A DNA stretch of 64,000 nucleotides from a bacterium (GTDB lineage Bacteria; Armatimonadota; JACIXR01): contig JACIXR010000001.1 of the NCBI GenBank assembly GCA_014360495.1, forward strand, positions 124,001 through 188,000, given 5' to 3'. Below, in pieces: positions 1-64,000 of the stretch. The notes beneath the pieces were generated by a model. It did no database searches, had not been told where the DNA came from, and worked only from the letters and a program-made list of their open reading frames with translations. Position 1 is the stretch's first letter. Every line of letters begins with the position of its first letter. The translations under genes were made by a program, and so were the position numbers.

Positions 1-85
1 TAACGACTCCCCAATTGATGCTGAGGTCATCTTCCTTGAAAGGAGTGACCATAGCGGTTACGACTTTACCAAAAATGTATTCCAT
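1..85 (-). CDS. dapA: 4-hydroxy-tetrahydrodipicolinate synthase, N-terminal fragment (cut by window edge)
   Basis: Only the first 28 codons are in the window. They begin MEYIFGKVVTAMVTPF, which matches the start of DapA (first beta strand, GxVVTAMVTPF, followed by an acidic turn). DapA condenses pyruvate with aspartate semialdehyde in lysine and diaminopimelate synthesis, in the cytoplasm. The ATG at 85 follows a strong GGGGAGG ribosome site and lies about 37 nt downstream of a good promoter. The active-site lysine lies outside the window, so related aldolases of the same family (N-acetylneuraminate lyase type) cannot be fully excluded. Confidence 0.75.
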   Translation of the reverse strand, partial: MEYIFGKVVTAMVTPFKEDDLSINWGVV

Positions 86-128
86 AAACAAAACCTCCCC
101 TTTGTAAAATTTTGTTTGTATTTATTTC

Positions 129-157
129 ATTCTATCAATATTTTTTGAGTAAATCAA
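129..157 (-). promoter_or_regulatory. sigma-70-type promoter of dapA
   Basis: On the minus strand TTGATT (157-152) is followed after exactly 17 bases by TAGAAT (134-129). Transcription would start near 122 and give a leader of about 37 nt with the GGGGAGG site before the dapA ATG. Confidence 0.6.
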
Positions 158-447
158 TTCCAACATAGTGTGGTAGAGCGATAGGGGGGCATTTTCTTCT
201 TTACTTAGTAAAGAAAGATGGTTCCATTTAATGACAAAAGGCTTGATATTCTCAATTTTTAACAAAAATTATAGTTCAATTGCTCTTTAATTTCGTCTCC
301 TGGTCTTCCTTTTCTTCCTTTTTACCCCAGAAGCCTTTAATATAGGAGGGATGATAAAGGGGGGTGCAATAATGTCTCGCTTTAAAATATATCTTTAAGA
401 TAAATTCTATTCGCCTTGGGGATTTTTTGCATTAAACTTTAATAAGT
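158..447. other. AT-rich spacer between divergent dapA and murJ
   Basis: No ORF with a ribosome site, no RNA gene and no convincing repeat is seen. It must hold the murJ promoter, but I cannot pick a -35/-10 pair with good spacing there. Confidence 0.5.
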
Positions 448-2034
448 ATGAGCTCAGAGATAGAAGGATTGGAAGCGAGAGAAAGAGAGACGAGGGTAGC
501 ACAAGCTGCCCTTATAACCACTACCGTCATCCTTCTCGCGCGCGTCCTCGGCTTTCTTAGAGAGGTGGTGATAGCGAGGCTTTTCGGGGCGACAAGGCTC
601 GTTGATATCTATGTTGCTGCTTTCACCATTCCCGATATCCTCTTTTTCCTTCTCTCGGGAGGAGCTCTCTCTTCCGCCTTTGTTCCAGTCTATACTCAAT
701 ATTTGGCGACGAAAAATAGAGAAGAAGCAAGGAGGATGCTCTCAAGCCTCCTTACTCTCCTTGCCCTTCTTCTTTTCTTCGTAGTTGCCATTGCGGAGAT
801 ATTTGCCTATCCCTTGGTGAAAATCGTCGTCCCCCATTTCTCTCCTGATGACCTTGCTTATTGCGTTTTCCTCACCCGTTTGATGCTTCCCTCCGTCATC
901 TTTTTCGTTTTGGGTGGGATATTCACGGGGGTTTCTTACTGCCATCAGAAATTCCTCGTCCCCACCATCAGCGGGGTTATCTATAACCTTCTTATAATCC
1001 TTGGTGGAGTTTTCCTCGGTCCATCAATTAAAGTAACTGGGTTATCTATTGGGGTTGTTGTGGGCTCATTCCTCGGGAATTTCCTGCTCCAGATTTGGTA
1101 TATCTTAAAGCTTGGGGAGAAACCTTTTTTCTGCTTAGACCTTCGTCATGCGGGCGTGAGAAAGGTATTCCTGATAATGCTCCCAATTATTTTCACTCTT
1201 TCCGTCTCTCAGGTCACAGTTGTCATAAATCGTGTATTAGCCTCGGGATTAGGGGAAGGAGCAATAGCAGGGCTGAACTATGCCAATAGGCTAACGCAGT
1301 TTCCCCTCGGGATTTTCGGGCAAGCTCTGGGAATAGCTGTATTTCCCACTCTTTCCGCCCTCGCCGCTGTGGGGAAGTTAGAGGATTTAAAGAGAACAAA
1401 TTCATTGGCTATAAGGACCCTTTTCTTTCTCAATATCCCTTCTGCCATATTTTTCATTCTTTTCGGCATACCGATAGTGCAATTCGTTTACGAGAGGGGA
1501 GCTTTCACTCACAGCGATACGATTATGACAGCGCAGATACTTGCATTCTATTCTTTAAGTCTTCCAGCCCTATCCGCAAATCAAATCATCAATAGGACAT
1601 TCTATTCTTTGCAGGATTCCCTGACCCCGCTTTTTTCCGGAGTTGCCTCCGTAATCCTTTGCGCTATTTTAAATGTCGTTTTCGTTGGACCTTTCGGAGT
1701 GAGGGGATTGGCTCTTGCTTCTTCTATCTCCGCTTATTTCAATATGTTCCTTCTTCTTCGGTTCCTTCGCAATAGGATTGGAGGTATAGAGGGAAGGAAA
1801 ATGCTTTTCTCTTTCCTCAAAATAGCCGTTATATGTCTTCTTGTATCCCTTCCTTTTTTCTTCCTCTTTTCCCATAATCCATTTGGCAAAGGAATGAAAG
1901 GGGCGGTTATGGAGATAGGGATAATCATTTTTGTCATCACTCCTCTTTTCCTATTACTCTCTTCCATTTTCCACCTTGAGGAGTGGGAGTTCATTAGGCG
2001 TTCCTTGTTTAGAACAAGATTTAAAGGAAAATAA
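448..2034 (+). CDS. murJ: lipid II flippase MurJ (MviN)
   Basis: This 528-residue protein is an inner-membrane MOP-superfamily flippase that moves lipid II to the outer face for peptidoglycan synthesis. It has the usual length and about 14 hydrophobic segments. It also shows MurJ landmarks: the N-terminal RVLGFLREVVIARLFG segment (residues 33-48), FFLLSGGALSSAFVPVY, and NYANRLTQFPLGIFGQALG in the second half. The start ATG has only a weak ribosome site. It is divergent from dapA and no partner gene follows. The family assignment is firm; flippase activity is inferred from family knowledge. Confidence 0.93.
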   Translation: MSSEIEGLEARERETRVAQAALITTTVILLARVLGFLREVVIARLFGATRLVDIYVAAFTIPDILFFLLSGGALSSAFVPVYTQYLATKNREEARRMLSSLLTLLALLLFFVVAIAEIFAYPLVKIVVPHFSPDDLAYCVFLTRLMLPSVIFFVLGGIFTGVSYCHQKFLVPTISGVIYNLLIILGGVFLGPSIKVTGLSIGVVVGSFLGNFLLQIWYILKLGEKPFFCLDLRHAGVRKVFLIMLPIIFTLSVSQVTVVINRVLASGLGEGAIAGLNYANRLTQFPLGIFGQALGIAVFPTLSALAAVGKLEDLKRTNSLAIRTLFFLNIPSAIFFILFGIPIVQFVYERGAFTHSDTIMTAQILAFYSLSLPALSANQIINRTFYSLQDSLTPLFSGVASVILCAILNVVFVGPFGVRGLALASSISAYFNMFLLLRFLRNRIGGIEGRKMLFSFLKIAVICLLVSLPFFFLFSHNPFGKGMKGAVMEIGIIIFVITPLFLLLSSIFHLEEWEFIRRSLFRTRFKGK

Positions 2035-2406
2035 CTTGCAAGGTTTCAAATAGTCAGGATTTGAAAAAAACATTTAGGCCAATTTTTGCCTCCGTTTTTA
2101 CAAAAGGTTCGGGGAAAATAGCGGCGAGTATGGAGAAGTTTGGAAATATTGCGGGTGCCTAAACCGCATGGATGCATGCTTTCCATCATTTGGCATTATC
2201 GCTCGCAACAAAGCTATTACTTGTAAATTAGACCCTTTTTAATTATAGAAAAAGTCCCATATCTAGAGGGGGGAATTTGTTGATTGCTTATGTTGGCTTT
2301 GTTCAGGGGAGCGGTGAAATTAACAGGGAGAAGATTATTTGCAAACAATGTATTCGCTAACCGAAAGATGAACTTGGCTTTAGAAGTCTTATCAGCGGGA
2401 CCATCG
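2035..2406. other. gene-poor spacer after murJ
   Basis: Short ORFs in all frames lack ribosome sites and resemble no family I know. The base composition is like that of the decayed segment that follows, so this may be the older part of the same dead gene. No terminator hairpin is obvious after murJ. Confidence 0.35.
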
Positions 2407-2409
2407 TAG

Positions 2410-2637
2410 GCTGTAGCACTCCCAATCTTATGGCTTAATCAGACTGTGTGGACGCCCTTTTCTTCCTACGCTGCTCTTCATGATTGGGATGCTATATATG
2501 CGTTTACCTATGGGAAGAGGAGATTAACCGGGGAGGGTAGGGTAGGGTTAACTTGCTTATTAAGGCAACGGGTTATAGCGCAAATACGGATTAGGAAAGA
2601 ATTGGGAGGTTACTGTCCCTTATTAAGAAGCGGGTAG
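2410..2637 (+). pseudogene. eroded fragment of a clan-A glycoside hydrolase
   Basis: From the stop at 2407 one frame reads through to 2637. It contains PFSSYAALHDWDAIYAFTYG (about 2455-2514), a block typical of secreted (beta/alpha)8 glycosidases and beta-galactosidase-like proteins near the last barrel strands. After that block the frame turns into non-homologous sequence. Upstream, likely continuations are split by stops in other frames. There is no start codon with a ribosome site. It is read as the remnant of a dead gene near the 20-kb glycosidase locus. Chance similarity is possible because the block is only about 20 residues. Confidence 0.4.
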
Positions 2638-3297
2638 GAAAGGGACAAGGGACAATTCTTCTTCTTTAATTACGAGCTTGAATAAGAGGAACGGGAATGC
2701 CCTAACAAATTCCTCTGCTTTGCTTGAGAATCTCTCATCTATATGATGGGCAAATGAGAATTTAGTTGCTTTTGGGTGCTTTATGACCATTATGAACATG
2801 GGAATGAAGCCCAATCTCTCGCCCTCAAACAAAGCTAAAAGCTGGCGGTAGCCCCTATCAGTGGGTGCATCGGGGAAATAAGCGGTTTCTCCGATTAATA
2901 AGGTGCTGCTTTTCTGCTCAATGATATAAAATCCGTTCTCTCCCTCAACGAGGAAATCAAGCCTCATCCCTTGGATGATGGGCGCTCTTTTCCATCGCTT
3001 AATCCTTCCTATTATCGGGAAAACACCTCGTTTTTCCCACTCCTCCGTTAATAACTTCTCTCCGATGAAGGAATCCACTACCACGACATCTCCACCATCC
3101 TCAACGGAGAAAAGCCTATATCTCAGCTTGCCCTGAATCGGTTGAAGGTTCACGATGTTTCCTTTTATTAAAAGCCTATCCAATCTTCCCGTGTTCGGGA
3201 TATGAACGAGTTCTTTTCTCCCTTCAACCTCAACTTCCCCAACGAACCTGTTCAATCGGTGGAGGAAAATCGCCTTTTTGAGGGGAGGAATACGCAA
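2623..3297 (-). CDS. sfsA: SfsA family protein
   Basis: The 224-residue protein matches SfsA (sugar fermentation stimulation protein). It has an N-terminal OB-like half with HIPNTGRLDRLL, and a C-terminal nuclease-like half with FLVEGENGFYIIEQKSS and YFPDAPTDRGYRQLLAL. The family normally has ExKxxT at the EQKSST position; here the Lys is kept. SfsA was linked to maltose-gene control in E. coli, but its biochemical role is unsettled. The TTG start at 3297 lies one base after the stop of the upstream dehydrogenase gene, so the two are co-transcribed and probably translationally coupled. Confidence 0.85.
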   Translation of the reverse strand: MRIPPLKKAIFLHRLNRFVGEVEVEGRKELVHIPNTGRLDRLLIKGNIVNLQPIQGKLRYRLFSVEDGGDVVVVDSFIGEKLLTEEWEKRGVFPIIGRIKRWKRAPIIQGMRLDFLVEGENGFYIIEQKSSTLLIGETAYFPDAPTDRGYRQLLALFEGERLGFIPMFIMVIKHPKATKFSFAHHIDERFSSKAEEFVRAFPFLLFKLVIKEEELSLVPFLPAS

Positions 3298-3298
3298 C

Positions 3299-4333
3299 TC
3301 AATCCTCTTTTAGGCGTTCATATGCCATCTGGAGCCCCGCAGATAATGTGGATATACCTTCTTCTCTATGTATCCTCAATAGCTCTCTAACCCTTTCCTC
3401 TATCCCCTTTACTTTCTCTTCCGCCCTTTCCTTGACGAAATTCCCTTCTATCTCCACCGAGAGGCTTATAATTCCTCCCGCATTGGCGATGAAATCAGGG
3501 ATGTAGAGAATTCCTCTTTTCTCAAGCTGAATGCCATCTTCGTCTTTCCCCAGTTGATTGTTTGCCCCTCCGCAGATTATTTTACAGTTCAACTTGGGGA
3601 TTGTTTTCTCATTGATGATACCGCCTCGGGCGCAAGGGGAGAGGACATCGCAGGGAATGAAGAGGATTTCCTCAGGAGGGATGATTTCCAATCCCAAGCC
3701 CTTTGCAATTTCGTTTTTCTCAGCTGATATATCGCTTCCAAAGACTTTCGCTCCTTCTTTCAATAAGAGCTTTGCGAGATTTAGCCCGACTTTTCCCAAG
3801 CCCTGAATGGCAACAGTTTTACCTTCAAGCGTTGAGGAACCATAAAGGAACTCCAAGGCGGTTTTTAGGGAGAGGAATACGCCGAGGGCGGTATAAGGGG
3901 AGCAATCGCCCATTCCTCCTAGATATTCGGGAAGACCGACGACATACTTAGTTCTGCGGGCAAGGACGGCTAAGTCCTCAGAGGTGATGCCTATGTCCTC
4001 GGCAGTGATATAAGTTCCGCCAAGGGATTGGACGAAGTCGCCGAGGGCTAAGAGGAGCTCTTCCGTTTTATCCTTAGTGGGGTCGCCGATAACGACGCAT
4101 TTTCCTCCTCCGAGGTTCAAGCCAGCTGCCGCGTTTTTTAGAGTCATAGCTAAGGAGAGGCGGAGGGCATCCTCAAGGGCTTCATCTTCAGAGGGATAAT
4201 TCCACATCCTTATTCCGCCGCAGGCAGGACCGAGCTTCGTGCTATGGATGGCGATAATCGCTTTAACTTTGTCCTTCCAGCCAAAGGCTACGAATTCGTG
4301 TTTGTTTAGGGATAATTTCTCAAATATGCCCAT
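3299..4333 (-). CDS. Glu/Leu/Phe/Val dehydrogenase, leucine dehydrogenase-like
   Basis: This 344-residue NAD(P)-dependent amino-acid dehydrogenase would interconvert a branched-chain or aromatic amino acid with its 2-oxo acid and ammonia. The N-terminal dimerisation/substrate domain shows KLGPACGGIRMW, MTLKNAAAGLNLGGGK (two catalytic lysines) and the TAEDIGI segment. The C-terminal Rossmann domain has GLGKVGLNLAKLL. The short length and the sequence GGIRMW favour leucine or phenylalanine dehydrogenase over the longer glutamate enzymes. A clean AGGAGG site precedes the ATG. It heads a two-gene unit with sfsA. Exact substrate cannot be read from the sequence. Confidence 0.88.
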   Translation of the reverse strand: MGIFEKLSLNKHEFVAFGWKDKVKAIIAIHSTKLGPACGGIRMWNYPSEDEALEDALRLSLAMTLKNAAAGLNLGGGKCVVIGDPTKDKTEELLLALGDFVQSLGGTYITAEDIGITSEDLAVLARRTKYVVGLPEYLGGMGDCSPYTALGVFLSLKTALEFLYGSSTLEGKTVAIQGLGKVGLNLAKLLLKEGAKVFGSDISAEKNEIAKGLGLEIIPPEEILFIPCDVLSPCARGGIINEKTIPKLNCKIICGGANNQLGKDEDGIQLEKRGILYIPDFIANAGGIISLSVEIEGNFVKERAEEKVKGIEERVRELLRIHREEGISTLSAGLQMAYERLKED

Positions 4334-4437
4334 TATTTCGCCTCCTAATTAAAGTTTAAACTCAAGCTCTTATTTTTCAAGGGGAAAGCGAATCATTGAA
4401 GAAAGGCGAAAAGGAACGCGAAAGTCAATTATGATAA

Positions 4438-4860
4438 ATGAGAAAACAGGATGGTGAATGGACACATTATTTCCTCAGTGGAAAGGTTAGGGATGCCTTG
4501 AGCGGCAATCCAATAGTGGAAACAATTGTAAAAGGTGGAAATGTGCTCTTGATAGGCAATGCTTCCGCCATTTCTTCTAAGTTCTTCGGAGTGGAAAAAC
4601 TGACAGCGCGAGCTTTCCCAATACAGAAGAAGGCGATGGTGGATATAAGGCTTTCGCCATAGCTCAGAGGGGTTTGGACGATACATATCGTTTATATTAG
4701 CGATGGAACTACAAAGCTTCGCAAGATTGGGAGCAATCTCAGCCCGGCTCAAGCAAAAAATAAGAGCCCTTTTCATCAATGGGGTGAAGTGGACAGCAAA
4801 ATTGCTTGGTCCACAGCCTCAGTGAATTTCACTCAAGCACGAGCTCGCCTAATCTCGTAA
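4438..4860 (+). pseudogene. interrupted ORF with one in-frame TAG, possible decayed surface protein
   Basis: From ATG 4438, 74 codons run to TAG at 4660-4662. The same frame then stays open to TAA at 4858-4860, overlapping the 3' end of the opposite-strand gene. The first part contains SGKVRDALSGNPI, like the start of a carboxypeptidase-regulatory beta-sandwich. The part after the stop contains HIVYISDGTTKLRKIG, which also looks like protein. The rest of the 495-base spacer between the dehydrogenase and the DUF4838 gene shows nothing else. Either a decayed gene or coincidence; there is no clear ribosome site. Confidence 0.3.
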
Positions 4861-7849
4861 GCTGGTGAAAGTCGTTAGTGAAATTTGGGCTCCAAGCAAG
4901 GAGTTCCCGTAGTTTTAAATCGTCAAGAGTAAAGGAGGCTCGGTAAAAATTAGCGTAGAGCCTTTGGCTTTTCTCCACGCCCTTCAAGTTCTTTAATGGA
5001 AGGGCGATTGAGACTATCCAGCGGTCGGGTAGGATATCCGACTTTACCCTCGCCTCGCTTTTCCATTCCCTCATTCCCTGTCTAATGTCCTCATAATAAA
5101 AAGAAGCAGAACGCCCATCGGGAGCGATGCCTATCTGATAGTAGGGAGCGTCCCTCTGCTCAGCGAGGAATATCTCCCAATCATCGCCCGTCCATATATC
5201 CTCGTCGTTTCTTAGCCTCTCCGTTGGAAGCCTTTCCTCAAGCCTTATGTAAAGATATTCCTCGTCCTTGACCAACCTTGCTTCTAGCTTCCTCTCCGTC
5301 GGGTAGCCCTCAACTGTATACCATTTATCCAAAACAACAGCGTTATCCCAATTTACCTTATCCAAATCCCCACCACAAGATGGAATGGAGGGAATGGAAA
5401 TTTTGGGAGGTCCTTCTGCCCTCACCTTTTCCCTCTCTGGCTCAAGTGCCCTCTTTTTCTCCTCAATCCCTTTCTTCCTCAAATACATCTCCCTTCCCTC
5501 CACCATATATTGCCAAACCCCCTTCTCAAATAGGGATACCCTCTTCTTCTCAACATCCGTTTTCGCCAGCCTTTTTGCCTCCTCCATCAATCTGCCGAGC
5601 TCTCTCATCCTTTCCTCTGTTCCCAAATAACCCCAAGCCATCTCTTCCGTTTGATGGAAATGTCGTTTCTCCTTCTGAACATATTCGGGGTAATTCGCAG
5701 GGTCGCCGTAAATTTTCTCAATCAATAGATACATCTTCTTCATCGGCTCGCTGGCTGAGCCATAATAGCGGGAGAAGAATTCGTCAAGGAGCTTGTCAAC
5801 ATTTATATTTGGGTCATCAAGGAGTTTGAGGGTTACATAGGTGTCAACTTGCTCGCCCAAGCCGTTCAGGAATACTCCCCTTATTCCATCCTTAGCGAAC
5901 ATCTTGTAATATTTGCTTGCGGTGTGAGCGAAGAAGCCCGGGAAGCAATGGAACCCGCCGTTCATAGCTATCTCCTCGGGGAAGCAATAATAGAGCCACA
6001 GGTAAAATCTTCTCCCCTTCTCCTTAGCTATCCATTCCTTATATAGATTCAAATCGTTATCTCTCATAGCCGGGGCCCAGAAGTTCCGAATGTGGAGGCA
6101 CATTTGAACGGATATATTCGGCAGGAGCTTGACTCTCTGGGGATGATATGCATATTCCCAATAGGCGAGGGTGGCGATGAACTTTTTGGGATGAGATTTC
6201 GCTATCTCTCCCGCCACTTTATTTACGAAATTGAACCAGTAATCGCTGGCGTATCCATTTGAGAAGAAGGCGTTTCTCCTCTCGGGGTCAAGTTGACTCT
6301 GGCATTCCTCGCATTTACACCATAAATTGTTGTCCATTGGGACGAGGGCGAAATAATCCCCTGCCGCAAAGGCGCCGGGATGAGTGCCCTTCCCATCAAA
6401 GAAATCTCTTGCGTCCTGAACCACCTGAGCTATGAAGCCGGGATGGGAGTAGCACATCTGAGGTGGTTGCCCCTCGTAGCCCTTTGCGAAGAACTCCGGA
6501 TGGGTTTTTAGGAAGCGGTCGTAGAAGCCGTAGAAGGAATGATTGCAGGCATATTTCTCTCCGCCGACCTTGTGTCTTGCCCAGAATAGGTTCATTTCCC
6601 TTTGGCTTGGGTTGTCCCAGAGGGTCTGGACGATACCGAAGGCAAAGGGAGGCCATAACCCACGATAGAGAAATGTCGGTCTTCTCTGGATGTTCTGGGG
6701 TTTGACCGCAAGAGTCTTCTTTTGAGGATAATAAATCATGTCCTCCTTGGGTCCATACCAGCGGACATCGCAGAAGCGTTCAAAGAAATCGTGGACCGCG
6801 TAGGATGTTCCCTGGTCGGTAAACATATCGGGCGGGTTGACAGGACGCTCCAGGCGAATTCCCCTTGCGTCCTTGGGCAATCCTTTCCCTTCGTCTAAAT
6901 GGAGAAGGAGGAGAGTGTTGACATCGGCTTGATAAGGTTTATCGGGTAGGGAGGGGCTTCTGGCTATATTGGAGATACGAACTTCGTCTATTCTGCCGGA
7001 AAAGGCGTTGCCGACTCTATTCTGGCTAACATCAGGCAGTCCGCCTATGAGGAGGGTTGCGCCATTGCAGGTTGTTTTCTTATAATCAGCTGTCCCCTGG
7101 CTTTGACCATCAATGAAAAGCTCCATTTTGTTCTGAGAAGCGCTATAGGTGGCTAATATGTGGTGCCAACCGGGAGGCAGTTCAGAGGAAAAGATGCAGT
7201 GCCCATTTTCGCCATCATAGGTTATATAGCGGATGCGATTCTGCTCCCATCTGCCTATGATGTGATAAGTCCAAGGATTTGCCCCATCCAGACGGATGAT
7301 GGTTCCTTCACCCGCTTCCTGTGGTTTCTCCTCCAAGTAGACCCAAACTTCAAACGAACCCTCCTCATCGTTGAAATTGAAATCGTCAATACAGAGCGTT
7401 CCCTTGGAAGAGAAGGAGAGAGCCTTCCCGAATTTGCCCTCATCCCAGCTGATATCTCCGAAGATGCGGATGTTATCGGAGAATGGAATTTTTTCGTCCT
7501 TACCCAATAAAACGATAGAATCGGGGTAGAAGCGGATTATATATTCCTGCTCCTTGAGGTTCTCAGATTTTATCCCCAGCTTCCTCGTGGCTTTGCTTTC
7601 CCCTATGTAAATCTTATTTCCCTTTACATTCTCGTCTTCAAAAGCTATAGGGAGGAGGGCGCCGGTGATTTTCTGGATATGATAGCGGAAGTCCCATACG
7701 GCGAAGGCGGTGGAATGATTCATCTCTCTCGGAACGACGATAGTAGCCATTGGCTTTCCCTCTTTTACGATTAGGAAATCAGCGGGATATAGATTTAGGG
7801 GAAGAAAAACGAGAATAAAAAAGAATAAAATAACATAATCTTTCGTCAC
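4829..7849 (-). CDS. secreted DUF4838 glycosidase-like protein with inserted LamG domain and C-terminal CBM9-like domain
   Basis: About 1006 residues. A signal peptide ends near residue 23. Residues about 25-120 resemble the N-terminal domain of alpha-glucuronidases (YHIQKITGALLPI, IYIGES). A LamG/concanavalin-like domain (about 120-320; SFEVWVYLEE, GWHHILATYS, GRIDEVRISN) interrupts it before the DUF4838 barrel (about 340-700; PMDNNLWCKCEECQ). The C-terminal 190 residues form a CBM9/DOMON-like sugar-binding domain (YLYIRLEE, WIVSIALPLKNL). The start is GTG 7849 because the GTG nine bases upstream lies inside the AAGGGGTG ribosome site. It is the last gene of the leftward glycosidase cluster. 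Likely acts on uronate-containing glycans at the surface; substrate unknown. Confidence 0.8.
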   Translation of the reverse strand: MTKDYVILFFFILVFLPLNLYPADFLIVKEGKPMATIVVPREMNHSTAFAVWDFRYHIQKITGALLPIAFEDENVKGNKIYIGESKATRKLGIKSENLKEQEYIIRFYPDSIVLLGKDEKIPFSDNIRIFGDISWDEGKFGKALSFSSKGTLCIDDFNFNDEEGSFEVWVYLEEKPQEAGEGTIIRLDGANPWTYHIIGRWEQNRIRYITYDGENGHCIFSSELPPGWHHILATYSASQNKMELFIDGQSQGTADYKKTTCNGATLLIGGLPDVSQNRVGNAFSGRIDEVRISNIARSPSLPDKPYQADVNTLLLLHLDEGKGLPKDARGIRLERPVNPPDMFTDQGTSYAVHDFFERFCDVRWYGPKEDMIYYPQKKTLAVKPQNIQRRPTFLYRGLWPPFAFGIVQTLWDNPSQREMNLFWARHKVGGEKYACNHSFYGFYDRFLKTHPEFFAKGYEGQPPQMCYSHPGFIAQVVQDARDFFDGKGTHPGAFAAGDYFALVPMDNNLWCKCEECQSQLDPERRNAFFSNGYASDYWFNFVNKVAGEIAKSHPKKFIATLAYWEYAYHPQRVKLLPNISVQMCLHIRNFWAPAMRDNDLNLYKEWIAKEKGRRFYLWLYYCFPEEIAMNGGFHCFPGFFAHTASKYYKMFAKDGIRGVFLNGLGEQVDTYVTLKLLDDPNINVDKLLDEFFSRYYGSASEPMKKMYLLIEKIYGDPANYPEYVQKEKRHFHQTEEMAWGYLGTEERMRELGRLMEEAKRLAKTDVEKKRVSLFEKGVWQYMVEGREMYLRKKGIEEKKRALEPEREKVRAEGPPKISIPSIPSCGGDLDKVNWDNAVVLDKWYTVEGYPTERKLEARLVKDEEYLYIRLEERLPTERLRNDEDIWTGDDWEIFLAEQRDAPYYQIGIAPDGRSASFYYEDIRQGMREWKSEARVKSDILPDRWIVSIALPLKNLKGVEKSQRLYANFYRASFTLDDLKLRELLAWSPNFTNDFHQLTRLGELVLE

Positions 7850-7890
7850 AAAAATCACCCCTTAGCAGAATTTAAATTTTTTAGAAAAAA

Positions 7891-8070
7891 TCAAAATATT
7901 CTCTTCTTCCTTCTTCCTCCGCTCCCTTTCAAATAAATATTTCTTCCAATCGTCCTGCCGATGATTTTGTTAATTCCCCTGCGGGCGATTCTTGATGGGT
8001 CCCCAGAGCGCAAGGCTTCAAAATCGTTCGCCATTCTGGCGAGCCTGTAAAAGAGGCGAGAGAGTTTCAT
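7891..8070 (-). CDS. small very basic protein, 59 residues
   Basis: ATG at 8070 follows a strong GGAGGTG site, and 59 codons run to TGA at 7891-7893. The product begins MKLSRLFYRLARMANDFEAL and continues with a Arg/Lys/Gly/Ile-rich half (IIGRTIGRN, GGRRKKR). The pattern resembles small basic proteins that are scattered through Firmicutes and phage genomes and have no known job. It sits between two secreted-enzyme genes on the same strand and has a 139-base upstream spacer, so it may have its own promoter. Nucleic-acid binding is a guess from its charge. Confidence 0.6.
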   Translation of the reverse strand: MKLSRLFYRLARMANDFEALRSGDPSRIARRGINKIIGRTIGRNIYLKGSGGRRKKRIF

Positions 8071-8209
8071 TATTTGACACCTCCAAGTTTGATTTTAGAT
8101 AAATTCGGAAATTTATTCAAGATAATTGGAGGTCAGGTTTTGTTGTTGAATTAGAAAAGCCAAATTCAATTTTAGATTTATTCATGCTTCAAGACCGAGG
8201 GTCATTCAT

Positions 8210-10012
8210 TTATTTTAACGAGACTATCGCCCAAAGCCCTAATCCATCAATTTTAAAGCTCACTTTGTCTTCCCCTATATTTAAATTGATTTTCTCCGCT
8301 GGACGCCCGGGGATATAAACCATCGCTTCCTTCGGCGTTTTCTTGAGGGCTTTTGAGAGCAATTTTAGGCTTATTGATATCTCAACATCTGCTGGACGCA
8401 CATCGTCTTCCTCCAAATGATAATCCTGATTTAGGATATGGCAAACAACGGGAGCGTTCGCCTCTTTTGGTTTATAGCGGAGGGAAACCCTCACTTTGTC
8501 ACTTCCCGATACCTTTATTTCCTCTCGGAAGGTTTTTGGCAAGCCCTCTATCCCATTCCATAGAATTGCGTTACCCTTGAAGGAACTTAACTGTTTCTTA
8601 ACTTTATCTGGCAGGGAATTCTTACCAAATATTAAAAGCTCGTATTGCGCGACCTCTCTCTTGTTGATTTCCATTCCCAGGCTTGGTTCAGCGCATAGGA
8701 TGCTGAAGGGGATATTTTCTTTCAGAAGTTCCATTCCCACTTTTTGGATATCGTTGAAATTATCTGTCGTGTAAACTAAGGCGATGTCCGAAAGGGATTT
8801 ATAATCGTCAAACAACTTGGCATTTTGGCGAACGAACTTGTAGAGAAAGGCGAAGTCGGATGGCTTGCCCTCCCACCAATGGGTACCTTTTTCCTGGGTA
8901 TAGCACCATTGATTATGAGGCACCATAAAGAGGCTGCCGAAAGCATAAGCTTGAGCAATCCAGGTTCTCACAAGACCTGGTTTATTATTTTCCGCTACCC
9001 AAGCCCAATCATAGCCACCGGCGGTTGCCGATTGTCTTTTGCCCAACCCCTCTACAAGGCGGAAGACAAAAGCCGGTTCAATTGGAACCTTACAACTGCT
9101 TGCGTGATGTTCCATTTCTCCGCAGAAGAAATCAATTAAGGGGGCGACGACAAGTGCTTCCGGTGACGATGCGCTTGAATTAACGCTGCGTAGAAGGGGT
9201 TTACCTCTCAACTTTTCCGCGTATTCAAATATAGATTTCACGACTTCCAACATCTTCTCAGTTTGAAATTTCTGATACAACTCGCCCAAAGGCAATTGAG
9301 ACCTTTGTTTTCGCCAACTCTCAGCGGTTACCCCTTTGCTTTTTAGAAACGATTGGATATCAAAGTTGTCAATATCATCTATTCCCATTGATTTTAATTC
9401 CTCTTTTGAGAATCGCTTCTTCAGCCATAGGCGGAAGGATTCTTTACAATGTTTACAGAAGCAGCCGCCAAACCAGGCGGAACAAGCGGCTGTGCCGCGC
9501 CAATCGTCAATATGTAAGCCGTCAATGGGGGCTAGGCAAGCCCTTTCCACTTGGTCCTTTAGATATCTCTGATAGTCGGGGCTGTTAGTGCAGAACCAGT
9601 AGGCAGGATGTCCCTTATGCTTATGGTCCCAAAGCCAGGGGACAGTTATCGGGTTCCTATCCAAGTCCCTGCAGACCGAATCCATAAAATTATCTGGGTA
9701 AAAATCTATGAAGCCGCCGAAAGCGACGACGAAATCAACGCTCCCGCAGTAAAGCAAACCCCTACGATGAGCTTCCTCTACGACCTTCCTAAACCAAGCG
9801 ACATCTCTTTCGTTTTTAGAGCGCGCTCTGCCCGCCCAGCCCACAACCGTGCCCGAATAGACATCGTATAGGCTTGGGTCCTTTGGGAAATACATAAAGA
9901 CAACATCGCTCGCCTTGAGTTTTGGTCTTTCTGAAAAGGATAAGGAGGACATCAAGAGGAAAGAGATATAAAACAAATTAATTCCTTTGGATGAGAGAAT
10001 GAGGCATTTCAT
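8210..10012 (-). CDS. secreted TIM-barrel glycoside hydrolase-like protein
   Basis: 600 residues with an N-terminal signal peptide (hydrophobic ISFLLMSSLSF ending near residue 27). The barrel has VVEEAHRRGLLYCGSVDF, then APIDGLHIDDWRG followed by CFCKHCKESF, and a distal FCGEMEHH. A Rossmann-like (glutamine-amidotransferase-like) domain (DIALVYTTDN, YELLIFGKNSLP) and a C-terminal beta-sandwich follow. This is the layout of beta-galactosidase-trimerisation and hypothetical glycosyl hydrolase families. I cannot name the CAZy family. Its ATG has AGAGGTG upstream and lies directly after the GH36 stop, so it is operonic. Confidence 0.7.
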   Translation of the reverse strand: MKCLILSSKGINLFYISFLLMSSLSFSERPKLKASDVVFMYFPKDPSLYDVYSGTVVGWAGRARSKNERDVAWFRKVVEEAHRRGLLYCGSVDFVVAFGGFIDFYPDNFMDSVCRDLDRNPITVPWLWDHKHKGHPAYWFCTNSPDYQRYLKDQVERACLAPIDGLHIDDWRGTAACSAWFGGCFCKHCKESFRLWLKKRFSKEELKSMGIDDIDNFDIQSFLKSKGVTAESWRKQRSQLPLGELYQKFQTEKMLEVVKSIFEYAEKLRGKPLLRSVNSSASSPEALVVAPLIDFFCGEMEHHASSCKVPIEPAFVFRLVEGLGKRQSATAGGYDWAWVAENNKPGLVRTWIAQAYAFGSLFMVPHNQWCYTQEKGTHWWEGKPSDFAFLYKFVRQNAKLFDDYKSLSDIALVYTTDNFNDIQKVGMELLKENIPFSILCAEPSLGMEINKREVAQYELLIFGKNSLPDKVKKQLSSFKGNAILWNGIEGLPKTFREEIKVSGSDKVRVSLRYKPKEANAPVVCHILNQDYHLEEDDVRPADVEISISLKLLSKALKKTPKEAMVYIPGRPAEKINLNIGEDKVSFKIDGLGLWAIVSLK

Positions 10013-11959
10013 TTAAAAATCACCTCTTGTCATTGATAAATAATAGAGAGCGCAATCCAAGGTTAGGTCCAATTCAAGGCCATCTCTCATCAAAGTTCTG
10101 CCATTAATGAGCTCAATGGGCTTTCCGGGATTAAGCAAATCCCTTACATAATAATCCTCATTCGGAATAATTCCTCTCAATTTAACCCTTCGCTGTATCG
10201 GTTCGTTGGGCATACGGAAGGCGAAGATGACGCATTCCTTTTTATCTTCGGAGACGAAGCTGATGACCTCGCCTTCTTTTGGGTTAGCGGGTTGAGGGGT
10301 TAAGGGATGGAAATCCTGAACCAAGAGGTGGCGAATCCTTTTGTATATCTCTATCAACTTCTTGATTTCTGAGCTTTGTTCTTTGCTCCAAGATGCGACA
10401 TCTCCATCTATTGAAAAGGCACCTACCATTCTGGAGAGGAAATCAATCGCCCTTTTCCCTTCTTTACTGCCGAGAGAATTGGGAACGGCGCTATTCAGAA
10501 GGTTTGCAGGCAGAAATCTATTGCCTCCGCTCTGCATAAATCTGCAGATATGTGGGTCCTCAGTATGGTCGGAAATCCAGATTGTATGAGCTCTCTTGAG
10601 AGTCCCCAAATCTATCCGTCTTCCTCCCGAGGCACAGCATTCAATGAGGAGGTCAGGATGCCTTTTCATAAGTTCGTCCAAGACCCGATAGAGTCCTTGG
10701 ACATACTTGAATTGTATCTTTCCCGTCTTATCAATATGTTCCCAGAAGGGTTTAGGTCCGATGTTGTAATCGTAACGAATCCATTTTAAACCAAGTTTCC
10801 TCACCCATTGGCTTATTATCTCAATTACCCCATCCTGTGTTTCCTTTTTTGAGAGATTTAAATGAAGATACTCCTCGCCGATATCTATGAACCAATCTGG
10901 ATGTTCCCTCACCATATCGCTTTCCCTATGAGCTCTTTCTACCTCAAACCACATACCAAATTTCATTCCCTTGGAACGAACATATTCCGCTAAACTCTCT
11001 ATTCCCGAGGGGAATTTTTTATCATCTATCCTGAGCCAATTTCCTACACCTCTGCTGAATTCGCCTCCCGGACCACATCCCGCATACCAGCCGGCGTCCA
11101 ATACAAAATATTCTATGCCCAACTCGGCACAGCGGTCAGCTTGCTTTTTCAGAAGCTCCTCATCAAAATCACAATGTATGCCGAACCAGTGGTCATAGCT
11201 TACCGGTGGTATGGGTGGATTGCCGTTCAATTTAGGGCAATGGAATTTATAAAGGTATCTGCGGAAGGCGTTGCCTGCTTCATCAAAATCGCCGGAGAAG
11301 AAGACGATGTGCAAGGGGGGTAGGGTAAGCGTTTCCCTTCCCTTCAATACGAGCCCAGATACAGGTATGCCCACGATGAGAGAGACAAAGGGGTAAGTCA
11401 AGCCCATATACCAGAGACCTGACCATTCCATAGCGGTAATCAAGCCTGCTTCATTCATCGCAAGGGCTAAAAATGGGAGGTATTTGTTTGAAGAGCGACC
11501 AGCTGGTCCTGATTCAATCATCATGGGCTCGCTTGCAAAATTGAGAAGTTGAAAAGTGTGTTCCTTGAAAGCGGGTGAGGGGTAGAAGCCGTAGGTCAGA
11601 CCTCCACCCATGTAGCGAAGATACACGGGATGCTTTGGATTGGACCAATGGAGGAAAAGGGGTTGAATTGCGGAAATTGGTGGGGAGGGGAAATCGGCGT
11701 TATTTCGCAGGGCAATGTATATAACCGCAGAATTGTAATCAGCATTCAAGTTGATATCCATTTGGGCAGAGAGATAATCCCAGTTTCCCTTCCCTTTGAA
11801 GCTGATATTCCATCTATTTCCATCTCTATTCTCGGTCAGCAATTCCCAATAGATAGGCACTCCATCATAACCTATGATTTGCCATCCAAAACCTTCAGCT
11901 AACGCCTCAGTAAGAGGTTGGGGAATGACCGGCTCTAACCAATTTTTAAACATATTCAC
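10013..11959 (-). CDS. alpha-galactosidase, GH36 (clan GH-D)
   Basis: 648 residues, no signal peptide, so probably cytoplasmic. An N-terminal beta-supersandwich (1-250) is followed by the barrel: EYFVLDAGWYAG (283-294), FGMWFEVERAH (334-344), the nucleophile Asp397 in WIRYDYN, ECCASGGRR (440-448) and the acid/base Asp464 in WISDHTEDP. A small C-terminal beta domain closes the protein. GH36 retaining enzymes release alpha-linked galactose (sometimes N-acetylgalactosamine). Stop and start codons of the neighbours lie within a few bases on both sides, which supports one mRNA with the secreted enzymes. Confidence 0.88.
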   Translation of the reverse strand: MNMFKNWLEPVIPQPLTEALAEGFGWQIIGYDGVPIYWELLTENRDGNRWNISFKGKGNWDYLSAQMDINLNADYNSAVIYIALRNNADFPSPPISAIQPLFLHWSNPKHPVYLRYMGGGLTYGFYPSPAFKEHTFQLLNFASEPMMIESGPAGRSSNKYLPFLALAMNEAGLITAMEWSGLWYMGLTYPFVSLIVGIPVSGLVLKGRETLTLPPLHIVFFSGDFDEAGNAFRRYLYKFHCPKLNGNPPIPPVSYDHWFGIHCDFDEELLKKQADRCAELGIEYFVLDAGWYAGCGPGGEFSRGVGNWLRIDDKKFPSGIESLAEYVRSKGMKFGMWFEVERAHRESDMVREHPDWFIDIGEEYLHLNLSKKETQDGVIEIISQWVRKLGLKWIRYDYNIGPKPFWEHIDKTGKIQFKYVQGLYRVLDELMKRHPDLLIECCASGGRRIDLGTLKRAHTIWISDHTEDPHICRFMQSGGNRFLPANLLNSAVPNSLGSKEGKRAIDFLSRMVGAFSIDGDVASWSKEQSSEIKKLIEIYKRIRHLLVQDFHPLTPQPANPKEGEVISFVSEDKKECVIFAFRMPNEPIQRRVKLRGIIPNEDYYVRDLLNPGKPIELINGRTLMRDGLELDLTLDCALYYLSMTRGDF

Positions 11960-14365
11960 TCACTTCCTTTCCTGGCGGATATTAAGGAGAGAGCCAAGCT
12001 TGTCAATTCTAAAATATCTTCCCTCAATGGATACCTCCCCAGTCCAATCAAATTGGGGGAGGGCGAAAACGATTGAGTGTTCGTTCTTTTTGAAGGGCAC
12101 GAGGGTTAATTGTGCATCTTTCATAGGGTGGCAAAGGACATTAACCCCGGAATTTTTCAGGATTTTCAACAATTTATCAAGCTTGGGCAGCGGAACGGAG
12201 GGAAAGCTCTGTGTGCAGATGAGGCGGGGAGGTGTGTTCCCTTTATCTTTCAATCTGAAAACCTCACCCAAGCTTTCCCTACCGATGGATTCCTCAAAAC
12301 GATGGCTTAGTTTGGGCAAAGAACTTGGTTCAATTTTTCTTCCAGTCATATCGTAGAGGGCAAATCTTCCGGAGCTAATCAATTTAACCCCCGCCAGTGA
12401 GGCTTTTCTTAAAGCCTCAAGGGCTTTATATGTTATATAGGCGCAGTCGGGAATTATGACTGCTTTATATAAGGACAAATCAGCCTTTTCCAAGGCGTGA
12501 ATTGTATAGATATCTGGGCAGATTCCAGCCCTCACGAGCAGCTTATACCATCCCATAAAATCGGCGTAGTCGTTTGGTGGTTGAGGGAGATAGGGGTAGA
12601 GCGGCATTCTCGGCTGAACGAGAGCTACCTCGCATATCGGTTTGAAACCCTTAAGAAGCGAGGCGGTCTTTTTCACTCTGTCAATCATCCTTTTCAACGA
12701 ATCTATGCCAAGCTCTGAATAATTGTAATCAGGTGTTCCATACCAGCAGTAATATTGGATTCCGCTTTCGGAGCCAGAATGTTGAAGAACGGAGAGGGAG
12801 GTTCTTGTCAAACCATCTTCCCCCAAATATGTCCCTTTCGTAAAGTCAAGAAGGTCAATAGCCCAAATTGGCTTTCCGTAGCGGCGGACGGAGTCAATCG
12901 CCGCTGTAAGGGAATCAAAATCTCCTTCGGCTGAATTTATCTGCATTCCCAGAATTGTTTGATGTTTCGCGTTCTCAACCCAATAATCAAGCGCTATAGC
13001 GACATCTTGGGCGTAATCCCACTCAAAGGGATTTGCGAAAGCGAAGGTAAGATAACTTAGCACAGGGCGATTCGGGTCTGCTATTTGGCATTCCTCCGCC
13101 ATCCAATCTATGAATTGGGCGAAGTTCTCAAAACGATAGTTGAACCAGTCATCTATCATAGCAAGTGGAAATTCGGGGTTTCCTTCAAGGGAAATCTTTG
13201 GTTGGTAGGTGATGCTCATTTCCCCTCGCGATTTCCATTGATGGGAAAGGTTTTCACTCTGCTCAACTGACCAAGCTATGAAGACCCATTTACCCAATGC
13301 AGGGTCAAGAAAGGGGTTGGGGGCAACGTCGTTCCCTTCTTCGTCAAATATGCGAATGGATTGAAAAACTACCTTTCCCGTTCCCATTAACTTCATTAGG
13401 AGCCAGGCTTTAGCGGAGGAGGAAGGAACGGTCAAACTGAATTTAATAATTCCTCTGCCGTTGGATTGGATGAAAGGAGGGCTCCAATCGGACTTAAAGG
13501 GTTTAGGGTTATCCTTTGAAAGCCAAGCCACTTCAAGGAAAACTTCTCCTATCAAGTTTTCCGTACTCAATTCAAGATAGAAAGTTAGCTTTTCGCCTGG
13601 TTTGACATTTATATGGCTCTCCTCATTTGTTGCCCAGCAAATGTCGCTGTAGGCGCTGGCGGGCATAAAACACCCCTGTGGCTCTCTTCCAACTCCAAGA
13701 GGATAGAGAGTTGGTGGTTGGATTTCCTGCCAGTCTTTAAATCCAGTACCCCAGCTGTCGTTTAGCGCTTTCAGGGAAGGATATTTATTCCTCAACCATT
13801 CTCTGAAGCCATTTTTGTCGCACTTGGAATAAGAATAAAGAATGGGATGCCACCATTCGCAGCCGTTGCTGTAGCCGTAAATGTATTCAGCGTATTTGTG
13901 ATGGGAGAGATAGCCAATCGTGTTGCGTATGAAGCGGGAAAGATATGAGCGGTAAGTTTCCGATTGATATGAAGGGTCATCTATTATATCTCCTTTAGCT
14001 GAACACATGGTTTCCCCTTGACTTTTCAGCTTTTCCACAAGCCAGCGGACACCGGCCGCATGGGCTGGCCCAGCTTCCATCAGATAGACGAGTTTTATTC
14101 CCGTTTCCTTAGCCCATTCAAGCTGTCTGTCAAGGAGCGAGAAATCCCATTTATCCTCCTCTGGTTCTATCAATGCCCAGGGGGCTCTCACTATGCAGAC
14201 ATTGGCACCAATGCGGGGGATTTGTTCATCCTGATGAACGATAAGCGGGTAGTGGGAGACGAAGCCGATTGGGTAGTCAACATTAAACGGTTGGGCAAGA
14301 AGCAAATCACATAAGAAAGGAATAAGCAAGTTTTTCACTTGGCGAGGAAAGGCGAAGTTTTTCAT
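11960..14365 (-). CDS. GH42-like beta-galactosidase-type protein with inserted beta-sandwich
   Basis: 801 residues. The N-terminus (KNLLIPFLCDLLLAQ) is a probable signal peptide. The barrel resembles GH42/clan A: ANVCIVRAPWALIEPEEDKWDFSLLD (about 53-78), GYSNGCEWWHP where clan-A enzymes carry NE, and KYPSLKALNDSWGTGFKDW, the block that usually follows. A sugar-binding-like insert (about 235-385) splits the barrel. The usual acid/base Asn-Glu reads SNGCEWW, so activity may be altered. After the barrel come a Rossmann-like trimerisation domain (YKAVIIPDCAYIT) and a beta-sandwich. A GGAGGGG site lies 18 bases upstream of the ATG. Confidence 0.68.
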   Translation of the reverse strand: MKNFAFPRQVKNLLIPFLCDLLLAQPFNVDYPIGFVSHYPLIVHQDEQIPRIGANVCIVRAPWALIEPEEDKWDFSLLDRQLEWAKETGIKLVYLMEAGPAHAAGVRWLVEKLKSQGETMCSAKGDIIDDPSYQSETYRSYLSRFIRNTIGYLSHHKYAEYIYGYSNGCEWWHPILYSYSKCDKNGFREWLRNKYPSLKALNDSWGTGFKDWQEIQPPTLYPLGVGREPQGCFMPASAYSDICWATNEESHINVKPGEKLTFYLELSTENLIGEVFLEVAWLSKDNPKPFKSDWSPPFIQSNGRGIIKFSLTVPSSSAKAWLLMKLMGTGKVVFQSIRIFDEEGNDVAPNPFLDPALGKWVFIAWSVEQSENLSHQWKSRGEMSITYQPKISLEGNPEFPLAMIDDWFNYRFENFAQFIDWMAEECQIADPNRPVLSYLTFAFANPFEWDYAQDVAIALDYWVENAKHQTILGMQINSAEGDFDSLTAAIDSVRRYGKPIWAIDLLDFTKGTYLGEDGLTRTSLSVLQHSGSESGIQYYCWYGTPDYNYSELGIDSLKRMIDRVKKTASLLKGFKPICEVALVQPRMPLYPYLPQPPNDYADFMGWYKLLVRAGICPDIYTIHALEKADLSLYKAVIIPDCAYITYKALEALRKASLAGVKLISSGRFALYDMTGRKIEPSSLPKLSHRFEESIGRESLGEVFRLKDKGNTPPRLICTQSFPSVPLPKLDKLLKILKNSGVNVLCHPMKDAQLTLVPFKKNEHSIVFALPQFDWTGEVSIEGRYFRIDKLGSLLNIRQERK

Positions 14366-14375
14366 CTTTATTTCG

Positions 14376-16481
14376 TTACCCCTCCATTTCTATTAAATCA
14401 TAATCCTCTATTTTGGGAACCGAGAAAACTATCTCGCCATCTTTCATTTTAAAGGGCAAATCATTATGCCCTACAAGGGAGCGAATTCTCTTTATTTCTC
14501 TCTCTATTCTGAGCTTGATTTCAATATCATAACAGGGGAGAATTCTTTGGATGGGTCTTTTCATCTCGGAGGTGAAATTTATAAGATGGAGATAGAGGCG
14601 ATTGTCTTTGCCTCTTAATGAGATTTCCAAAGAGGAGGGGGCGTTCTCCAATACGATAATATTTTTGCTTAGTTTTGAGACGATATTTTTGAGGATTTTG
14701 TAATACTCAGGGAAGCGAAATGAAAACAGGGATTCCCCAAATGTCCCAGCGATGTATAACGATGTGCCTTTGCCATATCTGTTTTCAATTAAGAAAGGGT
14801 AGGGGGATGGTCTCGGTCTACCGGCATAGCAACCTGGCAAGGGGGAGCAAAAGAAAAGGATTGGTTTGGCTATCGTTTCAACTTTTAAGCCATAAAGGGG
14901 AGCGAATATGAAATCCTGCTCAATATCTTTCAAAGAAAAGTGATTTTCATTTGTAGGGACTACATAATCCCACCTGAGCGGACCGAAAACCTCGCCCACA
15001 TCCTTTACACCGAAGACATCTTTCAAAGCGAAGCTTTTCATCTTCATCCCGTAGTCGTATAGTGATGTCTCAAAGGACGAGATGATATTTCCTCCATTTT
15101 CAACAAATTCCTTGATAGAGTTTATTTCCTCTTCATTAAGAGAAGTAACATTGGGAAGTATGATGAGGTCGTATTGGGAGGAGTTCAGATCGCGGATAGC
15201 CTCTTCGTCTATGACATCGAAGGGGAAATGGTTTCTGCATAATCCGTCGTAAAAGCCGAAGAACTCTTTCCATAGGTCGCCGGCTTTCATCGGCTTGGCT
15301 TCCTTCGTGAAATCGGTAAGTGGGACATATGAGCCTGTGTAATAATCGTTTGACCTTTGGGGCCATACTAAGGCTATGCGGGCTAAGGATTTCGTTGCGT
15401 AGAATGGCTCTGGATTATCCTCTATCAATTTGTTGAACTTTTTGATGACCGCTATTTCTTCGGGATGCTTTAGTGGGTCGCTACAAATGGCGAGCCAAAC
15501 CTGGGCGCCGTGAGATATGGTTTGGCTGTAAAGTAGGCTTATCTCGCCGGGAGGGAGCATTGAGAAAGCCCAAGGACCTTGCTTGGCTGCATCAAAGATG
15601 ACGGTGGGTTTGCCTTCGGCTTGTGTCTCCAAGAGCTTTGCGGTAGCTCCTGGTTTGTAGATTGGCTCCTCCAATCCACCATAGAGAAAACCGCCTTCCG
15701 CTCCAAGGATATCCGTTTCCTTTATAATCTTCCGATTGTCTCTACCTGTTGCCCAAGTGGGGGCGAGGGGATTGCCGTTCATATAGAGGAGGATTTTGGG
15801 ATTTATCTTCTTCAGGATTTCGTTGCTATCTCGCAAGAATCTCGCGATGCTATCAGTTTGAAACTCAATTAGCTCTTTCCAACTTTGCTCTTCTCGGGAC
15901 GAGGTTAAATGGGTTTTGGAGGGAATCTCCTTTCCATATTTCTCCTTGAAAAGCCTCCTACAGTTCTCACAATAACAGGTATTGGCGAAGAATATAGGTC
16001 CATCAAAAAATACGCCATCAATTTCGTAGGAGGAGAGGATTCTAAGGGCATGAAATACTTCTTCTCTCCAACCGCTATTTACACAGAAAGACGAATCCAC
16101 GCCGTAGACATCCTCAATAGGATTGCCGTCTTCCTTAATCTGTTGCCATTCCGGGTGCTTTCTCGCATAGGTGAGCTCCACATCGTGAACATTATAATAA
16201 ATGATAACCCTTATGCCATGGACATGTGCTTCCGAGAGATAATCTTTCAAGGTATCAAGGGTCACTTTTTCTCCCGGGAAAAGTTCACGGTCATCAATAA
16301 AGGCTACTCCGGGGAAGATTGTGGGGTCAGCGAAGCGGGTAAGATGTTCAGCATCTGCTCCCAATTCCCTAAGCAATTGCATCTTTTTCCCAAAATGGTA
16401 GCCTTCCTCAAGCTCTATAATCTGCAAAGGACCTCCTTCCCACCATCTATGAGGAATTTCCAAGCGATATCTGTCTTTCAT
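14376..16481 (-). CDS. GHL6-like hypothetical glycosyl hydrolase (first copy)
   Basis: 701 residues. The start is ATG 16481: AAAGGAGG lies 12 bases upstream, and the promoter at 16504-16532 rules out the longer frame. No signal peptide is seen. The barrel has LREL..DAEHLTRFAD, HGIRVIIYYNVHDVEL with HPEW, and SSYEIDGVFFDGPIFF followed by CYCENCRRLFKEKYG. A Rossmann-like domain (YDLIILPNVTSLNEEE) and a C-terminal beta domain follow. This architecture matches hypothetical glycosyl hydrolase 6 and alpha-L-fucosidase-like proteins. It is the first gene of the leftward operon and is related to the protein at 22405-24549, which does carry a signal peptide. Confidence 0.7.
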   Translation of the reverse strand: MKDRYRLEIPHRWWEGGPLQIIELEEGYHFGKKMQLLRELGADAEHLTRFADPTIFPGVAFIDDRELFPGEKVTLDTLKDYLSEAHVHGIRVIIYYNVHDVELTYARKHPEWQQIKEDGNPIEDVYGVDSSFCVNSGWREEVFHALRILSSYEIDGVFFDGPIFFANTCYCENCRRLFKEKYGKEIPSKTHLTSSREEQSWKELIEFQTDSIARFLRDSNEILKKINPKILLYMNGNPLAPTWATGRDNRKIIKETDILGAEGGFLYGGLEEPIYKPGATAKLLETQAEGKPTVIFDAAKQGPWAFSMLPPGEISLLYSQTISHGAQVWLAICSDPLKHPEEIAVIKKFNKLIEDNPEPFYATKSLARIALVWPQRSNDYYTGSYVPLTDFTKEAKPMKAGDLWKEFFGFYDGLCRNHFPFDVIDEEAIRDLNSSQYDLIILPNVTSLNEEEINSIKEFVENGGNIISSFETSLYDYGMKMKSFALKDVFGVKDVGEVFGPLRWDYVVPTNENHFSLKDIEQDFIFAPLYGLKVETIAKPILFFCSPLPGCYAGRPRPSPYPFLIENRYGKGTSLYIAGTFGESLFSFRFPEYYKILKNIVSKLSKNIIVLENAPSSLEISLRGKDNRLYLHLINFTSEMKRPIQRILPCYDIEIKLRIEREIKRIRSLVGHNDLPFKMKDGEIVFSVPKIEDYDLIEMEG

Positions 16482-16503
16482 AACTATCAACCTCCTTTGC
16501 CAT

Positions 16504-16532
16504 ATATTAAGATTAATGGATTTAGTTGACAA
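16504..16532 (-). promoter_or_regulatory. promoter of the leftward glycosidase operon
   Basis: Minus strand TTGTCA (16532-16527), 17-base spacer, TAATAT (16509-16504). Transcription would begin near 16497, leaving a leader of about 16 nt that contains AAAGGAGG before the ATG at 16481. Confidence 0.65.
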
Positions 16533-16631
16533 CGATTTTCACGATAAAGGATACACTCGCCTTAAATGAGCAAAAAGCGATATTTGAAAAGGAATTAATA
16601 AATTAAAAACATGATAATTCCTAAATTCTCG

Positions 16632-16659
16632 TTGACTTCTCTTGATAGTGTCGGATAAT
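16632..16659 (+). promoter_or_regulatory. promoter of the rightward glycosidase operon
   Basis: TTGACT (16632-16637), 16-base spacer, GATAAT (16654-16659). The start point would be near 16666, 17 nt before the ATG at 16683, with AAAAGGCGG between them. It is back-to-back with the leftward promoter, so one regulator bound between 16533 and 16631 could serve both. Confidence 0.6.
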
Positions 16660-16682
16660 TTAGAAAAAAGGCGGTGAGAGAG

Positions 16683-18680
16683 ATGAAGATATCCTCTTTT
16701 CTCCCATTGACATTTATCCTTGTTCTTTTTATCGCTTCTGAAGGCGATGCGTTGTCTCAGGCAAAGGGCTATTTAGCCCTCTATGTATCGCCATCCGGCA
16801 ACGATGCCTGGTCGGGCAAGATTTCCGCTCCAAATGCGAGGAAAACCGATGGACCTTTCGCCACGCTTGAGAGGGCAAGGGACGAGATAAGGAAATTGAA
16901 GAGGCAGAACCGTCTACCCCAAAAGGGAGTGATAGTTTATCTTCGCAAGGGAACCTACATCCTTTCCCATCCCTTCCAACTAACGGGTGAGGATTCGGGA
17001 AGCGCTAAAGCACCCATCATTTATCAAGCTTATAGGGGAGAAAACGTGAGGATAGTGGGAGGAAGGGAGATAAAGAATTGGACATTAGTAAAAGACGAGA
17101 AAATACTCTCCCGTCTTCAGGAAAATGTAAGAGGTAAGGTATATCAGGCGGACCTGAAAGAGATAGGGATAGCCGATTTTGCTTCTCCCGCAGGAGGAGG
17201 ATCGGAGCTCTTCTTCAACGATAAGCCGATGACCCTGGCTCGCTATCCGAACGAGGGCTTCATTTATGTTGGGGATGTCGTTTCCCAGGGGAAGTTCCAT
17301 TATGAAGATGAGAGGGTGAGCAGATGGACTGATGAGAAGGATGTTTGGTTGGAGGGGTATTGGTATTTTGATTGGTCTGACCAAAGGCACAGGGTGAAGT
17401 CAATTGACCCCCAAAATAAGACGATAGAGGTTGAGCCTCCCTATCACCACTACGGGTATCGTAAGGGGCAGTGGTTCTACGGATACAATCTTCTATGCGA
17501 AATTGATTCTCCTGGAGAATGGTATCTTGATAGAGAGACGGGCATTCTTTATTTCTATCCGCCCTCGCCCTTGGATAAGGGAAAGGCTTTTGTCTCCTTG
17601 ATACCTAACCTTGTGGAGATGAAGGATGTTTCAAATGTCACATTCAAGGGGTTGACTTTTGAGGTGGCAAGGGGGGACGCAATAAGGATTGAAGGAGGGG
17701 AGAATGTTGAAATCACCGATTGTCTTATTCGCAATGTTTTCGGCTGGGCGGTGGTCATAAATGGAGGGAAGGAGAACAGGGTGATGAATTGCGAGATATA
17801 TGAGACTGGACGCGGTGGGATATCCTTGAATGGCGGTGATAGGAGGACTCTTACGCCGGCGAGGCATTTAGCGGAGAACAATCACATCCACAATTACGCT
17901 CGCTGGCATAGGATGTACAATCCCGCTATATCCCTAAATGGGGTTGGGAATATCGCTCGCCACAACTTAATTCACGATGCGCCCCATCAAGCCTTCGGGT
18001 TCAGTGGCAACGACCACATTATTGAATTCAACGAGATTTATCGGGTATGTTTAGAATCAAACGATGCGGGTGCGATATATTCGGGAAGGGATTGGACCTG
18101 GCGAGGAACGATAATTAGGTATAATTCTTTTAGAGATATAAATGGGTTTGAGGGGAGGGGATGCGTGGGAGTTTATCTTGATGATGCCCTTTGCGGAACG
18201 ATTATCTTCGGGAATATTTTCCAAAGGGTGACGAATGCTGCGTTCATAGGTGGAGGGAGGGACAATGTAATTGAGAACAACATATTCATTGACTGCAATC
18301 CAGCGGTGCATATAGATGCAAGGGCGATGGGTTGGATGAGATATCATGTTGATGATACATTAAAGCCGAGGCTCTCAAAGGTTCCCTATAGGGAATCGCC
18401 TTGGAAGGAGCGATATCCTCAATTGGTGAACATTTTGGAAGATGAGCCGGAGAAACCAAAGGGGAACATCGTGAGGAGGAACATCTGTGTAGGAGGGAGG
18501 TGGCTTGATTTGGAGGAGGTTGCTCGCCCTTTCATTACTTTTGAGGACAATTTAGTAGGTGTAGACCCGAAATTTGTTGACATGGAAAATGGAGATTTTC
18601 GGCTCCGCCCCGATTCCCCTGCTTTGAAAATCGGCTTCAAGCCGATTCCTTTTGAGAAGATAGGTTTAAAAAAGAGATAA
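16683..18680 (+). CDS. secreted right-handed beta-helix protein, GH141-like
   Basis: 665 residues; signal peptide to about residue 22 (LPLTFILVLFIASEGDA). It then reads YVSPSGNDAWSG and DGPFATLERARDEIR, the opening of GH141-type beta-helix enzymes. An inserted beta domain (about 110-300) and pectate-lyase-like coils (ENVEITDCLIRNV, NRVMNCEIYETGRGGI, NHIHNYARW, NVIENNIFIDCNP) follow. GH141 includes alpha-L-fucosidases and xylanases acting on pectin or xylan; inferred to act on plant-type polysaccharide. The ATG at 16683 is chosen because a GTG nine bases earlier lies inside the ribosome site. First gene of the rightward operon. Confidence 0.78.
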   Translation: MKISSFLPLTFILVLFIASEGDALSQAKGYLALYVSPSGNDAWSGKISAPNARKTDGPFATLERARDEIRKLKRQNRLPQKGVIVYLRKGTYILSHPFQLTGEDSGSAKAPIIYQAYRGENVRIVGGREIKNWTLVKDEKILSRLQENVRGKVYQADLKEIGIADFASPAGGGSELFFNDKPMTLARYPNEGFIYVGDVVSQGKFHYEDERVSRWTDEKDVWLEGYWYFDWSDQRHRVKSIDPQNKTIEVEPPYHHYGYRKGQWFYGYNLLCEIDSPGEWYLDRETGILYFYPPSPLDKGKAFVSLIPNLVEMKDVSNVTFKGLTFEVARGDAIRIEGGENVEITDCLIRNVFGWAVVINGGKENRVMNCEIYETGRGGISLNGGDRRTLTPARHLAENNHIHNYARWHRMYNPAISLNGVGNIARHNLIHDAPHQAFGFSGNDHIIEFNEIYRVCLESNDAGAIYSGRDWTWRGTIIRYNSFRDINGFEGRGCVGVYLDDALCGTIIFGNIFQRVTNAAFIGGGRDNVIENNIFIDCNPAVHIDARAMGWMRYHVDDTLKPRLSKVPYRESPWKERYPQLVNILEDEPEKPKGNIVRRNICVGGRWLDLEEVARPFITFEDNLVGVDPKFVDMENGDFRLRPDSPALKIGFKPIPFEKIGLKKR

Positions 18681-18683
18681 AAA

Positions 18684-20321
18684 ATGTCAGGGATTTTTTT
18701 ATCAGGGCTCTGTATAATCATATTCGCATTGAGCTATCGTTATTATGGTGGATTGTTAGAGAGGTTATTTGAAGTTGACCCTCGAAAGCCAACGCCAGCT
18801 CACTATAAGTATGACGGAATAGATTATGTACCTGCGAAAAATTGGTTTGTCCTCTTTGGGCATCATTTCTCTTCAATTGCAGGGGCTGGACCAATACTTG
18901 GCCCAGCAATTGCCTGTGCTATCTGGGGTTGGGGTCCAGCTATACTATGGATTGTGCTCGGCTCAATTTTCATCGGAGGCGTGCACGACTTCTCCAATTT
19001 AATGGTTTCCATTCGCAATGATTCTCGCTCTATCGGTGATATTTCCGAGAAGGTGCTGGGCAAAAGTGTGAAGCTGGTTTTCTCTCTTTTTCTTTGGCTT
19101 TCCCTTGTTTTGGTGATAGCGGTTTTCGCCGCCACGGCGTCCAAGACTTTAGAGACCACTCCCCAGATAGTCATTCCTACTTTAGGTATCATCCCGGTCG
19201 CGATTCTTGTCGGTTTAATGCTTTATAAATGGGAAATAAATACGATAGTTGCTACAATTTTAGGTGTAGCTCTCCTCTTCGCTTTTATAGTCCTTGGTTG
19301 GTTTTTCCCTATAAAGTGGAGCTTTCAGGGGTGGTTGTTTACGCTCTTGATTTTGTATGCCTATAGCGCTTCCCTTTTGCCCGTGAATATAATCCTCCAG
19401 CCCAGAGACTACCTCTCTGTTTTCGTCCTTTTCTTCGGGCTTTTGGTAGGCTATATGGGAGTTTTGATAACTCATCCTGTTTTGCGCACCCCATCCTTTG
19501 TCAGCTTTCACAGCACACAAGGTTCGCTTTGGCCTATGATGTTTGTCACAATTGCTTGTGGCGCCATATCGGGATTTCATGCTCTTGTTGCAAGTGGAAC
19601 GACAGCAAAGCAACTAAATAGCGAAAGGGATGCAAAAAAGATTGGTTATGGAGCAATGCTAACGGAAGGTGTTCTTTCGCTCCTTGCGGTTATTTGCGTT
19701 TGTGGTGGTTTGTATTGGTGGGGAGGTCCTAAGGATATGGTTTATCCCGAACTAATTAAGGAAGGGAAATGGATTGTGGCTTTTGGGAAAGGTTATGGAG
19801 AGGTTACCAAGCCACTGTTGGGCGCTTGGGGGATGTTTATAGGTATTACTATGTTGAAGACTTTTATTGTGACAACCCTTGATACATCTACGAGAATAGC
19901 TCGATATATAGGGGAAGAATGGCTTTCCCAGTACCGTGCGTTCAGATTTATGAAAAATAGCTACCTAAATACTGCGGTTGTAATAGGTTTTGCTACCTAC
20001 TTAGCCCTTGGTCCGTGGCAAAAGCTTTGGCAGGTCTTCGGAGCGTCAAACCAACTCGTCGCAGCTATAGCACTGCTTGTCGTTTCCACCTGGCTTCTAT
20101 TGAGAAGGAAACAGAGCCTTTATACCCTCTTGCCAGCTATATTTATGCTTTTGGTCACCATTTCCGCTCTGATAATCCAATTGATGAGGTTCATCTCCGC
20201 AAGGGATATAGTTCTTTCTATAATCACTTTTCTTTTGATAGTTCTTGCGACTTTCATTACAGAAGAGAGCTTAAGGCTTTGGATTACACATAAAGTTTTG
20301 AAAAACGAGAAGGAGAGGTGA
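18684..20321 (+). CDS. cstA: CstA family carbon-starvation transporter
   Basis: 545 residues with about 15 membrane segments. The N-terminal half carries the CstA signature: RYYGGLLERLFEVD, AKNWFVLFGHHFSSIAGAGPILGPA and GGVHDFSNLMVSIRNDSRSIGDI. The central TLDTSTRIARYIGEEW and GASNQLVAA are also typical. CstA proteins import peptides or pyruvate during carbon limitation. The gene starts three bases after the beta-helix gene and is followed by a glycosidase gene seven bases on, so it is the only transporter in the locus. A role linked to the degradation products is inferred. Confidence 0.88.
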   Translation: MSGIFLSGLCIIIFALSYRYYGGLLERLFEVDPRKPTPAHYKYDGIDYVPAKNWFVLFGHHFSSIAGAGPILGPAIACAIWGWGPAILWIVLGSIFIGGVHDFSNLMVSIRNDSRSIGDISEKVLGKSVKLVFSLFLWLSLVLVIAVFAATASKTLETTPQIVIPTLGIIPVAILVGLMLYKWEINTIVATILGVALLFAFIVLGWFFPIKWSFQGWLFTLLILYAYSASLLPVNIILQPRDYLSVFVLFFGLLVGYMGVLITHPVLRTPSFVSFHSTQGSLWPMMFVTIACGAISGFHALVASGTTAKQLNSERDAKKIGYGAMLTEGVLSLLAVICVCGGLYWWGGPKDMVYPELIKEGKWIVAFGKGYGEVTKPLLGAWGMFIGITMLKTFIVTTLDTSTRIARYIGEEWLSQYRAFRFMKNSYLNTAVVIGFATYLALGPWQKLWQVFGASNQLVAAIALLVVSTWLLLRRKQSLYTLLPAIFMLLVTISALIIQLMRFISARDIVLSIITFLLIVLATFITEESLRLWITHKVLKNEKER

Positions 20322-20327
20322 AAGATT

Positions 20328-22403
20328 ATGTTGGCTTTGGTAGGAATGTTTGTGTTTGCAAACTTACAGCCCTTTGTCATCAGCTCTTTTGAGGAAAAGG
20401 GCGAATTGGAAAAGATAGTGTGTAACAGCACCAAGATAGAAAGAACGACGGTCGGCGCTACGCATGGACGCTATGCATTAAAGGTTGAATTCCTTCCTTC
20501 GGCTTGGCCGAATATCTACTTTAAAGTTGGTCAGGCTTTCCAAAGCGGCGATTGGAGCGGGTTCGGAGGATTGGTAGTTGATGTGACGAATCCCCAGAAG
20601 CAAGCCATTGCCCTTCATATAAGGGTTGACGACGATTTCTCTGCCGATGGGATAAATCATTGCCGAACGGGATATATCTCGTTGAAACCAAACAGCAAGA
20701 CGACGATAGCTATGCCTCTTAAATCCGCGATTCCGCCTGGGATGAGGGGTGGACCGCCCATTCTCCCAGGCGCTTCAATGATGGGAGTGAGTGGTCCCGA
20801 GTTAGATTGGTCCCATATAGTGGCGTTTCAGTTTTTCCTCTCTCAACCGGAAAAACCGGTGGCTTTGATTTTTGATAATATCCGGCTCGTCCCTATTTCG
20901 CCCCAAAATTGGAAAGGAATAGTTGACCGCTATGGTCAATATGCGGGAAGCGATTGGAAGGGGAAAGTGCATAGGGACGTCGATTTCAAAAAACAATTGG
21001 AGGAAGAGGAGAAATGGCTTAAAGCTCATCCATCTTTTCCCGATAGGGACGAATTCGGCGGATGGAAGGATGGTCCCCAGTTGAAGGCGACAGGTTTTTT
21101 CAGAACAGCCTATGTTGAGGAGGGAAAAGAGACAGAACCCCCAAAGGATTTGAAAGAAGGCAAGGGACGCTGGTGGCTCGTTACTCCCACGGGACATCTA
21201 TTCTTCTCACTGGGGATTGATTGCGTTGGGCACTGGGAGGTTTCACCCATAAAGGGGAGGGAATACCTCTTCAGCTGGCTTCCCTCCTCGGAAGACCCCC
21301 TCAGGGAATTCTATCAAGACGATAAGATAAATTTTTACGCTATGAATTTGAAGCGAAAATACGGAGATAATTGGCAGGAAAAATGGAGGGAGATGGTTAA
21401 GAAGCGTCTTCCCGCCTGGGGTTTCAACACAATCGGCAATTGGTCATCATCGGAGGTATTTAAGCAGGGCATCCCCTATGTTGTAGCCATACATTATGGT
21501 GGCGATTTTGCTCGGTTCCCCATGCCCGATGTTTTTGATGAGAGGTTTAAGAGGACAGTTGAGCGAGTGATAGATAACGCTACAAGGGAATGGCGTGATG
21601 ACCCTTGGTGTTTGGGTTATTTCGTTGATAACGAGCTCCCTTGGGGAGGGTGGGGAGGTGACCCGGGCTCAAGATACCAACTCGTGCTCAGGGCATTAGC
21701 AAGCGACGGTAAGCTTTACACTAAGAGAGAATTCACGCGAATTTTAAGGGAAAAATATGGAGATATAGAAAAGATAAACAAAGCTTGGAATATAAAAGTT
21801 GAATCCTGGGATGAATTCCTGGAGAAACCTGTGCATTTACCTCCACAGATGACGCAGGAATGTATAGCTGATTTAAGCGAGCTCCTTACCCATTTCGCGA
21901 GGAAATACTTCCAGGTAGTTAGAGATGCCCTTAAGAGATATGCTCCCAACCAGCTTTATCTTGGCTGTAGATTTGCCTCTCGTCCGTGGGAGGTTGTGAA
22001 AGTATCGGCTGAATTCTGCGATGTCGTTAGCTTCAACATATACAGCAGGGAGGTAAACGAGGAATGGTGGTCCTTCACTAATCATCTTGGCAAGCCCTGT
22101 ATAATCGGGGAATTCCATTTCGGCGCACTTGATAGGGGAATGTTTCACACTGGTTTGGTTGCTGTTGAAAATCAGGAGGAGAGAGGGAAAGCGTATCAGA
22201 ATTATGTGAGGAGCGTCTGGAAGCTGCCTGCCTTTGTTGGTTGCCATTGGTTCCAGTTCGTGGATGAACCCTTGACGGGAAGATTTGATGGCGAGAATTA
22301 CAATATAGGTTTTCTCTCTGTTGTGGATTATCCCTATTGGGAGCTCGTGAACTCCGCAAGAGAGATAAACTCTCAAGTCTACAAAATTTTAGGAGGGAAG
22401 TAG
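20328..22403 (+). CDS. secreted GH50-like (agarase-type) clan-A glycosidase
   Basis: 691 residues; short signal peptide (MLALVGMFVFANLQPF). Residues about 20-190 form a galactose-binding-like beta-sandwich. The barrel starts at RWWLVTPTGHLFFSLGIDCVG (281-301) and continues LPAWGFNTIGNW (361-372). Likely acid/base is Glu436 in GYFVDNELPWGG and likely nucleophile is Glu595 in CIIGEFHFGA. This matches GH50 beta-agarase-like proteins, which in non-marine bacteria often act on other galactans. GGAGAGGTG precedes the ATG, and the stop is one base before the next gene's ATG. Substrate is inferred only. Confidence 0.72.
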   Translation: MLALVGMFVFANLQPFVISSFEEKGELEKIVCNSTKIERTTVGATHGRYALKVEFLPSAWPNIYFKVGQAFQSGDWSGFGGLVVDVTNPQKQAIALHIRVDDDFSADGINHCRTGYISLKPNSKTTIAMPLKSAIPPGMRGGPPILPGASMMGVSGPELDWSHIVAFQFFLSQPEKPVALIFDNIRLVPISPQNWKGIVDRYGQYAGSDWKGKVHRDVDFKKQLEEEEKWLKAHPSFPDRDEFGGWKDGPQLKATGFFRTAYVEEGKETEPPKDLKEGKGRWWLVTPTGHLFFSLGIDCVGHWEVSPIKGREYLFSWLPSSEDPLREFYQDDKINFYAMNLKRKYGDNWQEKWREMVKKRLPAWGFNTIGNWSSSEVFKQGIPYVVAIHYGGDFARFPMPDVFDERFKRTVERVIDNATREWRDDPWCLGYFVDNELPWGGWGGDPGSRYQLVLRALASDGKLYTKREFTRILREKYGDIEKINKAWNIKVESWDEFLEKPVHLPPQMTQECIADLSELLTHFARKYFQVVRDALKRYAPNQLYLGCRFASRPWEVVKVSAEFCDVVSFNIYSREVNEEWWSFTNHLGKPCIIGEFHFGALDRGMFHTGLVAVENQEERGKAYQNYVRSVWKLPAFVGCHWFQFVDEPLTGRFDGENYNIGFLSVVDYPYWELVNSAREINSQVYKILGGK

Positions 22404-22404
22404 A

Positions 22405-24549
22405 ATGGAATTTCTGCGAATATCTTTAATACTGCTTCTTTTCATAGGGTTCCTTATCGCCGAAGAGAAGCCATGGTATGAGCGGCTTCTCGTGGGAATA
22501 GAGGTCGGTCCGACGGGAGCAAACGATAAAGACGACATCTATATGAGCAAGGCTAATGGAAAAGATATAGTGCGGAATATCCTGAAAGCGAAGGCGGAGT
22601 ATTTAGTTGTATTTATGAAGGACCAGAACTTTGCATATTATAACTCCAAAATAGCTCGCCAGTGTCCTCAATTGAAGGGGAGGGATTTGTTGAAAGAGGT
22701 AATAGAGGAGGCGAAGAAGCATTCTATTCCCGTTATTGCTTATGTGCAGGTGCAGTATGATACCTCATCCTGGCTGGCGCATCCCGAATGGAGGATGAAG
22801 GATTGGGAGGGAAACGATATTCCGGGAAGACTCTGCTACAATTCGGGATATATTGAGTTCATAAAATCCATCCTTGAAGAACTTATGAACTATGATATTG
22901 CTGGGTTCCATATAGATATGTTGGATTGGGGATTCTCTCCGCCCTATGGATGTTGGTGCGATAAATGCAGGGAGGCTTTCAAGAAGGAATACGGGATTGA
23001 TATGCCGAAAGGAGTTAGTTGGGATGAGAATTGGGAAAAGGTTTTGGAATTTCGCTACGAATCCGATATGCGCTTTTGCAGGGAGCTTGAGCGCTTTGTC
23101 CATTCACGACATCCTGAGCTTTCTATTGATTTCAATTATCACGGGTATCCTCCCTTCTCTTGGTGGACAGCCCAGAAGCCTGTGGGTAAGGCGGAGGATG
23201 GGGATTTCGTGACAGCTGAAGGATTGCCCTTTGTCTTCGGGCATACTAATCCGAGCTTTCTTGCACTTTTCATGAAGGGGGCTCGTTCAGATGGGAGAAC
23301 GCAGGGAGTAACAGGGGTTGGTGTATACGATTATCATGATTTCACTGTTCGCCCCACCCCTGAATTGAAATGGGAGGTTATGACCTATCTCGCTCACGGG
23401 GCTTTATGTACAATCGTTGATAAAGCTTACTATGATGGCACCTTCAATCCCTTGGTGTATGAAAGGTTAGGGGAGGTTTTCGCTGAGGCATTGAAAAAGA
23501 AGGAGTTTTTCGGACATAAGGAGGTAGCGGAGGTAGGAATCTACTTCTCTTTGAGGACAAGGGATTGGTTTGGAAGGGAGGAACCGGTTAAATATTTCTC
23601 AGCGGTGATGGGCGCTCACAAGGCGCTCAAGGAAGCCCATATTCCGATGGCTTTCATAATGGATGAAAATATCTCTCTGGAGAAACTTTTTCAATTTCCC
23701 GTTGTTTATCTGCCAAATGTGGCGATATTAAGCGAGGAAGAAGTTTCTCTCTTCAAGGAGTATTTGAAGCGAGGTGGTAAGATTTTAGCTACTGGCTTAA
23801 CCGGCTGCTACGACAAATATGGCAATCCCCTGGGAAGATGTCTCCTTGAGGATTTGATTGGGGCAAAGCTATCGGAAATTTACGATGTCCATAAAGATAA
23901 CTATGTGCGTTTCCCCAAAGGAGTAAAAGAGGAGATAGCTCTTGAGGATGTCCCCAAAGATGTGAATATCCTGAATTATTCACCAGTAGCGATTTTTCAA
24001 CCCATTGAGGCTAAAGGATATGGCGATTTACTCGTAGCTTATCGCTCTCAGGACAACCCTTGGATGGAGCATATGTCAGCTGGCAGGGTTGTAGGGCCGG
24101 CGATACTATTTAGGGAATATGGAAAAGGGAAAATAGTCTATCTTCCCTTCTCTCCCGATTCGGCTTTCGTGGGAAATTATCGGATGCCAGAGCATCGCGA
24201 TTTAATCGCAAGCATAATCCGTTATCTCAATCCTAAACCACCGATAATTGTTAGCACTCAGCCAAACATAGAGATTGTCCTAACCAAAGATGAGAAAAAG
24301 AATCGCTTTATAATACATTTTCTCTGCTTCTGCGGCGCTCCAACATCCGCGGCATATCCTTTCCCCGAGGGAAGAAGGGTGTTGCCGACTTTAATGGAGT
24401 TCTGTTCGCCTTACGATGCGGAAATAGAAATAAACGTTCCTTTCTCATCTGCTGAAGTAATTGGACCGAAGGGAAGCATCACTCGTCGGGGAAATAAACT
24501 TATTCTGAAAACTTCCAATATTCACGAGGTAGTAGTGATAAATCAGTAG
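22405..24549 (+). CDS. secreted GHL6-like hypothetical glycosyl hydrolase (second copy)
   Basis: 714 residues; signal peptide ISLILLLFIGFLIAEE. The barrel has HSIPVIAYVQVQYDTSSWLAHPEW, YDIAGFHIDMLDW followed by CWCDKCREAFKKEYG, and a distal DGDFVTAEGLPF. A Rossmann-like domain (VVYLPNVAILSEEEVSLF, GGKILATGLTG) and a C-terminal beta-sandwich follow. The order of blocks is the same as in the protein at 14376-16481. Last gene of the rightward operon; its 3' end overlaps the convergent thyX by 7 bases. The function is inferred from fold and context. Confidence 0.7.
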   Translation: MEFLRISLILLLFIGFLIAEEKPWYERLLVGIEVGPTGANDKDDIYMSKANGKDIVRNILKAKAEYLVVFMKDQNFAYYNSKIARQCPQLKGRDLLKEVIEEAKKHSIPVIAYVQVQYDTSSWLAHPEWRMKDWEGNDIPGRLCYNSGYIEFIKSILEELMNYDIAGFHIDMLDWGFSPPYGCWCDKCREAFKKEYGIDMPKGVSWDENWEKVLEFRYESDMRFCRELERFVHSRHPELSIDFNYHGYPPFSWWTAQKPVGKAEDGDFVTAEGLPFVFGHTNPSFLALFMKGARSDGRTQGVTGVGVYDYHDFTVRPTPELKWEVMTYLAHGALCTIVDKAYYDGTFNPLVYERLGEVFAEALKKKEFFGHKEVAEVGIYFSLRTRDWFGREEPVKYFSAVMGAHKALKEAHIPMAFIMDENISLEKLFQFPVVYLPNVAILSEEEVSLFKEYLKRGGKILATGLTGCYDKYGNPLGRCLLEDLIGAKLSEIYDVHKDNYVRFPKGVKEEIALEDVPKDVNILNYSPVAIFQPIEAKGYGDLLVAYRSQDNPWMEHMSAGRVVGPAILFREYGKGKIVYLPFSPDSAFVGNYRMPEHRDLIASIIRYLNPKPPIIVSTQPNIEIVLTKDEKKNRFIIHFLCFCGAPTSAAYPFPEGRRVLPTLMEFCSPYDAEIEINVPFSSAEVIGPKGSITRRGNKLILKTSNIHEVVVINQ

Positions 24550-25268
24550 GGGCTTTTTCGCAAAACTTCTTCTTTTAATGGATACTTTCCGCAGCTGTGT
24601 TTTCCTTCCGGGCAATAGCCGAGGTATTCGCATTTAGCTCCTGCGTCCTCAAACACTGCTGGCAAATGTTTTTTGCAAATTTCAAGCATTCTATTTGCCA
24701 ACTCCCTTATTTCCCACTGAGCTCTCGCGCAACATCTCTCTCTGAAGAAATGGAGTAACTCCCTGCAGTTCATCGTAACCACTATCTTCGTCTCCACAGC
24801 CTGGGGTAAAACGAAACGGGCATCTTCGGCTGCTTCCTTGCCTTTTATCTTCTCTATCCTTTCCCTTATTTTCTTATATCCCTTTTTAATTTCCTCCATC
24901 AAACGGAGAAATTCCTCTTTCGCTTCCTTATCTTCCTCAATTGAAGGAGGGATGACGAAGTCAAAATCGTCCATCTTTACATATCTTTGGCTTTGCTGGG
25001 AATAGGAAGCTATCCTATGGCGGACGAGTTGGTGAGTGAGGACTCTTGAGACGCCTTCAATAGCGAAAGTGAACTTTGCATGTTCAAGCGGGCTTTCGTG
25101 CCCTGATTTAATCAGTTTTCTCACGAATTCCGCCATCTTTTCCTCGGGTTCCTCCCTGAGCTCAATAGCGAAGCGGTCCGAATAACATTGCCTGCCCGCT
25201 GAGTAAATAACTACGAGGGCATCACGGGTGAAATCCAAGAGCTCAACATTCATTTTTGCATTGGCCAT
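24543..25268 (-). CDS. thyX: flavin-dependent thymidylate synthase ThyX
   Basis: 241 residues. The ThyX motif RHR-x7-S is intact (RHR 83-85, Ser93 in RHRIASYSQQSQRY), and HESPLEHAKFTFAI and NCRELLHFFRERC carry the other FAD and dUMP contacts. ThyX makes dTMP from dUMP with methylene-tetrahydrofolate, FAD and NADPH. This replaces ThyA and is common in thermophiles. AGAGAAG precedes the ATG. The gene is alone on its strand and is convergent with the glycosidase operon. Confidence 0.95.
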   Translation of the reverse strand: MANAKMNVELLDFTRDALVVIYSAGRQCYSDRFAIELREEPEEKMAEFVRKLIKSGHESPLEHAKFTFAIEGVSRVLTHQLVRHRIASYSQQSQRYVKMDDFDFVIPPSIEEDKEAKEEFLRLMEEIKKGYKKIRERIEKIKGKEAAEDARFVLPQAVETKIVVTMNCRELLHFFRERCCARAQWEIRELANRMLEICKKHLPAVFEDAGAKCEYLGYCPEGKHSCGKYPLKEEVLRKSPY

Positions 25269-25570
25269 AATCTTCTCTAAATAATAGTTGTATTATACTA
25301 TTTTAGAAGATGGTTTGAAAGTTGCAATTGCCTTTATGTGCCTGTGTGGGTCTCGTTTTGAATGATTTCATTAAAAGTGGCTGCCGAGCGTAGCGAGGCG
25401 AGATATACTGGCTTTGTCATTGCTGGGATGGGTAAAGGTTTTTGAAAAATAGGGTGATTTAAAATAACGAGAAGAACAAAATGGCTCATATAAAAATCTA
25501 TACCCATGGATGCGAATCCAACGAAGGAAGGCCTAACGATTTCATTCCTTCGGCTACGATTAAATACTAG
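25269..25570. other. non-coding spacer with repeat-like sequence
   Basis: No supported gene. A short GC-rich block at about 25380-25402 (GCCGAGCGTAGCGAGGCG) looks like the conserved part of dispersed intergenic repeats seen in several thermophile genomes. It stands out from the AT-rich surroundings and lies upstream of the perfect-looking hairpin described next. Confidence 0.35.
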
Positions 25571-25607
25571 ATTGCCACACCTTCTGCTTAGCAGAAGGCG
25601 TGGCAAT
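25571..25607. repeat. 18-bp inverted repeat with one-base loop
   Basis: Left arm 25571-25588 and right arm 25590-25607 are reverse complements except for one A/G mismatch (core CCTTCTGC / GCAGAAGG, ends ATTGCCAC / GTGGCAAT). There is no U-tract, and no gene ends just before it, so it is not a simple terminator. It fits a REP-like or MITE-like intergenic element. Confidence 0.65.
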
Positions 25608-25695
25608 GACAACGAGGATAAAGGGGGCTTTTAGGGTGTGGAATTATACAGAAGATATAAATAAGTTTAATTAGTAGTAATGGAGTTTTTTGAGA

Positions 25696-25797
25696 ATGAG
25701 GAGTAGCATTTCGGCAAAGGAAGCCCTTGGCGTTTCAATAAGCACAATCTACAATGTGATTATACATAAATTTGACAAGTTTATAGGTTTTTGTTAA
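25696..25797 (+). CDS. 33-codon ORF with helix-turn-helix-like sequence, probably a remnant
   Basis: ATG 25696 to TAA 25795-25797. The peptide contains SAKEALGVSISTIYNVI, which looks like the recognition helix-turn-helix of excisionase, MerR or transposase proteins. It is too short for any of them, has no clear ribosome site, and its end overlaps the promoter of the sigma-factor operon. Probably a decayed regulator or mobile-element gene; chance is possible. Confidence 0.25.
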   Translation: MRSSISAKEALGVSISTIYNVIIHKFDKFIGFC

Positions 25798-25800
25798 AAT
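25772..25800 (+). promoter_or_regulatory. near-consensus promoter of the ECF sigma operon
   Basis: TTGACA (25772-25777), exactly 17 bases, TAAAAT (25795-25800). Transcription from about 25807 excludes start codons upstream of 25854. The sequence looks like a housekeeping promoter rather than an ECF autoregulated one. Confidence 0.72.
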
Positions 25801-25853
25801 CTTCAATCATAGCAAAATCTTTGAACAATTTTTCTTTTTTATCGTCATTAATT

Positions 25854-26441
25854 ATGAAAAAGGATTTGTCGGAGGAAAAAGACGAGATTTTGGTTCAAAG
25901 AAGCAAAGACGGCGATAAGGAGGCGTTTGACATCTTGGTCCAACGCTATAGAGCTTCCTTATTCAGATTTGTCTATCATTGCCTCCATAATAGGGAGGAT
26001 GCAGAGGATATTGCCCAAGAAGCATTCGTGAGGGCTTATATTTCCCTTTCTCAATTAAAAGATAATGCTCTTTTTAGAACCTGGCTTTTTAGGATAGCTC
26101 TCAATTTGATTAGGGATAACAAGAGAGCGGCGAAGCGAAATCCAACTCTCTCATTTGATTCATATGCCGAAGGTGATGATACTCATGCAGAAACAAAAGG
26201 AGATAATGTGGACCCCTCGGACGATGATAGCGAGCTCTTAGCGAGGTTGAGGACGGAAATCGCTTTATTACCAAGTGAGCTAAGAGAGGTTATCATATTG
26301 CGAGATTTACAGGGTTTTTCATATGAGGAGATTGCAAAAATGATAAATTGCCCTCTGGGAACAGTTAAATCTCGCCTTTTTTATGCCCGACAAATACTGC
26401 GAGAGAGACTCTCATCATTCTTGGGAGATGAGAAAGAATGA
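25854..26441 (+). CDS. ECF-type RNA polymerase sigma factor (RpoE-like)
   Basis: 195 residues from ATG 25854. Region 2 (about 15-85) has AFDILVQRYRASLFRFVYHC, DAEDIAQEAFVRAY and FRTWLFRIALNLIRD. An acidic linker (about 105-130) is followed by region 4 (about 135-190) with LPSELREVIILRDLQGFSYEEIAKMINCPLGTVKSRLFYAR. There is no region 1 or 3. It would direct transcription of an extracytoplasmic stress or surface regulon. The next gene, a zinc anti-sigma factor, overlaps by four bases (ATGA), a classic regulatory pair. Confidence 0.92.
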   Translation: MKKDLSEEKDEILVQRSKDGDKEAFDILVQRYRASLFRFVYHCLHNREDAEDIAQEAFVRAYISLSQLKDNALFRTWLFRIALNLIRDNKRAAKRNPTLSFDSYAEGDDTHAETKGDNVDPSDDDSELLARLRTEIALLPSELREVIILRDLQGFSYEEIAKMINCPLGTVKSRLFYARQILRERLSSFLGDEKE

Positions 26442-26887
26442 AATGTAAGAAAGCCAAATTCCTTTGTTCAGAGCTATTAGATGGCAGGCTAAGTGGCAGA
26501 AAGAGAGAAGCCTTGCTCTTGCATCTTTCCACTTGTCCTCATTGTATGAGCTTTTATAAGCAAGTTAAAAAGATTAAGGAGTTAACATCTTCTCTACCAA
26601 CTCCCGAATTGAGCCCCAATTTCAACGAGGCTGTTATGTATCGCATAGAGAGAAGCAAGGCAGGTCTTAGACCTCGCACCATTTTCCTTTTCAAAAGGAG
26701 ATTTGCTCTCTTTTTACTTCCTTTGGTTCTCATCGCTTTAGCTTTGATATCCGTGTTTCATAATAAACCCGATGAGAACGAGTTGCTGAGGAGTTATCGG
26801 AAGGAGCACTTTATATATACACTCCAAAATCCATTGATTTCCGCTGATTCAGCGGTAAAGATGCTTCTTATTTCGGGTCAAGAATGA
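26438..26887 (+). CDS. zinc-type anti-sigma factor, single-pass membrane protein
   Basis: 149 residues. The N-terminal ZAS domain has the motif H-x3-C-x2-C (HLSTCPHC, about residues 29-36) after LLDGRLSGRKREAL. One membrane segment (FALFLLPLVLIALALISVF, about 87-105) leaves about 40 residues outside. It would hold the sigma factor inactive at the membrane until a signal arrives. It overlaps both the sigma gene and the next gene by four bases, so the three products are made together. Confidence 0.88.
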   Translation: MKCKKAKFLCSELLDGRLSGRKREALLLHLSTCPHCMSFYKQVKKIKELTSSLPTPELSPNFNEAVMYRIERSKAGLRPRTIFLFKRRFALFLLPLVLIALALISVFHNKPDENELLRSYRKEHFIYTLQNPLISADSAVKMLLISGQE

Positions 26888-27810
26888 GGAAGATTCTCCT
26901 TATTATCATCGCGCTTGCTTTTGCAATTGTCTCGTTGCCCATAGATTCTTTCTCCCTTCTACGTGAATATTTTGGGAAGGGAAAGAAGGCGAGCTATATG
27001 GGTAGACAAATACAGCTTGTATATACACCAAAGGGTTATCTTAAATTTGAAGCTATCATTAAGCAAGCCCCTTCGGGTAAGACGAGGTTGGAGTTCCTCT
27101 CACCGCGACCTTTTTCGGGCTATGTCATTGTATGGGGGGAAGAAGGGGGAGCGCTTATCCCTCCTAAGAGAGGGAGGATGTCATTCCCCCGCTTCGTTCC
27201 GGCAAGAGATTTATGGGATATTCACTTGGACCTTCTCTCAAAGAGCGCCAGAGTTAGTCAGCTGGGCGAGGAGAAGGTGATTGGAAGGAAGGCGAGCGTT
27301 TTTCTCGTTAAACCCGCCTATGTAAAAGGGGGATACTACAAACTTTGGGTAGATAAGGCAACGGGAATTCGTCTTAAAACAGAGCGCTATTCTCCTTCTG
27401 GCAAGCTTTTATTCTCCATATCGCTGGTTTCACTTCAGCTCAATCCGTCTTTAAAAGAGGAAGAGTTCGAGGTTCCAGGCTTTAGGACAGAGTCAAGAAA
27501 CTATTCGCTTGAAGAAATGGAAAAGCTTCTTCACTTTCGCCCGCTTCTTCCCACTTATATCCCTCCCGGCTACAAAATCCTCCACAAAAGACCTTTCATG
27601 GACAGAAGGTGGAAAGGAGTTATTATCCATTTAACAGATGGATTGAACCCAATAACAATTATGGAAACGTTCAGTCCACGTAGACATCTAAATGCTCCTA
27701 TCCCTTCCCAGCCCGAAATCGTTTTTCTCAACATACAGGGATACAGCGTTTTCCTCACTGGCAATGTGGATAGAGAGGTCTTGGAGAAAGTGGGGCGCTC
27801 TCTTAAATAA
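26884..27810 (+). CDS. RseB/MucB-like periplasmic sensor (LolA-like fold)
   Basis: 308 residues with a signal peptide (LLIIIALAFAIVSLP). The N-terminal domain has a LolA/LppX-like beta half-barrel (KTRLEFLSPRPFSGYVIVW, ASVFLVKPAY, YYKLWVDKATGIRLKTERY), as in RseB. The C-terminal part from about 210 (LLPTYIPPGYKILHKRPF) resembles the second RseB/DUF4367-type domain. RseB family members bind mislocalised lipoproteins or lipopolysaccharide and protect the anti-sigma factor from proteolysis. Position directly after the anti-sigma gene supports that role. Confidence 0.75.
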   Translation: MRKILLIIIALAFAIVSLPIDSFSLLREYFGKGKKASYMGRQIQLVYTPKGYLKFEAIIKQAPSGKTRLEFLSPRPFSGYVIVWGEEGGALIPPKRGRMSFPRFVPARDLWDIHLDLLSKSARVSQLGEEKVIGRKASVFLVKPAYVKGGYYKLWVDKATGIRLKTERYSPSGKLLFSISLVSLQLNPSLKEEEFEVPGFRTESRNYSLEEMEKLLHFRPLLPTYIPPGYKILHKRPFMDRRWKGVIIHLTDGLNPITIMETFSPRRHLNAPIPSQPEIVFLNIQGYSVFLTGNVDREVLEKVGRSLK

Positions 27811-27812
27811 AG

Positions 27813-28856
27813 ATGACGAGGGAAGTTAGAATAGGGAATATAAAAATTGGCGGTGGGAACCCCATAGCGGTGCAATCTATGACTCGTTCCCCCACCAAGG
27901 ATGTTAGTAAGGTAGTTGAAGAGATAAAGAGGTTTGAAATGGCAGGCTGTGAAATAGTGAGGGTGGCTGTGCCGGATGAGGAATCAGCCGAGGCAATTGA
28001 AGAAATTAAGGAAAAAATTTCCATTCCTTTAGTGGCTGATATCCATTTCAATTGGCGTCTCGCATTGATAGCTTTGGAGAAGGGAGCGGACAAGATAAGG
28101 ATAAATCCGGGGACAATTGGAAGTAAGGAGGGTGTAAGAGAGATAGTAAAAGCGGCAAAGGATAGGGGAGTCCCGATTCGCATTGGTGTCAATGCAGGCT
28201 CGCTTCCCAAGGATATTTTGATAAAATATAAAGGCTCAATTCCAGAAGCTATGGTGGAGTCAGCGATTAGGGAGGTAGAAATACTTGAGGAAGAAGGATT
28301 TCAGGATATAGTTGTCTCCTTAAAGGCATTTGACATTCCCACAACTGTTTCAGCTTATGAGCGATTTTCTCAATTAAGGGATTATCCCTTGCACATAGGT
28401 ATAACTGAAGCGGGACCTATGCCAGAAGGGGCTATAAGGTCTGCAGTGGGCTTGGGTATTCTTTTGAGCAAGGGAATTGGGGACACTATTAGGGTATCTT
28501 TAACGGCTGACGGGGTGAAGGAAGTAGAGGTAGCTTGGGAGATATTGAGCAGTTTAAATGTAAGGAAGAGGGGATATATAATAGTTTCCTGTCCTATGTG
28601 CGCTAGGTGCTCTGTGCCTTTAATAGAGATAGCGGAGAGGGTAAAGGAGAAATTAAGGGCACTTCCTCCGCGCCCCATAAAGGTCGCGGTTATGGGATGT
28701 GAGGTAAATGGACCAGGGGAAGCAAGGGACGCGGATATAGGATTGGCATTTGGGAAGACAGGAGCAGTGTTGTTTGTTAAAGGAAATGCGATAAAGAGTA
28801 TAGCTTTCCCGAGGGCGATAGAGGAATTTCTTGAAGAGCTCATGAAATTAGTATAA
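27813..28856 (+). CDS. ispG: 4-hydroxy-3-methylbut-2-enyl-diphosphate synthase IspG (GcpE)
   Basis: 347 residues, the usual size of the bacterial two-domain enzyme. The TIM-barrel domain has GGGNPIAVQSMTRSPTKD and LVADIHFNWRLAL, with KIRINPGTIG. The C-terminal [4Fe-4S] domain has the cysteine ligands in SCPMCARC and GCEVNGPGEARDADIG. It makes HMBPP from MEcPP in the non-mevalonate isoprenoid pathway. It begins two bases after the sensor gene, so it is carried on the stress-sigma mRNA, an unusual place for an isoprenoid gene. A strong hairpin terminator follows. Confidence 0.95.
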   Translation: MTREVRIGNIKIGGGNPIAVQSMTRSPTKDVSKVVEEIKRFEMAGCEIVRVAVPDEESAEAIEEIKEKISIPLVADIHFNWRLALIALEKGADKIRINPGTIGSKEGVREIVKAAKDRGVPIRIGVNAGSLPKDILIKYKGSIPEAMVESAIREVEILEEEGFQDIVVSLKAFDIPTTVSAYERFSQLRDYPLHIGITEAGPMPEGAIRSAVGLGILLSKGIGDTIRVSLTADGVKEVEVAWEILSSLNVRKRGYIIVSCPMCARCSVPLIEIAERVKEKLRALPPRPIKVAVMGCEVNGPGEARDADIGLAFGKTGAVLFVKGNAIKSIAFPRAIEEFLEELMKLV

Positions 28857-28870
28857 AAGCAAGTGATAAT

Positions 28871-28908
28871 AAAAAGGAGGGGCGACTATTGGGTCGCCCC
28901 TCCTTTTT
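28871..28908. terminator. bidirectional rho-independent terminator
   Basis: Perfect 16-bp stem, arms 28871-28886 and 28893-28908, loop of six bases, with A-tract and T-tract flanks. It lies between the convergent ispG and pilQ genes and can stop transcription from both sides. Confidence 0.9.
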
Positions 28909-28940
28909 ATTATTACTTTGCTTAGCTACCTACCTACCTC

Positions 28941-30674
28941 TTAAGGGGTGGGCGCTCCTCCGGCTGCACCTCCTGTAGAAGGAGTTACAACTGCTCCAAC
29001 AGTCCTACTGGGTTCCTCCAAGATGCGCGGTGTGAGGAATATCAAGAGCTCGCTCTCGGTCGTTGTCTGCGTTTGTCCCTTAAACAAACCTCCGATGAGT
29101 GGCAAATCCGAGAGGAAGGGAACCTTTACATTCTGAGTGCTTATGTTCTTGCGCACTAGACCACCGATAACCAAAGTTTCTCCGCTCATTACTCTTGCTA
29201 TCGTATCCATATCCCTTGTGCTCGTTTGAGGTAGGCTTCCAGTGGGACCGGTAACGAAGCCCACAACATCGGAGACGCTCGGCGTAATATAACAAGTAAC
29301 TGAGCCGTCGCCGTTTATTGTTGGGGTCACTGTCAAAGTGGTTCCCACGCTTATCATATCGGGAACCCATGTTGTTTGTGTTCCACCGAATTGAGTTAGG
29401 GTTGTTTCTGGATACCAATAGGGAATATCTTGTGTTACGGAAATATAAGCTGGGTAGTTGTTGTAGGTGGTAACTCTTGGGGCATTGACCAATCTTGCTT
29501 TACCCTCTTTCATTAGAGCAGCGAGCTGAGCTCTAACGCGAGGTGTTGTGTAGCCTATAACTAAGGTTGAACCTGTTCCGGGGGACATCCCTTGTCCAGT
29601 GACTGTTGTCTCGTTATTTGTTAGCATCCAATCTATACCCAAGCTCTTTGTAACATCGGTGCTTATCTCAACGAATTCAGCGGTTATCTCCACCTGCCGG
29701 ACGGGAACATCCAGAAGTTGGAGGAGCTTCTTGAACTGTTCTATTCCTTCGGGCGTACCGATAACGATGAGGGCGTTGTCGGGCTCATAGGGGATGATGT
29801 TGTAAACGCCGGGGACAAAAGACATAAGACCATAACCATATCCTCCATAACCTCCTATTCCACCAACTCCACCTATACCGGGAGCATAACCGCCAACGCC
29901 ACCGATTCCGGGGGCATATCCTCCAACTCCTACCCCACCGGGAAATCCGCCAATGCCACCTCCAAAGCCGCCGATACCGCCCCTAACTCCGCCGATGCCA
30001 CCAGCAAAGCCACCCATACCTCGTCCACCAAACTGGGCAAACCCTCCCTGAATAGGGGAACTTTCTGTTTCCTCCTTAGAGCGTCCAAAGCTGGGAGCGA
30101 GAGGACCTCTCCCTTTCCTTTCCGCGCCCTGGAAGAAAGCAAATGGGCGACGAGCAGTAGTAGCCCCTAATAGGGCAGCGATATCCCTAGGATGAGCATA
30201 TTTTAGGACAAACTTTTCCGACTCAATTCGGGTGGGAGCTTGGGGAGTAGTGGGAGTTTCAGGTGGAGGAGTTGGTTGAACTACTTCTTTTGGGGTGGTT
30301 TGTTCTTCCTTCGGCTCGGGGCGAGGCTCTGCGCTTATCACGTACACATCTCCTTCCTTATACCAGTAAAGTCCATTGGCTTGGACGATATTCTGAAGCG
30401 CTTTTTCCAGAGGGACATCGTAGAGCGTTGCCGTTATCTTCTTGTTTATTTTGTCCCTGTCGGCGATGATGATGTTCGTCTTGCTTTCCTTCATCAATAT
30501 ACGAACGACTTCGCAGAGATCGGCATCTTGAACCTCCAAGGTAACGAGGTTCCGCCCCGCTTCGTTGGGCGTTGTTTGTTCTTTCGCCAGCAACTGCAGC
30601 GGCAAGGCTACAAAGATAAGGAGCGCTGTTAAAATAAAGGCGCCCCGCTTCAGAAAAGAGTGCATAAAAATCAC
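28941..30674 (-). CDS. pilQ: type IV pilus secretin PilQ
   Basis: 577 residues; signal peptide to about residue 30. The N-terminal STN/N0 domain (about 43-115: VTLEVQDADLCEVVRILMKES) is followed by a Pro-rich linker and a second ring-building domain interrupted by about 75 residues of Gly-rich repeats (GGIGGFGGGIGGFPGG). The secretin core follows (VPVRQVEITAEFVEIS, GETLVIGGLVRKN, VPFLSDLPLIGGLFKG, ELLIFLTPRI). It forms the outer-membrane pore through which the pilus leaves. It is the last gene of the pilus operon. The long glycine linker is not usual in well-studied PilQ proteins. Confidence 0.9.
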   Translation of the reverse strand: MIFMHSFLKRGAFILTALLIFVALPLQLLAKEQTTPNEAGRNLVTLEVQDADLCEVVRILMKESKTNIIIADRDKINKKITATLYDVPLEKALQNIVQANGLYWYKEGDVYVISAEPRPEPKEEQTTPKEVVQPTPPPETPTTPQAPTRIESEKFVLKYAHPRDIAALLGATTARRPFAFFQGAERKGRGPLAPSFGRSKEETESSPIQGGFAQFGGRGMGGFAGGIGGVRGGIGGFGGGIGGFPGGVGVGGYAPGIGGVGGYAPGIGGVGGIGGYGGYGYGLMSFVPGVYNIIPYEPDNALIVIGTPEGIEQFKKLLQLLDVPVRQVEITAEFVEISTDVTKSLGIDWMLTNNETTVTGQGMSPGTGSTLVIGYTTPRVRAQLAALMKEGKARLVNAPRVTTYNNYPAYISVTQDIPYWYPETTLTQFGGTQTTWVPDMISVGTTLTVTPTINGDGSVTCYITPSVSDVVGFVTGPTGSLPQTSTRDMDTIARVMSGETLVIGGLVRKNISTQNVKVPFLSDLPLIGGLFKGQTQTTTESELLIFLTPRILEEPSRTVGAVVTPSTGGAAGGAPTP

Positions 30675-30746
30675 CCTCCCTTTCGCTGAGAGAATTAACT
30701 GCTTACTTTATCTTAAAGAGCTTCCGATATTTTGGCAAGGGAAAAA

Positions 30747-31535
30747 TCAATATCTGCGGCTATAACCGCCGCCGGTATATCCGCCTCTACCACCAGTGTA
30801 TCCGCTTCTACCACCAGTGTATCCGCCTCTACCACCAGTGTATCCGCCCCTGCCTCCGGTGTATCCACCCCTGCCGCCGGTGTATCCACCTCTACCACCT
30901 GTATAGCCACCATATCCACCATAGCCTCCGTATCCGCCGTAACCACCATATCCGCCGTAACCACCGTAGCCACCATAACCGCCATAACCACCGTAGCCAC
31001 CATAGCCACCATAACCACCGTAGCCACCGTAGCCACCATAGCCATATCCACCATATATAACAGTCAAGATATCGTAGATGGTCGCATACTGGAGGTTAAT
31101 CTTATCGTAGGTGATATTGGAGGGGAGAGTTGTAGTGGCGGTGGTGGTTGTTGTTGTCATCCCTCCTTGGGGGAACTGGAACGGTTGGGTCCACTGTTGG
31201 AAGCCTGGGGCGATGGTCCGCTGCTTAATCGTGTAGTTATTTTCCCCCATGGGTTCAGCTACGAGGTAGTCTCCCAGAATGGCTTTCAGTGCTTGGTCAA
31301 AATCTACATTCTGCAAGCTGAGGGATATTAGGTCATTGAAACGGCGGGCGGAGGAATCTATGTTAATTCCTTTGCCTGCTGCTTTCAGAAGGTTCTCCAG
31401 TGCGGTGAGCCTGGGAACATCCCTCAATTCCAAGGAGACCTTGTTGTCGGGCTGGATCTCTATGTTTTGCTGAGCGACCAGCATCGCAGTGGCACAGAGA
31501 AACAGCATAACAAGGGCAACTCTTGTTAGACGCAT
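30747..31535 (-). CDS. secreted STN-domain protein with Gly-Gly-Tyr and TGGRGGY repeats
   Basis: 262 residues; signal peptide (VALVMLFLCATAMLVAQ). Residues about 25-100 form an STN domain like the one in PilQ (VSLELRDVPRLTALENLLKA, ISLSLQNVDFDQALKAIL). A Thr stretch and INLQYATIYDILTVIYGG follow, then about 14 GGY units and about seven TGGRGGY units to the end. AAGGAGGTGAAAA precedes the ATG. Placed between the pilP-like gene and pilQ, it is probably a periplasmic partner of the secretin. The function of the repeat tail is unknown; such tails can self-associate. Confidence 0.8.
   Translation of the reverse strand: MRLTRVALVMLFLCATAMLVAQQNIEIQPDNKVSLELRDVPRLTALENLLKAAGKGINIDSSARRFNDLISLSLQNVDFDQALKAILGDYLVAEPMGENNYTIKQRTIAPGFQQWTQPFQFPQGGMTTTTTTATTTLPSNITYDKINLQYATIYDILTVIYGGYGYGGYGGYGGYGGYGGYGGYGGYGGYGGYGGYGGYGGYGGYGGYGGYTGGRGGYTGGRGGYTGGRGGYTGGRGGYTGGRSGYTGGRGGYTGGGYSRRY
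30760..31057. repeat. coding tandem repeats (9-bp and 21-bp units)
   Basis: On the minus strand, 31057 to about 30906 is a run of nine-base GGNGGNTAN units, and about 30905-30760 holds 21-base units coding TGGRGGY. Codon choice varies between copies, so the protein repeat is older than the last DNA-level copying, but the array is still prone to slippage and copy-number change. Confidence 0.8.
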
Positions 31536-31630
31536 TTATATTTTCACCTCCTTTTTAATTTTATTCTTATTTGATTTTGTAAGCAACATCTTTTTCCATA
31601 TATTTAGACGAATTTTCCAGCTATGTTGTT

Positions 31631-32527
31631 TCATTGCCTTATTAATCTTTGCCCCTGCCCGGGCATCCCTGGCATCCCCGACCCTGGCATCATTCCGGGC
31701 GTACCCCCCATCCCTGGCATACCCGGCATCATCCCTGGCATACCCGGCATCATCCCTGTCCCCGGCATCATCCCTGTCCCCGGCATCATCCCTGTCGCCG
31801 GCATCATTCCAGGCATCCCTCCCATCCCGGTCCTTCCTGCTGCAGCTGTCGCTCCCTTCATTTCAACTACTGCTTCCTCTCCTTCTTCGCTTTTCAATAT
31901 CACCTTGTCGGCTTCTATCCTCTCCACAGTCAAACCATCTACAGCATCTCCGGGACTTACGATTATCATCTGCCCGTTGGTTCTCTCCAAGAGGGCATAT
32001 ACGCCCTTAGCTATGGCTATACCGGCCATTCTTCTGAATGGAACTTGGACTATGGCAGTGGTAGGCATAGGGGCGGTGGGAGGAGTGAGGCGGGGGGGAG
32101 GGACGATGTCTACCCTTTTCATCTCCTCCACGAGCTGCTTGGGGATGGGAATTTCAAAGGGGTCGGCACGGGAGGGTTCTTTGGGAGGTCCGGCGGGAAC
32201 TTTTCTCGTTTGTGTGGGGGTTTCACCCTGTCCTGTCATACCGCCTGCTCCCATTGGAGCACTTCCTCCCATTCCCATCATCATACCCATAGGACCCATA
32301 CCTGGCATGCCTCCTGTGGGCGCACCACCTCCGCCTGGCATATTCCCTCCCATCATCCCCATCATTCCCATCATCGGAACTGGAGGTCTACCACCACCTG
32401 CGGGCTTCCTTAAGAAAACGAGGAGCACAATCGCTATAATGACAACAGCAAGGATTCCACCTACTATCAGCTGGGTTCTTCTATCGCTGAAGTCAATATT
32501 TATGTTTCTCAATTTTTGTAATGCCAT
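31631..32527 (-). CDS. pilP: PilP-like pilus assembly protein with Met-Gly-Pro-rich segments
   Basis: 298 residues. A membrane anchor (LIVGGILAVVIIAIVLLVFL, about 20-40) is followed by a Met/Gly/Pro-rich linker, then SRADPFEIPIP and a PilP/GspC-type homology domain (about 165-230: MAGIAIAKGVYALLERTNGQ, VSPGDAVDGLTVERIEADKV). A second Met-Pro-Gly repeat tail (PGMMPGTGMMPG) runs to the end. PilP links the inner-membrane PilN/O complex to PilQ in the periplasm. Classical PilP is a lipoprotein; here a membrane helix replaces the lipid anchor. Gene order supports the call. Confidence 0.75.
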   Translation of the reverse strand: MALQKLRNINIDFSDRRTQLIVGGILAVVIIAIVLLVFLRKPAGGGRPPVPMMGMMGMMGGNMPGGGGAPTGGMPGMGPMGMMMGMGGSAPMGAGGMTGQGETPTQTRKVPAGPPKEPSRADPFEIPIPKQLVEEMKRVDIVPPPRLTPPTAPMPTTAIVQVPFRRMAGIAIAKGVYALLERTNGQMIIVSPGDAVDGLTVERIEADKVILKSEEGEEAVVEMKGATAAAGRTGMGGMPGMMPATGMMPGTGMMPGTGMMPGMPGMMPGMPGMGGTPGMMPGSGMPGMPGQGQRLIRQ

Positions 32528-32546
32528 CTAAATCACCTCTTTTCCT

Positions 32547-33404
32547 TTATCTTGTTCTTCCTCCCATCATACCACCGCCTGCTGGCATATTGCCACCCAT
32601 AGCGGCTCCACCGCCTGCTGGCATATTCCCTCCCATTGGCGTTCCTCCTCCACCCATTGGTCCCTTCATTGTTCCCACCATTGGTGGCATACTGCCTCCA
32701 CCCATCATCCCGGGCATGCCCATCATCCCCGGCATACCCATCATTCCTGTAGGCGCTGCGCCAGCTGCTGGAGCAGGTGCAACCTCACCACCCTTAGGGA
32801 AATAATAAACGGTCAATGGGAAGGAGGCGGTAACGGGACTAGGACCGGTTATGCTGAGGCTGGGTAGGAGCGCTACGCGAGGGAATTTCGGCATCTTATT
32901 TCTAAGGAAATTGAGGAGAGCGGGGAAGGAAGCCATTACGGAGTAATTGCCGAGACTAATGGTGTAAATATCAGAGGGAATGGCGGAGGGGTCAGTTGGT
33001 GGAGGGGAAACCTGAACCGGATTGAGGAGGATGACGCCGGAATTCTTAAAGAAATCCTCTACCTTTTTGCCAAGCACCTTGTTGTGCTCAGTCCATAGGG
33101 TGAACATAGCCTTCATTCTATCTTTTAGGTCTATGGGAATCATTTTTGTTTTCTCATAATAAGCTAGTTTTGCTTCCTCTTTTACTTTTTCCTCTTTCGC
33201 TTTCTTAAGGTCTGCTTCTGCTTGTGGTCTTTGATTAACTATCGCTTGTGTATCTTGCAGTTGCTTTTGAAGGGCAGAGAGCGTTCTATAACTGGGGCGG
33301 ACTAGGAGGAAGAACATTGCTCCTGCAAATATGATGAATGCCAACAGCCCAGCAATTAGAACCTGTTGTCTTGTTAGCCTCTCTAACCTTATCATCATAA
33401 TCAC
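32547..33404 (-). CDS. pilO: type IV pilus assembly protein PilO
   Basis: 285 residues. One N-terminal membrane helix (VLIAGLLAFIIFAGAMFFLLV) is followed by a coiled coil (about 40-85), a periplasmic ferredoxin-like domain (about 90-205, YSVMASFPALLNFLRN) and a Met/Gly/Pro-rich tail of about 75 residues with repeats such as GMPGMMGMPGMMG. PilO pairs with PilN in the alignment complex of the pilus machine. Its start overlaps the end of pilN by four bases. The tail is absent from classical PilO. Confidence 0.85.
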   Translation of the reverse strand: MIMMIRLERLTRQQVLIAGLLAFIIFAGAMFFLLVRPSYRTLSALQKQLQDTQAIVNQRPQAEADLKKAKEEKVKEEAKLAYYEKTKMIPIDLKDRMKAMFTLWTEHNKVLGKKVEDFFKNSGVILLNPVQVSPPPTDPSAIPSDIYTISLGNYSVMASFPALLNFLRNKMPKFPRVALLPSLSITGPSPVTASFPLTVYYFPKGGEVAPAPAAGAAPTGMMGMPGMMGMPGMMGGGSMPPMVGTMKGPMGGGGTPMGGNMPAGGGAAMGGNMPAGGGMMGGRTR

Positions 33405-34447
33405 TCCCCTCCGATTTCTTGCTCCATTTCTCTTCTCTGTTGTAAGCCTGGGAGCCCTCCTCCTCTTCCCTCAGCTGGGGCTTTGGCACCTGGGGCTGCT
33501 TGGGGAGCCCCAGCTTGAGGAAGCGCTCCGGGAGCTCCCATTCCGACCATAGGTGGCATCATCCCGCCAGCGGTGGGGGCTGCAGCTGCTGCAGCTGTGG
33601 GAGGGGTAGGCGGGGTAAGGGGTTCCATAAGGTAGCAAATGACGCTTATGTTTATTGGACCCCCTGCTTGAGATGTCATTCCACCGCTAGCTGGAGGCAT
33701 CATCCCGGGCATTCCTCCCATCATTCCTGGCATTCCACCCATTGGACCCTTACCCATCATCCCTGGCATACCGCCACCCATACCGGGCATAGCACCACCA
33801 GTGGAACCATAACCTGGTATACCGCTTAGCTGAACATCCGCGATTTTGGGGCATCTTAAGAGGTTTTGGAGATATCGGGCAACATCCTCAACGGAATTAG
33901 TAAATCCCTGGATACTAACAGTTCTTATTTCCTGTCCACCTCCACCCGGTCCACCTCCCATCATTCCCGGCATACCGCTCATCATCGGAGGGGCTCCTCC
34001 GCCTGAACCAGGCATACCCCCCATAGAACCCATTGGACCTTTGCCCATCATTCCCATCATTCCCCCTCCAGCCATTCCACCCCCGGAACCCAACTGTAAG
34101 GAGGTATAAGTAACCTTTGCATATGTATAGCGACGAATGGAATCCAAAAGGTCAGCAAGCTTCACAGGAAAATTCATTGTATCCTCAATGAACTTTGTTT
34201 TAGCCTTTATTGGTTCTATCTCCGACCTAATAGTCTGTGCTTCATTTTGTAGATTCTGCACTTCCTGAGCTTGTGCCTTGAGGGTTTCAAGTTCTTGATT
34301 TACCCTGTAGCCTTCTGTTGAGACGCGGTTATACCAGTAGGAGAAAGCAAGAAGCTCCAGCCCGAGGAGGATGAAGACGAGCATCAACAACTTCCTAACG
34401 ATTTTCCTCTCTTTTACGAAGGCTGGTAATAAGTTGATTTTGATCAT
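33401..34447 (-). CDS. pilN: type IV pilus assembly protein PilN
   Basis: 348 residues, versus about 200 in classical PilN. It begins MIKINLLP (the PilM-binding motif at 4-8) and has one membrane helix (LLMLVFILLGLELLAFSYWY). A coiled coil and a periplasmic domain (VSIQGFTNSVEDVARYLQNLL) follow. The domain is split by a Met/Gly-rich insert (about 120-165), and a further Met/Gly/Ala/Pro-rich region fills the C-terminal third. It docks cytoplasmic PilM to the membrane. It lies 19 bases after pilM. Confidence 0.87.
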   Translation of the reverse strand: MIKINLLPAFVKERKIVRKLLMLVFILLGLELLAFSYWYNRVSTEGYRVNQELETLKAQAQEVQNLQNEAQTIRSEIEPIKAKTKFIEDTMNFPVKLADLLDSIRRYTYAKVTYTSLQLGSGGGMAGGGMMGMMGKGPMGSMGGMPGSGGGAPPMMSGMPGMMGGGPGGGGQEIRTVSIQGFTNSVEDVARYLQNLLRCPKIADVQLSGIPGYGSTGGAMPGMGGGMPGMMGKGPMGGMPGMMGGMPGMMPPASGGMTSQAGGPINISVICYLMEPLTPPTPPTAAAAAAPTAGGMMPPMVGMGAPGALPQAGAPQAAPGAKAPAEGRGGGLPGLQQRREMEQEIGGE

Positions 34448-34466
34448 CGCTTACTCATCTCCTCCC

Positions 34467-35705
34467 TTACACGAAATCCCTTATCGCGAGCCCAATGGCA
34501 ACGGCGAGAAGGGGAGAGATTTCGTTTAGATATAAAGGAGAGAGGCGAGGGTTTACCTTCATCCCCTTCAAAGAATCGCCAATTTCCACTGGGATGGCTA
34601 ACTCTTGTTGGAAGAACTTGTCAATGTTTTTTATGAGTGCTCCTCCACCGCTCACTATCATCTTATCTATCTCCATCTCGCCCGCTTTGCTCCTTATATA
34701 CTCAAAGGAGCGTCTAAGCTCGTTTACCATATCGCCTAAGGTCGGTAATATAGCCTCAAAAACCGACTCGGTTAGTTCCTTCTCCTCTGCTGGTTGTTCC
34801 CTTTCCACACTTTGAGGGGGAGGCGTTTCTTCTTCAGGGGGAAGTTCGTAAGCGGAGCCGAAGGGGAAGAAAGGTGGTTCTTCTTCCTCCGCTGGAGGGG
34901 TAGTAGGTGTTGTTGGAGCGAAGGTGGATACGTCGAGCTTTTCAACGAGGATGGAGGCATATCTTTTCTTTATTTTCTCCGCTTCCTCATCGGAAACTCC
35001 TAGAGCATTACCGATAGCAGATGTTATATTGTTTCCTCCGATTGTCAAAGTGCGAGTGAGTAGGGGGTTATCCTGTCTGATAACCGTGAGCTCCGACGAC
35101 CTCGCTCCCATTTGTAATATCGCGATCGTTTTATCTCTCAGTTCTTGGTCTTTACTAACATAACATCTACCCAAAGCGAGGGGTTCTATATCAATCGCAA
35201 CAGGTTCCAAACCGGCGAGCTCTACCGTATCAACCAAAGTCTTTATCAATCCCTCTTCCGCGACCGCCATTAATACTTCGCCTGTTCCTTCATCGGGGAT
35301 AGTGTCCATTGGTTGGAGAGGGGCGTAGTCCATAGTTACAGCTCCGGTGGCAGCGAAGGGAACATGCCTTTCTATTTCCCACCTCATAGCATCTGCGAGT
35401 TCTTCCTCCCTCATTTTGGGCACCTCTATTATCCTTACCACCACGGAGGTTTGTCCCTTAGCCGAGATTACAACCTTATTTGTGTGAACACCTACCTGCT
35501 GAAGCAAAGCCTTTATAATCTCGGCTGCCCCTTGGGGGTCAGCTATTGTGTCTCCTGAGAATAGGTCACTTGGGGTAGGGAGGATGCCAGCGGAGAGAAG
35601 TTCCAACTCGCTGCCTTTAGCGTTTACCTCCGCTACCTTTATAAATTTTGAGCCGAGGTCAAGCCCAAGCATGATGCCGCTTGCTGGGCCCCCAGGTTTG
35701 GGCAT
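34467..35705 (-). CDS. pilM: type IV pilus actin-like ATPase PilM
   Basis: 412 residues. Actin-like signatures are seen: GLDLGSKFIKVAEV (phosphate 1, about 14-27), IAILQMGARSSELTVI (phosphate 2) and IVSGGGALIKNIDKFF (adenosine). The PilM-specific segment VRIIEVPKMREEELADAMRWEIERHVPF is present. A Pro/Glu-rich loop of about 55 residues (about 262-318) lies in the middle. PilM forms a cytoplasmic ring and binds PilN. AAGGAGGG precedes the ATG, and a near-consensus promoter lies upstream, making this the first gene of the operon. Confidence 0.92.
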   Translation of the reverse strand: MPKPGGPASGIMLGLDLGSKFIKVAEVNAKGSELELLSAGILPTPSDLFSGDTIADPQGAAEIIKALLQQVGVHTNKVVISAKGQTSVVVRIIEVPKMREEELADAMRWEIERHVPFAATGAVTMDYAPLQPMDTIPDEGTGEVLMAVAEEGLIKTLVDTVELAGLEPVAIDIEPLALGRCYVSKDQELRDKTIAILQMGARSSELTVIRQDNPLLTRTLTIGGNNITSAIGNALGVSDEEAEKIKKRYASILVEKLDVSTFAPTTPTTPPAEEEEPPFFPFGSAYELPPEEETPPPQSVEREQPAEEKELTESVFEAILPTLGDMVNELRRSFEYIRSKAGEMEIDKMIVSGGGALIKNIDKFFQQELAIPVEIGDSLKGMKVNPRLSPLYLNEISPLLAVAIGLAIRDFV

Positions 35706-35726
35706 ATTTTATCCCTCCTTATTTTC

Positions 35727-35755
35727 ACTATATCACATAAAAAACAAGCTGTCAA
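35727..35755 (-). promoter_or_regulatory. promoter of the pilMNO(P) operon
   Basis: Minus strand TTGACA (35755-35750), 17 bases, TATAGT (35732-35727). The start point would lie close to the AAGGAGGG ribosome site of pilM, giving a short leader. Confidence 0.78.
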
Positions 35756-35817
35756 ATCTCTATTCATTATATATAGACGAACAAAGTCCGTAAATAGTTT
35801 CCTACATTTCGGTTATC

Positions 35818-35846
35818 TTGTCAACAACAAAATTGAGGATTAATAT
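35818..35846 (+). promoter_or_regulatory. promoter of the rarA-tsaE-tsaB-rimI operon
   Basis: TTGTCA (35818-35823), 17 bases, TAATAT (35841-35846). It leaves a leader of about 55 nt with AAAGAGGTGATAAGG before the rarA ATG. Confidence 0.6.
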
Positions 35847-35906
35847 ATATTTGATGTATTTTATCCTAAGGAAAGAAATCAGGCAAGTTAAAGAGGTGAT
35901 AAGGAA

Positions 35907-37241
35907 ATGAGCCTCTTCCGGGAGGCGAAGCCTGACATAGAGGAACCTCTTGCTGCGAGAATGCGTCCGAGAAATCTGGAGGAATTCGTGGGACAGGAGC
36001 ATCTATTGGGGGAGGGCAGGCTTCTTAGGAAGGCGATAGAGGAAGACAAAATAGGTTCAATGATTTTTTATGGTCCACCGGGCTGCGGTAAATCCACCCT
36101 TGCCTTGATAATAGCTAAACTCACAAAAGCCCATTTTGAGCAATTTAGCGCGACCTCCTCCACGGTTGCGGATATCAGGAAAGCTGGAGAGATGGCAAGA
36201 AAAAGGAAAGCGATGGGACAAAAGACGATTTTATTTGTTGATGAAATCCATAGGTTCAACAAGGCTCAGCAGGATGCTTTCCTTCCATATGTGGAGGAAG
36301 GGAGCCTTATCTTGATAGGTTCAACTACGGAGAATCCCTATTTCACGATCAATTCTCCCCTGCTTTCCAGGATGAAGGTGCTAACATTCAATCCTCTTTC
36401 TGATGAGGATTTGAGGAAGATATTGAAGCGGGCTTTGGAGGATGAGAGGGGATTGAAAAATTATAATTTGGTGATAGATGAGGCGGCAGAGGAACATTTA
36501 ATTCGCTTTGCAGAAGGTGACGCGAGGAATCTCTTGAACTCTCTTGAGCTTGCGGCGCTCATAACCCCTCCCGACGAGAAGGGGATAAGGCATATCGGAA
36601 TAAGGGAAGCTGAGGAAGCTTCTCAAAAGAGGGCGCTACTGTATGACAGAGAGGGAGACGAACATTATCAGGTGATATCGGCATATATAAAGAGCATAAG
36701 GGGTTCTGACCCGGATGCGGCGGTTTACTGGCTTGCACGGATGCTATATGCTGGGGAGGACCCTCGTTTCATTGCTCGCAGGTTAGTGATAGCGGCTGCC
36801 GAGGATATAGGGAATGCTGACCCCCTCGCCCTTCTCGTAGCTACTGCCGCTGCCCAGGCGGTGGAACTCATAGGGATGCCTGAGGCACAGATACCCCTTG
36901 CCCAGGCAACCATTTATTTGGCAACTGCGCCTAAAAGCAATTCCGCGTATCTGGCAATCAGCAGAGCTATGAACGAAGTGGCGGAGGGGAGAAATCCACC
37001 AGTTCCCCTTCATCTGCGAAATCCTTCCTATTGGGGAGCGAAAAAGATGGGTTATGGCAAGGACTACAAATATCCTCATTCTTATGAGGGACATTTCGTT
37101 GTGCAGGATTACCTTCCCAAAGAGCTTTTGGGAAAGGTGTTTTATGAACCAACAGAGGAAGGGGAGGAAAAGAAGATAAAGGAAAGGCTGGAGAAATGGA
37201 GAAAGCTGATACGCTTGGCGAGGGAAAGAACTTCCAAATAA
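35907..37241 (+). CDS. rarA: replication-associated recombination protein A (RarA/MgsA AAA+ ATPase)
   Basis: 444 residues. PLAARMRPRNLEEFVGQEHLL opens the protein. Walker A is GPPGCGKST (56-64), Walker B is FVDEIH (110-115), and sensor 1 is STTENPYFTIN. The C-terminal oligomerisation domain has DPDAAVYWLARMLYAGEDP and YKYPHSYEGHFVVQDYLP. RarA acts at stalled replication forks as a tetramer that interacts with SSB. Its 3' end overlaps tsaE by 46 bases. Confidence 0.94.
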   Translation: MSLFREAKPDIEEPLAARMRPRNLEEFVGQEHLLGEGRLLRKAIEEDKIGSMIFYGPPGCGKSTLALIIAKLTKAHFEQFSATSSTVADIRKAGEMARKRKAMGQKTILFVDEIHRFNKAQQDAFLPYVEEGSLILIGSTTENPYFTINSPLLSRMKVLTFNPLSDEDLRKILKRALEDERGLKNYNLVIDEAAEEHLIRFAEGDARNLLNSLELAALITPPDEKGIRHIGIREAEEASQKRALLYDREGDEHYQVISAYIKSIRGSDPDAAVYWLARMLYAGEDPRFIARRLVIAAAEDIGNADPLALLVATAAAQAVELIGMPEAQIPLAQATIYLATAPKSNSAYLAISRAMNEVAEGRNPPVPLHLRNPSYWGAKKMGYGKDYKYPHSYEGHFVVQDYLPKELLGKVFYEPTEEGEEKKIKERLEKWRKLIRLARERTSK

Positions 37242-37696
37242 TAAGCGAATCGCCCCAATTCACCCATCTTATAGGAAAAATTTTGGGGGCTAACGCAAAA
37301 ATTGGGGATGTTTTTTGCCTTGAGGGTGAATTGGGAAGCGGTAAGACCTGTCTCATCGGGGGTATAGCAGAGGGTTTGGAAGTGGAGGACGGGATTTTCA
37401 GTCCCTCTTTCATAATTGTTGCTCCCCATAGAGGGAAAATTCCCCTGTTTCATATCGACCTCTACCGCCTTGAAGAAGAGGATATACAAGAGCTTGGGTT
37501 GGAGGAATATATTTATGGTAATGGAGTGTGCGCTATAGAGTGGGCGGATAAGGCAAAGAAAGTTATACCGCCTTCTCATCTTTGGATAAAGATTGAGTAT
37601 CATAATAAAGGACGCCTCATAAACTTTCTTCCAAAAGGCGAAAGATACATTGAACTTTTGAGGGAGTTGATGAAGATTGTTGGTTATAGGAGTTGA
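37196..37696 (+). CDS. tsaE: tRNA threonylcarbamoyladenosine ATPase TsaE
   Basis: 166 residues. Walker A GELGSGKT (44-51), SPSFIIVAPH (switch region) and FHIDLYRLEEEDIQELGLEEY are typical. TsaE cycles the TsaB-TsaD complex that makes t6A37 in ANN-decoding tRNAs. The first ATG lies inside rarA; the conserved part begins about 20 residues later, so the true start could be slightly downstream. It overlaps tsaB by 20 bases. Confidence 0.92.
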   Translation: MEKADTLGEGKNFQIISESPQFTHLIGKILGANAKIGDVFCLEGELGSGKTCLIGGIAEGLEVEDGIFSPSFIIVAPHRGKIPLFHIDLYRLEEEDIQELGLEEYIYGNGVCAIEWADKAKKVIPPSHLWIKIEYHNKGRLINFLPKGERYIELLRELMKIVGYRS

Positions 37697-38336
37697 CACC
37701 TCTTTCTCCTATATAAGTTTAGGGCTGGCTGATGAGGACGGAATAAAGGGCGAAATGAACTTGTGGGGAGAGATTAACACAGCCTTCAATCTCTTCCCAT
37801 CCTTAAGAACTTTCCTTGATTTACAGGGATTAGACTTGAAGAAAATAGATGGTTTCGCAGTTGGGATTGGTCCGGGTTCCTTTACGGGGTTGAGAATTGC
37901 CCTAACGCTTTGCAAAACTCTTTCCTATTTTACAGGTAAGCCGGTTAAGGGAGTTTCCTCTCTCCTTGCACTATCCTATCCTTTGCCAAATGACAGGATA
38001 AAAGCGGTTGCTGTTCCCGCTTATGGAGGGGAGGTTTACGCTGGTGTGTATCGGGATAAATCCCCTCTTTTTTCTGATATGATTTGTTCGCTGTCAAATT
38101 TGCTTTCAATTTTGGAGGAAATCAGAGAACCTGTTTATTTTGCCTATCATCCCTCTCTGCAAGTTGATTCCTTTCCTCATAATATTATTCCAGTAGAGCT
38201 TCTCTTCCCGCCTCGCGGAGGAATAATCGCCCAGTTGGGAAGGGAATTCTTGATTAAAGGTGAATCTGATAATCCACTAACATTGGAACCAAATTATCTC
38301 AGACCATCGCAAGCGGAAAGGAGATTATATGGTTAA
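37677..38336 (+). CDS. tsaB: tRNA threonylcarbamoyladenosine protein TsaB
   Basis: 219 residues. LVIGVDTSFSYISLGLAD and AVGIGPGSFTGLRIALTLCKTL are TsaB signatures of the ASKHA fold. It lacks the metal-binding residues of the catalytic TsaD and acts as its scaffold. The start is one of two adjacent TTG codons (37677 or 37680) after GGGAG inside tsaE. TsaD itself is not in the window. Confidence 0.92.
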   Translation: MLVIGVDTSFSYISLGLADEDGIKGEMNLWGEINTAFNLFPSLRTFLDLQGLDLKKIDGFAVGIGPGSFTGLRIALTLCKTLSYFTGKPVKGVSSLLALSYPLPNDRIKAVAVPAYGGEVYAGVYRDKSPLFSDMICSLSNLLSILEEIREPVYFAYHPSLQVDSFPHNIIPVELLFPPRGGIIAQLGREFLIKGESDNPLTLEPNYLRPSQAERRLYG

Positions 38337-38856
38337 AGCAGTTGAAGTGAATATTGAGAGAATGCGTTTCGGTCATATAAGGCAGGTGACCGAGATAGAA
38401 CGGCGCTCCTTCACGAATACATGGCCATTCGGAGCCTTTTTCAGCGAGTTATTCAATAGGAGGGCTTATTATGTAGTGGCAACGATAAATGAAAAGGTCG
38501 TCGGCTTCGCTGGCATGTGGGTTGTTGATGAGGAGGCGCATATAACTACTATAGCTGTAGACCCGGATTGGCGAGGCAGAAAGATCGGGGAAAGGCTCCT
38601 CCTTCATCTCCTTCAAGAAGCAAGGAGAAGGGGCGCTGAATATGCCATATTGGAAGTAAGGGTTAGCAATCTCATCGCTCAGAATCTTTATCACAAGTAT
38701 AATTTCAAGATAGCCTATACGAGGAAGGGTTATTACAGCGATAATAACGAAGATGCATTTGTTATGCGTCTGGATAATTTACAAAGTAAGGATGTAGGAT
38801 TGATGCTGGAAAACTTCGCGAAGAAATTGGCGGAAATGAAGGAGTCAGGTCCTTAA
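38329..38856 (+). CDS. rimI: ribosomal protein S18-alanine N-acetyltransferase RimI-like
   Basis: 175 residues, GNAT fold: ITTIAVDPDWRGRKIGERLL (acetyl-CoA loop RGRKIG), then EVRVSNLIAQNLYHKYNFK and ARKGYY-like TRKGYYSDNNEDAFVM, typical of RimI. It follows tsaE and tsaB as in many bacteria and overlaps tsaB by eight bases. The tail of about 25 residues (KDVGLMLENFAKKLAEMKE) is slightly longer than usual. It ends the host operon just before the phage head genes. Confidence 0.9.
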   Translation: MVKAVEVNIERMRFGHIRQVTEIERRSFTNTWPFGAFFSELFNRRAYYVVATINEKVVGFAGMWVVDEEAHITTIAVDPDWRGRKIGERLLLHLLQEARRRGAEYAILEVRVSNLIAQNLYHKYNFKIAYTRKGYYSDNNEDAFVMRLDNLQSKDVGLMLENFAKKLAEMKESGP

Positions 38857-39020
38857 AAACCGTGGCAAATTGAACAAGAGGTAGGGTTTAATAACCTTCA
38901 CAGATTAAAATCCTTCAGAATCCTGTTTTATACTGCCTTTCAGCTTCTTCCCAAATCAAGGTAGTCATACCCACATAGCGAGCCTCTCTTTTTATTGAAA
39001 TTTTATTTGAGGAGGCTAAA

Positions 39021-40460
39021 ATGGTGCAAAATCCCGGTATTTTCTTTTCTCCACCCATAGCCCTTTGTTTTTCGGAAACATCCCCAAATAAAAACGCATT
39101 ATATGGGATTGAGATTTTTAAAGCTGGTGTTTATAGAAAAGTGTCCTTTACCCCCGAAGATATCCGCCAAATCGCTGAGAATTTCCCGCTCCTCAAAGAG
39201 AAAGTGGGGCTTGAGGTTCCCATTAAAGTTAACCATACAGACGATGTCAGGGCTGTTGTTGGCTATGTCACTAATGTGTATGAAAAGGAGGGAAAACTTT
39301 ATGCCGACGCCATCATCACTGAGCCTGAGGCTGTGGAGAAAATAAGGCGGGGCACATGGAAAAAGGTCTCCTGCGAGATTTATATGGATTTCGTTGATGA
39401 GGATACTAAAACATCTTACGGGAAGGCACTAAGAGCGATCGCTATAGTAGCCCACCCCCAAGTCAAAAAAGTGAAAGGACTGGAGGTGGCTCGTTTTTTC
39501 GAGAAAATTTCCAATGGAAAGGAGGTGATAGTGATGGCATTGAGGGACACGATAAGTTCGGCTTTTGGATGGCTTTCCGAGCGTTTCAGAAGTCTCGCCG
39601 AAGAGGCGGAAGAGATGGAAGTTGAGAAGTTCGGAGCAGTTCGCCACTCAATGGATTACGCCCTCGTTGAGCAGGCGGAATGGGACGCCGACGCCGCCGA
39701 GATAAGGCTAAGGAAATGGGCGTCCTCTGATGGCTCGGGAGCTAAGGAGACGATTGACTGGGCAAAGTATCGTGAGGGCTTCGCTTGGTTTGACGAAAAC
39801 GACAGGGAAAACTTCACGGCTTATAAGCTCCCCCATCACGATATAGTCAATGGGCGTTTTTCCGTTGTCTGGCGGGGCGTTGTCGCCGCTATGGCGGCGC
39901 TCCAAGGGGCAAGGGGAGGCGTTGATTTGCCCGCTGAGGATAAGGAAGCGGTATATAACCACCTGCGTCGCCATTATGAGGAATTCGGAAGAGAAGCCCC
40001 CGAGTTCGCCGAGATTATGGGGAATACCCCAGTGGAAAACCAAGATAAAGGAGGCGATGAGAAAGTGAAAGAATTTGAGGAAAGAGTCAAAATGCTGGAG
40101 GAGGAGAACGCCCAGCTCAAGGAGAGGATAGCCCAACTGGAAGAGGAACTCCAGAAGAAACTCGCTGAGGAAAAGGAAAGACGGATTTGGGCTATCATCA
40201 ACGGCGCTATTGAAAAGGGCAAACTCCTGCCAGCGGAAAAGGACGCTTGGGCTGAATACCTTCTCCCCCTCGCTGATGAGGAATTGGAGAAGGCGTTAAA
40301 GCTCATTGAGGCGAGACCTTCCCTTGACCTCTTTGAGGAGAAGTCCAAGACGCTATCTCCTGAAGAGGCGGAGGAGAAGGTCAATGAAGAGCTGGCTGAA
40401 AGAATGATCAAATACATCTTTCCCCAAAAGCCAGCTGTAGTTAAGGAAAAAAATAAATAG
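39021..40460 (+). CDS. phage prohead protease / scaffold fusion (Mu I-like)
   Basis: 479 residues. Residues about 26-160 resemble Mu I-type capsid maturation proteases, with possible catalytic His72 in VPIKVNHTDD and Ser117 in WKKVSCEIY. Residues about 205-335 carry a domain often fused to such proteases (FTAYKLPHHDIVNGRFSVV, AALQGARGGVDLPAEDKEAVYNHL). The C-terminal third is a charged coiled coil (about 350-410), as in scaffolds cleaved during head maturation. AGGAGG precedes the ATG. The frame is intact. First gene of an isolated head cassette. Confidence 0.82.
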   Translation: MVQNPGIFFSPPIALCFSETSPNKNALYGIEIFKAGVYRKVSFTPEDIRQIAENFPLLKEKVGLEVPIKVNHTDDVRAVVGYVTNVYEKEGKLYADAIITEPEAVEKIRRGTWKKVSCEIYMDFVDEDTKTSYGKALRAIAIVAHPQVKKVKGLEVARFFEKISNGKEVIVMALRDTISSAFGWLSERFRSLAEEAEEMEVEKFGAVRHSMDYALVEQAEWDADAAEIRLRKWASSDGSGAKETIDWAKYREGFAWFDENDRENFTAYKLPHHDIVNGRFSVVWRGVVAAMAALQGARGGVDLPAEDKEAVYNHLRRHYEEFGREAPEFAEIMGNTPVENQDKGGDEKVKEFEERVKMLEEENAQLKERIAQLEEELQKKLAEEKERRIWAIINGAIEKGKLLPAEKDAWAEYLLPLADEELEKALKLIEARPSLDLFEEKSKTLSPEEAEEKVNEELAERMIKYIFPQKPAVVKEKNK

Positions 40461-40474
40461 GAGGTGATGTTTCA

Positions 40475-40783
40475 ATGGCAACCTTTTTGGCAAGCGGGCA
40501 CGGGCTTGATGCCAGAATACCCATCACCATCGCCAGCGGATATAAACTTACCGCTGGGACGGTGCTGGGCAAGATAACCGCGTCTGGGAAATACGGACCT
40601 TATGACGACACTGCAACGGACGGACGAGAGACCGCTGTGGGCATTCTCGCAGAGGATGTGGACGCCACCAACTCCGATGTCGGCACTTGGATGATCGTTC
40701 ACGGAGTGGTGAAGGAGTCCGCGCTCACGGGGCTTGATGCCAACGCTAAGGCAGACCTCAAAGGGCAGATAATATTCATTTGA
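40475..40783 (+). CDS. phage head decoration protein (lambda gpD-like)
   Basis: 102 residues. ARIPITIASGYKLTAGTVLGKIT, GRETAVGILAEDVDAT and MIVHGVVKESALTGLDANAK match gpD-type decoration proteins that clamp the expanded capsid. AGGAGGTGATG precedes the ATG. It lies between the protease and the major capsid protein, the standard order in lambda-like head modules. Confidence 0.85.
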   Translation: MATFLASGHGLDARIPITIASGYKLTAGTVLGKITASGKYGPYDDTATDGRETAVGILAEDVDATNSDVGTWMIVHGVVKESALTGLDANAKADLKGQIIFI

Positions 40784-40801
40784 AAGGAGGTGAACAAGTA
40801 A

Positions 40802-41791
40802 ATGCCTATTCCTACCATAGCTGATTATCCCCAACTGAGACCGCAGGTTCTCCAGAAGGTCATAGAATCCGCCCCCGCGCCAACGTTCATTGGCTCGGAG
40901 CTCCTACCTGATGAGCCGGATTTCACGGATACTTTCACTTGGGAGGTCTTGGATAGGGGAAGGCAAAGGGCAGGGCTTGTCCCTCGTGATGGGGAAGCAA
41001 GGATAGTCCCATTCGTTCCCCAAGAGGTCAAGACCGCTCCCTCCGCCTTTATAAAAGCCAAGATGCTCCTCGTGGAAAGTATCTTGGAGTATCTGCGCTA
41101 CCCGGGAACTTACGCCGCCGCCGCCGAGAAGCAGGTAGCTGAGGCAGTTTTAAAGCTCAATCGCCAGGTTGACATAGAGAAGGAATGGCTCATAATGACC
41201 GCTCTCTCCACGGGGGCGATCACTTATACCGAAACGGGGGGCTATTCCTTCTCGGTTGACTACGGCGTCCCCAACTCCAATAAGCCGACGGCATCACCAC
41301 TGTGGAGCTCAACATCCACAGCTGATGTCATCGGCAATGTCCTTGCTTGGAAGCAGATAATCGCTGAGAACGGGGGCACGAACATCGTTGGGCTCTGCAA
41401 CTCCACGGTCTTCGGCTATATGATACAGAACGCGGCGATAAGGCAGCTTCTACAGGGCAACATCATCAACCCCACCGATCCCTCCATATTCGCCACCATC
41501 CTCGGGCTTCAGAAACTCTATGTTTACGACGCCGTTTACACCGATTTGGACGGCTCAACGACGGCGAAATTCCTTCCCAATGACAAATTTATCCTTCTGG
41601 CATTAGGGGAGGCTGGCGACCGCTTCGGCGGGTTCCGGCAGGCACCGAGCCTTTACAACAATCACAAGCCCGGCAGGTTCGTTTACACCTCCCAGACGGA
41701 CGACCCTGCTGGAATATGGGTGATAGTTGGCGAGTATGGATTGCCTGTCATCTACCATCCTAACTGGCTTGTGATCGCCGACGTTGCGTGA
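40802..41791 (+). CDS. phage major capsid protein (lambda gpE-like, HK97 fold)
   Basis: 329 residues, close to the 341 of lambda E. It shows DYPQLRPQVLQKVIESAPAP near the N-terminus, a long E-loop region with FIKAKMLLVESILEYLRYPG, and a C-terminal AGIWVIVGEYGLPVIYHPNW. AAGGAGGTGAAC precedes the ATG. The intact frame and good ribosome site argue that the gene is not decayed. No terminase or portal gene is near. Confidence 0.87.
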   Translation: MPIPTIADYPQLRPQVLQKVIESAPAPTFIGSELLPDEPDFTDTFTWEVLDRGRQRAGLVPRDGEARIVPFVPQEVKTAPSAFIKAKMLLVESILEYLRYPGTYAAAAEKQVAEAVLKLNRQVDIEKEWLIMTALSTGAITYTETGGYSFSVDYGVPNSNKPTASPLWSSTSTADVIGNVLAWKQIIAENGGTNIVGLCNSTVFGYMIQNAAIRQLLQGNIINPTDPSIFATILGLQKLYVYDAVYTDLDGSTTAKFLPNDKFILLALGEAGDRFGGFRQAPSLYNNHKPGRFVYTSQTDDPAGIWVIVGEYGLPVIYHPNWLVIADVA

Positions 41792-41825
41792 TAAATAAGG
41801 GCTCGACCGCCTTCCCTTGCTGAGA

Positions 41826-41875
41826 CTCTGGGGAGGGGGTTCTTTCCCTCCTCCTTTCTTGCCCCCTCCCCAGAG
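41826..41875 (+). promoter_or_regulatory. strong intra-operon hairpin whose loop can pair with the next ribosome site
   Basis: Arms 41826-41839 and 41862-41875 form a perfect 14-bp stem (CTCTGGGGAGGGGG). No T-tract follows, so it is not a standard terminator. The 22-base loop contains CCTCCTTTC (41850-41858), the exact complement of GAAAGGAGG (41877-41885) that serves the next ORF. The two pairings exclude each other, which could control translation after the capsid gene. Confidence 0.6.
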
Positions 41876-41890
41876 GGAAAGGAGGTATGA

Positions 41891-42082
41891 ATGAAAGCGG
41901 TTCGCTTTCTTGAGGATTATGCTTTGGGAAAAGGAAAGAAAGCGAAGGCAGGGGATATTTATCTCGTCCCTGAGCCTTTGGCATATTTCCTTGAGGAGCT
42001 GGGCATAGCGGAGCCCGTGATAATGACCGATTATCCATCCGACTATGTTCAGGACTCCACAGGGAAAAAAGCATCCCATTGA
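41891..42082 (+). CDS. small phage head-module protein, copy 1
   Basis: 63 residues, strong AAAGGAGG site. The pattern is VRFLEDYALG, AKAGDIYLVPEPLAYFLEELGIAEPV. It shares this layout with the next two ORFs. Small proteins of this pattern are common beside phage capsid genes; their role is not established to my knowledge. Confidence 0.75.
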   Translation: MKAVRFLEDYALGKGKKAKAGDIYLVPEPLAYFLEELGIAEPVIMTDYPSDYVQDSTGKKASH

Positions 42083-42097
42083 TGGAGGTGGCTTTCA

Positions 42098-42256
42098 TTG
42101 AAAATAAAATTTAAGATGGATTATCTTCTGGGGCGAAACCCCATGAAGCGAGGGGATATCGTGGATGTTCCCGAATTAGTTGCCCGCTACCTTGTTGACT
42201 TAAAGGTGGCGGAGCTCGTCAAGGAGGGCGATAAGAATGAAAAAAGTGAAAGTTAA
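42098..42256 (+). CDS. small phage head-module protein, copy 2
   Basis: 52 residues. TTG start at 42098 after GATGGAGGTGG; it ends at TAA 42254-42256, 20 bases inside the next gene. Sequence blocks FKMDYLLG, MKRGDIVDVPELVARYLVDL and VAELV line up with copy 1 (GDIYLVPEPLAYFLEEL, IAEPV). Charged C-terminal tail. Unknown function. Confidence 0.7.
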   Translation: MKIKFKMDYLLGRNPMKRGDIVDVPELVARYLVDLKVAELVKEGDKNEKSES

Positions 42257-42401
42257 AACCACATTGACGATAGGGCTAAGGAACTATCTCGCAGGGGAAA
42301 TTGCCGAACTTGATGATGACTTGGCGAAGGAGCTTATCGCCTTGGATTTAGTGGAACTCGTGGAAGAGAAAGAGGAGAAAACCAAAAGGAAGGGCAAATA
42401 A
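42237..42401 (+). CDS. small phage head-module protein, copy 3
   Basis: 54 residues from ATG 42237 (AAGGAGGG upstream, inside copy 2). Blocks VKTTLTIG, LAGEIAELDDDLAKELIALDL and VELV match the layout of copies 1 and 2, followed by a Lys/Glu-rich tail. The third of three tandem related genes. Unknown function. Confidence 0.7.
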   Translation: MKKVKVKTTLTIGLRNYLAGEIAELDDDLAKELIALDLVELVEEKEEKTKRKGK

Positions 42402-42458
42402 TGAGCAAATGGGATAAGTTATATGGATACAATGCCCGCCCACGAGGTGATCAATAAA
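42402..42458 (+). CDS. 18-codon ORF, possible coupling peptide
   Basis: ATG 42402 follows the previous stop directly. The ORF encodes MSKWDKLYGYNARPRGDQ and its TAA shares a base with the next ATG. The next gene's AGGTGAT lies inside it. It may be a translational-coupling leader or chance. Confidence 0.25.
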
Positions 42459-42883
42459 TGGCATGGATAACCGAAGCCGATATCAAGCCTTTCATTCACG
42501 ACTGGGATAGCTACGGCTTCACGCTTGACCAGATACAGGGCGCGATAGAGAACGCTGAAGCGAGGATTAAAGACCGTCTCGCCCCCTATTTTACCCTCCC
42601 GGCTGATGATGAGACACCTCCTGCTGGCTTGAAATCCCTTATTGCTCAATACGCCGCTTACCTTTTGATGAGGGCACGCAGAGTGGCGTTGACGGAAACA
42701 GAGGAGGCATGGGTTAGGGAATTGGGAGAGGAAGTTGAAACTATGCTTGACGATATAGTGGAGGGGAAGCGAGTGATCAAGGGCTTGGTGAGGCACGCCC
42801 TTGAGGGCGGGGAGGAGCCATCCCAACTCCACGACCTCGTCGACCCCCTTATTAAGGTTAGAAGTAAACCAGAGAGTGGTTGA
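42458..42883 (+). CDS. phage head-tail connector, gp36/DUF1320-like
   Basis: 141 residues. It opens with MAWITEADIKPFI, has IENAEARIKDRLAPYFTLP, and a helical core with LIAQYAAYLLMRAR, as in gp36/DUF1320 (gp6-like) proteins that bridge portal and tail. Last recognisable gene of the head cassette; no tail gene follows. Confidence 0.72.
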   Translation: MAWITEADIKPFIHDWDSYGFTLDQIQGAIENAEARIKDRLAPYFTLPADDETPPAGLKSLIAQYAAYLLMRARRVALTETEEAWVRELGEEVETMLDDIVEGKRVIKGLVRHALEGGEEPSQLHDLVDPLIKVRSKPESG

Positions 42884-42897
42884 TTTGAACTAATGCC

Positions 42898-43290
42898 TTA
42901 CCTTCCTTCGCTTTTATCTCCATCTTCATAGGAGTAATAATAACCACTGTATACGCAGTGTTGTGTCGAGGCGAATGCGTTATATACCTTCAAAATATTC
43001 TCATCGGGGAAATGAGGATAATTCATTTGGGAATAAGGATGATTCACTTTGACCCTTTTTATCCCTGCCCACAGGAACGAAAGAGCAAGTATCAACAAGA
43101 ATAACCATAAAAGCCCAAAGTAAATAGCACAGCCCCAAAAACTACCAAAAGCCTCAGGTCCAGCAGACCATGCTGTACGCCCCAATTTGTACATACACCA
43201 AAACATATAAAACAACCAAAACAGCCAAATCAAACCAAATATCAAAGAGAAACCAAAAGAAGATGCCTCTGAAAAATTTATTTGGCTCAT
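42898..43290 (-). CDS. small membrane protein of unknown function
   Basis: 130 residues from ATG 43290, chosen over the TTG two codons earlier because GGGTGAT is well spaced. Two hydrophobic segments (SLIFGLIWLFWLFYMFW, GCAIYFGLLWLFLLILALSFLW) flank a short loop. The C-terminal half is polar with several Tyr (VYSGYYYSYED). Opposite strand to the phage head genes. No known family recognised. It is related to the ORF at 43325-43510. Confidence 0.5.
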   Translation of the reverse strand: MSQINFSEASSFGFSLIFGLIWLFWLFYMFWCMYKLGRTAWSAGPEAFGSFWGCAIYFGLLWLFLLILALSFLWAGIKRVKVNHPYSQMNYPHFPDENILKVYNAFASTQHCVYSGYYYSYEDGDKSEGR

Positions 43291-43324
43291 ATTCAATCAC
43301 CCAAATGCAAACAAAAATGCAATT

Positions 43325-43510
43325 TTACCGATGTTTCCTTAGATAACCATAAGCGTAATTTATTTGGTTGCTTTCTTGCAATGTCCTCAACAATAAATTC
43401 CTAGCCATCAACAAGAAAAACCACAAAAGCCCTCTAAACAAAGCTACGCTAAGACATCCACCAAAACCATAAATAGCAGAAATCGACAAAGACTTCCTAT
43501 AATGCCACAT
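43325..43510 (-). pseudogene. truncated relative of the adjacent membrane protein
   Basis: 61 codons. FGGCLSVALFRGLLWFFLLMA followed by NQINYAYGYL aligns with WGCAIYFGLLWLFLLILAL and YSQMNYPHFP of its neighbour. On the DNA, ATCAACAAGAAAAACCAC (from about 43399) differs by two bases from the matching stretch near 43094. The C-terminal domain is missing and no clear ribosome site is seen, so this looks like a decaying tandem duplicate. Confidence 0.45.
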
Positions 43511-43520
43511 CCACTACTAC

Positions 43521-43542
43521 TAAAAATAACCACTGTTTACAA
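43521..43542 (-). repeat. trace of a further copy of the membrane-protein 3' end
   Basis: TAAAAATAACCACTGTTTAC at 43521-43540 matches TAATAATAACCACTGTATAC near 42935-42954, the part coding YSGYYY in the intact gene. It lies just upstream of the truncated copy, as expected if three copies once stood in tandem. Confidence 0.4.
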
Positions 43543-43562
43543 CTCAAATAAAGAGAGGGATA

Positions 43563-43775
43563 CTATAGTTGCTTCTTCAAAAGGTTTATCCTCTTCAACT
43601 TCATATCCCACCCAAACTTATAAATCGGGAACGATGGAACAGAACCTTCGTGCCCAGCTATATTAATATCAATAACCCTATCTCTCCAATGGATTAGCAA
43701 CAGCTTATCCCTTTACCAACTTCCTTTCTCGTAAGCTTTTCTAATCTCTCCTTCTGCTTCTCTTGACTCATTCAC
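43563..43775 (-). pseudogene. decayed ORF with one in-frame stop
   Basis: From GTG 43775 a frame reads NESREAEGEIRKAYEKGSW, a TAA, then LLLIHWRDRVIDINIAGHEG and SVPSFPIYKFGWDMKLKRIN to TAG at 43563-43565. The composition is protein-like on both sides of the stop. No family recognised. The remaining bases to 43954 show neither gene nor clear terminator for the neighbouring kinase operon. Confidence 0.3.
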
Positions 43776-43954
43776 AGAAGCTTTATGTTAGACCCTTTGG
43801 TTATTTTGCAAGTCCTATATAGTCAAAATACTAGATCAAAAATACTAAAAATGTAAGCACGATTCTTTATCTTTAAAAGAGAAAAACGGGAGGAGAATAC
43901 CAGAAAGAAACCTCTTTCCAAACGAGGGAAAAACGATTATGGAGAGGATTTGCT

Positions 43955-46108
43955 TTAGTGTCTTGCTCTCCTTTTTCTTTTTTCTCCTCCCTCTTCGTAG
44001 TAATAATAGTAGTAATAATAGTAATATCCGCCGTATCTAGCTCTTCTGACATCCATTTCGTTGAGGACAGCGCCCAATATATTTGCCTTGACATTTTCCA
44101 GCATCTTTCTTGCTTGATTGAGGGCGCTCCTACTTGTGGAATTATACCGGGCGACGATAAGCGCTCCATCGCAAATGGATGAGAGAATCACGGCATCAGC
44201 CATTCCCATAACCAAGGGAGAATCAATGATTACGATATCAAATTTTTGTTTCAATTCCTCTAATACCTCCCTCATTCGCTCTGATTCCAGGAGCTCAGCG
44301 GGATTGGGAGGAATGGGACCGCAGGTTATTGCATATAGGTTATCTATTTCAGTTGGCTTTACGGCTTCCTCCGTGTCGGCTTCTCCCACGAGAAGGTTGG
44401 TCAAACCAACTTCTCTATCCAAGCCGAAGATTTCGTGAACCCTTGGTCGGCGTAGGTCGGCATCTAAGATCAAGGTCTTTTGTCCAGCTTGGGCGAAGGC
44501 TACTGCTAAATTTGCGGATACCGTGCTTTTACCTTCTGAAGGCTCAGGGGAGGTAATAAGGATTGCCTTTAACGGTTTTCCCAAGCCGGCAAATTTGAGG
44601 CTTGAACGAAGAGTGCGGAAAGCTTCCGATGCGTGGGAGCGATGGCTTTCAAGGATAACGAGGCGAGTAGCATTGTTTTCAAAGCGCGGTATAATGGCGA
44701 GAGGTGTTAGCCTGCATCTTCTTTCCAAATCGGCTGGAGACTTAATTGCATCGTCAAAATACTCCGCGAGAGCTCCACTCAACACAGCAAGCGATAAGGC
44801 GAGGATAAACCCAAGTGCATAATTTAACCCTTTTTTGGGGTATATCGGATATTTTGGTAAAGTTGCCATTTCCTCGGCAGTTACATTGCCAAACGTTGTT
44901 GCCTCTGCTATTCTAGCTTCCTGTAGCCTCTGCTGGAGAGTTGTATAGAGGGTTTCAGCAACTTGGACATCCCTTTGAAGATTGACAAATTGCATTTCTT
45001 TCTCAGGAAGACGGGAGAGCTCGCTCTCCAATTCCGATACCAATCTTCTCAGGGCTTCCCTTTTAGCTTCCGCTTTAAGCAAATCAACTTGTGCCATAAG
45101 CAAGTTGTCCCTTAGAGGATTGGGTTGGACATTCTCCTGAAGAGTTGTTTTTTGGGCTTCTCTCTCTATTCTTCCATTTATTTCTTCTATCTGTTTCTTG
45201 GTTGCTATGACCTCTGGGTGGTTATCTGCATATTTTTGCTGAAGTCCTAAAAGCTTCACTTCTAACTCCACGAGCTGTTGGCGTAGGGCGATGAGGGTTG
45301 GGCTTTCACCCAATGTCCAGCTTGCCAATCGTGTTTCTCCTTCTTTTTTCAATTGTTCCTTGAGGTAATCAACGCTCGCCTTATAAGTGTTTATAGAGGC
45401 TTCCGTTTGCTCTAAATCACTTTGGAGGTTTGCCAATCTTTCCACCTTTTTCTTCGTATCCTCCTCAAGGGAGAAGATTCCTTCTTTTTCTTTGAATTCT
45501 CTCAACTTCTTCTCAGCCTCTAATAGCCTTTGATATAACCCCTTTTTCCCTTCCTTTGTATCACCATATAGCTGCTCCTCAATAAATTTGCGAGTAGCAA
45601 CGGCTTCCTTTCTTCCTTCTTCTTGATTCTTATACACCAAAGCATGAGCAATCCCATTAACAATCCACATAGCTTTTTCAGGAGAAGTGCTGTTTGCTTT
45701 TATAAGGATTATCTCGCTTCCCTTCGGAACCTCTAACTTTATATTTCCAGTGCGAGTGAGGTTTTCCATCTCGTCAACAGTGATATCCACTTCTCCCCTG
45801 CTATTGTCTCTGATATATTTAACAGCTTCCTCAAGGTAAGGACGGCTGGTGGCTAATTGCAGATAAGTATCAAGAGAAGCAGAGGGGTAAGCGAAAATCG
45901 TTTGGAGGGGGGATATGAGGGAAGAACTCCCCGGTTGTTGTGTTTTCACTCTTACCTTAGCTATAGCTTGATAAACTTTCTGCCTGGTAATCGTATAACC
46001 GACTACCAAAAACATTACGATACCAAAAACCAAGAGCATAACAGGAAGGCGTCTAAAAGCTATCTCAATATAGTCTCTTAATTCCAATGCTTCTTCTCTT
46101 TCTTCCAA
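43955..46108 (-). CDS. polysaccharide co-polymerase / bacterial tyrosine autokinase (Wzc-like)
   Basis: 717 residues. Wzz domain with membrane helices at about 22-40 and 428-447, and a long periplasmic coiled coil (about 190-400). The BY-kinase domain has Walker A SPEPSEGKST (520-529), Walker A' LDADLRRP (549-555) and Walker B IVIIDSP (625-631). The C-terminus ends with ten consecutive Tyr (695-704) followed by a basic tail, the autophosphorylation cluster. It controls chain length and export of exopolysaccharide. TTG start after AAGGAGG. It points to extracellular polysaccharide synthesis elsewhere in the genome. Confidence 0.92.
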   Translation of the reverse strand: MEEREEALELRDYIEIAFRRLPVMLLVFGIVMFLVVGYTITRQKVYQAIAKVRVKTQQPGSSSLISPLQTIFAYPSASLDTYLQLATSRPYLEEAVKYIRDNSRGEVDITVDEMENLTRTGNIKLEVPKGSEIILIKANSTSPEKAMWIVNGIAHALVYKNQEEGRKEAVATRKFIEEQLYGDTKEGKKGLYQRLLEAEKKLREFKEKEGIFSLEEDTKKKVERLANLQSDLEQTEASINTYKASVDYLKEQLKKEGETRLASWTLGESPTLIALRQQLVELEVKLLGLQQKYADNHPEVIATKKQIEEINGRIEREAQKTTLQENVQPNPLRDNLLMAQVDLLKAEAKREALRRLVSELESELSRLPEKEMQFVNLQRDVQVAETLYTTLQQRLQEARIAEATTFGNVTAEEMATLPKYPIYPKKGLNYALGFILALSLAVLSGALAEYFDDAIKSPADLERRCRLTPLAIIPRFENNATRLVILESHRSHASEAFRTLRSSLKFAGLGKPLKAILITSPEPSEGKSTVSANLAVAFAQAGQKTLILDADLRRPRVHEIFGLDREVGLTNLLVGEADTEEAVKPTEIDNLYAITCGPIPPNPAELLESERMREVLEELKQKFDIVIIDSPLVMGMADAVILSSICDGALIVARYNSTSRSALNQARKMLENVKANILGAVLNEMDVRRARYGGYYYYYYYYYYEEGGEKRKRRARH

Positions 46109-46143
46109 CTTCGGACCTCCTTATTTAAAAAACTTTATTATTA

Positions 46144-46171
46144 ATATTAGAAAAAAATGCGAGTTTTGCAA
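46144..46171 (-). promoter_or_regulatory. probable promoter of the tyrosine-kinase gene
   Basis: Minus strand TTGCAA (46171-46166), 16 bases, TAATAT (46149-46144), with an AT-rich leader and AAGGAGG before the TTG start at 46108. Confidence 0.45.
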
Positions 46172-46230
46172 ATATTTTTATGATTTTCCAGTTTTTTTAA
46201 AATTCAGGGAGTGCCTCGGTATACACCTTC

Positions 46231-47253
46231 TCAAGATATTGAGTTTTGCCAAAAGACCTGATTTCCCTTTTTGAAAATTTCTACTCCTTTGCTCACAAAT
46301 TTTAAGGGAAGAACTTTTATGCCTCCTTGTTTTAACTTATCTTTTAATTTTCTCACTTTACCGTCCTCTGCTAAAAACAAAATACAACCTCCACCTCCCG
46401 CGCCCATCGCTTTCCCTCCGATTGCTCCTTCCTCCTTAGCTATCTGAAAAATCCTATCAATTTCTGGGTCGCTTATCCCCGCAGCTAGCCTTTTTTGTCT
46501 CTCCCAATTCTCGCTCATCAGCTTGCCCACAGTTTCAATATCGCCCTTTATAATTGCCTCTTTCATAGCGTAAGCTATTTCCTTCATTTCATCCAATAAT
46601 TTCAAAACTTCCGCATATCTACCCATGACTTCGTATATTATTCTCCCGGATAGACGAGAACGTCCTGAAAAACAAAGAACAAGCCTTCTCTCCAAATCCT
46701 TCACAAATTCATCGCTTACCTTCACCCTTTCCCATTCAACCTTTTCTTTGAACTCCATGAAAAGGAAACCTCCCAAAGCTGAAGCATATTGGTCCTGCCT
46801 TCCTCCCCAAATACCGAGCTCTTCCTTTTCTATGAGATGGGCTAGTTCCGCTATCCTCTCTCTCCTCATTTTCCCGCTCCTCAATCTATCTATCGCATAG
46901 AGGAGGCAAACCGCTGTTGCCGCCGAAGCACCCAATCCGGAACCCGGAGGAGCATCACACCAGGCTTTTACTTCACCTCCCCAATTTATCCCCATTTTTT
47001 TCAGCCCAGCTTTCAGTAAATCAAGGTTTCCTCCATATTCCATCTCCCGAATTGATTTCGCTTCCTCACTAAGACCGTAATCCAGGGAAACGATTCGCAA
47101 ATTTTCTCCATCTCTGATATTAAGGGAAACATAGGAATAAAGCCCTATAGTTGCATTAACAACCGCTCCTCCTCTTTCAGTGCAATAAGGTTCAACATCT
47201 GTAAAACCGCCGGCGAAGTCAACTCTAACAGGTGCTCTGCATATTAGCTTCAT
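46231..47253 (-). CDS. GHMP sugar kinase (heptose-7-phosphate kinase-like)
   Basis: 340 residues. GHMP motif 1 CRAPVRVDFAGGFTDV (5-20), motif 2 PPGSGLGASAATAVCLL (phosphate loop, about 102-118) and motif 3 GGKAMGAGGGGCILFL are intact, with EELGIWGGRQDQYASALGG typical of the HddA/fucokinase branch. It phosphorylates a sugar at the anomeric carbon, for example D-manno-heptose 7-phosphate or fucose, feeding nucleotide-sugar synthesis. It sits upstream of the polysaccharide kinase on the same strand, consistent with that role. The exact sugar is not readable. Confidence 0.85.
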   Translation of the reverse strand: MKLICRAPVRVDFAGGFTDVEPYCTERGGAVVNATIGLYSYVSLNIRDGENLRIVSLDYGLSEEAKSIREMEYGGNLDLLKAGLKKMGINWGGEVKAWCDAPPGSGLGASAATAVCLLYAIDRLRSGKMRRERIAELAHLIEKEELGIWGGRQDQYASALGGFLFMEFKEKVEWERVKVSDEFVKDLERRLVLCFSGRSRLSGRIIYEVMGRYAEVLKLLDEMKEIAYAMKEAIIKGDIETVGKLMSENWERQKRLAAGISDPEIDRIFQIAKEEGAIGGKAMGAGGGGCILFLAEDGKVRKLKDKLKQGGIKVLPLKFVSKGVEIFKKGNQVFWQNSIS

Positions 47254-47300
47254 TTTTTCCTAATTAATTTTATACTTTTAAATAAGAGAGGTGAATTGAA

Positions 47301-48143
47301 TTGAGGAAGCTTTGCCTTGTCGGAATGATTTTGCTTATAGCGATCATCTGTTGTGGACAAGAGGTTGTCGCAACTGTTGATGGTGTCAAGATTACGAAGG
47401 AGGAATTTCTAGAAAGGCTGAAAAAATGGGCGGGGGAAGCGGTCTTAATGGGGATGATAGATGACATATTGGTGGAGCGTGAAGCTCAGAAAGAAGGGGT
47501 AGGTGCTACGGATGATGAGGTGAAGATGAGAGTAGAGATTTTCCGCCGCCTCAATGTCCCTCCTGGTGTAGATTTCCAGCAAGACCTCATTAATAATGGC
47601 ACTACCCTTGCCAGAATTAGGGATACATTTCGCTTAGGTATCCTCGTAGAGAAGATTATAGCGAAGAGGGAGAATATCACGGTTAGCGAAGACGAAATTA
47701 AGGAGGAGTTCAAGAAGATTTCAAAGGAGCGAAGAGTGAGGTTCATCCTAACAAAGAGCGAGGAGGACGCGATTGCTCTTCAACAAAAATTTAACGAAGG
47801 TTCCTTCAGCTTCAGCGAGCTGGCGAAGCGATATTCCCAGGACCAAGAAAGTAGAGAAAAGGGCGGGGATTTAGGATGGGTAAGGAAGGGCATGCTCCCG
47901 CCTTATTTTGAGGATGTTGTCTTCAAGCTCAAAATCGGCAAGGTCTCTGAACCGATATGGACGAGATATGGCTTTTACTTCTTTATGGTGGAAGAGGAAA
48001 GGGAAGGGAAACTAACACCCGAGATACGAGCGGAGCTTCAGCAGACGATATTATCAGCAAAGATAGGTTTGAGGAGATTTCAATTTATTGATGAACTGCG
48101 CCAAAAGGCGAAAATAGAGATAAACAAATCGCTAACGGAATGA
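47301..48143 (+). CDS. SurA/PrsA-like parvulin peptidyl-prolyl isomerase
   Basis: 280 residues. Signal peptide LCLVGMILLIAIICC, possibly a lipoprotein with Cys near residue 17. The N-terminal chaperone-like part (ATVDGVKITKEEFLERL) is followed by a parvulin domain (about 150-245): RRVRFILTKSEEDA, FSELAKRYSQDQESREKGGDLGWVRKGMLPPYFEDVVF, and YGFYFFMVEE. It helps fold exported proteins. TTG start after GAGAGGTGA. Divergent from the GHMP kinase with only 47 bases between. Confidence 0.9.
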   Translation: MRKLCLVGMILLIAIICCGQEVVATVDGVKITKEEFLERLKKWAGEAVLMGMIDDILVEREAQKEGVGATDDEVKMRVEIFRRLNVPPGVDFQQDLINNGTTLARIRDTFRLGILVEKIIAKRENITVSEDEIKEEFKKISKERRVRFILTKSEEDAIALQQKFNEGSFSFSELAKRYSQDQESREKGGDLGWVRKGMLPPYFEDVVFKLKIGKVSEPIWTRYGFYFFMVEEEREGKLTPEIRAELQQTILSAKIGLRRFQFIDELRQKAKIEINKSLTE

Positions 48144-48149
48144 GCTGAT

Positions 48150-48809
48150 TCACTGGGAGGGAATATTCCCCGGTGGTAATTGTCCAGCCCCATACCAGAC
48201 TACACTCCAACGCCCCTCTTCTTTCACAAGTTGGAGAGGAAAGCGAAGCGTTTGTTTGCCGAAGGGGGTGTTTATTCCCACTTCAACATTCACATTTACC
48301 GAGTGGGCTTCCTCGCTCGTTTTCTTTGCTTTCACATCCGAAATATCCAGCCTATAGCGGGAAAACTCCTGTTGAAAAGCTTCCTTTGTTATGAGCTTGC
48401 GAGAATCATTGCTAAGAAGGTCATACATCTTTTCATAATCCTCCAACTTCCAGAAATTGAACCAATATTCCGCTGTCTTTTCCGGTAGGGGAGTCAAGGC
48501 AATGGAGAGGGTTTTATCGGCTGTTATAGAAATGGGTTCATAGCCTGTTGCATTAATTGTGATTTCAACTCCGAGTTTTGAAACCTTTAACTTGAACTTC
48601 CCCTTTTCATCAGAAGTAGTTGAACTGGAGTCAGAGGTGATAATGGCACCGCTTACAGGCGATCCGGTAATGGAGTCCTGAATCGTGCCCTCAATCTTCG
48701 TCCCCCTTATTAGAAAAACATAGGCAATCAATCCGAGAATTAAGACCAGCGAGATTACAAAAAATATTTTTCCTTTTCCGTTTTTGCTTTTGCGTTCCTC
48801 AGTCATCAT
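48150..48809 (-). CDS. membrane-anchored carboxypeptidase-regulatory-like / NTF2-like protein
   Basis: 219 residues. One N-terminal membrane helix (IFFVISLVLILGLIAYVFLI), then a beta-sandwich of the carboxypeptidase regulatory type (IEGTIQDSITGSPVSGAIITS, GKFKLKVSKLG, about 38-105). An NTF2-like domain follows (about 112-212: TAEYWFNFWKLEDYEKMYDLLS, GRWSVVWYGAGQLPPG), as in penicillin-binding-protein accessory domains. Probably acts in the periplasm; no precise function. It lies 17 bases after sufB on the same strand. Confidence 0.7.
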   Translation of the reverse strand: MMTEERKSKNGKGKIFFVISLVLILGLIAYVFLIRGTKIEGTIQDSITGSPVSGAIITSDSSSTTSDEKGKFKLKVSKLGVEITINATGYEPISITADKTLSIALTPLPEKTAEYWFNFWKLEDYEKMYDLLSNDSRKLITKEAFQQEFSRYRLDISDVKAKKTSEEAHSVNVNVEVGINTPFGKQTLRFPLQLVKEEGRWSVVWYGAGQLPPGNIPSQ

Positions 48810-48826
48810 TTTTTCACCTCCAAATA

Positions 48827-50074
48827 TCAGAGAGCCTCAGCGGAGGTCAATCGCAAGGCCTTATCTATTTCCCTCTCCAGTAGTTTGGGGAGCCCGGGCA
48901 TCTGAAGGGTGAGGAATCCCCTTGTTATAATGGAGATTGCTTCTTCCTTGCTCAGACCTCTCGTCATGAGATACTCAACCGCCTCCTCGGCTATCGGGCC
49001 AATTGCTGCTTCATGGGAGAGGTCGCTTAATGGGGCTTCGTCAGCAATTAGCTCTGGTATAGCTTCTATGACAGCCTTGGAAGATAGTAAAATTCCCCGA
49101 CAATCAAGGTGTCCCTTTGTCTCGTTTGCTTTCCCTACCAACTGCCCTCTCATATATAGCCTTGACTCATCTGCGCCTATGCTCCTGGCAATTGATTCAC
49201 CCATTGTCTTAGGTGCGGAGAAGATTATCCTGCTACCCATATCAATGATGGATTTACCCGAACCGTAGACGATGGAATTAAGCGTTGCCCTCGCTCCTTC
49301 CCCTTGGAGAATCGCAGTTGGATACGCCTGAAGGGATTTAACGGGACGCAGAAGTATGTAATTGCTGACAAATGTCGCGCCTTCCTCCAGAATTGTAACG
49401 GTTCGGGGGCGAACATGGAATTCCTCACCCCAGTTGTGTATCATCGTGAATACCAGAGTGGCATTGCGTTTGACATAAAATTCCGAGATTCCTATGTGGA
49501 TGCCTTCTTTAACTCTCGGGCTTATCGTGCAGCCTGTGAGGATGTTTAGCTCCGCTCCTTCCTCAACAATCACGACATTATGAACATTTTGCATCGCTTT
49601 GTCCTCGGCTATAAATAGGCAAGCTTGGACTGGTGTCTTTACCTTTTGCCCCTTAAAAGCCCTAATGAAATAGCCATTGGTTTGCAAAAGCTGGGCGGTA
49701 GCTGTGTATTTATCCGCATCAACTGGAACCGCTTTCCACCAATAATCAATCAGCCAATCATACTTCCTCAGCGCTTCCTCCGTGCTCATTATCTCAATTT
49801 GACCTTTGTAAAAATCCTGAACTTTCTTATAAATTGGAGCACGGTCTGCCTGAAAATAGGTCCCCGCTCTTCCTTCTTCCCTCGCATCTACTCCCACTTC
49901 CAGCGCCCTATCCCTAAATTCACTGTCCAATTTCTCAAGGGAATCAACTTCCTCCCTTTGGGGAGGGAGAAAGAAAGAGCTTAAATCTATGTCGGGACCG
50001 AAAGGAGCGGGTTTATTTTTTGCTCTTTCCGCTTTCTCGTTTAGTTCCTTCATAATCCTCTGCATCTCGCGCAT
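48827..50074 (-). CDS. sufB: SufB/SufD-like Fe-S cluster scaffold (minimal two-gene SUF type)
   Basis: 415 residues. N-terminal helical region (GPDIDLSSFF, EVGVDAREEGRAGTYFQAD), then a beta-helix core (NVHNVVIVEEGAELNILTGC, GIHIGISEFYVKRNATLVFTMIHNWG) and the C-terminal DEAPLSDLSHEAAIGPIAEEAVEYLMTRG with the conserved His. ATG 50074 is preferred over GTG 50083 because GAGGGGTG is then well spaced. It starts inside the 3' end of sufC. One scaffold protein with one ATPase, and no separate SufD, SufS or SufU nearby, matches minimal SUF-like (SmsCB) systems. Confidence 0.85.
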   Translation of the reverse strand: MREMQRIMKELNEKAERAKNKPAPFGPDIDLSSFFLPPQREEVDSLEKLDSEFRDRALEVGVDAREEGRAGTYFQADRAPIYKKVQDFYKGQIEIMSTEEALRKYDWLIDYWWKAVPVDADKYTATAQLLQTNGYFIRAFKGQKVKTPVQACLFIAEDKAMQNVHNVVIVEEGAELNILTGCTISPRVKEGIHIGISEFYVKRNATLVFTMIHNWGEEFHVRPRTVTILEEGATFVSNYILLRPVKSLQAYPTAILQGEGARATLNSIVYGSGKSIIDMGSRIIFSAPKTMGESIARSIGADESRLYMRGQLVGKANETKGHLDCRGILLSSKAVIEAIPELIADEAPLSDLSHEAAIGPIAEEAVEYLMTRGLSKEEAISIITRGFLTLQMPGLPKLLEREIDKALRLTSAEAL

Positions 50075-50784
50075 TCTAAACACCCCTCATATCCGTGTTC
50101 TTTTATTTGATTGAAAAGGTCACGAGGATTGCCCTCGCAGACAATCTTGCCTTCTATCATAACATGTCCATAATCCGCATTAACATAATCAAGAATATGA
50201 CCTGTGTGGGTTATGATTAAACCCGATTTTTTCTTTTCTATCATCTTTTTCTTTCCTAAGAGGAGATTTATGGCTTCCCCGATAATAGCGATGTTATCCA
50301 AGTCTACACCCGACTCAGGCTCATCAATGAGGGCTAATTTGGGGGATTGAAGGAGTAGTTGGAGAAGTTCCACTTTTTTCATCTCTCCACCTGAGAAGCC
50401 ATAATTCAAATCTCTATCCAGGAGCTCCTCGCATTTAAGCTGTCTTGCTACATCCTCAAGGTTGTTCTCCCCGTTTGAGATATGTTTCCCTATCTGCCTG
50501 AGGGTAACCCCTCTGATAACGGGAGCTCTTTGAAAAGCAATGCCCAAGCCCAATTTAGCCCTTTCATTTGGAGGCAATTCCGTTATATCCTCCCCATACC
50601 AATAAATCTTACCCCTCAAGAGGTTGTATCTACCCAATCCCATAATTGCCCTCAGCAAGGTCGTTTTCCCTGAACCGTTAGGACCCATCAAGATATGGGT
50701 TTCCCCTTCCTTGATGTTCAAATTAACGCCGTTCAAAATCAGTTTGTTCTCTACTTCTACCACTAAGTCCTCTACGAGGAGCAT
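50050..50784 (-). CDS. sufC: SufC-like Fe-S assembly ATPase
   Basis: 244 residues of the ABC-ATPase type. Walker A GPNGSGKTTLL (about 34-44), SufC signature NYGFSGGEMKKVELLQLLLQSPKLALIDEPESGVDLD, and H-loop LIITHTGHIL. The C-terminus is unusual: EHGYEGCLECARCRGL has a Cys-x2-Cys-x2-Cys cluster absent from classical E. coli SufC. It powers cluster assembly on the SufB-like scaffold, with which it overlaps. Upstream lies a promoter (TTGGCG-17-TATAAT). Confidence 0.9.
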   Translation of the reverse strand: MLLVEDLVVEVENKLILNGVNLNIKEGETHILMGPNGSGKTTLLRAIMGLGRYNLLRGKIYWYGEDITELPPNERAKLGLGIAFQRAPVIRGVTLRQIGKHISNGENNLEDVARQLKCEELLDRDLNYGFSGGEMKKVELLQLLLQSPKLALIDEPESGVDLDNIAIIGEAINLLLGKKKMIEKKKSGLIITHTGHILDYVNADYGHVMIEGKIVCEGNPRDLFNQIKEHGYEGCLECARCRGL

Positions 50785-50830
50785 TTTTGAGTATCACCTT
50801 CCAATTTATATGATTAAAATTCTCAATAAT

Positions 50831-50859
50831 ATTATACGGAGATTTTGCCTTTCCGCCAA
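50831..50859 (-). promoter_or_regulatory. promoter of sufCB
   Basis: Minus strand TTGGCG (50859-50854), 17 bases, TATAAT (50836-50831). It leaves a leader of about 40 nt with GGAAGGTGAT before the sufC ATG. No binding-site palindrome for an Fe-S regulator is clear. Confidence 0.55.
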
Positions 50860-50863
50860 ATAT

Positions 50864-51181
50864 TTATTTATGAAAATTAATCACCACCAAATCTCCCAAT
50901 TCGGAGGGGTACAAAGAAAGGGAGAAGTGGAAGACGGCTTCACCTATCCTCACTTCCTTTACTTTCCTATCAAGGTAATCCTCTACTTCCAAAAGAAGAA
51001 GGGAATAATTGGTTTTAGATAGACGCATAAACTCCCGGCTTCCTCTTTCGGAATATGCTATTACCCTTACATTTTTAGCTCCTGGTATTATCTCCACTTT
51101 ATAGGCACCGAGATGGGCAGATGTCTCCAATATGAGGGGCAGTAGCGGAAAGGAACGATGTTTTATCCCGATGTCATTCAT
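50864..51181 (-). CDS. conserved-looking hypothetical protein, about 105 residues
   Basis: ATG 51181 (MNDIGIKHRSFPLLPL) is a more natural start than the ATG 40 codons earlier, whose extra part is low-complexity and hydrophobic. The protein alternates charged and hydrophobic residues, as in a small alpha/beta fold (AYKVEIIPGAKNVRVIAYSE, YSLLLLEVEDYLDRKVKEV, VFHFSLSLYPSELGDLVVI). No ribosome site is obvious and no family recognised. It lies upstream of sufC on the same strand. Confidence 0.45.
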   Translation of the reverse strand: MNDIGIKHRSFPLLPLILETSAHLGAYKVEIIPGAKNVRVIAYSERGSREFMRLSKTNYSLLLLEVEDYLDRKVKEVRIGEAVFHFSLSLYPSELGDLVVINFHK

Positions 51182-51256
51182 TTTAAATGAAATTTTATTG
51201 ATTATAATAAAAATTGACAAGATGGAATGGCGTTTATCCTCTAATGAAAGATGCTC

Positions 51257-51285
51257 TTCACTCCCTTCCCCAATTTTTCTAAAAT
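51257..51285 (+). promoter_or_regulatory. possible promoter of the GH38 gene
   Basis: TTCACT (51257-51262), 17 bases, TAAAAT (51280-51285). It sits 30 bases before the ATG at 51315, with AAAAGGAGGAAG between. Confidence 0.5.
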
Positions 51286-51314
51286 AATTAAAAATTTTCA
51301 AAAGGAGGAAGAAG

Positions 51315-53684
51315 ATGGATATCTATCTGATTGGAAATGCTCACATTGACCCTGTTTGGCTCTGGCGCTGGACGGAGGGAATGCAGGTTGTCAGGGCTAC
51401 CTGCCAAGCTGTTTTGGAGCTTATGGAGAGATATCCCGATTTTAAGTTTTCGTTTTCATCGGCTATTTTTTATAAATGGCTAAAGGAGAACGAACCTGAG
51501 ATGTTTGAGAAAATTAAGGGATATGTTGATGAAGGACGATGGGAAATTGTGGGTGGTTGGATTGTGGAGCCTGACTGCAATATCCCTTGCGGGGAATCCT
51601 TTGTCCGCCACTCGCTTTACGGTCAGCTATTCTTCAAAAATAATTTTGGGAAAACCGCGAAAGTTGGGTACAATCCTGATTCCTTCGGTCATAACGCCTC
51701 CCTTCCCCAGATTTTACGTAAATCCGGAATGGAATACTATGTATTTATGCGACCTTCCCCCTGGGAAAAGGATTTACCTTCATATATCTTCCACTGGAAA
51801 AGCAGAGATGGCGCAAGTGTCCTCGCTTATCGCATCCCTTTCACCTATGCAACGGGAGGTGGGGAACTGAAAGATTATTTAGAGCGTTTCATCAACGAGC
51901 TTGAGGGAAAGCTGGAGAAGGCTATGTTCTTCTATGGTAGGGGCGACCACGGTGGCGGTCCAACAGGGGATAATATAGAAAGCTTAAACTCTCTTTCCCA
52001 GAATATGCCACAACACAAATTCATATTTGCTAAAACGGAGGATTTCTTCCAAGAGGCAAAAGAGGGCGAATACCCTACCGTTGAGGGGGAGCTTCAGTAT
52101 CATTCTCGCGGTTGTTATACCTCCTGTAGCTTGATAAAGGCTTTGAATAGAAGGGGGGAGAATATCCTTCTGAGCGCTGAGAAGTTCTCTGTTTTGGCTC
52201 ATCTCCTTGTTGGAAAACCTTATCCGCGGGAGGAATTCCGTTTCGCTTGGGAGAATCTCCTTTTCTGCCAATTCCACGACATCCTCGCTGGTTCAAGTAT
52301 TCTGCCCGCTTATGAGGACGCCCAAAGGGCGATAGATACATCAATTTATATGGCTGAAAAGGCTTTAAATTATGCTATTCAAGGCATTGCAAGAAAAATC
52401 AAAACCGATAGGCAATCCATTATAGTCTTCAATCCCTCCTCTTGGAGAAGGTTAGAAAAAGTGGAAGTGGAATTGGCATGGAGGGAGGAAGGATTGCGCG
52501 TAGTCTCACCAAAGGGTGAAATACAGGAGGCGCAGGAAATACAATCGTTAAGCGTTACCGGGATGAGGAGGTTTCTCTTCATAGCAGATGTTCCCCCTTT
52601 GGGATATGCTGTTTATGAGCTCGCTCCATCTCACTTCAAAAGCTCTCAAGTGGGAGAAGAAGTTCCGCCAAATCGTTTGGAGAACGATTTTCTACTGATA
52701 GAAGTGGACGATGAGGGCTATATATCTCGTTTCGTTGACAAAGTGAACAGGATAGAGCCTCTTCGTTATCCTGCTCTCGTTCCATTAGTGATAGATGATA
52801 AAGGCGATGCTTGGGGGCATGATGTTGAATCGTTTAGAGATGTAATCGGCAGCTTTAGAGCAGTGGAGAAAAAATGGGTTGAAATCGGACCGATAAGATG
52901 GCAATTAAGAGTAAAGAGCGTTTGGGGAGATAGCGTTCTCTGGCAGGATTTTGTTCTTTATAAAGATTTGCCTTTCCTGGATGTTGAGGCAAGGCTTCTT
53001 TGGAACGAAAAACATCAGATGCTCAAGATTGCCTTGCCAACGGCGTTTCAGGATTCCATCGCCACTTTCTCCATCCCCTATGGATTTGTAGAGAGAGAAC
53101 AAGACGGAAAGGAGCAACCTCTTGGTTGCTGGATGAATCTGGATATGAATGATAAAAGCTATGGGGTGGCTTTTATAAATGATTCCAAATATGGAGGGGA
53201 TATCTTAGGTGGTGAAATGCGCCTTAGCATAGTTAGAAGCCCTGTATATGCGCATCATGTTCCAAGGGAGCTTGAAGAAGGAAAGGATTACATTTATATG
53301 GACCAAGGATATCATAATTTCTCATATCGCGTTTATCCTCACAAGGGAGATTGGAGGCAAGGGGAAGTGGAGAAAGTAGCGGAGGAGTTCAATCAACCGT
53401 TACACTCTATAATAGAGCATCCCCATAGTGGAGAACTTCCTTGTTCCTTTTCTCTTCTTGAGCTCCAGCCCCCAAATGTAATTCTTTCCGCTCTCAAGAT
53501 GGGGGAGGAAGAAGATGTGATTGTATTTCGGCTCTGGGAAAGCAGCGGGGAGATGTGTCAAGCAACGCTTGAGATTCCCCATCTTAAAGTCGAATGGAAT
53601 GGACCACTTGCACCATCTGAGATAAAAACATTAAAATTATTTCCCTCCCTTAAATGGGAGGAATCAAATCTATTGGAGGTGTAA
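51315..53684 (+). CDS. alpha-mannosidase, GH38
   Basis: 789 residues, no signal peptide. The catalytic domain begins with the zinc motif NAHIDPVW (His10, Asp12). The nucleophile is Asp122 in YNPDSFGHNASLPQ, and more metal ligands are in FHDILAGSS. GRGDHGGGPT is also family-typical. A helical domain and a large C-terminal beta region follow. It removes alpha-linked mannose from oligosaccharides, probably in the cytoplasm. AAAGGAGGAAG precedes the ATG. The acetyltransferase gene follows five bases later. It complements the remote glycosidase locus. Confidence 0.92.
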   Translation: MDIYLIGNAHIDPVWLWRWTEGMQVVRATCQAVLELMERYPDFKFSFSSAIFYKWLKENEPEMFEKIKGYVDEGRWEIVGGWIVEPDCNIPCGESFVRHSLYGQLFFKNNFGKTAKVGYNPDSFGHNASLPQILRKSGMEYYVFMRPSPWEKDLPSYIFHWKSRDGASVLAYRIPFTYATGGGELKDYLERFINELEGKLEKAMFFYGRGDHGGGPTGDNIESLNSLSQNMPQHKFIFAKTEDFFQEAKEGEYPTVEGELQYHSRGCYTSCSLIKALNRRGENILLSAEKFSVLAHLLVGKPYPREEFRFAWENLLFCQFHDILAGSSILPAYEDAQRAIDTSIYMAEKALNYAIQGIARKIKTDRQSIIVFNPSSWRRLEKVEVELAWREEGLRVVSPKGEIQEAQEIQSLSVTGMRRFLFIADVPPLGYAVYELAPSHFKSSQVGEEVPPNRLENDFLLIEVDDEGYISRFVDKVNRIEPLRYPALVPLVIDDKGDAWGHDVESFRDVIGSFRAVEKKWVEIGPIRWQLRVKSVWGDSVLWQDFVLYKDLPFLDVEARLLWNEKHQMLKIALPTAFQDSIATFSIPYGFVEREQDGKEQPLGCWMNLDMNDKSYGVAFINDSKYGGDILGGEMRLSIVRSPVYAHHVPRELEEGKDYIYMDQGYHNFSYRVYPHKGDWRQGEVEKVAEEFNQPLHSIIEHPHSGELPCSFSLLELQPPNVILSALKMGEEEDVIVFRLWESSGEMCQATLEIPHLKVEWNGPLAPSEIKTLKLFPSLKWEESNLLEV

Positions 53685-53689
53685 GAGTT

Positions 53690-54793
53690 ATGGAGATCAA
53701 ACAAGAGAGACAGGATAGAGCTACGAAGTTAATCCTTGTCGTTGATGGAGAGGAAGTCAGCTGGCTTTGGGTGATAGATTATGAGATGCGCATAGGTTCA
53801 GCGGTTATGAAGATGGGTGGCATAGCGGGTGTTTGGACGGAGGAGAAGCACCGTTTGAAGGGCTACGCAAGTAAGGTTTTGAACGCTTCCATTCAGTTTA
53901 TGAAGGAAGAGGGTTATGATGTTTCCCTTTTATTTGGGATACCGAATTTCTATCACCGCTTCGGCTATGCTACTGTTCTTCCTCGCTACACCGCCGAGCT
54001 TGATATGAGGAATATCCCTTTTTCTTCCTCTCACTTTAGAATGGAGCCCTACGACGATAGGTTTAGAGAAGCGCTCTTAGAGATTTATCAAGAAAACAAT
54101 AAGGGGCGAACGGGCACAATCGTCCGTTCAAAGGATAAGTGGAAAGGTTTTAGCCACGGAAACGAATGGTCATCTAAAGCTCTCCCCTATGTCCTCTTAG
54201 ATGGGGAGGAGGTTGTAGCCTATTTCGTGCTAGATAGCAAGGAGCCGATGGTTATAGAGTTGGGATACAAGAAGCCGGATAAAGAGATTTTTTCCGCCAT
54301 TCTTTCCCAAATTCGCCAGTTGTCCGAAGAAAGAAACAGCCCTATCTTCAAGTTTTCCCTTCCGCCAGATTTCCTTTTTACTGAATTCTGTCAGCGATAT
54401 GACCTTCGCTTGAATATGGAATTTCCCGAAAATAGGGACGGAATGGGGCGAGTTATCAACATCATCACTTTTCTTTATAAACTTCAGGATGTGTTTAGAA
54501 GTCGCATAGGCTATAACCCAGTAGAAGGAATCCTTATAGTAGAGACGGAGATAGGGGAGGTTCCCTTTGATATAAAGAAGGACACTGTCTTCTTTATGCC
54601 TTTCCTTCCTCCTTCAGGCTGGAGATTGAGGATTCCCCAAGCAAAACTTATGCAGCTCGCTATGGGTTATCGCACGATTGACGAGCTACTTTTAGATGAG
54701 GATGTTTCACTGGAAGGAGAGGAAGCCCTTCCGATTTTGCGAAAGCTATTTCCCAAACAGTTTCCTTTCTTCTGGCCGGCGGATAGATTTTAA
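53690..54793 (+). CDS. Eis-like GNAT N-acetyltransferase
   Basis: 367 residues from ATG 53690, chosen because TTGGAGGTG lies directly upstream (the earlier ATG lies inside the mannosidase). The tandem GNAT region has MGGIAGVWTEEKHRLKGYASKVL (acetyl-CoA loop RLKGYAS) and LFGIPNFYHRFGYATVLPRY. The C-terminal part (about 260-360) is an SCP2-like lid with MAMGYRTIDELL-type sequence. Eis enzymes acetylate amines, including amino-sugars and lysines. Coupling to an alpha-mannosidase suggests a sugar substrate, but this is inference. Confidence 0.8.
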   Translation: MEIKQERQDRATKLILVVDGEEVSWLWVIDYEMRIGSAVMKMGGIAGVWTEEKHRLKGYASKVLNASIQFMKEEGYDVSLLFGIPNFYHRFGYATVLPRYTAELDMRNIPFSSSHFRMEPYDDRFREALLEIYQENNKGRTGTIVRSKDKWKGFSHGNEWSSKALPYVLLDGEEVVAYFVLDSKEPMVIELGYKKPDKEIFSAILSQIRQLSEERNSPIFKFSLPPDFLFTEFCQRYDLRLNMEFPENRDGMGRVINIITFLYKLQDVFRSRIGYNPVEGILIVETEIGEVPFDIKKDTVFFMPFLPPSGWRLRIPQAKLMQLAMGYRTIDELLLDEDVSLEGEEALPILRKLFPKQFPFFWPADRF

Positions 54794-54866
54794 GGTGTTA
54801 AAAATGCTTTAAATTGCTTTTAGAATTCTTCCCAAAGTAGGGAGTTATTGTGAATAACACAGATTC

Positions 54867-54895
54867 TTGCCTTGGGTTCAATTCGCCTTTATAAT
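54867..54895 (+). promoter_or_regulatory. promoter of the arginine-pilT operon
   Basis: TTGCCT (54867-54872), 17 bases, TATAAT (54890-54895). The predicted start point near 54902 is only about three bases before the ATG at 54905, so argD may be translated from a nearly leaderless mRNA. Confidence 0.65.
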
Positions 54896-54904
54896 ACCTT
54901 ATTA

Positions 54905-56089
54905 ATGTCATATCAACAAGAAGATTTTATTATGAAGACTTACAGAAGGTTTCCTGTTGCCTTTGCCAAAGGCAAAGGAGCAAAGCTCTGGGATGTAGAT
55001 GGGAAGGAATATATAGATTTCCTCTCGGGGATAGGTGTTTTGAATGTTGGGCATAGCCATCCGGATGTCGTCTCCGCTATCCAAAAGCAAAGTTCTCTTC
55101 TTCTTCATACATCCAATCTCTTTCACATACCATTACAGGAGGAATTAGCGGAGAGGCTTTTTAAACTCACGGGAATGCTTTCCTTTTTTTGCAACTCCGG
55201 CGCTGAGGCAAACGAAGCCGCTATCAAGCTCGCCCGTGCCTACGGAAAGCCAAAAGGGAAATATAAGATAATCTCCGCTCTGAACTCCTTTCATGGAAGA
55301 ACCCTCGGCGCCCTTTCCGCTACCGGACAGGAAAAATATAAGGAAAAATTTCAACCCCTTATACCGGGTTTTTCCTTTGCACCCTTCAATGACCTCCCTG
55401 CCTTCTCATCTCTAATGGATGAAGAGACCTGTGCCGTAATTCTTGAACCGGTTCAGGGGGAGGGAGGAGTCTATCCAGCTGATAAGGATTTCCTTCAAGG
55501 AATATATGAACTTTGTTTGGAAAGGGATATCCTTTTAATACTTGACGAGGTTCAAACTGGGTTGGGAAGGTGTGGGGCTCTTTTTTGCTATCAGCTCTAC
55601 GATGTAAAGCCACATATAGTCACATTGGCGAAATCCCTTGGTGGAGGGGTTCCCATCGGGGCTATGCTTGCTCAGCCCAATGTGGCGGAAGCTTTCTCAC
55701 CAGGAGACCACGCTTCAACCTTCGGTGGAAATTTCCTCGCTAGCGCAGCTGCCTTAGCGGTCTTGGATATCTTGGAAAGGGAAAATCTTCCCAAAAGAGC
55801 AAGGGAGATGGGGGATTACTTCTGGGGAAAGCTTGAGGAATTGAGAGAGGAAATTAGGGAAATCAAAGAGATAAGAGGGCTTGGGCTTATGTTGGCAATA
55901 GAGTTTTATCAACCAATTGCGAGACAGGTCGTATCTATGGCTTTGGAAAAAGGGTTGATTATAAATGCTACGAGCGATTATACTCTTCGTTTCCTTCCTC
56001 CCCTTGTGATAGAAAAAGAGGAAATAGAAAGAGGGATAGCGATTCTAAAGGAGGTGCTGTATGAATTATTGCGAGGTAAAGGAGATTAA
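54905..56089 (+). CDS. argD: acetylornithine aminotransferase
   Basis: 394 residues. Class III PLP aminotransferase: TYRRFPVAFAKGKG, FCNSGAEANEAAIKLAR (phosphate loop), FHGRTLGALSATGQ, EPVQGEGGV, LILDEVQTGLGRCG, and PLP lysine in TLAKSLGGGVPIGA. It makes N-acetylornithine from the semialdehyde in arginine synthesis and may also serve lysine synthesis. Start: ATG 54905 gives the family-typical N-terminus, and the promoter rules out the TTG 33 bases earlier; ATG 54932 is an alternative. It overlaps argF by 29 bases. Confidence 0.92.
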   Translation: MSYQQEDFIMKTYRRFPVAFAKGKGAKLWDVDGKEYIDFLSGIGVLNVGHSHPDVVSAIQKQSSLLLHTSNLFHIPLQEELAERLFKLTGMLSFFCNSGAEANEAAIKLARAYGKPKGKYKIISALNSFHGRTLGALSATGQEKYKEKFQPLIPGFSFAPFNDLPAFSSLMDEETCAVILEPVQGEGGVYPADKDFLQGIYELCLERDILLILDEVQTGLGRCGALFCYQLYDVKPHIVTLAKSLGGGVPIGAMLAQPNVAEAFSPGDHASTFGGNFLASAAALAVLDILERENLPKRAREMGDYFWGKLEELREEIREIKEIRGLGLMLAIEFYQPIARQVVSMALEKGLIINATSDYTLRFLPPLVIEKEEIERGIAILKEVLYELLRGKGD

Positions 56090-56969
56090 AAGTCGCTTTC
56101 AAGGAAGGGACCTTCTGTCCATTTCCCAATTAACTAAAGAGGAAGTTATCACCTTATTTGAAGTTGCTAAATTGCTGAAGGATATGCAAAAGAGAGGGGA
56201 ACCACATCCCTTGCTTCAAGGCAAAGCAATAGCTCTGCTTTTTGAAAAGCCTTCAACGAGGACAAGGGTCTCATTTGAAGTGGGAGTTTATCAGCTTGGA
56301 GCCTATCCCCTGTTCCTTTCCCGTCAGGACCTCCAACTTGGCAGGGGGGAGACAATCGCCGACACGGCGAGGACGCTTGAAAGATATGTTGATGCGATAA
56401 TGGCGAGGGTATTCAAACAGGAGACATTGGAAGAGTTGGCGAACTATGCGGATATCCCTGTTATTAACGGTTTATCGGATAAGGAACATCCCTGTCAGGC
56501 GCTTGGCGATTTCTTCACTCTCTGGGAAAGGGGGATGCTAAGGAAGGATATGAAGTTCGTCTTTTTGGGTGATGGGAACAATGTATGCGCCTCCCTAGCG
56601 CTTCTCTCCTCGCTCTTAGGGGTAAATTTCCTCCATATCTGTCCACCGGGATACGAGCTTCCCTTCGCTGTTTCTAACAGCCATTCAAAAGATGATATTA
56701 AGGATGCGGATGTGATTTATACCGATGTATGGGTGTCAATGGGGCAGGAGGATGAAAGCGAGAAGAGGAAAAGGGATTTCGCTCCTTATCAGCTCAATTC
56801 TTCCCTTTTGGCATTAGCCAAGCCCGAAGCGGTAGTTATGCATTGTCTTCCCGCAAGGAGGGGAGAGGAAATAACGGACGAGGTTATGGATGGTCCCCAC
56901 TCTATAGTGTTTGACCAAGCGGAGAATAGGCTTCATATTCAGAAGGCGATTCTTGCTCTTTTCGTTTGA
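56061..56969 (+). CDS. argF: ornithine carbamoyltransferase
   Basis: 302 residues. The carbamoyl-phosphate motif STRTR is at 65-69, HPCQALGDFFTL follows in the linker, and the ornithine motif reads MHCLPARRGEEITDEV. FLGDGNNVCASLAL is the second-domain nucleotide-like loop. It makes citrulline. The ATG lies inside argD after AAAGGAGGTG. Downstream a 72-base gap precedes argG. Confidence 0.96.
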   Translation: MNYCEVKEIKSRFQGRDLLSISQLTKEEVITLFEVAKLLKDMQKRGEPHPLLQGKAIALLFEKPSTRTRVSFEVGVYQLGAYPLFLSRQDLQLGRGETIADTARTLERYVDAIMARVFKQETLEELANYADIPVINGLSDKEHPCQALGDFFTLWERGMLRKDMKFVFLGDGNNVCASLALLSSLLGVNFLHICPPGYELPFAVSNSHSKDDIKDADVIYTDVWVSMGQEDESEKRKRDFAPYQLNSSLLALAKPEAVVMHCLPARRGEEITDEVMDGPHSIVFDQAENRLHIQKAILALFV

Positions 56970-57041
56970 GGTTATTTTTCATTCGGGTTAATTTCTGATA
57001 AAATTAAAAATAATGGAAAATGTGAAGGAGGAAGAAGAGAA

Positions 57042-58235
57042 TTGAAAGAAAAGCTGGTTCTTGCTTACTCCGGCGGTTTAGATACATCCGTTGCTATAAA
57101 ATGGTTAGCTGAGAAATATGATGTTGATGTAGTGGCGGTAGCTGTTGATGTAGGGGAGGAGAAGAATTACGAGGAGATAAGGGAGAAGGCATTAAAAATA
57201 GGCGCTATTTCTGCCTATGTTATAGACGCAAAGGAGGAGTTCGCAAGAGATTTCGTCCTTCCCGCTCTCAAAGCCAATGCCCTTTATGAGGGGCGTTATC
57301 CCTTATCTGCAGCACTTTCCCGCCCACTAATAGCGAAAAAAGTTGTGGAGGTAGCGAGGAGGGAAGGAGCTAAGATGGTGGCACACGGCTCAACGGGGAA
57401 GGGGAACGACCAAGTGAGATTTGAAGTTTCCTTTATGGCGCTTGCGCCTGATTTAAAAATCGTCGCTCCCGTAAGGGAATGGGGTCTATCTCGTGAAGAG
57501 GAGATAGAGTATGCTCGTTCAAGGGGGATTCCCGTGCCGGTGAAAAAGGAAAAGCCGTATTCCCTTGATGTTAATCTTTGGGGGCGTTCAATAGAATGCG
57601 GTGCAATTGAGGACCCAGAAGCCGAGCCTCCTGAAGATGCTTTCTTATGGACTGTTTCGCCTCTTGAGGCTCCCGACGAGCCGGAGTATGTGGAGATAGA
57701 GTTCAAGGAAGGGGAACCGATTGCCCTGAATGGAGAGAAACTATCGCTTTCATCCTTAATATCTAAACTCAACGAGATAGGTGGAAGGCACGGTGTGGGA
57801 AGGATAGATATGGTTGAAAACAGGCTCGTGGGGATAAAATCTCGGGAGGTATATGAGGCACCAGCGGCAACGATTCTCATTACAGCTCATAAGGATTTAG
57901 AAGCTTTGACATTGAGCCGAGAGCTTCTTCATTTCAAGCAGAATTACATTGATACGAAGTTTGCCGAGTTAGTTTATTACGGTCTTTGGTTTTCCCATTT
58001 GAGGGAATGCTTGGAGGCGTTTATAAAAGAAGCGGAAAAATTTGTGACCGGAAAAGTAAGGCTTAAACTATTCAAGGGGTCCTGTCAGCCAGTTGGTCGC
58101 TCTTCTCCCTACAGCCTTTATGACCTTTCCCTTGCGACCTATGGCGAGGGGGATATTTTTGACCAGAAGTTATCGGAAGGGTTCGTTCAGCTTTGGGGTC
58201 TTCCCTATAAGATTGAGGGCAGGCGAGGGAAATGA
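57042..58235 (+). CDS. argG: argininosuccinate synthase
   Basis: 397 residues. ATP loop [12 protein letters not shown] (7-18), [15 protein letters not shown] and [17 protein letters not shown] are diagnostic. It joins citrulline and aspartate. TTG start with AAGGAGGAAGAAG upstream. A weak internal promoter (TAAAAT near 56998) cannot be confirmed. It overlaps argH by four bases. Confidence 0.96.
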
Positions 58236-59605
58236 AGTTATGGGGAGGTAGGTTCAGGGAGCCGTTAGACCCATTCATTGAACGCTTCACCTCTGCCCTT
58301 CGTTTTGATAAAAGATTGCTTCCCTATGATATAAAAGCAGACATAGCCCACGCGAAAGCACTTGCATCAGCGGGAGTGATAAGCGAGGAACTAGCAAATA
58401 AAATAGTAAAGGCTTTGGAAGAGATTGAGCAGGAGGTTGAAGAAGGGAAAAGGGCGATTAAAGGAGACGAGGCCGAGGACATTCATACCCTTGTGGAGAA
58501 TTGGCTTGAGGAGAAGATTGGGGAAGGGGCAGGTTTTTTGCGTTCCTATCGCTCGCGCAATGAACAAATAGCGTGCGACCTTCGTCTCTATCTCAAAGAG
58601 GAAACAGGAAAAATAGGGGAGGCATTAAACTCTCTTCAAGGGACGCTTTTGAGTCTTGCGGAGAAGCACAAAGGGTGGAAACTCCCCGGTTATACCCATC
58701 TTCAACATTCTCAACCCGTTTCCCTTTCCCATCATCTTCTCGCCTATTTCTGGATGTTTCAAAGGGATAAGGAGAGGTTTAGAGATGGCTTAAAGAGGAT
58801 AGATATATCCCCTGAGGGAGCGGGTGCTATAGCAGGCGTTGAACTCGACCCAGAGCTGAAGGCAAGCCTTTTAGGGTTCAGCCGTTGCTTTGAGAATTCC
58901 ATAGATGCGGTTTCGGACAGGGATTTTCTGCTTGAATTTCTTTCCAACTGTGCTATATCCGCTATTCATCTCTCTCGTTTGGCGGAGGAGATTGTGCTTT
59001 GGGCGACGCAGGAATTTTCTTTCCTTACATTATCGGATGCGGTTTGCGCAGGCTCAAGTATGATGCCTCACAAGAAGAATCCCGACCCGGCGGAGCTAAT
59101 AAGAGGGAAAACTGGTAGAACAATCGGTTCGCTTGTTTCGCTCTTTATCACTTTAAAAGCTCTTCCATTATCTTATAATTTTGATATGCAGGAAAACCAA
59201 CCCGCGCTTTTTGATGCAATAGACAATTTAAAGGATTGCTTGATGGCGATGAACAAAATCCTCCAAAATCTTTCTTTTAATAAGGATAAAATGGAGGGAA
59301 GCATAGAGGATTACCTTTTAGCGGTTGAGTTGGCGGATTATCTTATCCGAAAGGGGATTCCCTTCAGGAGGGCGCATAGGATTGTGGGAGAGCTCCTCCT
59401 TTATGCAATGGAAAAGGGAAAAAAGTTCAAAGAGCTGGAGATTAAAGAGATGAAAGAATTTTCCTCCGCTTTTGATGAGGATGTTTATAAGCATCTCTCC
59501 CTTTCCTCCTTCTATGAAAGGCGAAACTTCCGAGGAGGAACGGGAGAGAAAGCTATAGAATTACAGATAAAAAGAGCAAAGGAGGTTCTGTCGCAATATG
59601 GATAA
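58232..59605 (+). CDS. argH: argininosuccinate lyase
   Basis: 457 residues. [23 protein letters not shown] opens the protein. [60 protein letters not shown] and the fumarase-superfamily signature [19 protein letters not shown] carry the catalytic His and Ser. It releases arginine and fumarate. It overlaps pilT by eight bases, so arginine and twitching genes share an mRNA. Confidence 0.96.
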
Positions 59606-60734
59606 TTTATATGAGATAATAGAGAAAGGCGTTAAAATGCGAGCTTCTGATATTCTCCTAAAGGTCGCCAATAAACCTGTTGCACGGGTTGACGGCGACC
59701 TAAAAGTGATGGAGGATTTTGACATCTTCTATCAGGAAGATTTAAGGGATATAGCGCAGAATATAATCTACTCGGCAAGCAGGGAAATTCTCCTTCAGTT
59801 TCGCGACCCCGCCAACGCTCCCGAGTATATAAAGCGTCTGGGAGACGAGCGCGTAGAGGCGCTTGAAAGGGGGAGAGAATTAGACCTCGTTTTCTCTATA
59901 CGGGACCTCGCAAGGATTAGGGCAAACCTCTTTATGCAGAGAGGAAGCATAGCTATTGCAATCCGTCTCATTCCCCTTGCTATCCCCTCAATTGAACAGT
60001 TGAACCTTCCCTCTTCACTGAAGGACCTCGTTGCTCAGAAGCAGGGGCTCATAATCGTTACGGGTCCAACCGGTTCGGGGAAATCCACGACTATCGCCTC
60101 TTTAATTGAGCATATCAATCAGACGAGAGAGGCTCATATAATCACTATAGAAGACCCCATTGAATATATTTTTGAAGATAAGAAGGCGGTAATCTGTCAG
60201 AGAGAGGTGGGTAAGGACACAGCATCTTATGAGTCGGCATTAAGAAGCGTCTTAAGGGAAAGCCCCGATGTGATAATGATAGGTGAAATGCGGGATGCCG
60301 AGACGATGAGCGTTGCGATGATGGCTGCTGAGATGGGTCATCTCGTTTTGACCACCCTCCATACAATCTCCGCTCCCTCTGTGGTTGACCGCATCGTGCA
60401 CAGCTTCCCACCTCATCAAAGCAATCAGATATACGAGCAATTGTCCAATACCCTTGTGGGAGTAATCGCTCAGCGGTTGCTCAAGCATGCTTCAGGGGTT
60501 GGACGCATACCCGCAGTTGAGATTATGACAGCTTCGCCAACTGTGAAAAAGCTTATAGAGGAAGGAAGGACGGGAGAGCTTTACTCCACCATTAAAGAGG
60601 GAAGCCATTACGGTATGATAACGATGAATCAATCCCTCGCTTCTTTATACCTGCGAGGATTGATAACTCTGGAGGAGGCGGAGGCGGCTTCTCCCAATAA
60701 GGTGGAATTTCGTCAGCTGATAAAGAAGCAATAA
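59598..60734 (+). CDS. pilT: type IV pilus retraction ATPase PilT
   Basis: 378 residues. Walker A GPTGSGKST (156-164), Asp box TIEDPIEYIF, Walker B with IGEMRDAETM, and His box GHLVLTTLHTISA. The C-terminal part has AEIMTASPTVKKLIEEGR-type sequence (VEIMTASPTVKKL), typical of PilT rather than PilB. About 30 extra residues (about 65-95) lengthen the N-terminal domain. It powers pilus retraction. It lies 24 kb from the rest of the pilus genes, attached to the arginine operon. Confidence 0.92.
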   Translation: MDNLYEIIEKGVKMRASDILLKVANKPVARVDGDLKVMEDFDIFYQEDLRDIAQNIIYSASREILLQFRDPANAPEYIKRLGDERVEALERGRELDLVFSIRDLARIRANLFMQRGSIAIAIRLIPLAIPSIEQLNLPSSLKDLVAQKQGLIIVTGPTGSGKSTTIASLIEHINQTREAHIITIEDPIEYIFEDKKAVICQREVGKDTASYESALRSVLRESPDVIMIGEMRDAETMSVAMMAAEMGHLVLTTLHTISAPSVVDRIVHSFPPHQSNQIYEQLSNTLVGVIAQRLLKHASGVGRIPAVEIMTASPTVKKLIEEGRTGELYSTIKEGSHYGMITMNQSLASLYLRGLITLEEAEAASPNKVEFRQLIKKQ

Positions 60735-60746
60735 AATTTAACCCAT

Positions 60747-61493
60747 ATGTCGTCCTTCGTTCACTTCCCTTCCAGTGAGCCAGAGCTGGAAGAGGTGGAG
60801 ATAGTATACCATAAGCTTCCAGATAACATCGTCATTACCGCCGTGCTTATCTCAGACCTTCATATAAGAAGTGCAAGTAATTTGCCCGCCATCTTTTACA
60901 AAGTGGAAAAGCTTTCCCCCTCTTTCGTCTTTCTCTTGGGCGACAACTTCGCTAAAATCACAATAAAGAAGGTAAGAGAGTTCATAAATCTATTCGGACT
61001 GCTTAATCCACCCCTCGGCAAATTCGCTATTTTAGGGAATGGAGACGAAGAGGAACTTTTCCTTTCTATCTTCAACAAAGCGGGGGTTCATTTATTGAAA
61101 AATGAATATTTCCTTGTAAACATGGAGTCGTTGCAAATTCTTTTGGCTGGGGTTGATTTTAAGGCGGAAAGAATCTCCAATCTCCTCGCCTCCCTTCCTC
61201 CTTCAGACCTCTCAATTTTGCTTTCCCATAGACCAGATGTAATCCTTTCACAGGGCGATTGGAGAAAGATTGACCTCGTTCTAAGTGGGCATACCCATGG
61301 TGGTCAAATAAGATTGCCCTTTATCGGACCTTTATTCACTAAGAGCAGGCTACCAAGGAGATATTCGCAAGGTCTTTCTTCTTTTGGACATTTATATCTT
61401 TATGTTTCTCGCGGAATAGGGGAGACTAAAATACCGATTCGCTTCTTCTGTCCTCCAGAAATAACCTTACTGAAAATAAAGGGCAATAAATGA
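60747..61493 (+). CDS. YaeI-like metallophosphoesterase with altered metal motif
   Basis: 248 residues. Calcineurin-like motifs: DLH (37-39), GDN (65-67), SHRPD, and GHTHGGQ (181-187). The third motif, GNH(D/E) in the family, reads GNGD (97-100), so the catalytic His is lost. Such proteins act on UDP-diacylglucosamine-like lipids or other phosphoesters. It follows pilT on the same strand with a 12-base gap and meets rsmG tail to tail. Confidence 0.82.
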   Translation: MSSFVHFPSSEPELEEVEIVYHKLPDNIVITAVLISDLHIRSASNLPAIFYKVEKLSPSFVFLLGDNFAKITIKKVREFINLFGLLNPPLGKFAILGNGDEEELFLSIFNKAGVHLLKNEYFLVNMESLQILLAGVDFKAERISNLLASLPPSDLSILLSHRPDVILSQGDWRKIDLVLSGHTHGGQIRLPFIGPLFTKSRLPRRYSQGLSSFGHLYLYVSRGIGETKIPIRFFCPPEITLLKIKGNK

Positions 61494-61494
61494 T

Positions 61495-62202
61495 TTAAAG
61501 CGGACGTTTGGCTGGAATGCCCGCTCTACGAGGATAATTTTCGGGAGTCTCCCTTTCCTTAAACACAAAAAGAAACATTCGCTTCTCCTCAACGAAGGGA
61601 AGTATGGTTCCCTTTACATCTAAAACCTTTCCCCCTAAGATAGAGAGCGCTCTTCTTGATTCTTTTAGTTCTTCCTCAAGCTTTGGCCCCTTATAGGCTA
61701 TGAAAAAACCACCAACTTTTAGAAATGGCAGGCTATATTCAAGTAAAACAGGGAGAGGAGCTACCGCTCTCGCAACAGCCAAGCTAAATCTCTCTCTATA
61801 TTGAGGGTTTCTTCCCAAATCCTCAGCCCTACCCTCCAAAATCTCAAAATCCATTTTCAATTTCTCCCTTATATGTTTTAAGAAAAGTATCCTCTTTTTG
61901 TTGGCTTCAAGGAGATGAAGGGAAAAGGAGGGATTGAAGATTTTCAAAGGGATACCGGGTAACCCTGCACCGCTCCCAATATCTATCAAATTCCCCTCTT
62001 TTATGGGAAAGAAAGGCAAGGGAAGGAGGGAATCAATAAAATGATAAATAACTATTTCCCGCTCGCTCTCGTAAGCGGTGAGGTTGAACTTCTTGTTCCA
62101 GATTTGAAGCTCCCGCAGATAGATATGGAATAGCTTTTCCTTATCTTTCTCTAATTGTCCAAGTCCTATATCGGTAACGACACTTCTGAGAAGCGAGAGC
62201 AA
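61495..62202 (-). CDS. rsmG: 16S rRNA (guanine527-N7)-methyltransferase RsmG
   Basis: 235 residues. IWNKKFNLTAYESEREIVIYHFIDSLLPL and the SAM loop DIGSGAGLPGIPLKI are typical. ARAVAPLPVLLEYSLPFLKVGG and the tail YPRRAGIPAKRPL complete the family pattern. It modifies G527 in the 530 loop of 16S rRNA; loss gives streptomycin resistance in other bacteria. TTG start five bases after the stop of the small upstream gene. Confidence 0.94.
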   Translation of the reverse strand: MLSLLRSVVTDIGLGQLEKDKEKLFHIYLRELQIWNKKFNLTAYESEREIVIYHFIDSLLPLPFFPIKEGNLIDIGSGAGLPGIPLKIFNPSFSLHLLEANKKRILFLKHIREKLKMDFEILEGRAEDLGRNPQYRERFSLAVARAVAPLPVLLEYSLPFLKVGGFFIAYKGPKLEEELKESRRALSILGGKVLDVKGTILPFVEEKRMFLFVFKERETPENYPRRAGIPAKRPL

Positions 62203-62206
62203 GTCT

Positions 62207-62494
62207 TCAAGCTATCTCTATAGTTATAGGACTCCTCTCTTCGTTTCCCTTGCTATCTCTCGCTACGAGATAAACTGTGTAGGAACCAGGTGGTGCGTCG
62301 TAAGGGATGTTTCCCTCTAAGACGAATAAATCCTCGCCCCTTCTATCTGCCCAGAGTCTATTCCCCATTGGGTCAATAACGAATACTTCTACAATGTTAC
62401 CCTCATCAGAGGTTATCTTGCATTCACCCCTTCCCCAGTATCCCCTTTTTAAGGGGAAGGGTTCAATCTTCAAATTGCTGATATTTATAGCCAT
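62207..62494 (-). CDS. small beta-sandwich protein of unknown function
   Basis: 95 residues from ATG 62494, chosen because AGGAGGTG (62501-62508) is well placed. The sequence alternates strands (GYWGRGECKITSDEGNIVEVFVID, GNIPYDAPPGSYTVYLVARD, EERSPITIEIA) like an Ig or FlgD-type fold. No signal peptide. It lies between an ABC exporter and rsmG. No named family recognised. Confidence 0.6.
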   Translation of the reverse strand: MAINISNLKIEPFPLKRGYWGRGECKITSDEGNIVEVFVIDPMGNRLWADRRGEDLFVLEGNIPYDAPPGSYTVYLVARDSKGNEERSPITIEIA

Positions 62495-62506
62495 AAAGGA
62501 CACCTC

Positions 62507-64000
62507 CTATATTAATTCTAATTTCTCGCCCATTTGGAGTGAATAGAGTTTTGCATAAAGCCCATTTAATCTAATCAGTTCCTCGTGGCTTCCTTCCTCC
62601 AAGATTTTTCCATCATAGAGAACGAAGATTTTATCCACTGACCGGACGGTGGATAAGCGGTGTGCTATTATAATAGCTGTTCTTCCCTCAAAAAGTCTTT
62701 GCATTGCCTCATATATTTTGAATTCCGTTTCGGAGTCAAGAGAGGAGGTCGCCTCATCAAGGATAAGGATAGGAGGTTTGCGGAGGAAAGCCCTTGCAAG
62801 AGCGATTCTTTGCCTCTCACCACCGGATAGTTGAGCACCTCTTTCTCCCAGAATCGTGTCGTAGCCCTGTGGAAGATTGATGATGAAATCGTGGGCGTTT
62901 GCCAATTTCGCCGCCTCTATAATCTCCTCCTCGCTCGCTCCCAGCTTACCTATGGCTATGTTCTCCCTCACTGTTCCCGAGAATATTATCGTCTCCTGGG
63001 GAACAGCTGCTATGAATTTGCGTAGAGAGGCGGGTTTAATCTTCTTCAAGTTTATGCCATCAAGATAAATCTCCCCTTCTTGTGGGTCATAGAGACGGAG
63101 AAGAAGGGCAGCTAACGTGGACTTGCCCGCTCCCGTAGGTCCTACGATGGCTACTTTCTCTCCCGCCTTTATATGAATGTTTATTCCTTTCAAAACTTCC
63201 TCCCCGGTATAGGTAAAGCTTACATTGGAAAAAATGATATCGCCTTTCACTTCCTTTAACTCAATCGTTCCCTTTGCCAATTCCAACTCTTTTGGTTCAG
63301 CTAAAACCTGGAAAATCCTTTCGCTTGCTCCCAAAGCGGATTGAAGGTTAGCCCATGTGTTGGAGAAAAGTGCGACTTGTTCAATTACCAAAGCCATATA
63401 CCATATGAAGGCTACGAGCCCGCCAGGGGTGAGACGATTATTTATCACGAGAAAGCTCCCATATCCTAAGGCGCCTAAGAAGGGAACGGCTCCACCGAAA
63501 AGGCCGAGAGAGGCCATAATCGCCCTGTATCTAGCGTTTTTGAGCACAGTATCTATGAATTCTCTGCTCACAGCTTCAAGCTTTTGTAATGTGAACTTCT
63601 CCAAGAGGAAAGCTTTTACAACAAGGATTCCGCTGAGAGTATCCTGGACAAGCGATGTCATCTCTCCCAATTTCTCCTGCATAGCCCTAGCCTTATCCTT
63701 GACCTTTTTGCCCAGAGGGGTGGCAACGATAACGAAGACGGGGATGAACAGGGCGATGAAGAGCGATAGCCTCAAATTTATAGTAAGCATAAGAACGAAT
63801 CCACCGATTAGAAGAAGGGGTTGGCGAATGAGGTTTATTATTTCGGAGGTTAGAAGGTTTTGCACTGTTCCCACATCGTTCATAAGGCGGGAAACCATAT
63901 CTCCTGTGTGGGTTTTCTGAAAATAGCGGAAGGAAGTGTTTTGTAGGTGGTCAAAAAGGGTTATTCTCATGTTCGTGCTGACATTTGCCCCTAAATAGGC
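62507..64000 (-). CDS. ABC exporter, MsbA-like fused permease-ATPase (5' end outside the window)
   Basis: The frame is open to the window edge, so the ATG at 63970 is internal; the first visible residues AYLGANVSTNMRITLFDHLQ match the end of the second membrane helix. It shows the rest of the membrane domain, then the ATPase domain: Walker A GPTGAGKSTL, Q-loop VPQETIIFSG, signature LSGGERQRIALARA, Walker B ILILDEATSSLD and H-loop AHRLSTVR. About 498 residues are visible of about 580. Likely exports lipid or lipopolysaccharide core, or a drug. Its stop overlaps the ribosome site of the next gene. Confidence 0.92.
   Translation of the reverse strand, partial: AYLGANVSTNMRITLFDHLQNTSFRYFQKTHTGDMVSRLMNDVGTVQNLLTSEIINLIRQPLLLIGGFVLMLTINLRLSLFIALFIPVFVIVATPLGKKVKDKARAMQEKLGEMTSLVQDTLSGILVVKAFLLEKFTLQKLEAVSREFIDTVLKNARYRAIMASLGLFGGAVPFLGALGYGSFLVINNRLTPGGLVAFIWYMALVIEQVALFSNTWANLQSALGASERIFQVLAEPKELELAKGTIELKEVKGDIIFSNVSFTYTGEEVLKGINIHIKAGEKVAIVGPTGAGKSTLAALLLRLYDPQEGEIYLDGINLKKIKPASLRKFIAAVPQETIIFSGTVRENIAIGKLGASEEEIIEAAKLANAHDFIINLPQGYDTILGERGAQLSGGERQRIALARAFLRKPPILILDEATSSLDSETEFKIYEAMQRLFEGRTAIIIAHRLSTVRSVDKIFVLYDGKILEEGSHEELIRLNGLYAKLYSLQMGEKLELI

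Follow-up and report, generated by a model that had tools for sequence, protein, structure and literature searches.

The seven phage head genes at positions 39021-42883 of the stretch of DNA analysed here (the window, 64 kb; G000:C1:124001-188000) are not a stray piece of prophage; they are one locus in a conserved set of five or more. Judged from its gene content and conservation, the cassette is probably the head part of a particle system that derives from a phage, lies dispersed in the genome, is kept by the host and resembles a gene transfer agent (GTA). We favour this reading because portal and TerL genes lie elsewhere in the genome, intact and in single copy, in a layout common to three species and free of frameshifts and stops. 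Shared flanks, low dN/dS, host-like identities and a portal clade apart from the phages argue for it as well, and so do an element, GGTAGTCA, that precedes both cassette and portal and predicted a further locus, the absence of the MuF and tape-measure genes of a related phage, and the presence of a parallel system in the phylum.

The cassette (locus A) comprises seven co-oriented open genes on the + strand, in agreement with an earlier note on the window that had described an intact head cassette made up of these same genes. The genome to which it belongs, G000, measures 2.55 Mb in 18 contigs and is 97% complete. The first gene encodes a head maturation protease/scaffold of 479 aa (39021-40460; PHROG 976, 3.6e-34), which is 67% identical to its counterpart in the related genome G001, 65% to that in G002 and 75% to that in phage u, a complete phage described below. 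The gpD head decoration protein (102 aa; 40475-40783; PF02924, 6.9e-24) and the E-type major capsid protein (329 aa; 40802-41791; PF03864, 9.8e-32; PHROG 29, 6e-52) follow. Next come three small proteins similar to one another (paralogs): the first (63 aa; 41891-42082) matches PHROG 829 (6e-5) and has homologues in phage contigs, the second (52 aa, TTG start; 42098-42256) resembles the first, and the third (54 aa) occupies 42237-42401. The last gene (42458-42883) encodes a gp36-like (DUF1320) head connector of 141 aa, the sole member of the cassette with weak sequence support: its PF07030 score of 22.5 bits falls just below the cut-off of 24.7 bits, and it matches the PHROG 195 connector at 0.002. 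Its identity is supported by its position and by the 88%-identical copy in phage u. Most starts are preceded by a Shine-Dalgarno-like GGAGG, which bears out the strong ribosome sites claimed before. When phage TerL, portal, tail, lysis and integrase proteins were compared with the 64-kb window (tblastn), the cassette was the sole match; no portal, terminase, tail, lysis or integrase gene was thus found in the window, as had been stated.

A search for the missing portal and terminase elsewhere in the genome, proposed in the earlier note, recovered both, intact, single-copy and unlinked to the cassette. Five loci (A to E) were recognised in G000, conserved and intact in three species of the genus (G000, G001 and G002), and three of the five have host flanks demonstrably common across species. 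Capsid, TerL and portal genes are intact and present in one copy each in all three genomes. The portal, of the Mu type, stands alone 134 kb from the cassette (locus C, G000:C1:301316-302515). Queried with the Mu-type portal family, each of the three genomes returned exactly one portal gene, every time convergent to the same LolA-like gene; in G002 an extra gene separates the two.

TerL belongs to locus B (G000:C8:54113-61156), a module on a contig other than the cassette's, first traced via a second phage module on the cassette contig of G002 and then in all three genomes. The locus includes genes for a sigma-like regulator, terminator-like, tail-tube-like and chaperone-like proteins, a 171-aa protein, an Ig/fn3 protein and an amidase, along with small genes, two holin-like genes and TerL. 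Its leading gene shows similarity to sigma-70 region 4 above the Pfam cut-off. The 171-aa gene is fast-evolving and lies at the tape-measure position, and by position alone it is a tape-measure candidate. TerL falls in the Terminase_6 families (Terminase_6N/6C, from the G002 orthologue) with conserved motifs, and the PF03354 terminase model gave no match. TerL and a DUF6785 gene share a 4-nt overlap at their stops in all three genomes. For the tail-tube-like protein the predicted structure was of low confidence (pLDDT 60); tail-tube and terminator folds, including the GTA entries 6tba/6toa, stood near the top of the structure matches (best E 4e-3), and the comparison is only supportive of a tail-tube identity.

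The remaining loci are smaller. Locus D (G000:C8:105413-108115) holds genes of 215 and 684 aa conserved in the three species, the 215-aa protein being, by elimination, a candidate for TerS. Locus E (G000:C8:92482 onwards) is a lone phage tail-type gene of 649 aa whose product shows 63% identity to that of a phage u gene following the holins; the G001 copy has 648 aa and that of G002 is cut by a contig end. PHROG, Pfam and PDB searches with the proteins of loci D and E returned nothing decisive.

The capsid gene is single-copy in both other genomes of the genus (81% identity in G001, 79% in G002), and the cassette is open in both, the G002 contig stopping inside gp36. Synteny across the relatives, a comparison suggested in the earlier note, revealed that the cassette site has common flanks: the right flank (the tyrosine-kinase gene and onward) is common to G000 and G001, the left flank (a Fur-like gene) to G001 and G002. 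Therefore, the cassette was most likely at its present site before the three species split, and the tsaB-rimI neighbourhood is most likely a later rearrangement. The location next to tsaB-rimI, as originally described, holds for G000 but not for the relatives, whose left neighbours differ. DNA identity between the species is only ~70%, and the insertions nonetheless lie beside the same genes. These shared insertions speak against one half of the earlier proposal, a prophage fragment kept intact by recent arrival; the other half, in its version of a GTA-like particle, is the one supported.

No internal stops or frameshifts were found in the genes of loci A, B and C in the species compared. Where computable, dN/dS was ~0.08-0.16 (NG86): ~0.08 for the capsid gene, on which the earlier note had proposed this measurement, while the tail-tube gene gave 0.10 and the protease gene 0.12-0.16. 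TerL and most portal pairs had saturated dS, and their dN was 0.13-0.27. Among the species, identities amount to 79-81% for the capsid, 77-79% for the portal, 77-80% for the tail tube and 67-77% for TerL, all within the 56-82% range of the flanking host genes; the fast evolvers are the 171-, 136- and 128-aa genes. The genomes are metagenome-assembled (MAGs) with contig breaks. Of the two outcomes named beforehand as fatal to the proposal, neither occurred: close relatives show no decay, and no complete prophage had been split by misassembly.

The 8-bp element GGTAGTCA (38960-38967, + strand) precedes the protease start by 61 nt, and the upstream regions compared contain an exact match at exactly 61 nt in all three species. 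It also precedes the portal gene in all three, at 54 nt in G001, 56 nt in G002 and roughly 55-67 nt in G000, a range that reflects an uncertain portal start codon. The element was noticed post hoc and defined on loci A and C only. Screening its copies for conserved genes downstream led to loci D and E: it occurs 38-40 nt upstream of locus E in all three genomes, and before locus D in both genomes with evaluable upstream DNA. Locus E, a phage u homologue, played no part in that definition, and the presence of the element before it provides independent confirmation; locus D is linked to the system by GGTAGTCA alone. G000 carries 33 copies, or ~6.5e-4 per 100-nt same-strand upstream window, with no genome-wide enrichment in G000 (33 vs 38 for the reversed control). 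The element draws its weight from position and conservation, not from abundance. The exact element was not found at locus B, nor in phage u or the sister contigs examined. A -10-like box behind it barely beat shuffled sequences, with a score inflated by relatedness, and is not claimed.

Scans of viral contigs with capsid and TerL alignments yielded phage u (IMGVR_UViG_3300035198_000132) and four shorter contigs; a portal scan of viral contigs gave no match. Phage u is a complete temperate phage with all the structural genes shared with G000, in a single cluster and in canonical order: CI-like repressor, serine recombinase, TerL, portal, MuF, protease, gpD, E and connector, then terminator, tail tube, chaperone, a 520-aa tape measure, Ig protein, gpG, amidase and holins (names assigned by position and similarity). 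It differs from the chromosomal system in this single cluster, in its repressor, serine recombinase, MuF and tape measure, and in lacking GGTAGTCA. Its MuF and tape measure were sought in G000, G001 and G002 and not found, and gpG was found in G002 only. A capsid match in G055 (30%, L013) lay on a separate phage-like contig and was set aside.

Proteins of G000 are up to 93% identical to those of phage u (TerL 93%, gp36 88%, capsid 85%, amidase 83%, Ig protein 81%), and all five are nearer to phage u than to their G001 and G002 orthologues. Portal (56-60%) and tail tube (32-35%), on the other hand, set phage u apart from all three species, whose portals form one clade separate from phages. These uneven distances point to gene exchange with phage at the chromosomal loci of the G000 lineage, and the unrooted trees still permit the genus to be a single clade. 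Inheritance of the system would then be not purely vertical: synteny and the portal clade agree with vertical descent, but the TerL and head genes of G000 lie nearer to phage u, and the expectation appears only partly borne out. Phage u can be regarded as a living relative from which the steps of domestication may be read, namely loss of integrase, MuF and tape measure, scattering, and acquisition of a shared upstream element.

This closeness to phage u, with the apparent exchange and the missing tape measure, would also suit a host-kept particle put to another use, either interference with phage u by decoy capsids or poisoned ones, or service as a DNA container with a short tail or none. The conserved TerL, portal, tail-tube-like, amidase and holin-like genes would however be superfluous for interference alone, and we regard such a use as unlikely. 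An ordinary prophage broken by rearrangement, its remnants intact through recency or chance, is quite improbable, and conservation largely refutes it. All the genes are indeed phage-derived, a complete phage of this type exists, MuF and tape measure are missing and some genes evolve fast; yet the insertion points are the same in three species, the genes are open in all of them with dN/dS well below one where computable, and the common upstream element is not found in phage u. Nor do the loci make up a functional temperate prophage, since they are split between two or more contigs and across 134 kb and include neither MuF nor tape measure. A capsid-forming satellite using phage u tails might be suggested by the presence of head genes but no tape measure and by the existence of a related helper-like phage; we deem it very improbable in view of the scatter over at least two contigs, the fixation next to identical host neighbours in all three species and the lack of an integrase or replication gene alongside. 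Finally, a shell could form from the cassette alone, but an encapsulin-like nanocompartment is hardly credible given that the capsid gene is flanked by gpD and small phage genes and adjoined by no cargo enzyme gene, that the same genomes keep the portal and TerL with conserved motifs, and that the tail-tube-like, amidase and holin-like genes, also kept, speak against an empty form of the domesticated compartment raised in the earlier note.

Counting against the GTA-like reading are the lack of a tape measure, MuF or sure TerS in G000, the greater closeness of G000 genes to phage u, dS saturation, the MAG breaks and locus B's lack of GGTAGTCA. If the system is nonetheless GTA-like, some cue would cause a regulator to turn on the scattered loci together, the locus B protein being a natural candidate because of its sigma-70 region 4 similarity. 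Heads would be assembled on the portal from protease, gpD and E, and TerL would pack cell DNA into them; gp36 and a short tail would complete the particle, and holin and amidase would lyse the cell. Presumably no particle could take along the complete set of genes, because these are scattered and have neither integrase nor replication gene nor repressor next to them; packaging of the system's own full genome thus seems implausible.

Elsewhere in the phylum, probably Armatimonadota to judge by gene content, a portal gene occurs in 133 of 291 genomes, mostly in single copy, and a capsid of PHROG 371 in 125, of which 102 also have the portal (Fisher p 5e-28, a value that ignores the relatedness of the genomes). 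A quick tree of 71 portals, its long branches flagged as unsure, required 12 family-label changes, the fewest possible, against a mean of 42 after shuffling; 58 sequences from eight families grouped apart from phages and from the window's genus. By this tree, the parallel system follows host taxonomy. Portals occur in isolated TerL-portal pairs (families f13 and f32), alone (f33) or in compact TerL-portal-protease-capsid clusters (f17, f38 and f39). Capsid and portal lie up to 1 Mb apart, as in the single-contig genomes G172 (2.69/1.67 Mb), G171 (2.84/1.80 Mb) and G115 (1.25/0.49 Mb). Among 20 head loci examined, 18 have a protease - structural protein - capsid cassette and two, from f8, the structural protein and capsid only; tail-tube and tape-measure profiles, which are narrow, gave no match in these 20. 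The parallel system resembles that of the window in its isolated head cassette and its separate portal or TerL-portal pair, mostly single-copy. It differs in capsid family and portal clade, and its head is not orthologous: the PHROG 371 capsid is absent from the window's genus, where the E-type system is found instead. We give about even chances to the broader view that GTA-like particles are old and general in this phylum, as the host-inherited, split PHROG-371 system, and that the window's genus represents an independent E-type replacement with a GGTAGTCA regulon and ongoing phage exchange.

Previous work on this group includes a hot-spring study that lists, for every one of three Fimbriimonadales MAGs, 'incomplete' prophages of 7-14 kb (PMC8597652) and the Fimbriimonas genome paper, which describes a real 45.5-kb prophage (PMC4072686). 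No GTA report for the phylum of the window was found in the literature searched. The parts of a GTA review consulted mention no GTAs other than those of Alphaproteobacteria, Brachyspira, Desulfovibrio and Methanococcus, and ask whether distant GTAs are outliers or prevalent within their own clades (PMC11841831). If our reading is true, a split packaging system that follows taxonomy would answer that question for one phylum, GTA head types would grow by two, and GGTAGTCA would give direct access to genes still missing and to tests of co-regulation.

GTAs, or viriforms, are defined by proteins derived from tailed phages (caudoviricetes), caudovirion-like particles and endogenization, often over multiple loci, with mostly vertical inheritance, packaging of mostly random host DNA into a particle too small for its own genome, and DNA delivery (PMC9662315). 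In the system described here, capsid, gpD, protease, portal and TerL match phage families, and the genes occupy five loci. Those of RcGTA in R. capsulatus are likewise spread over five loci (PMC9662315), and sigma-like DNA-binding regions have tentatively been assigned to its GafA (PMC9638019). The present system has in common with RcGTA and the other Rhodogtaviriformidae of Alphaproteobacteria structural and packaging genes of phage origin over several loci and a sigma-like regulator, here a candidate, whereas their vertical inheritance is matched only in part. The two differ in head type (lambda E/gpD here, an HK97-type capsid in RcGTA), in their unrelated phyla and in that portal, TerL and capsid each stand at an unlinked locus in the system predicted here. 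The genome of VSH-1/BhGTA (Brachygtaviriformidae) is likely dispersed over multiple loci and co-diversifies with its host (PMC9662315). By this description its dispersed loci liken it to the system of the window, and its host belongs to a different phylum.

The protease/scaffold protein of the head cassette (window 39021-40460) carries an additional conserved domain at about residues 205-330, placed after the protease part and before the coiled-coil scaffold part and including the sequence ...AYKLPHHDIVNGRF...WRGVVAAMAAL.... The domain is likewise present in the related phages.

In the window's genome (G000), and there alone, two small membrane-protein ORFs similar to each other lie on the minus strand (window 42898-43510) between the cassette and a gene for a tyrosine kinase of the chain-length regulator type (window 43955-46108, minus strand). 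In G001, a second species of the genus, gp36 is followed by the kinase gene with a gap within 10 nt. The kinase protein ends in ten consecutive tyrosines and then a basic tail; the tyrosine run of the G001 orthologue is longer. Elsewhere in the window, a PilN-like protein (33401-34447, minus strand), whose gene adjoins a PilM-like gene, contains long, Met/Gly-rich low-complexity inserts.

Upstream of locus B, the region encoding TerL, repeated GCAACAAA / AAAAAGGCAA elements adjoin the sigma-like gene (stretches L028, about 14000-14113; L030, about 270-436; L011, about 13762-13900) and possibly represent an operator. The sigma-like gene is divergent from the structural genes of the locus in the third species, G002, whereas the two are co-oriented in G000.

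A small number of genomes from other families have the portal, capsid or TerL gene of the parallel system split (L087 9123-12771; L095 6295-7284; L131 7530-8825), in each case by a single in-frame stop or break in the frame, reflecting either decay or assembly error. In phage u, the complete temperate relative (IMGVR_UViG_3300035198_000132), the group of small head genes contains an inserted Dam-type DNA methylase gene (L045 11307-12161, corresponding to phage positions 12981-13835).
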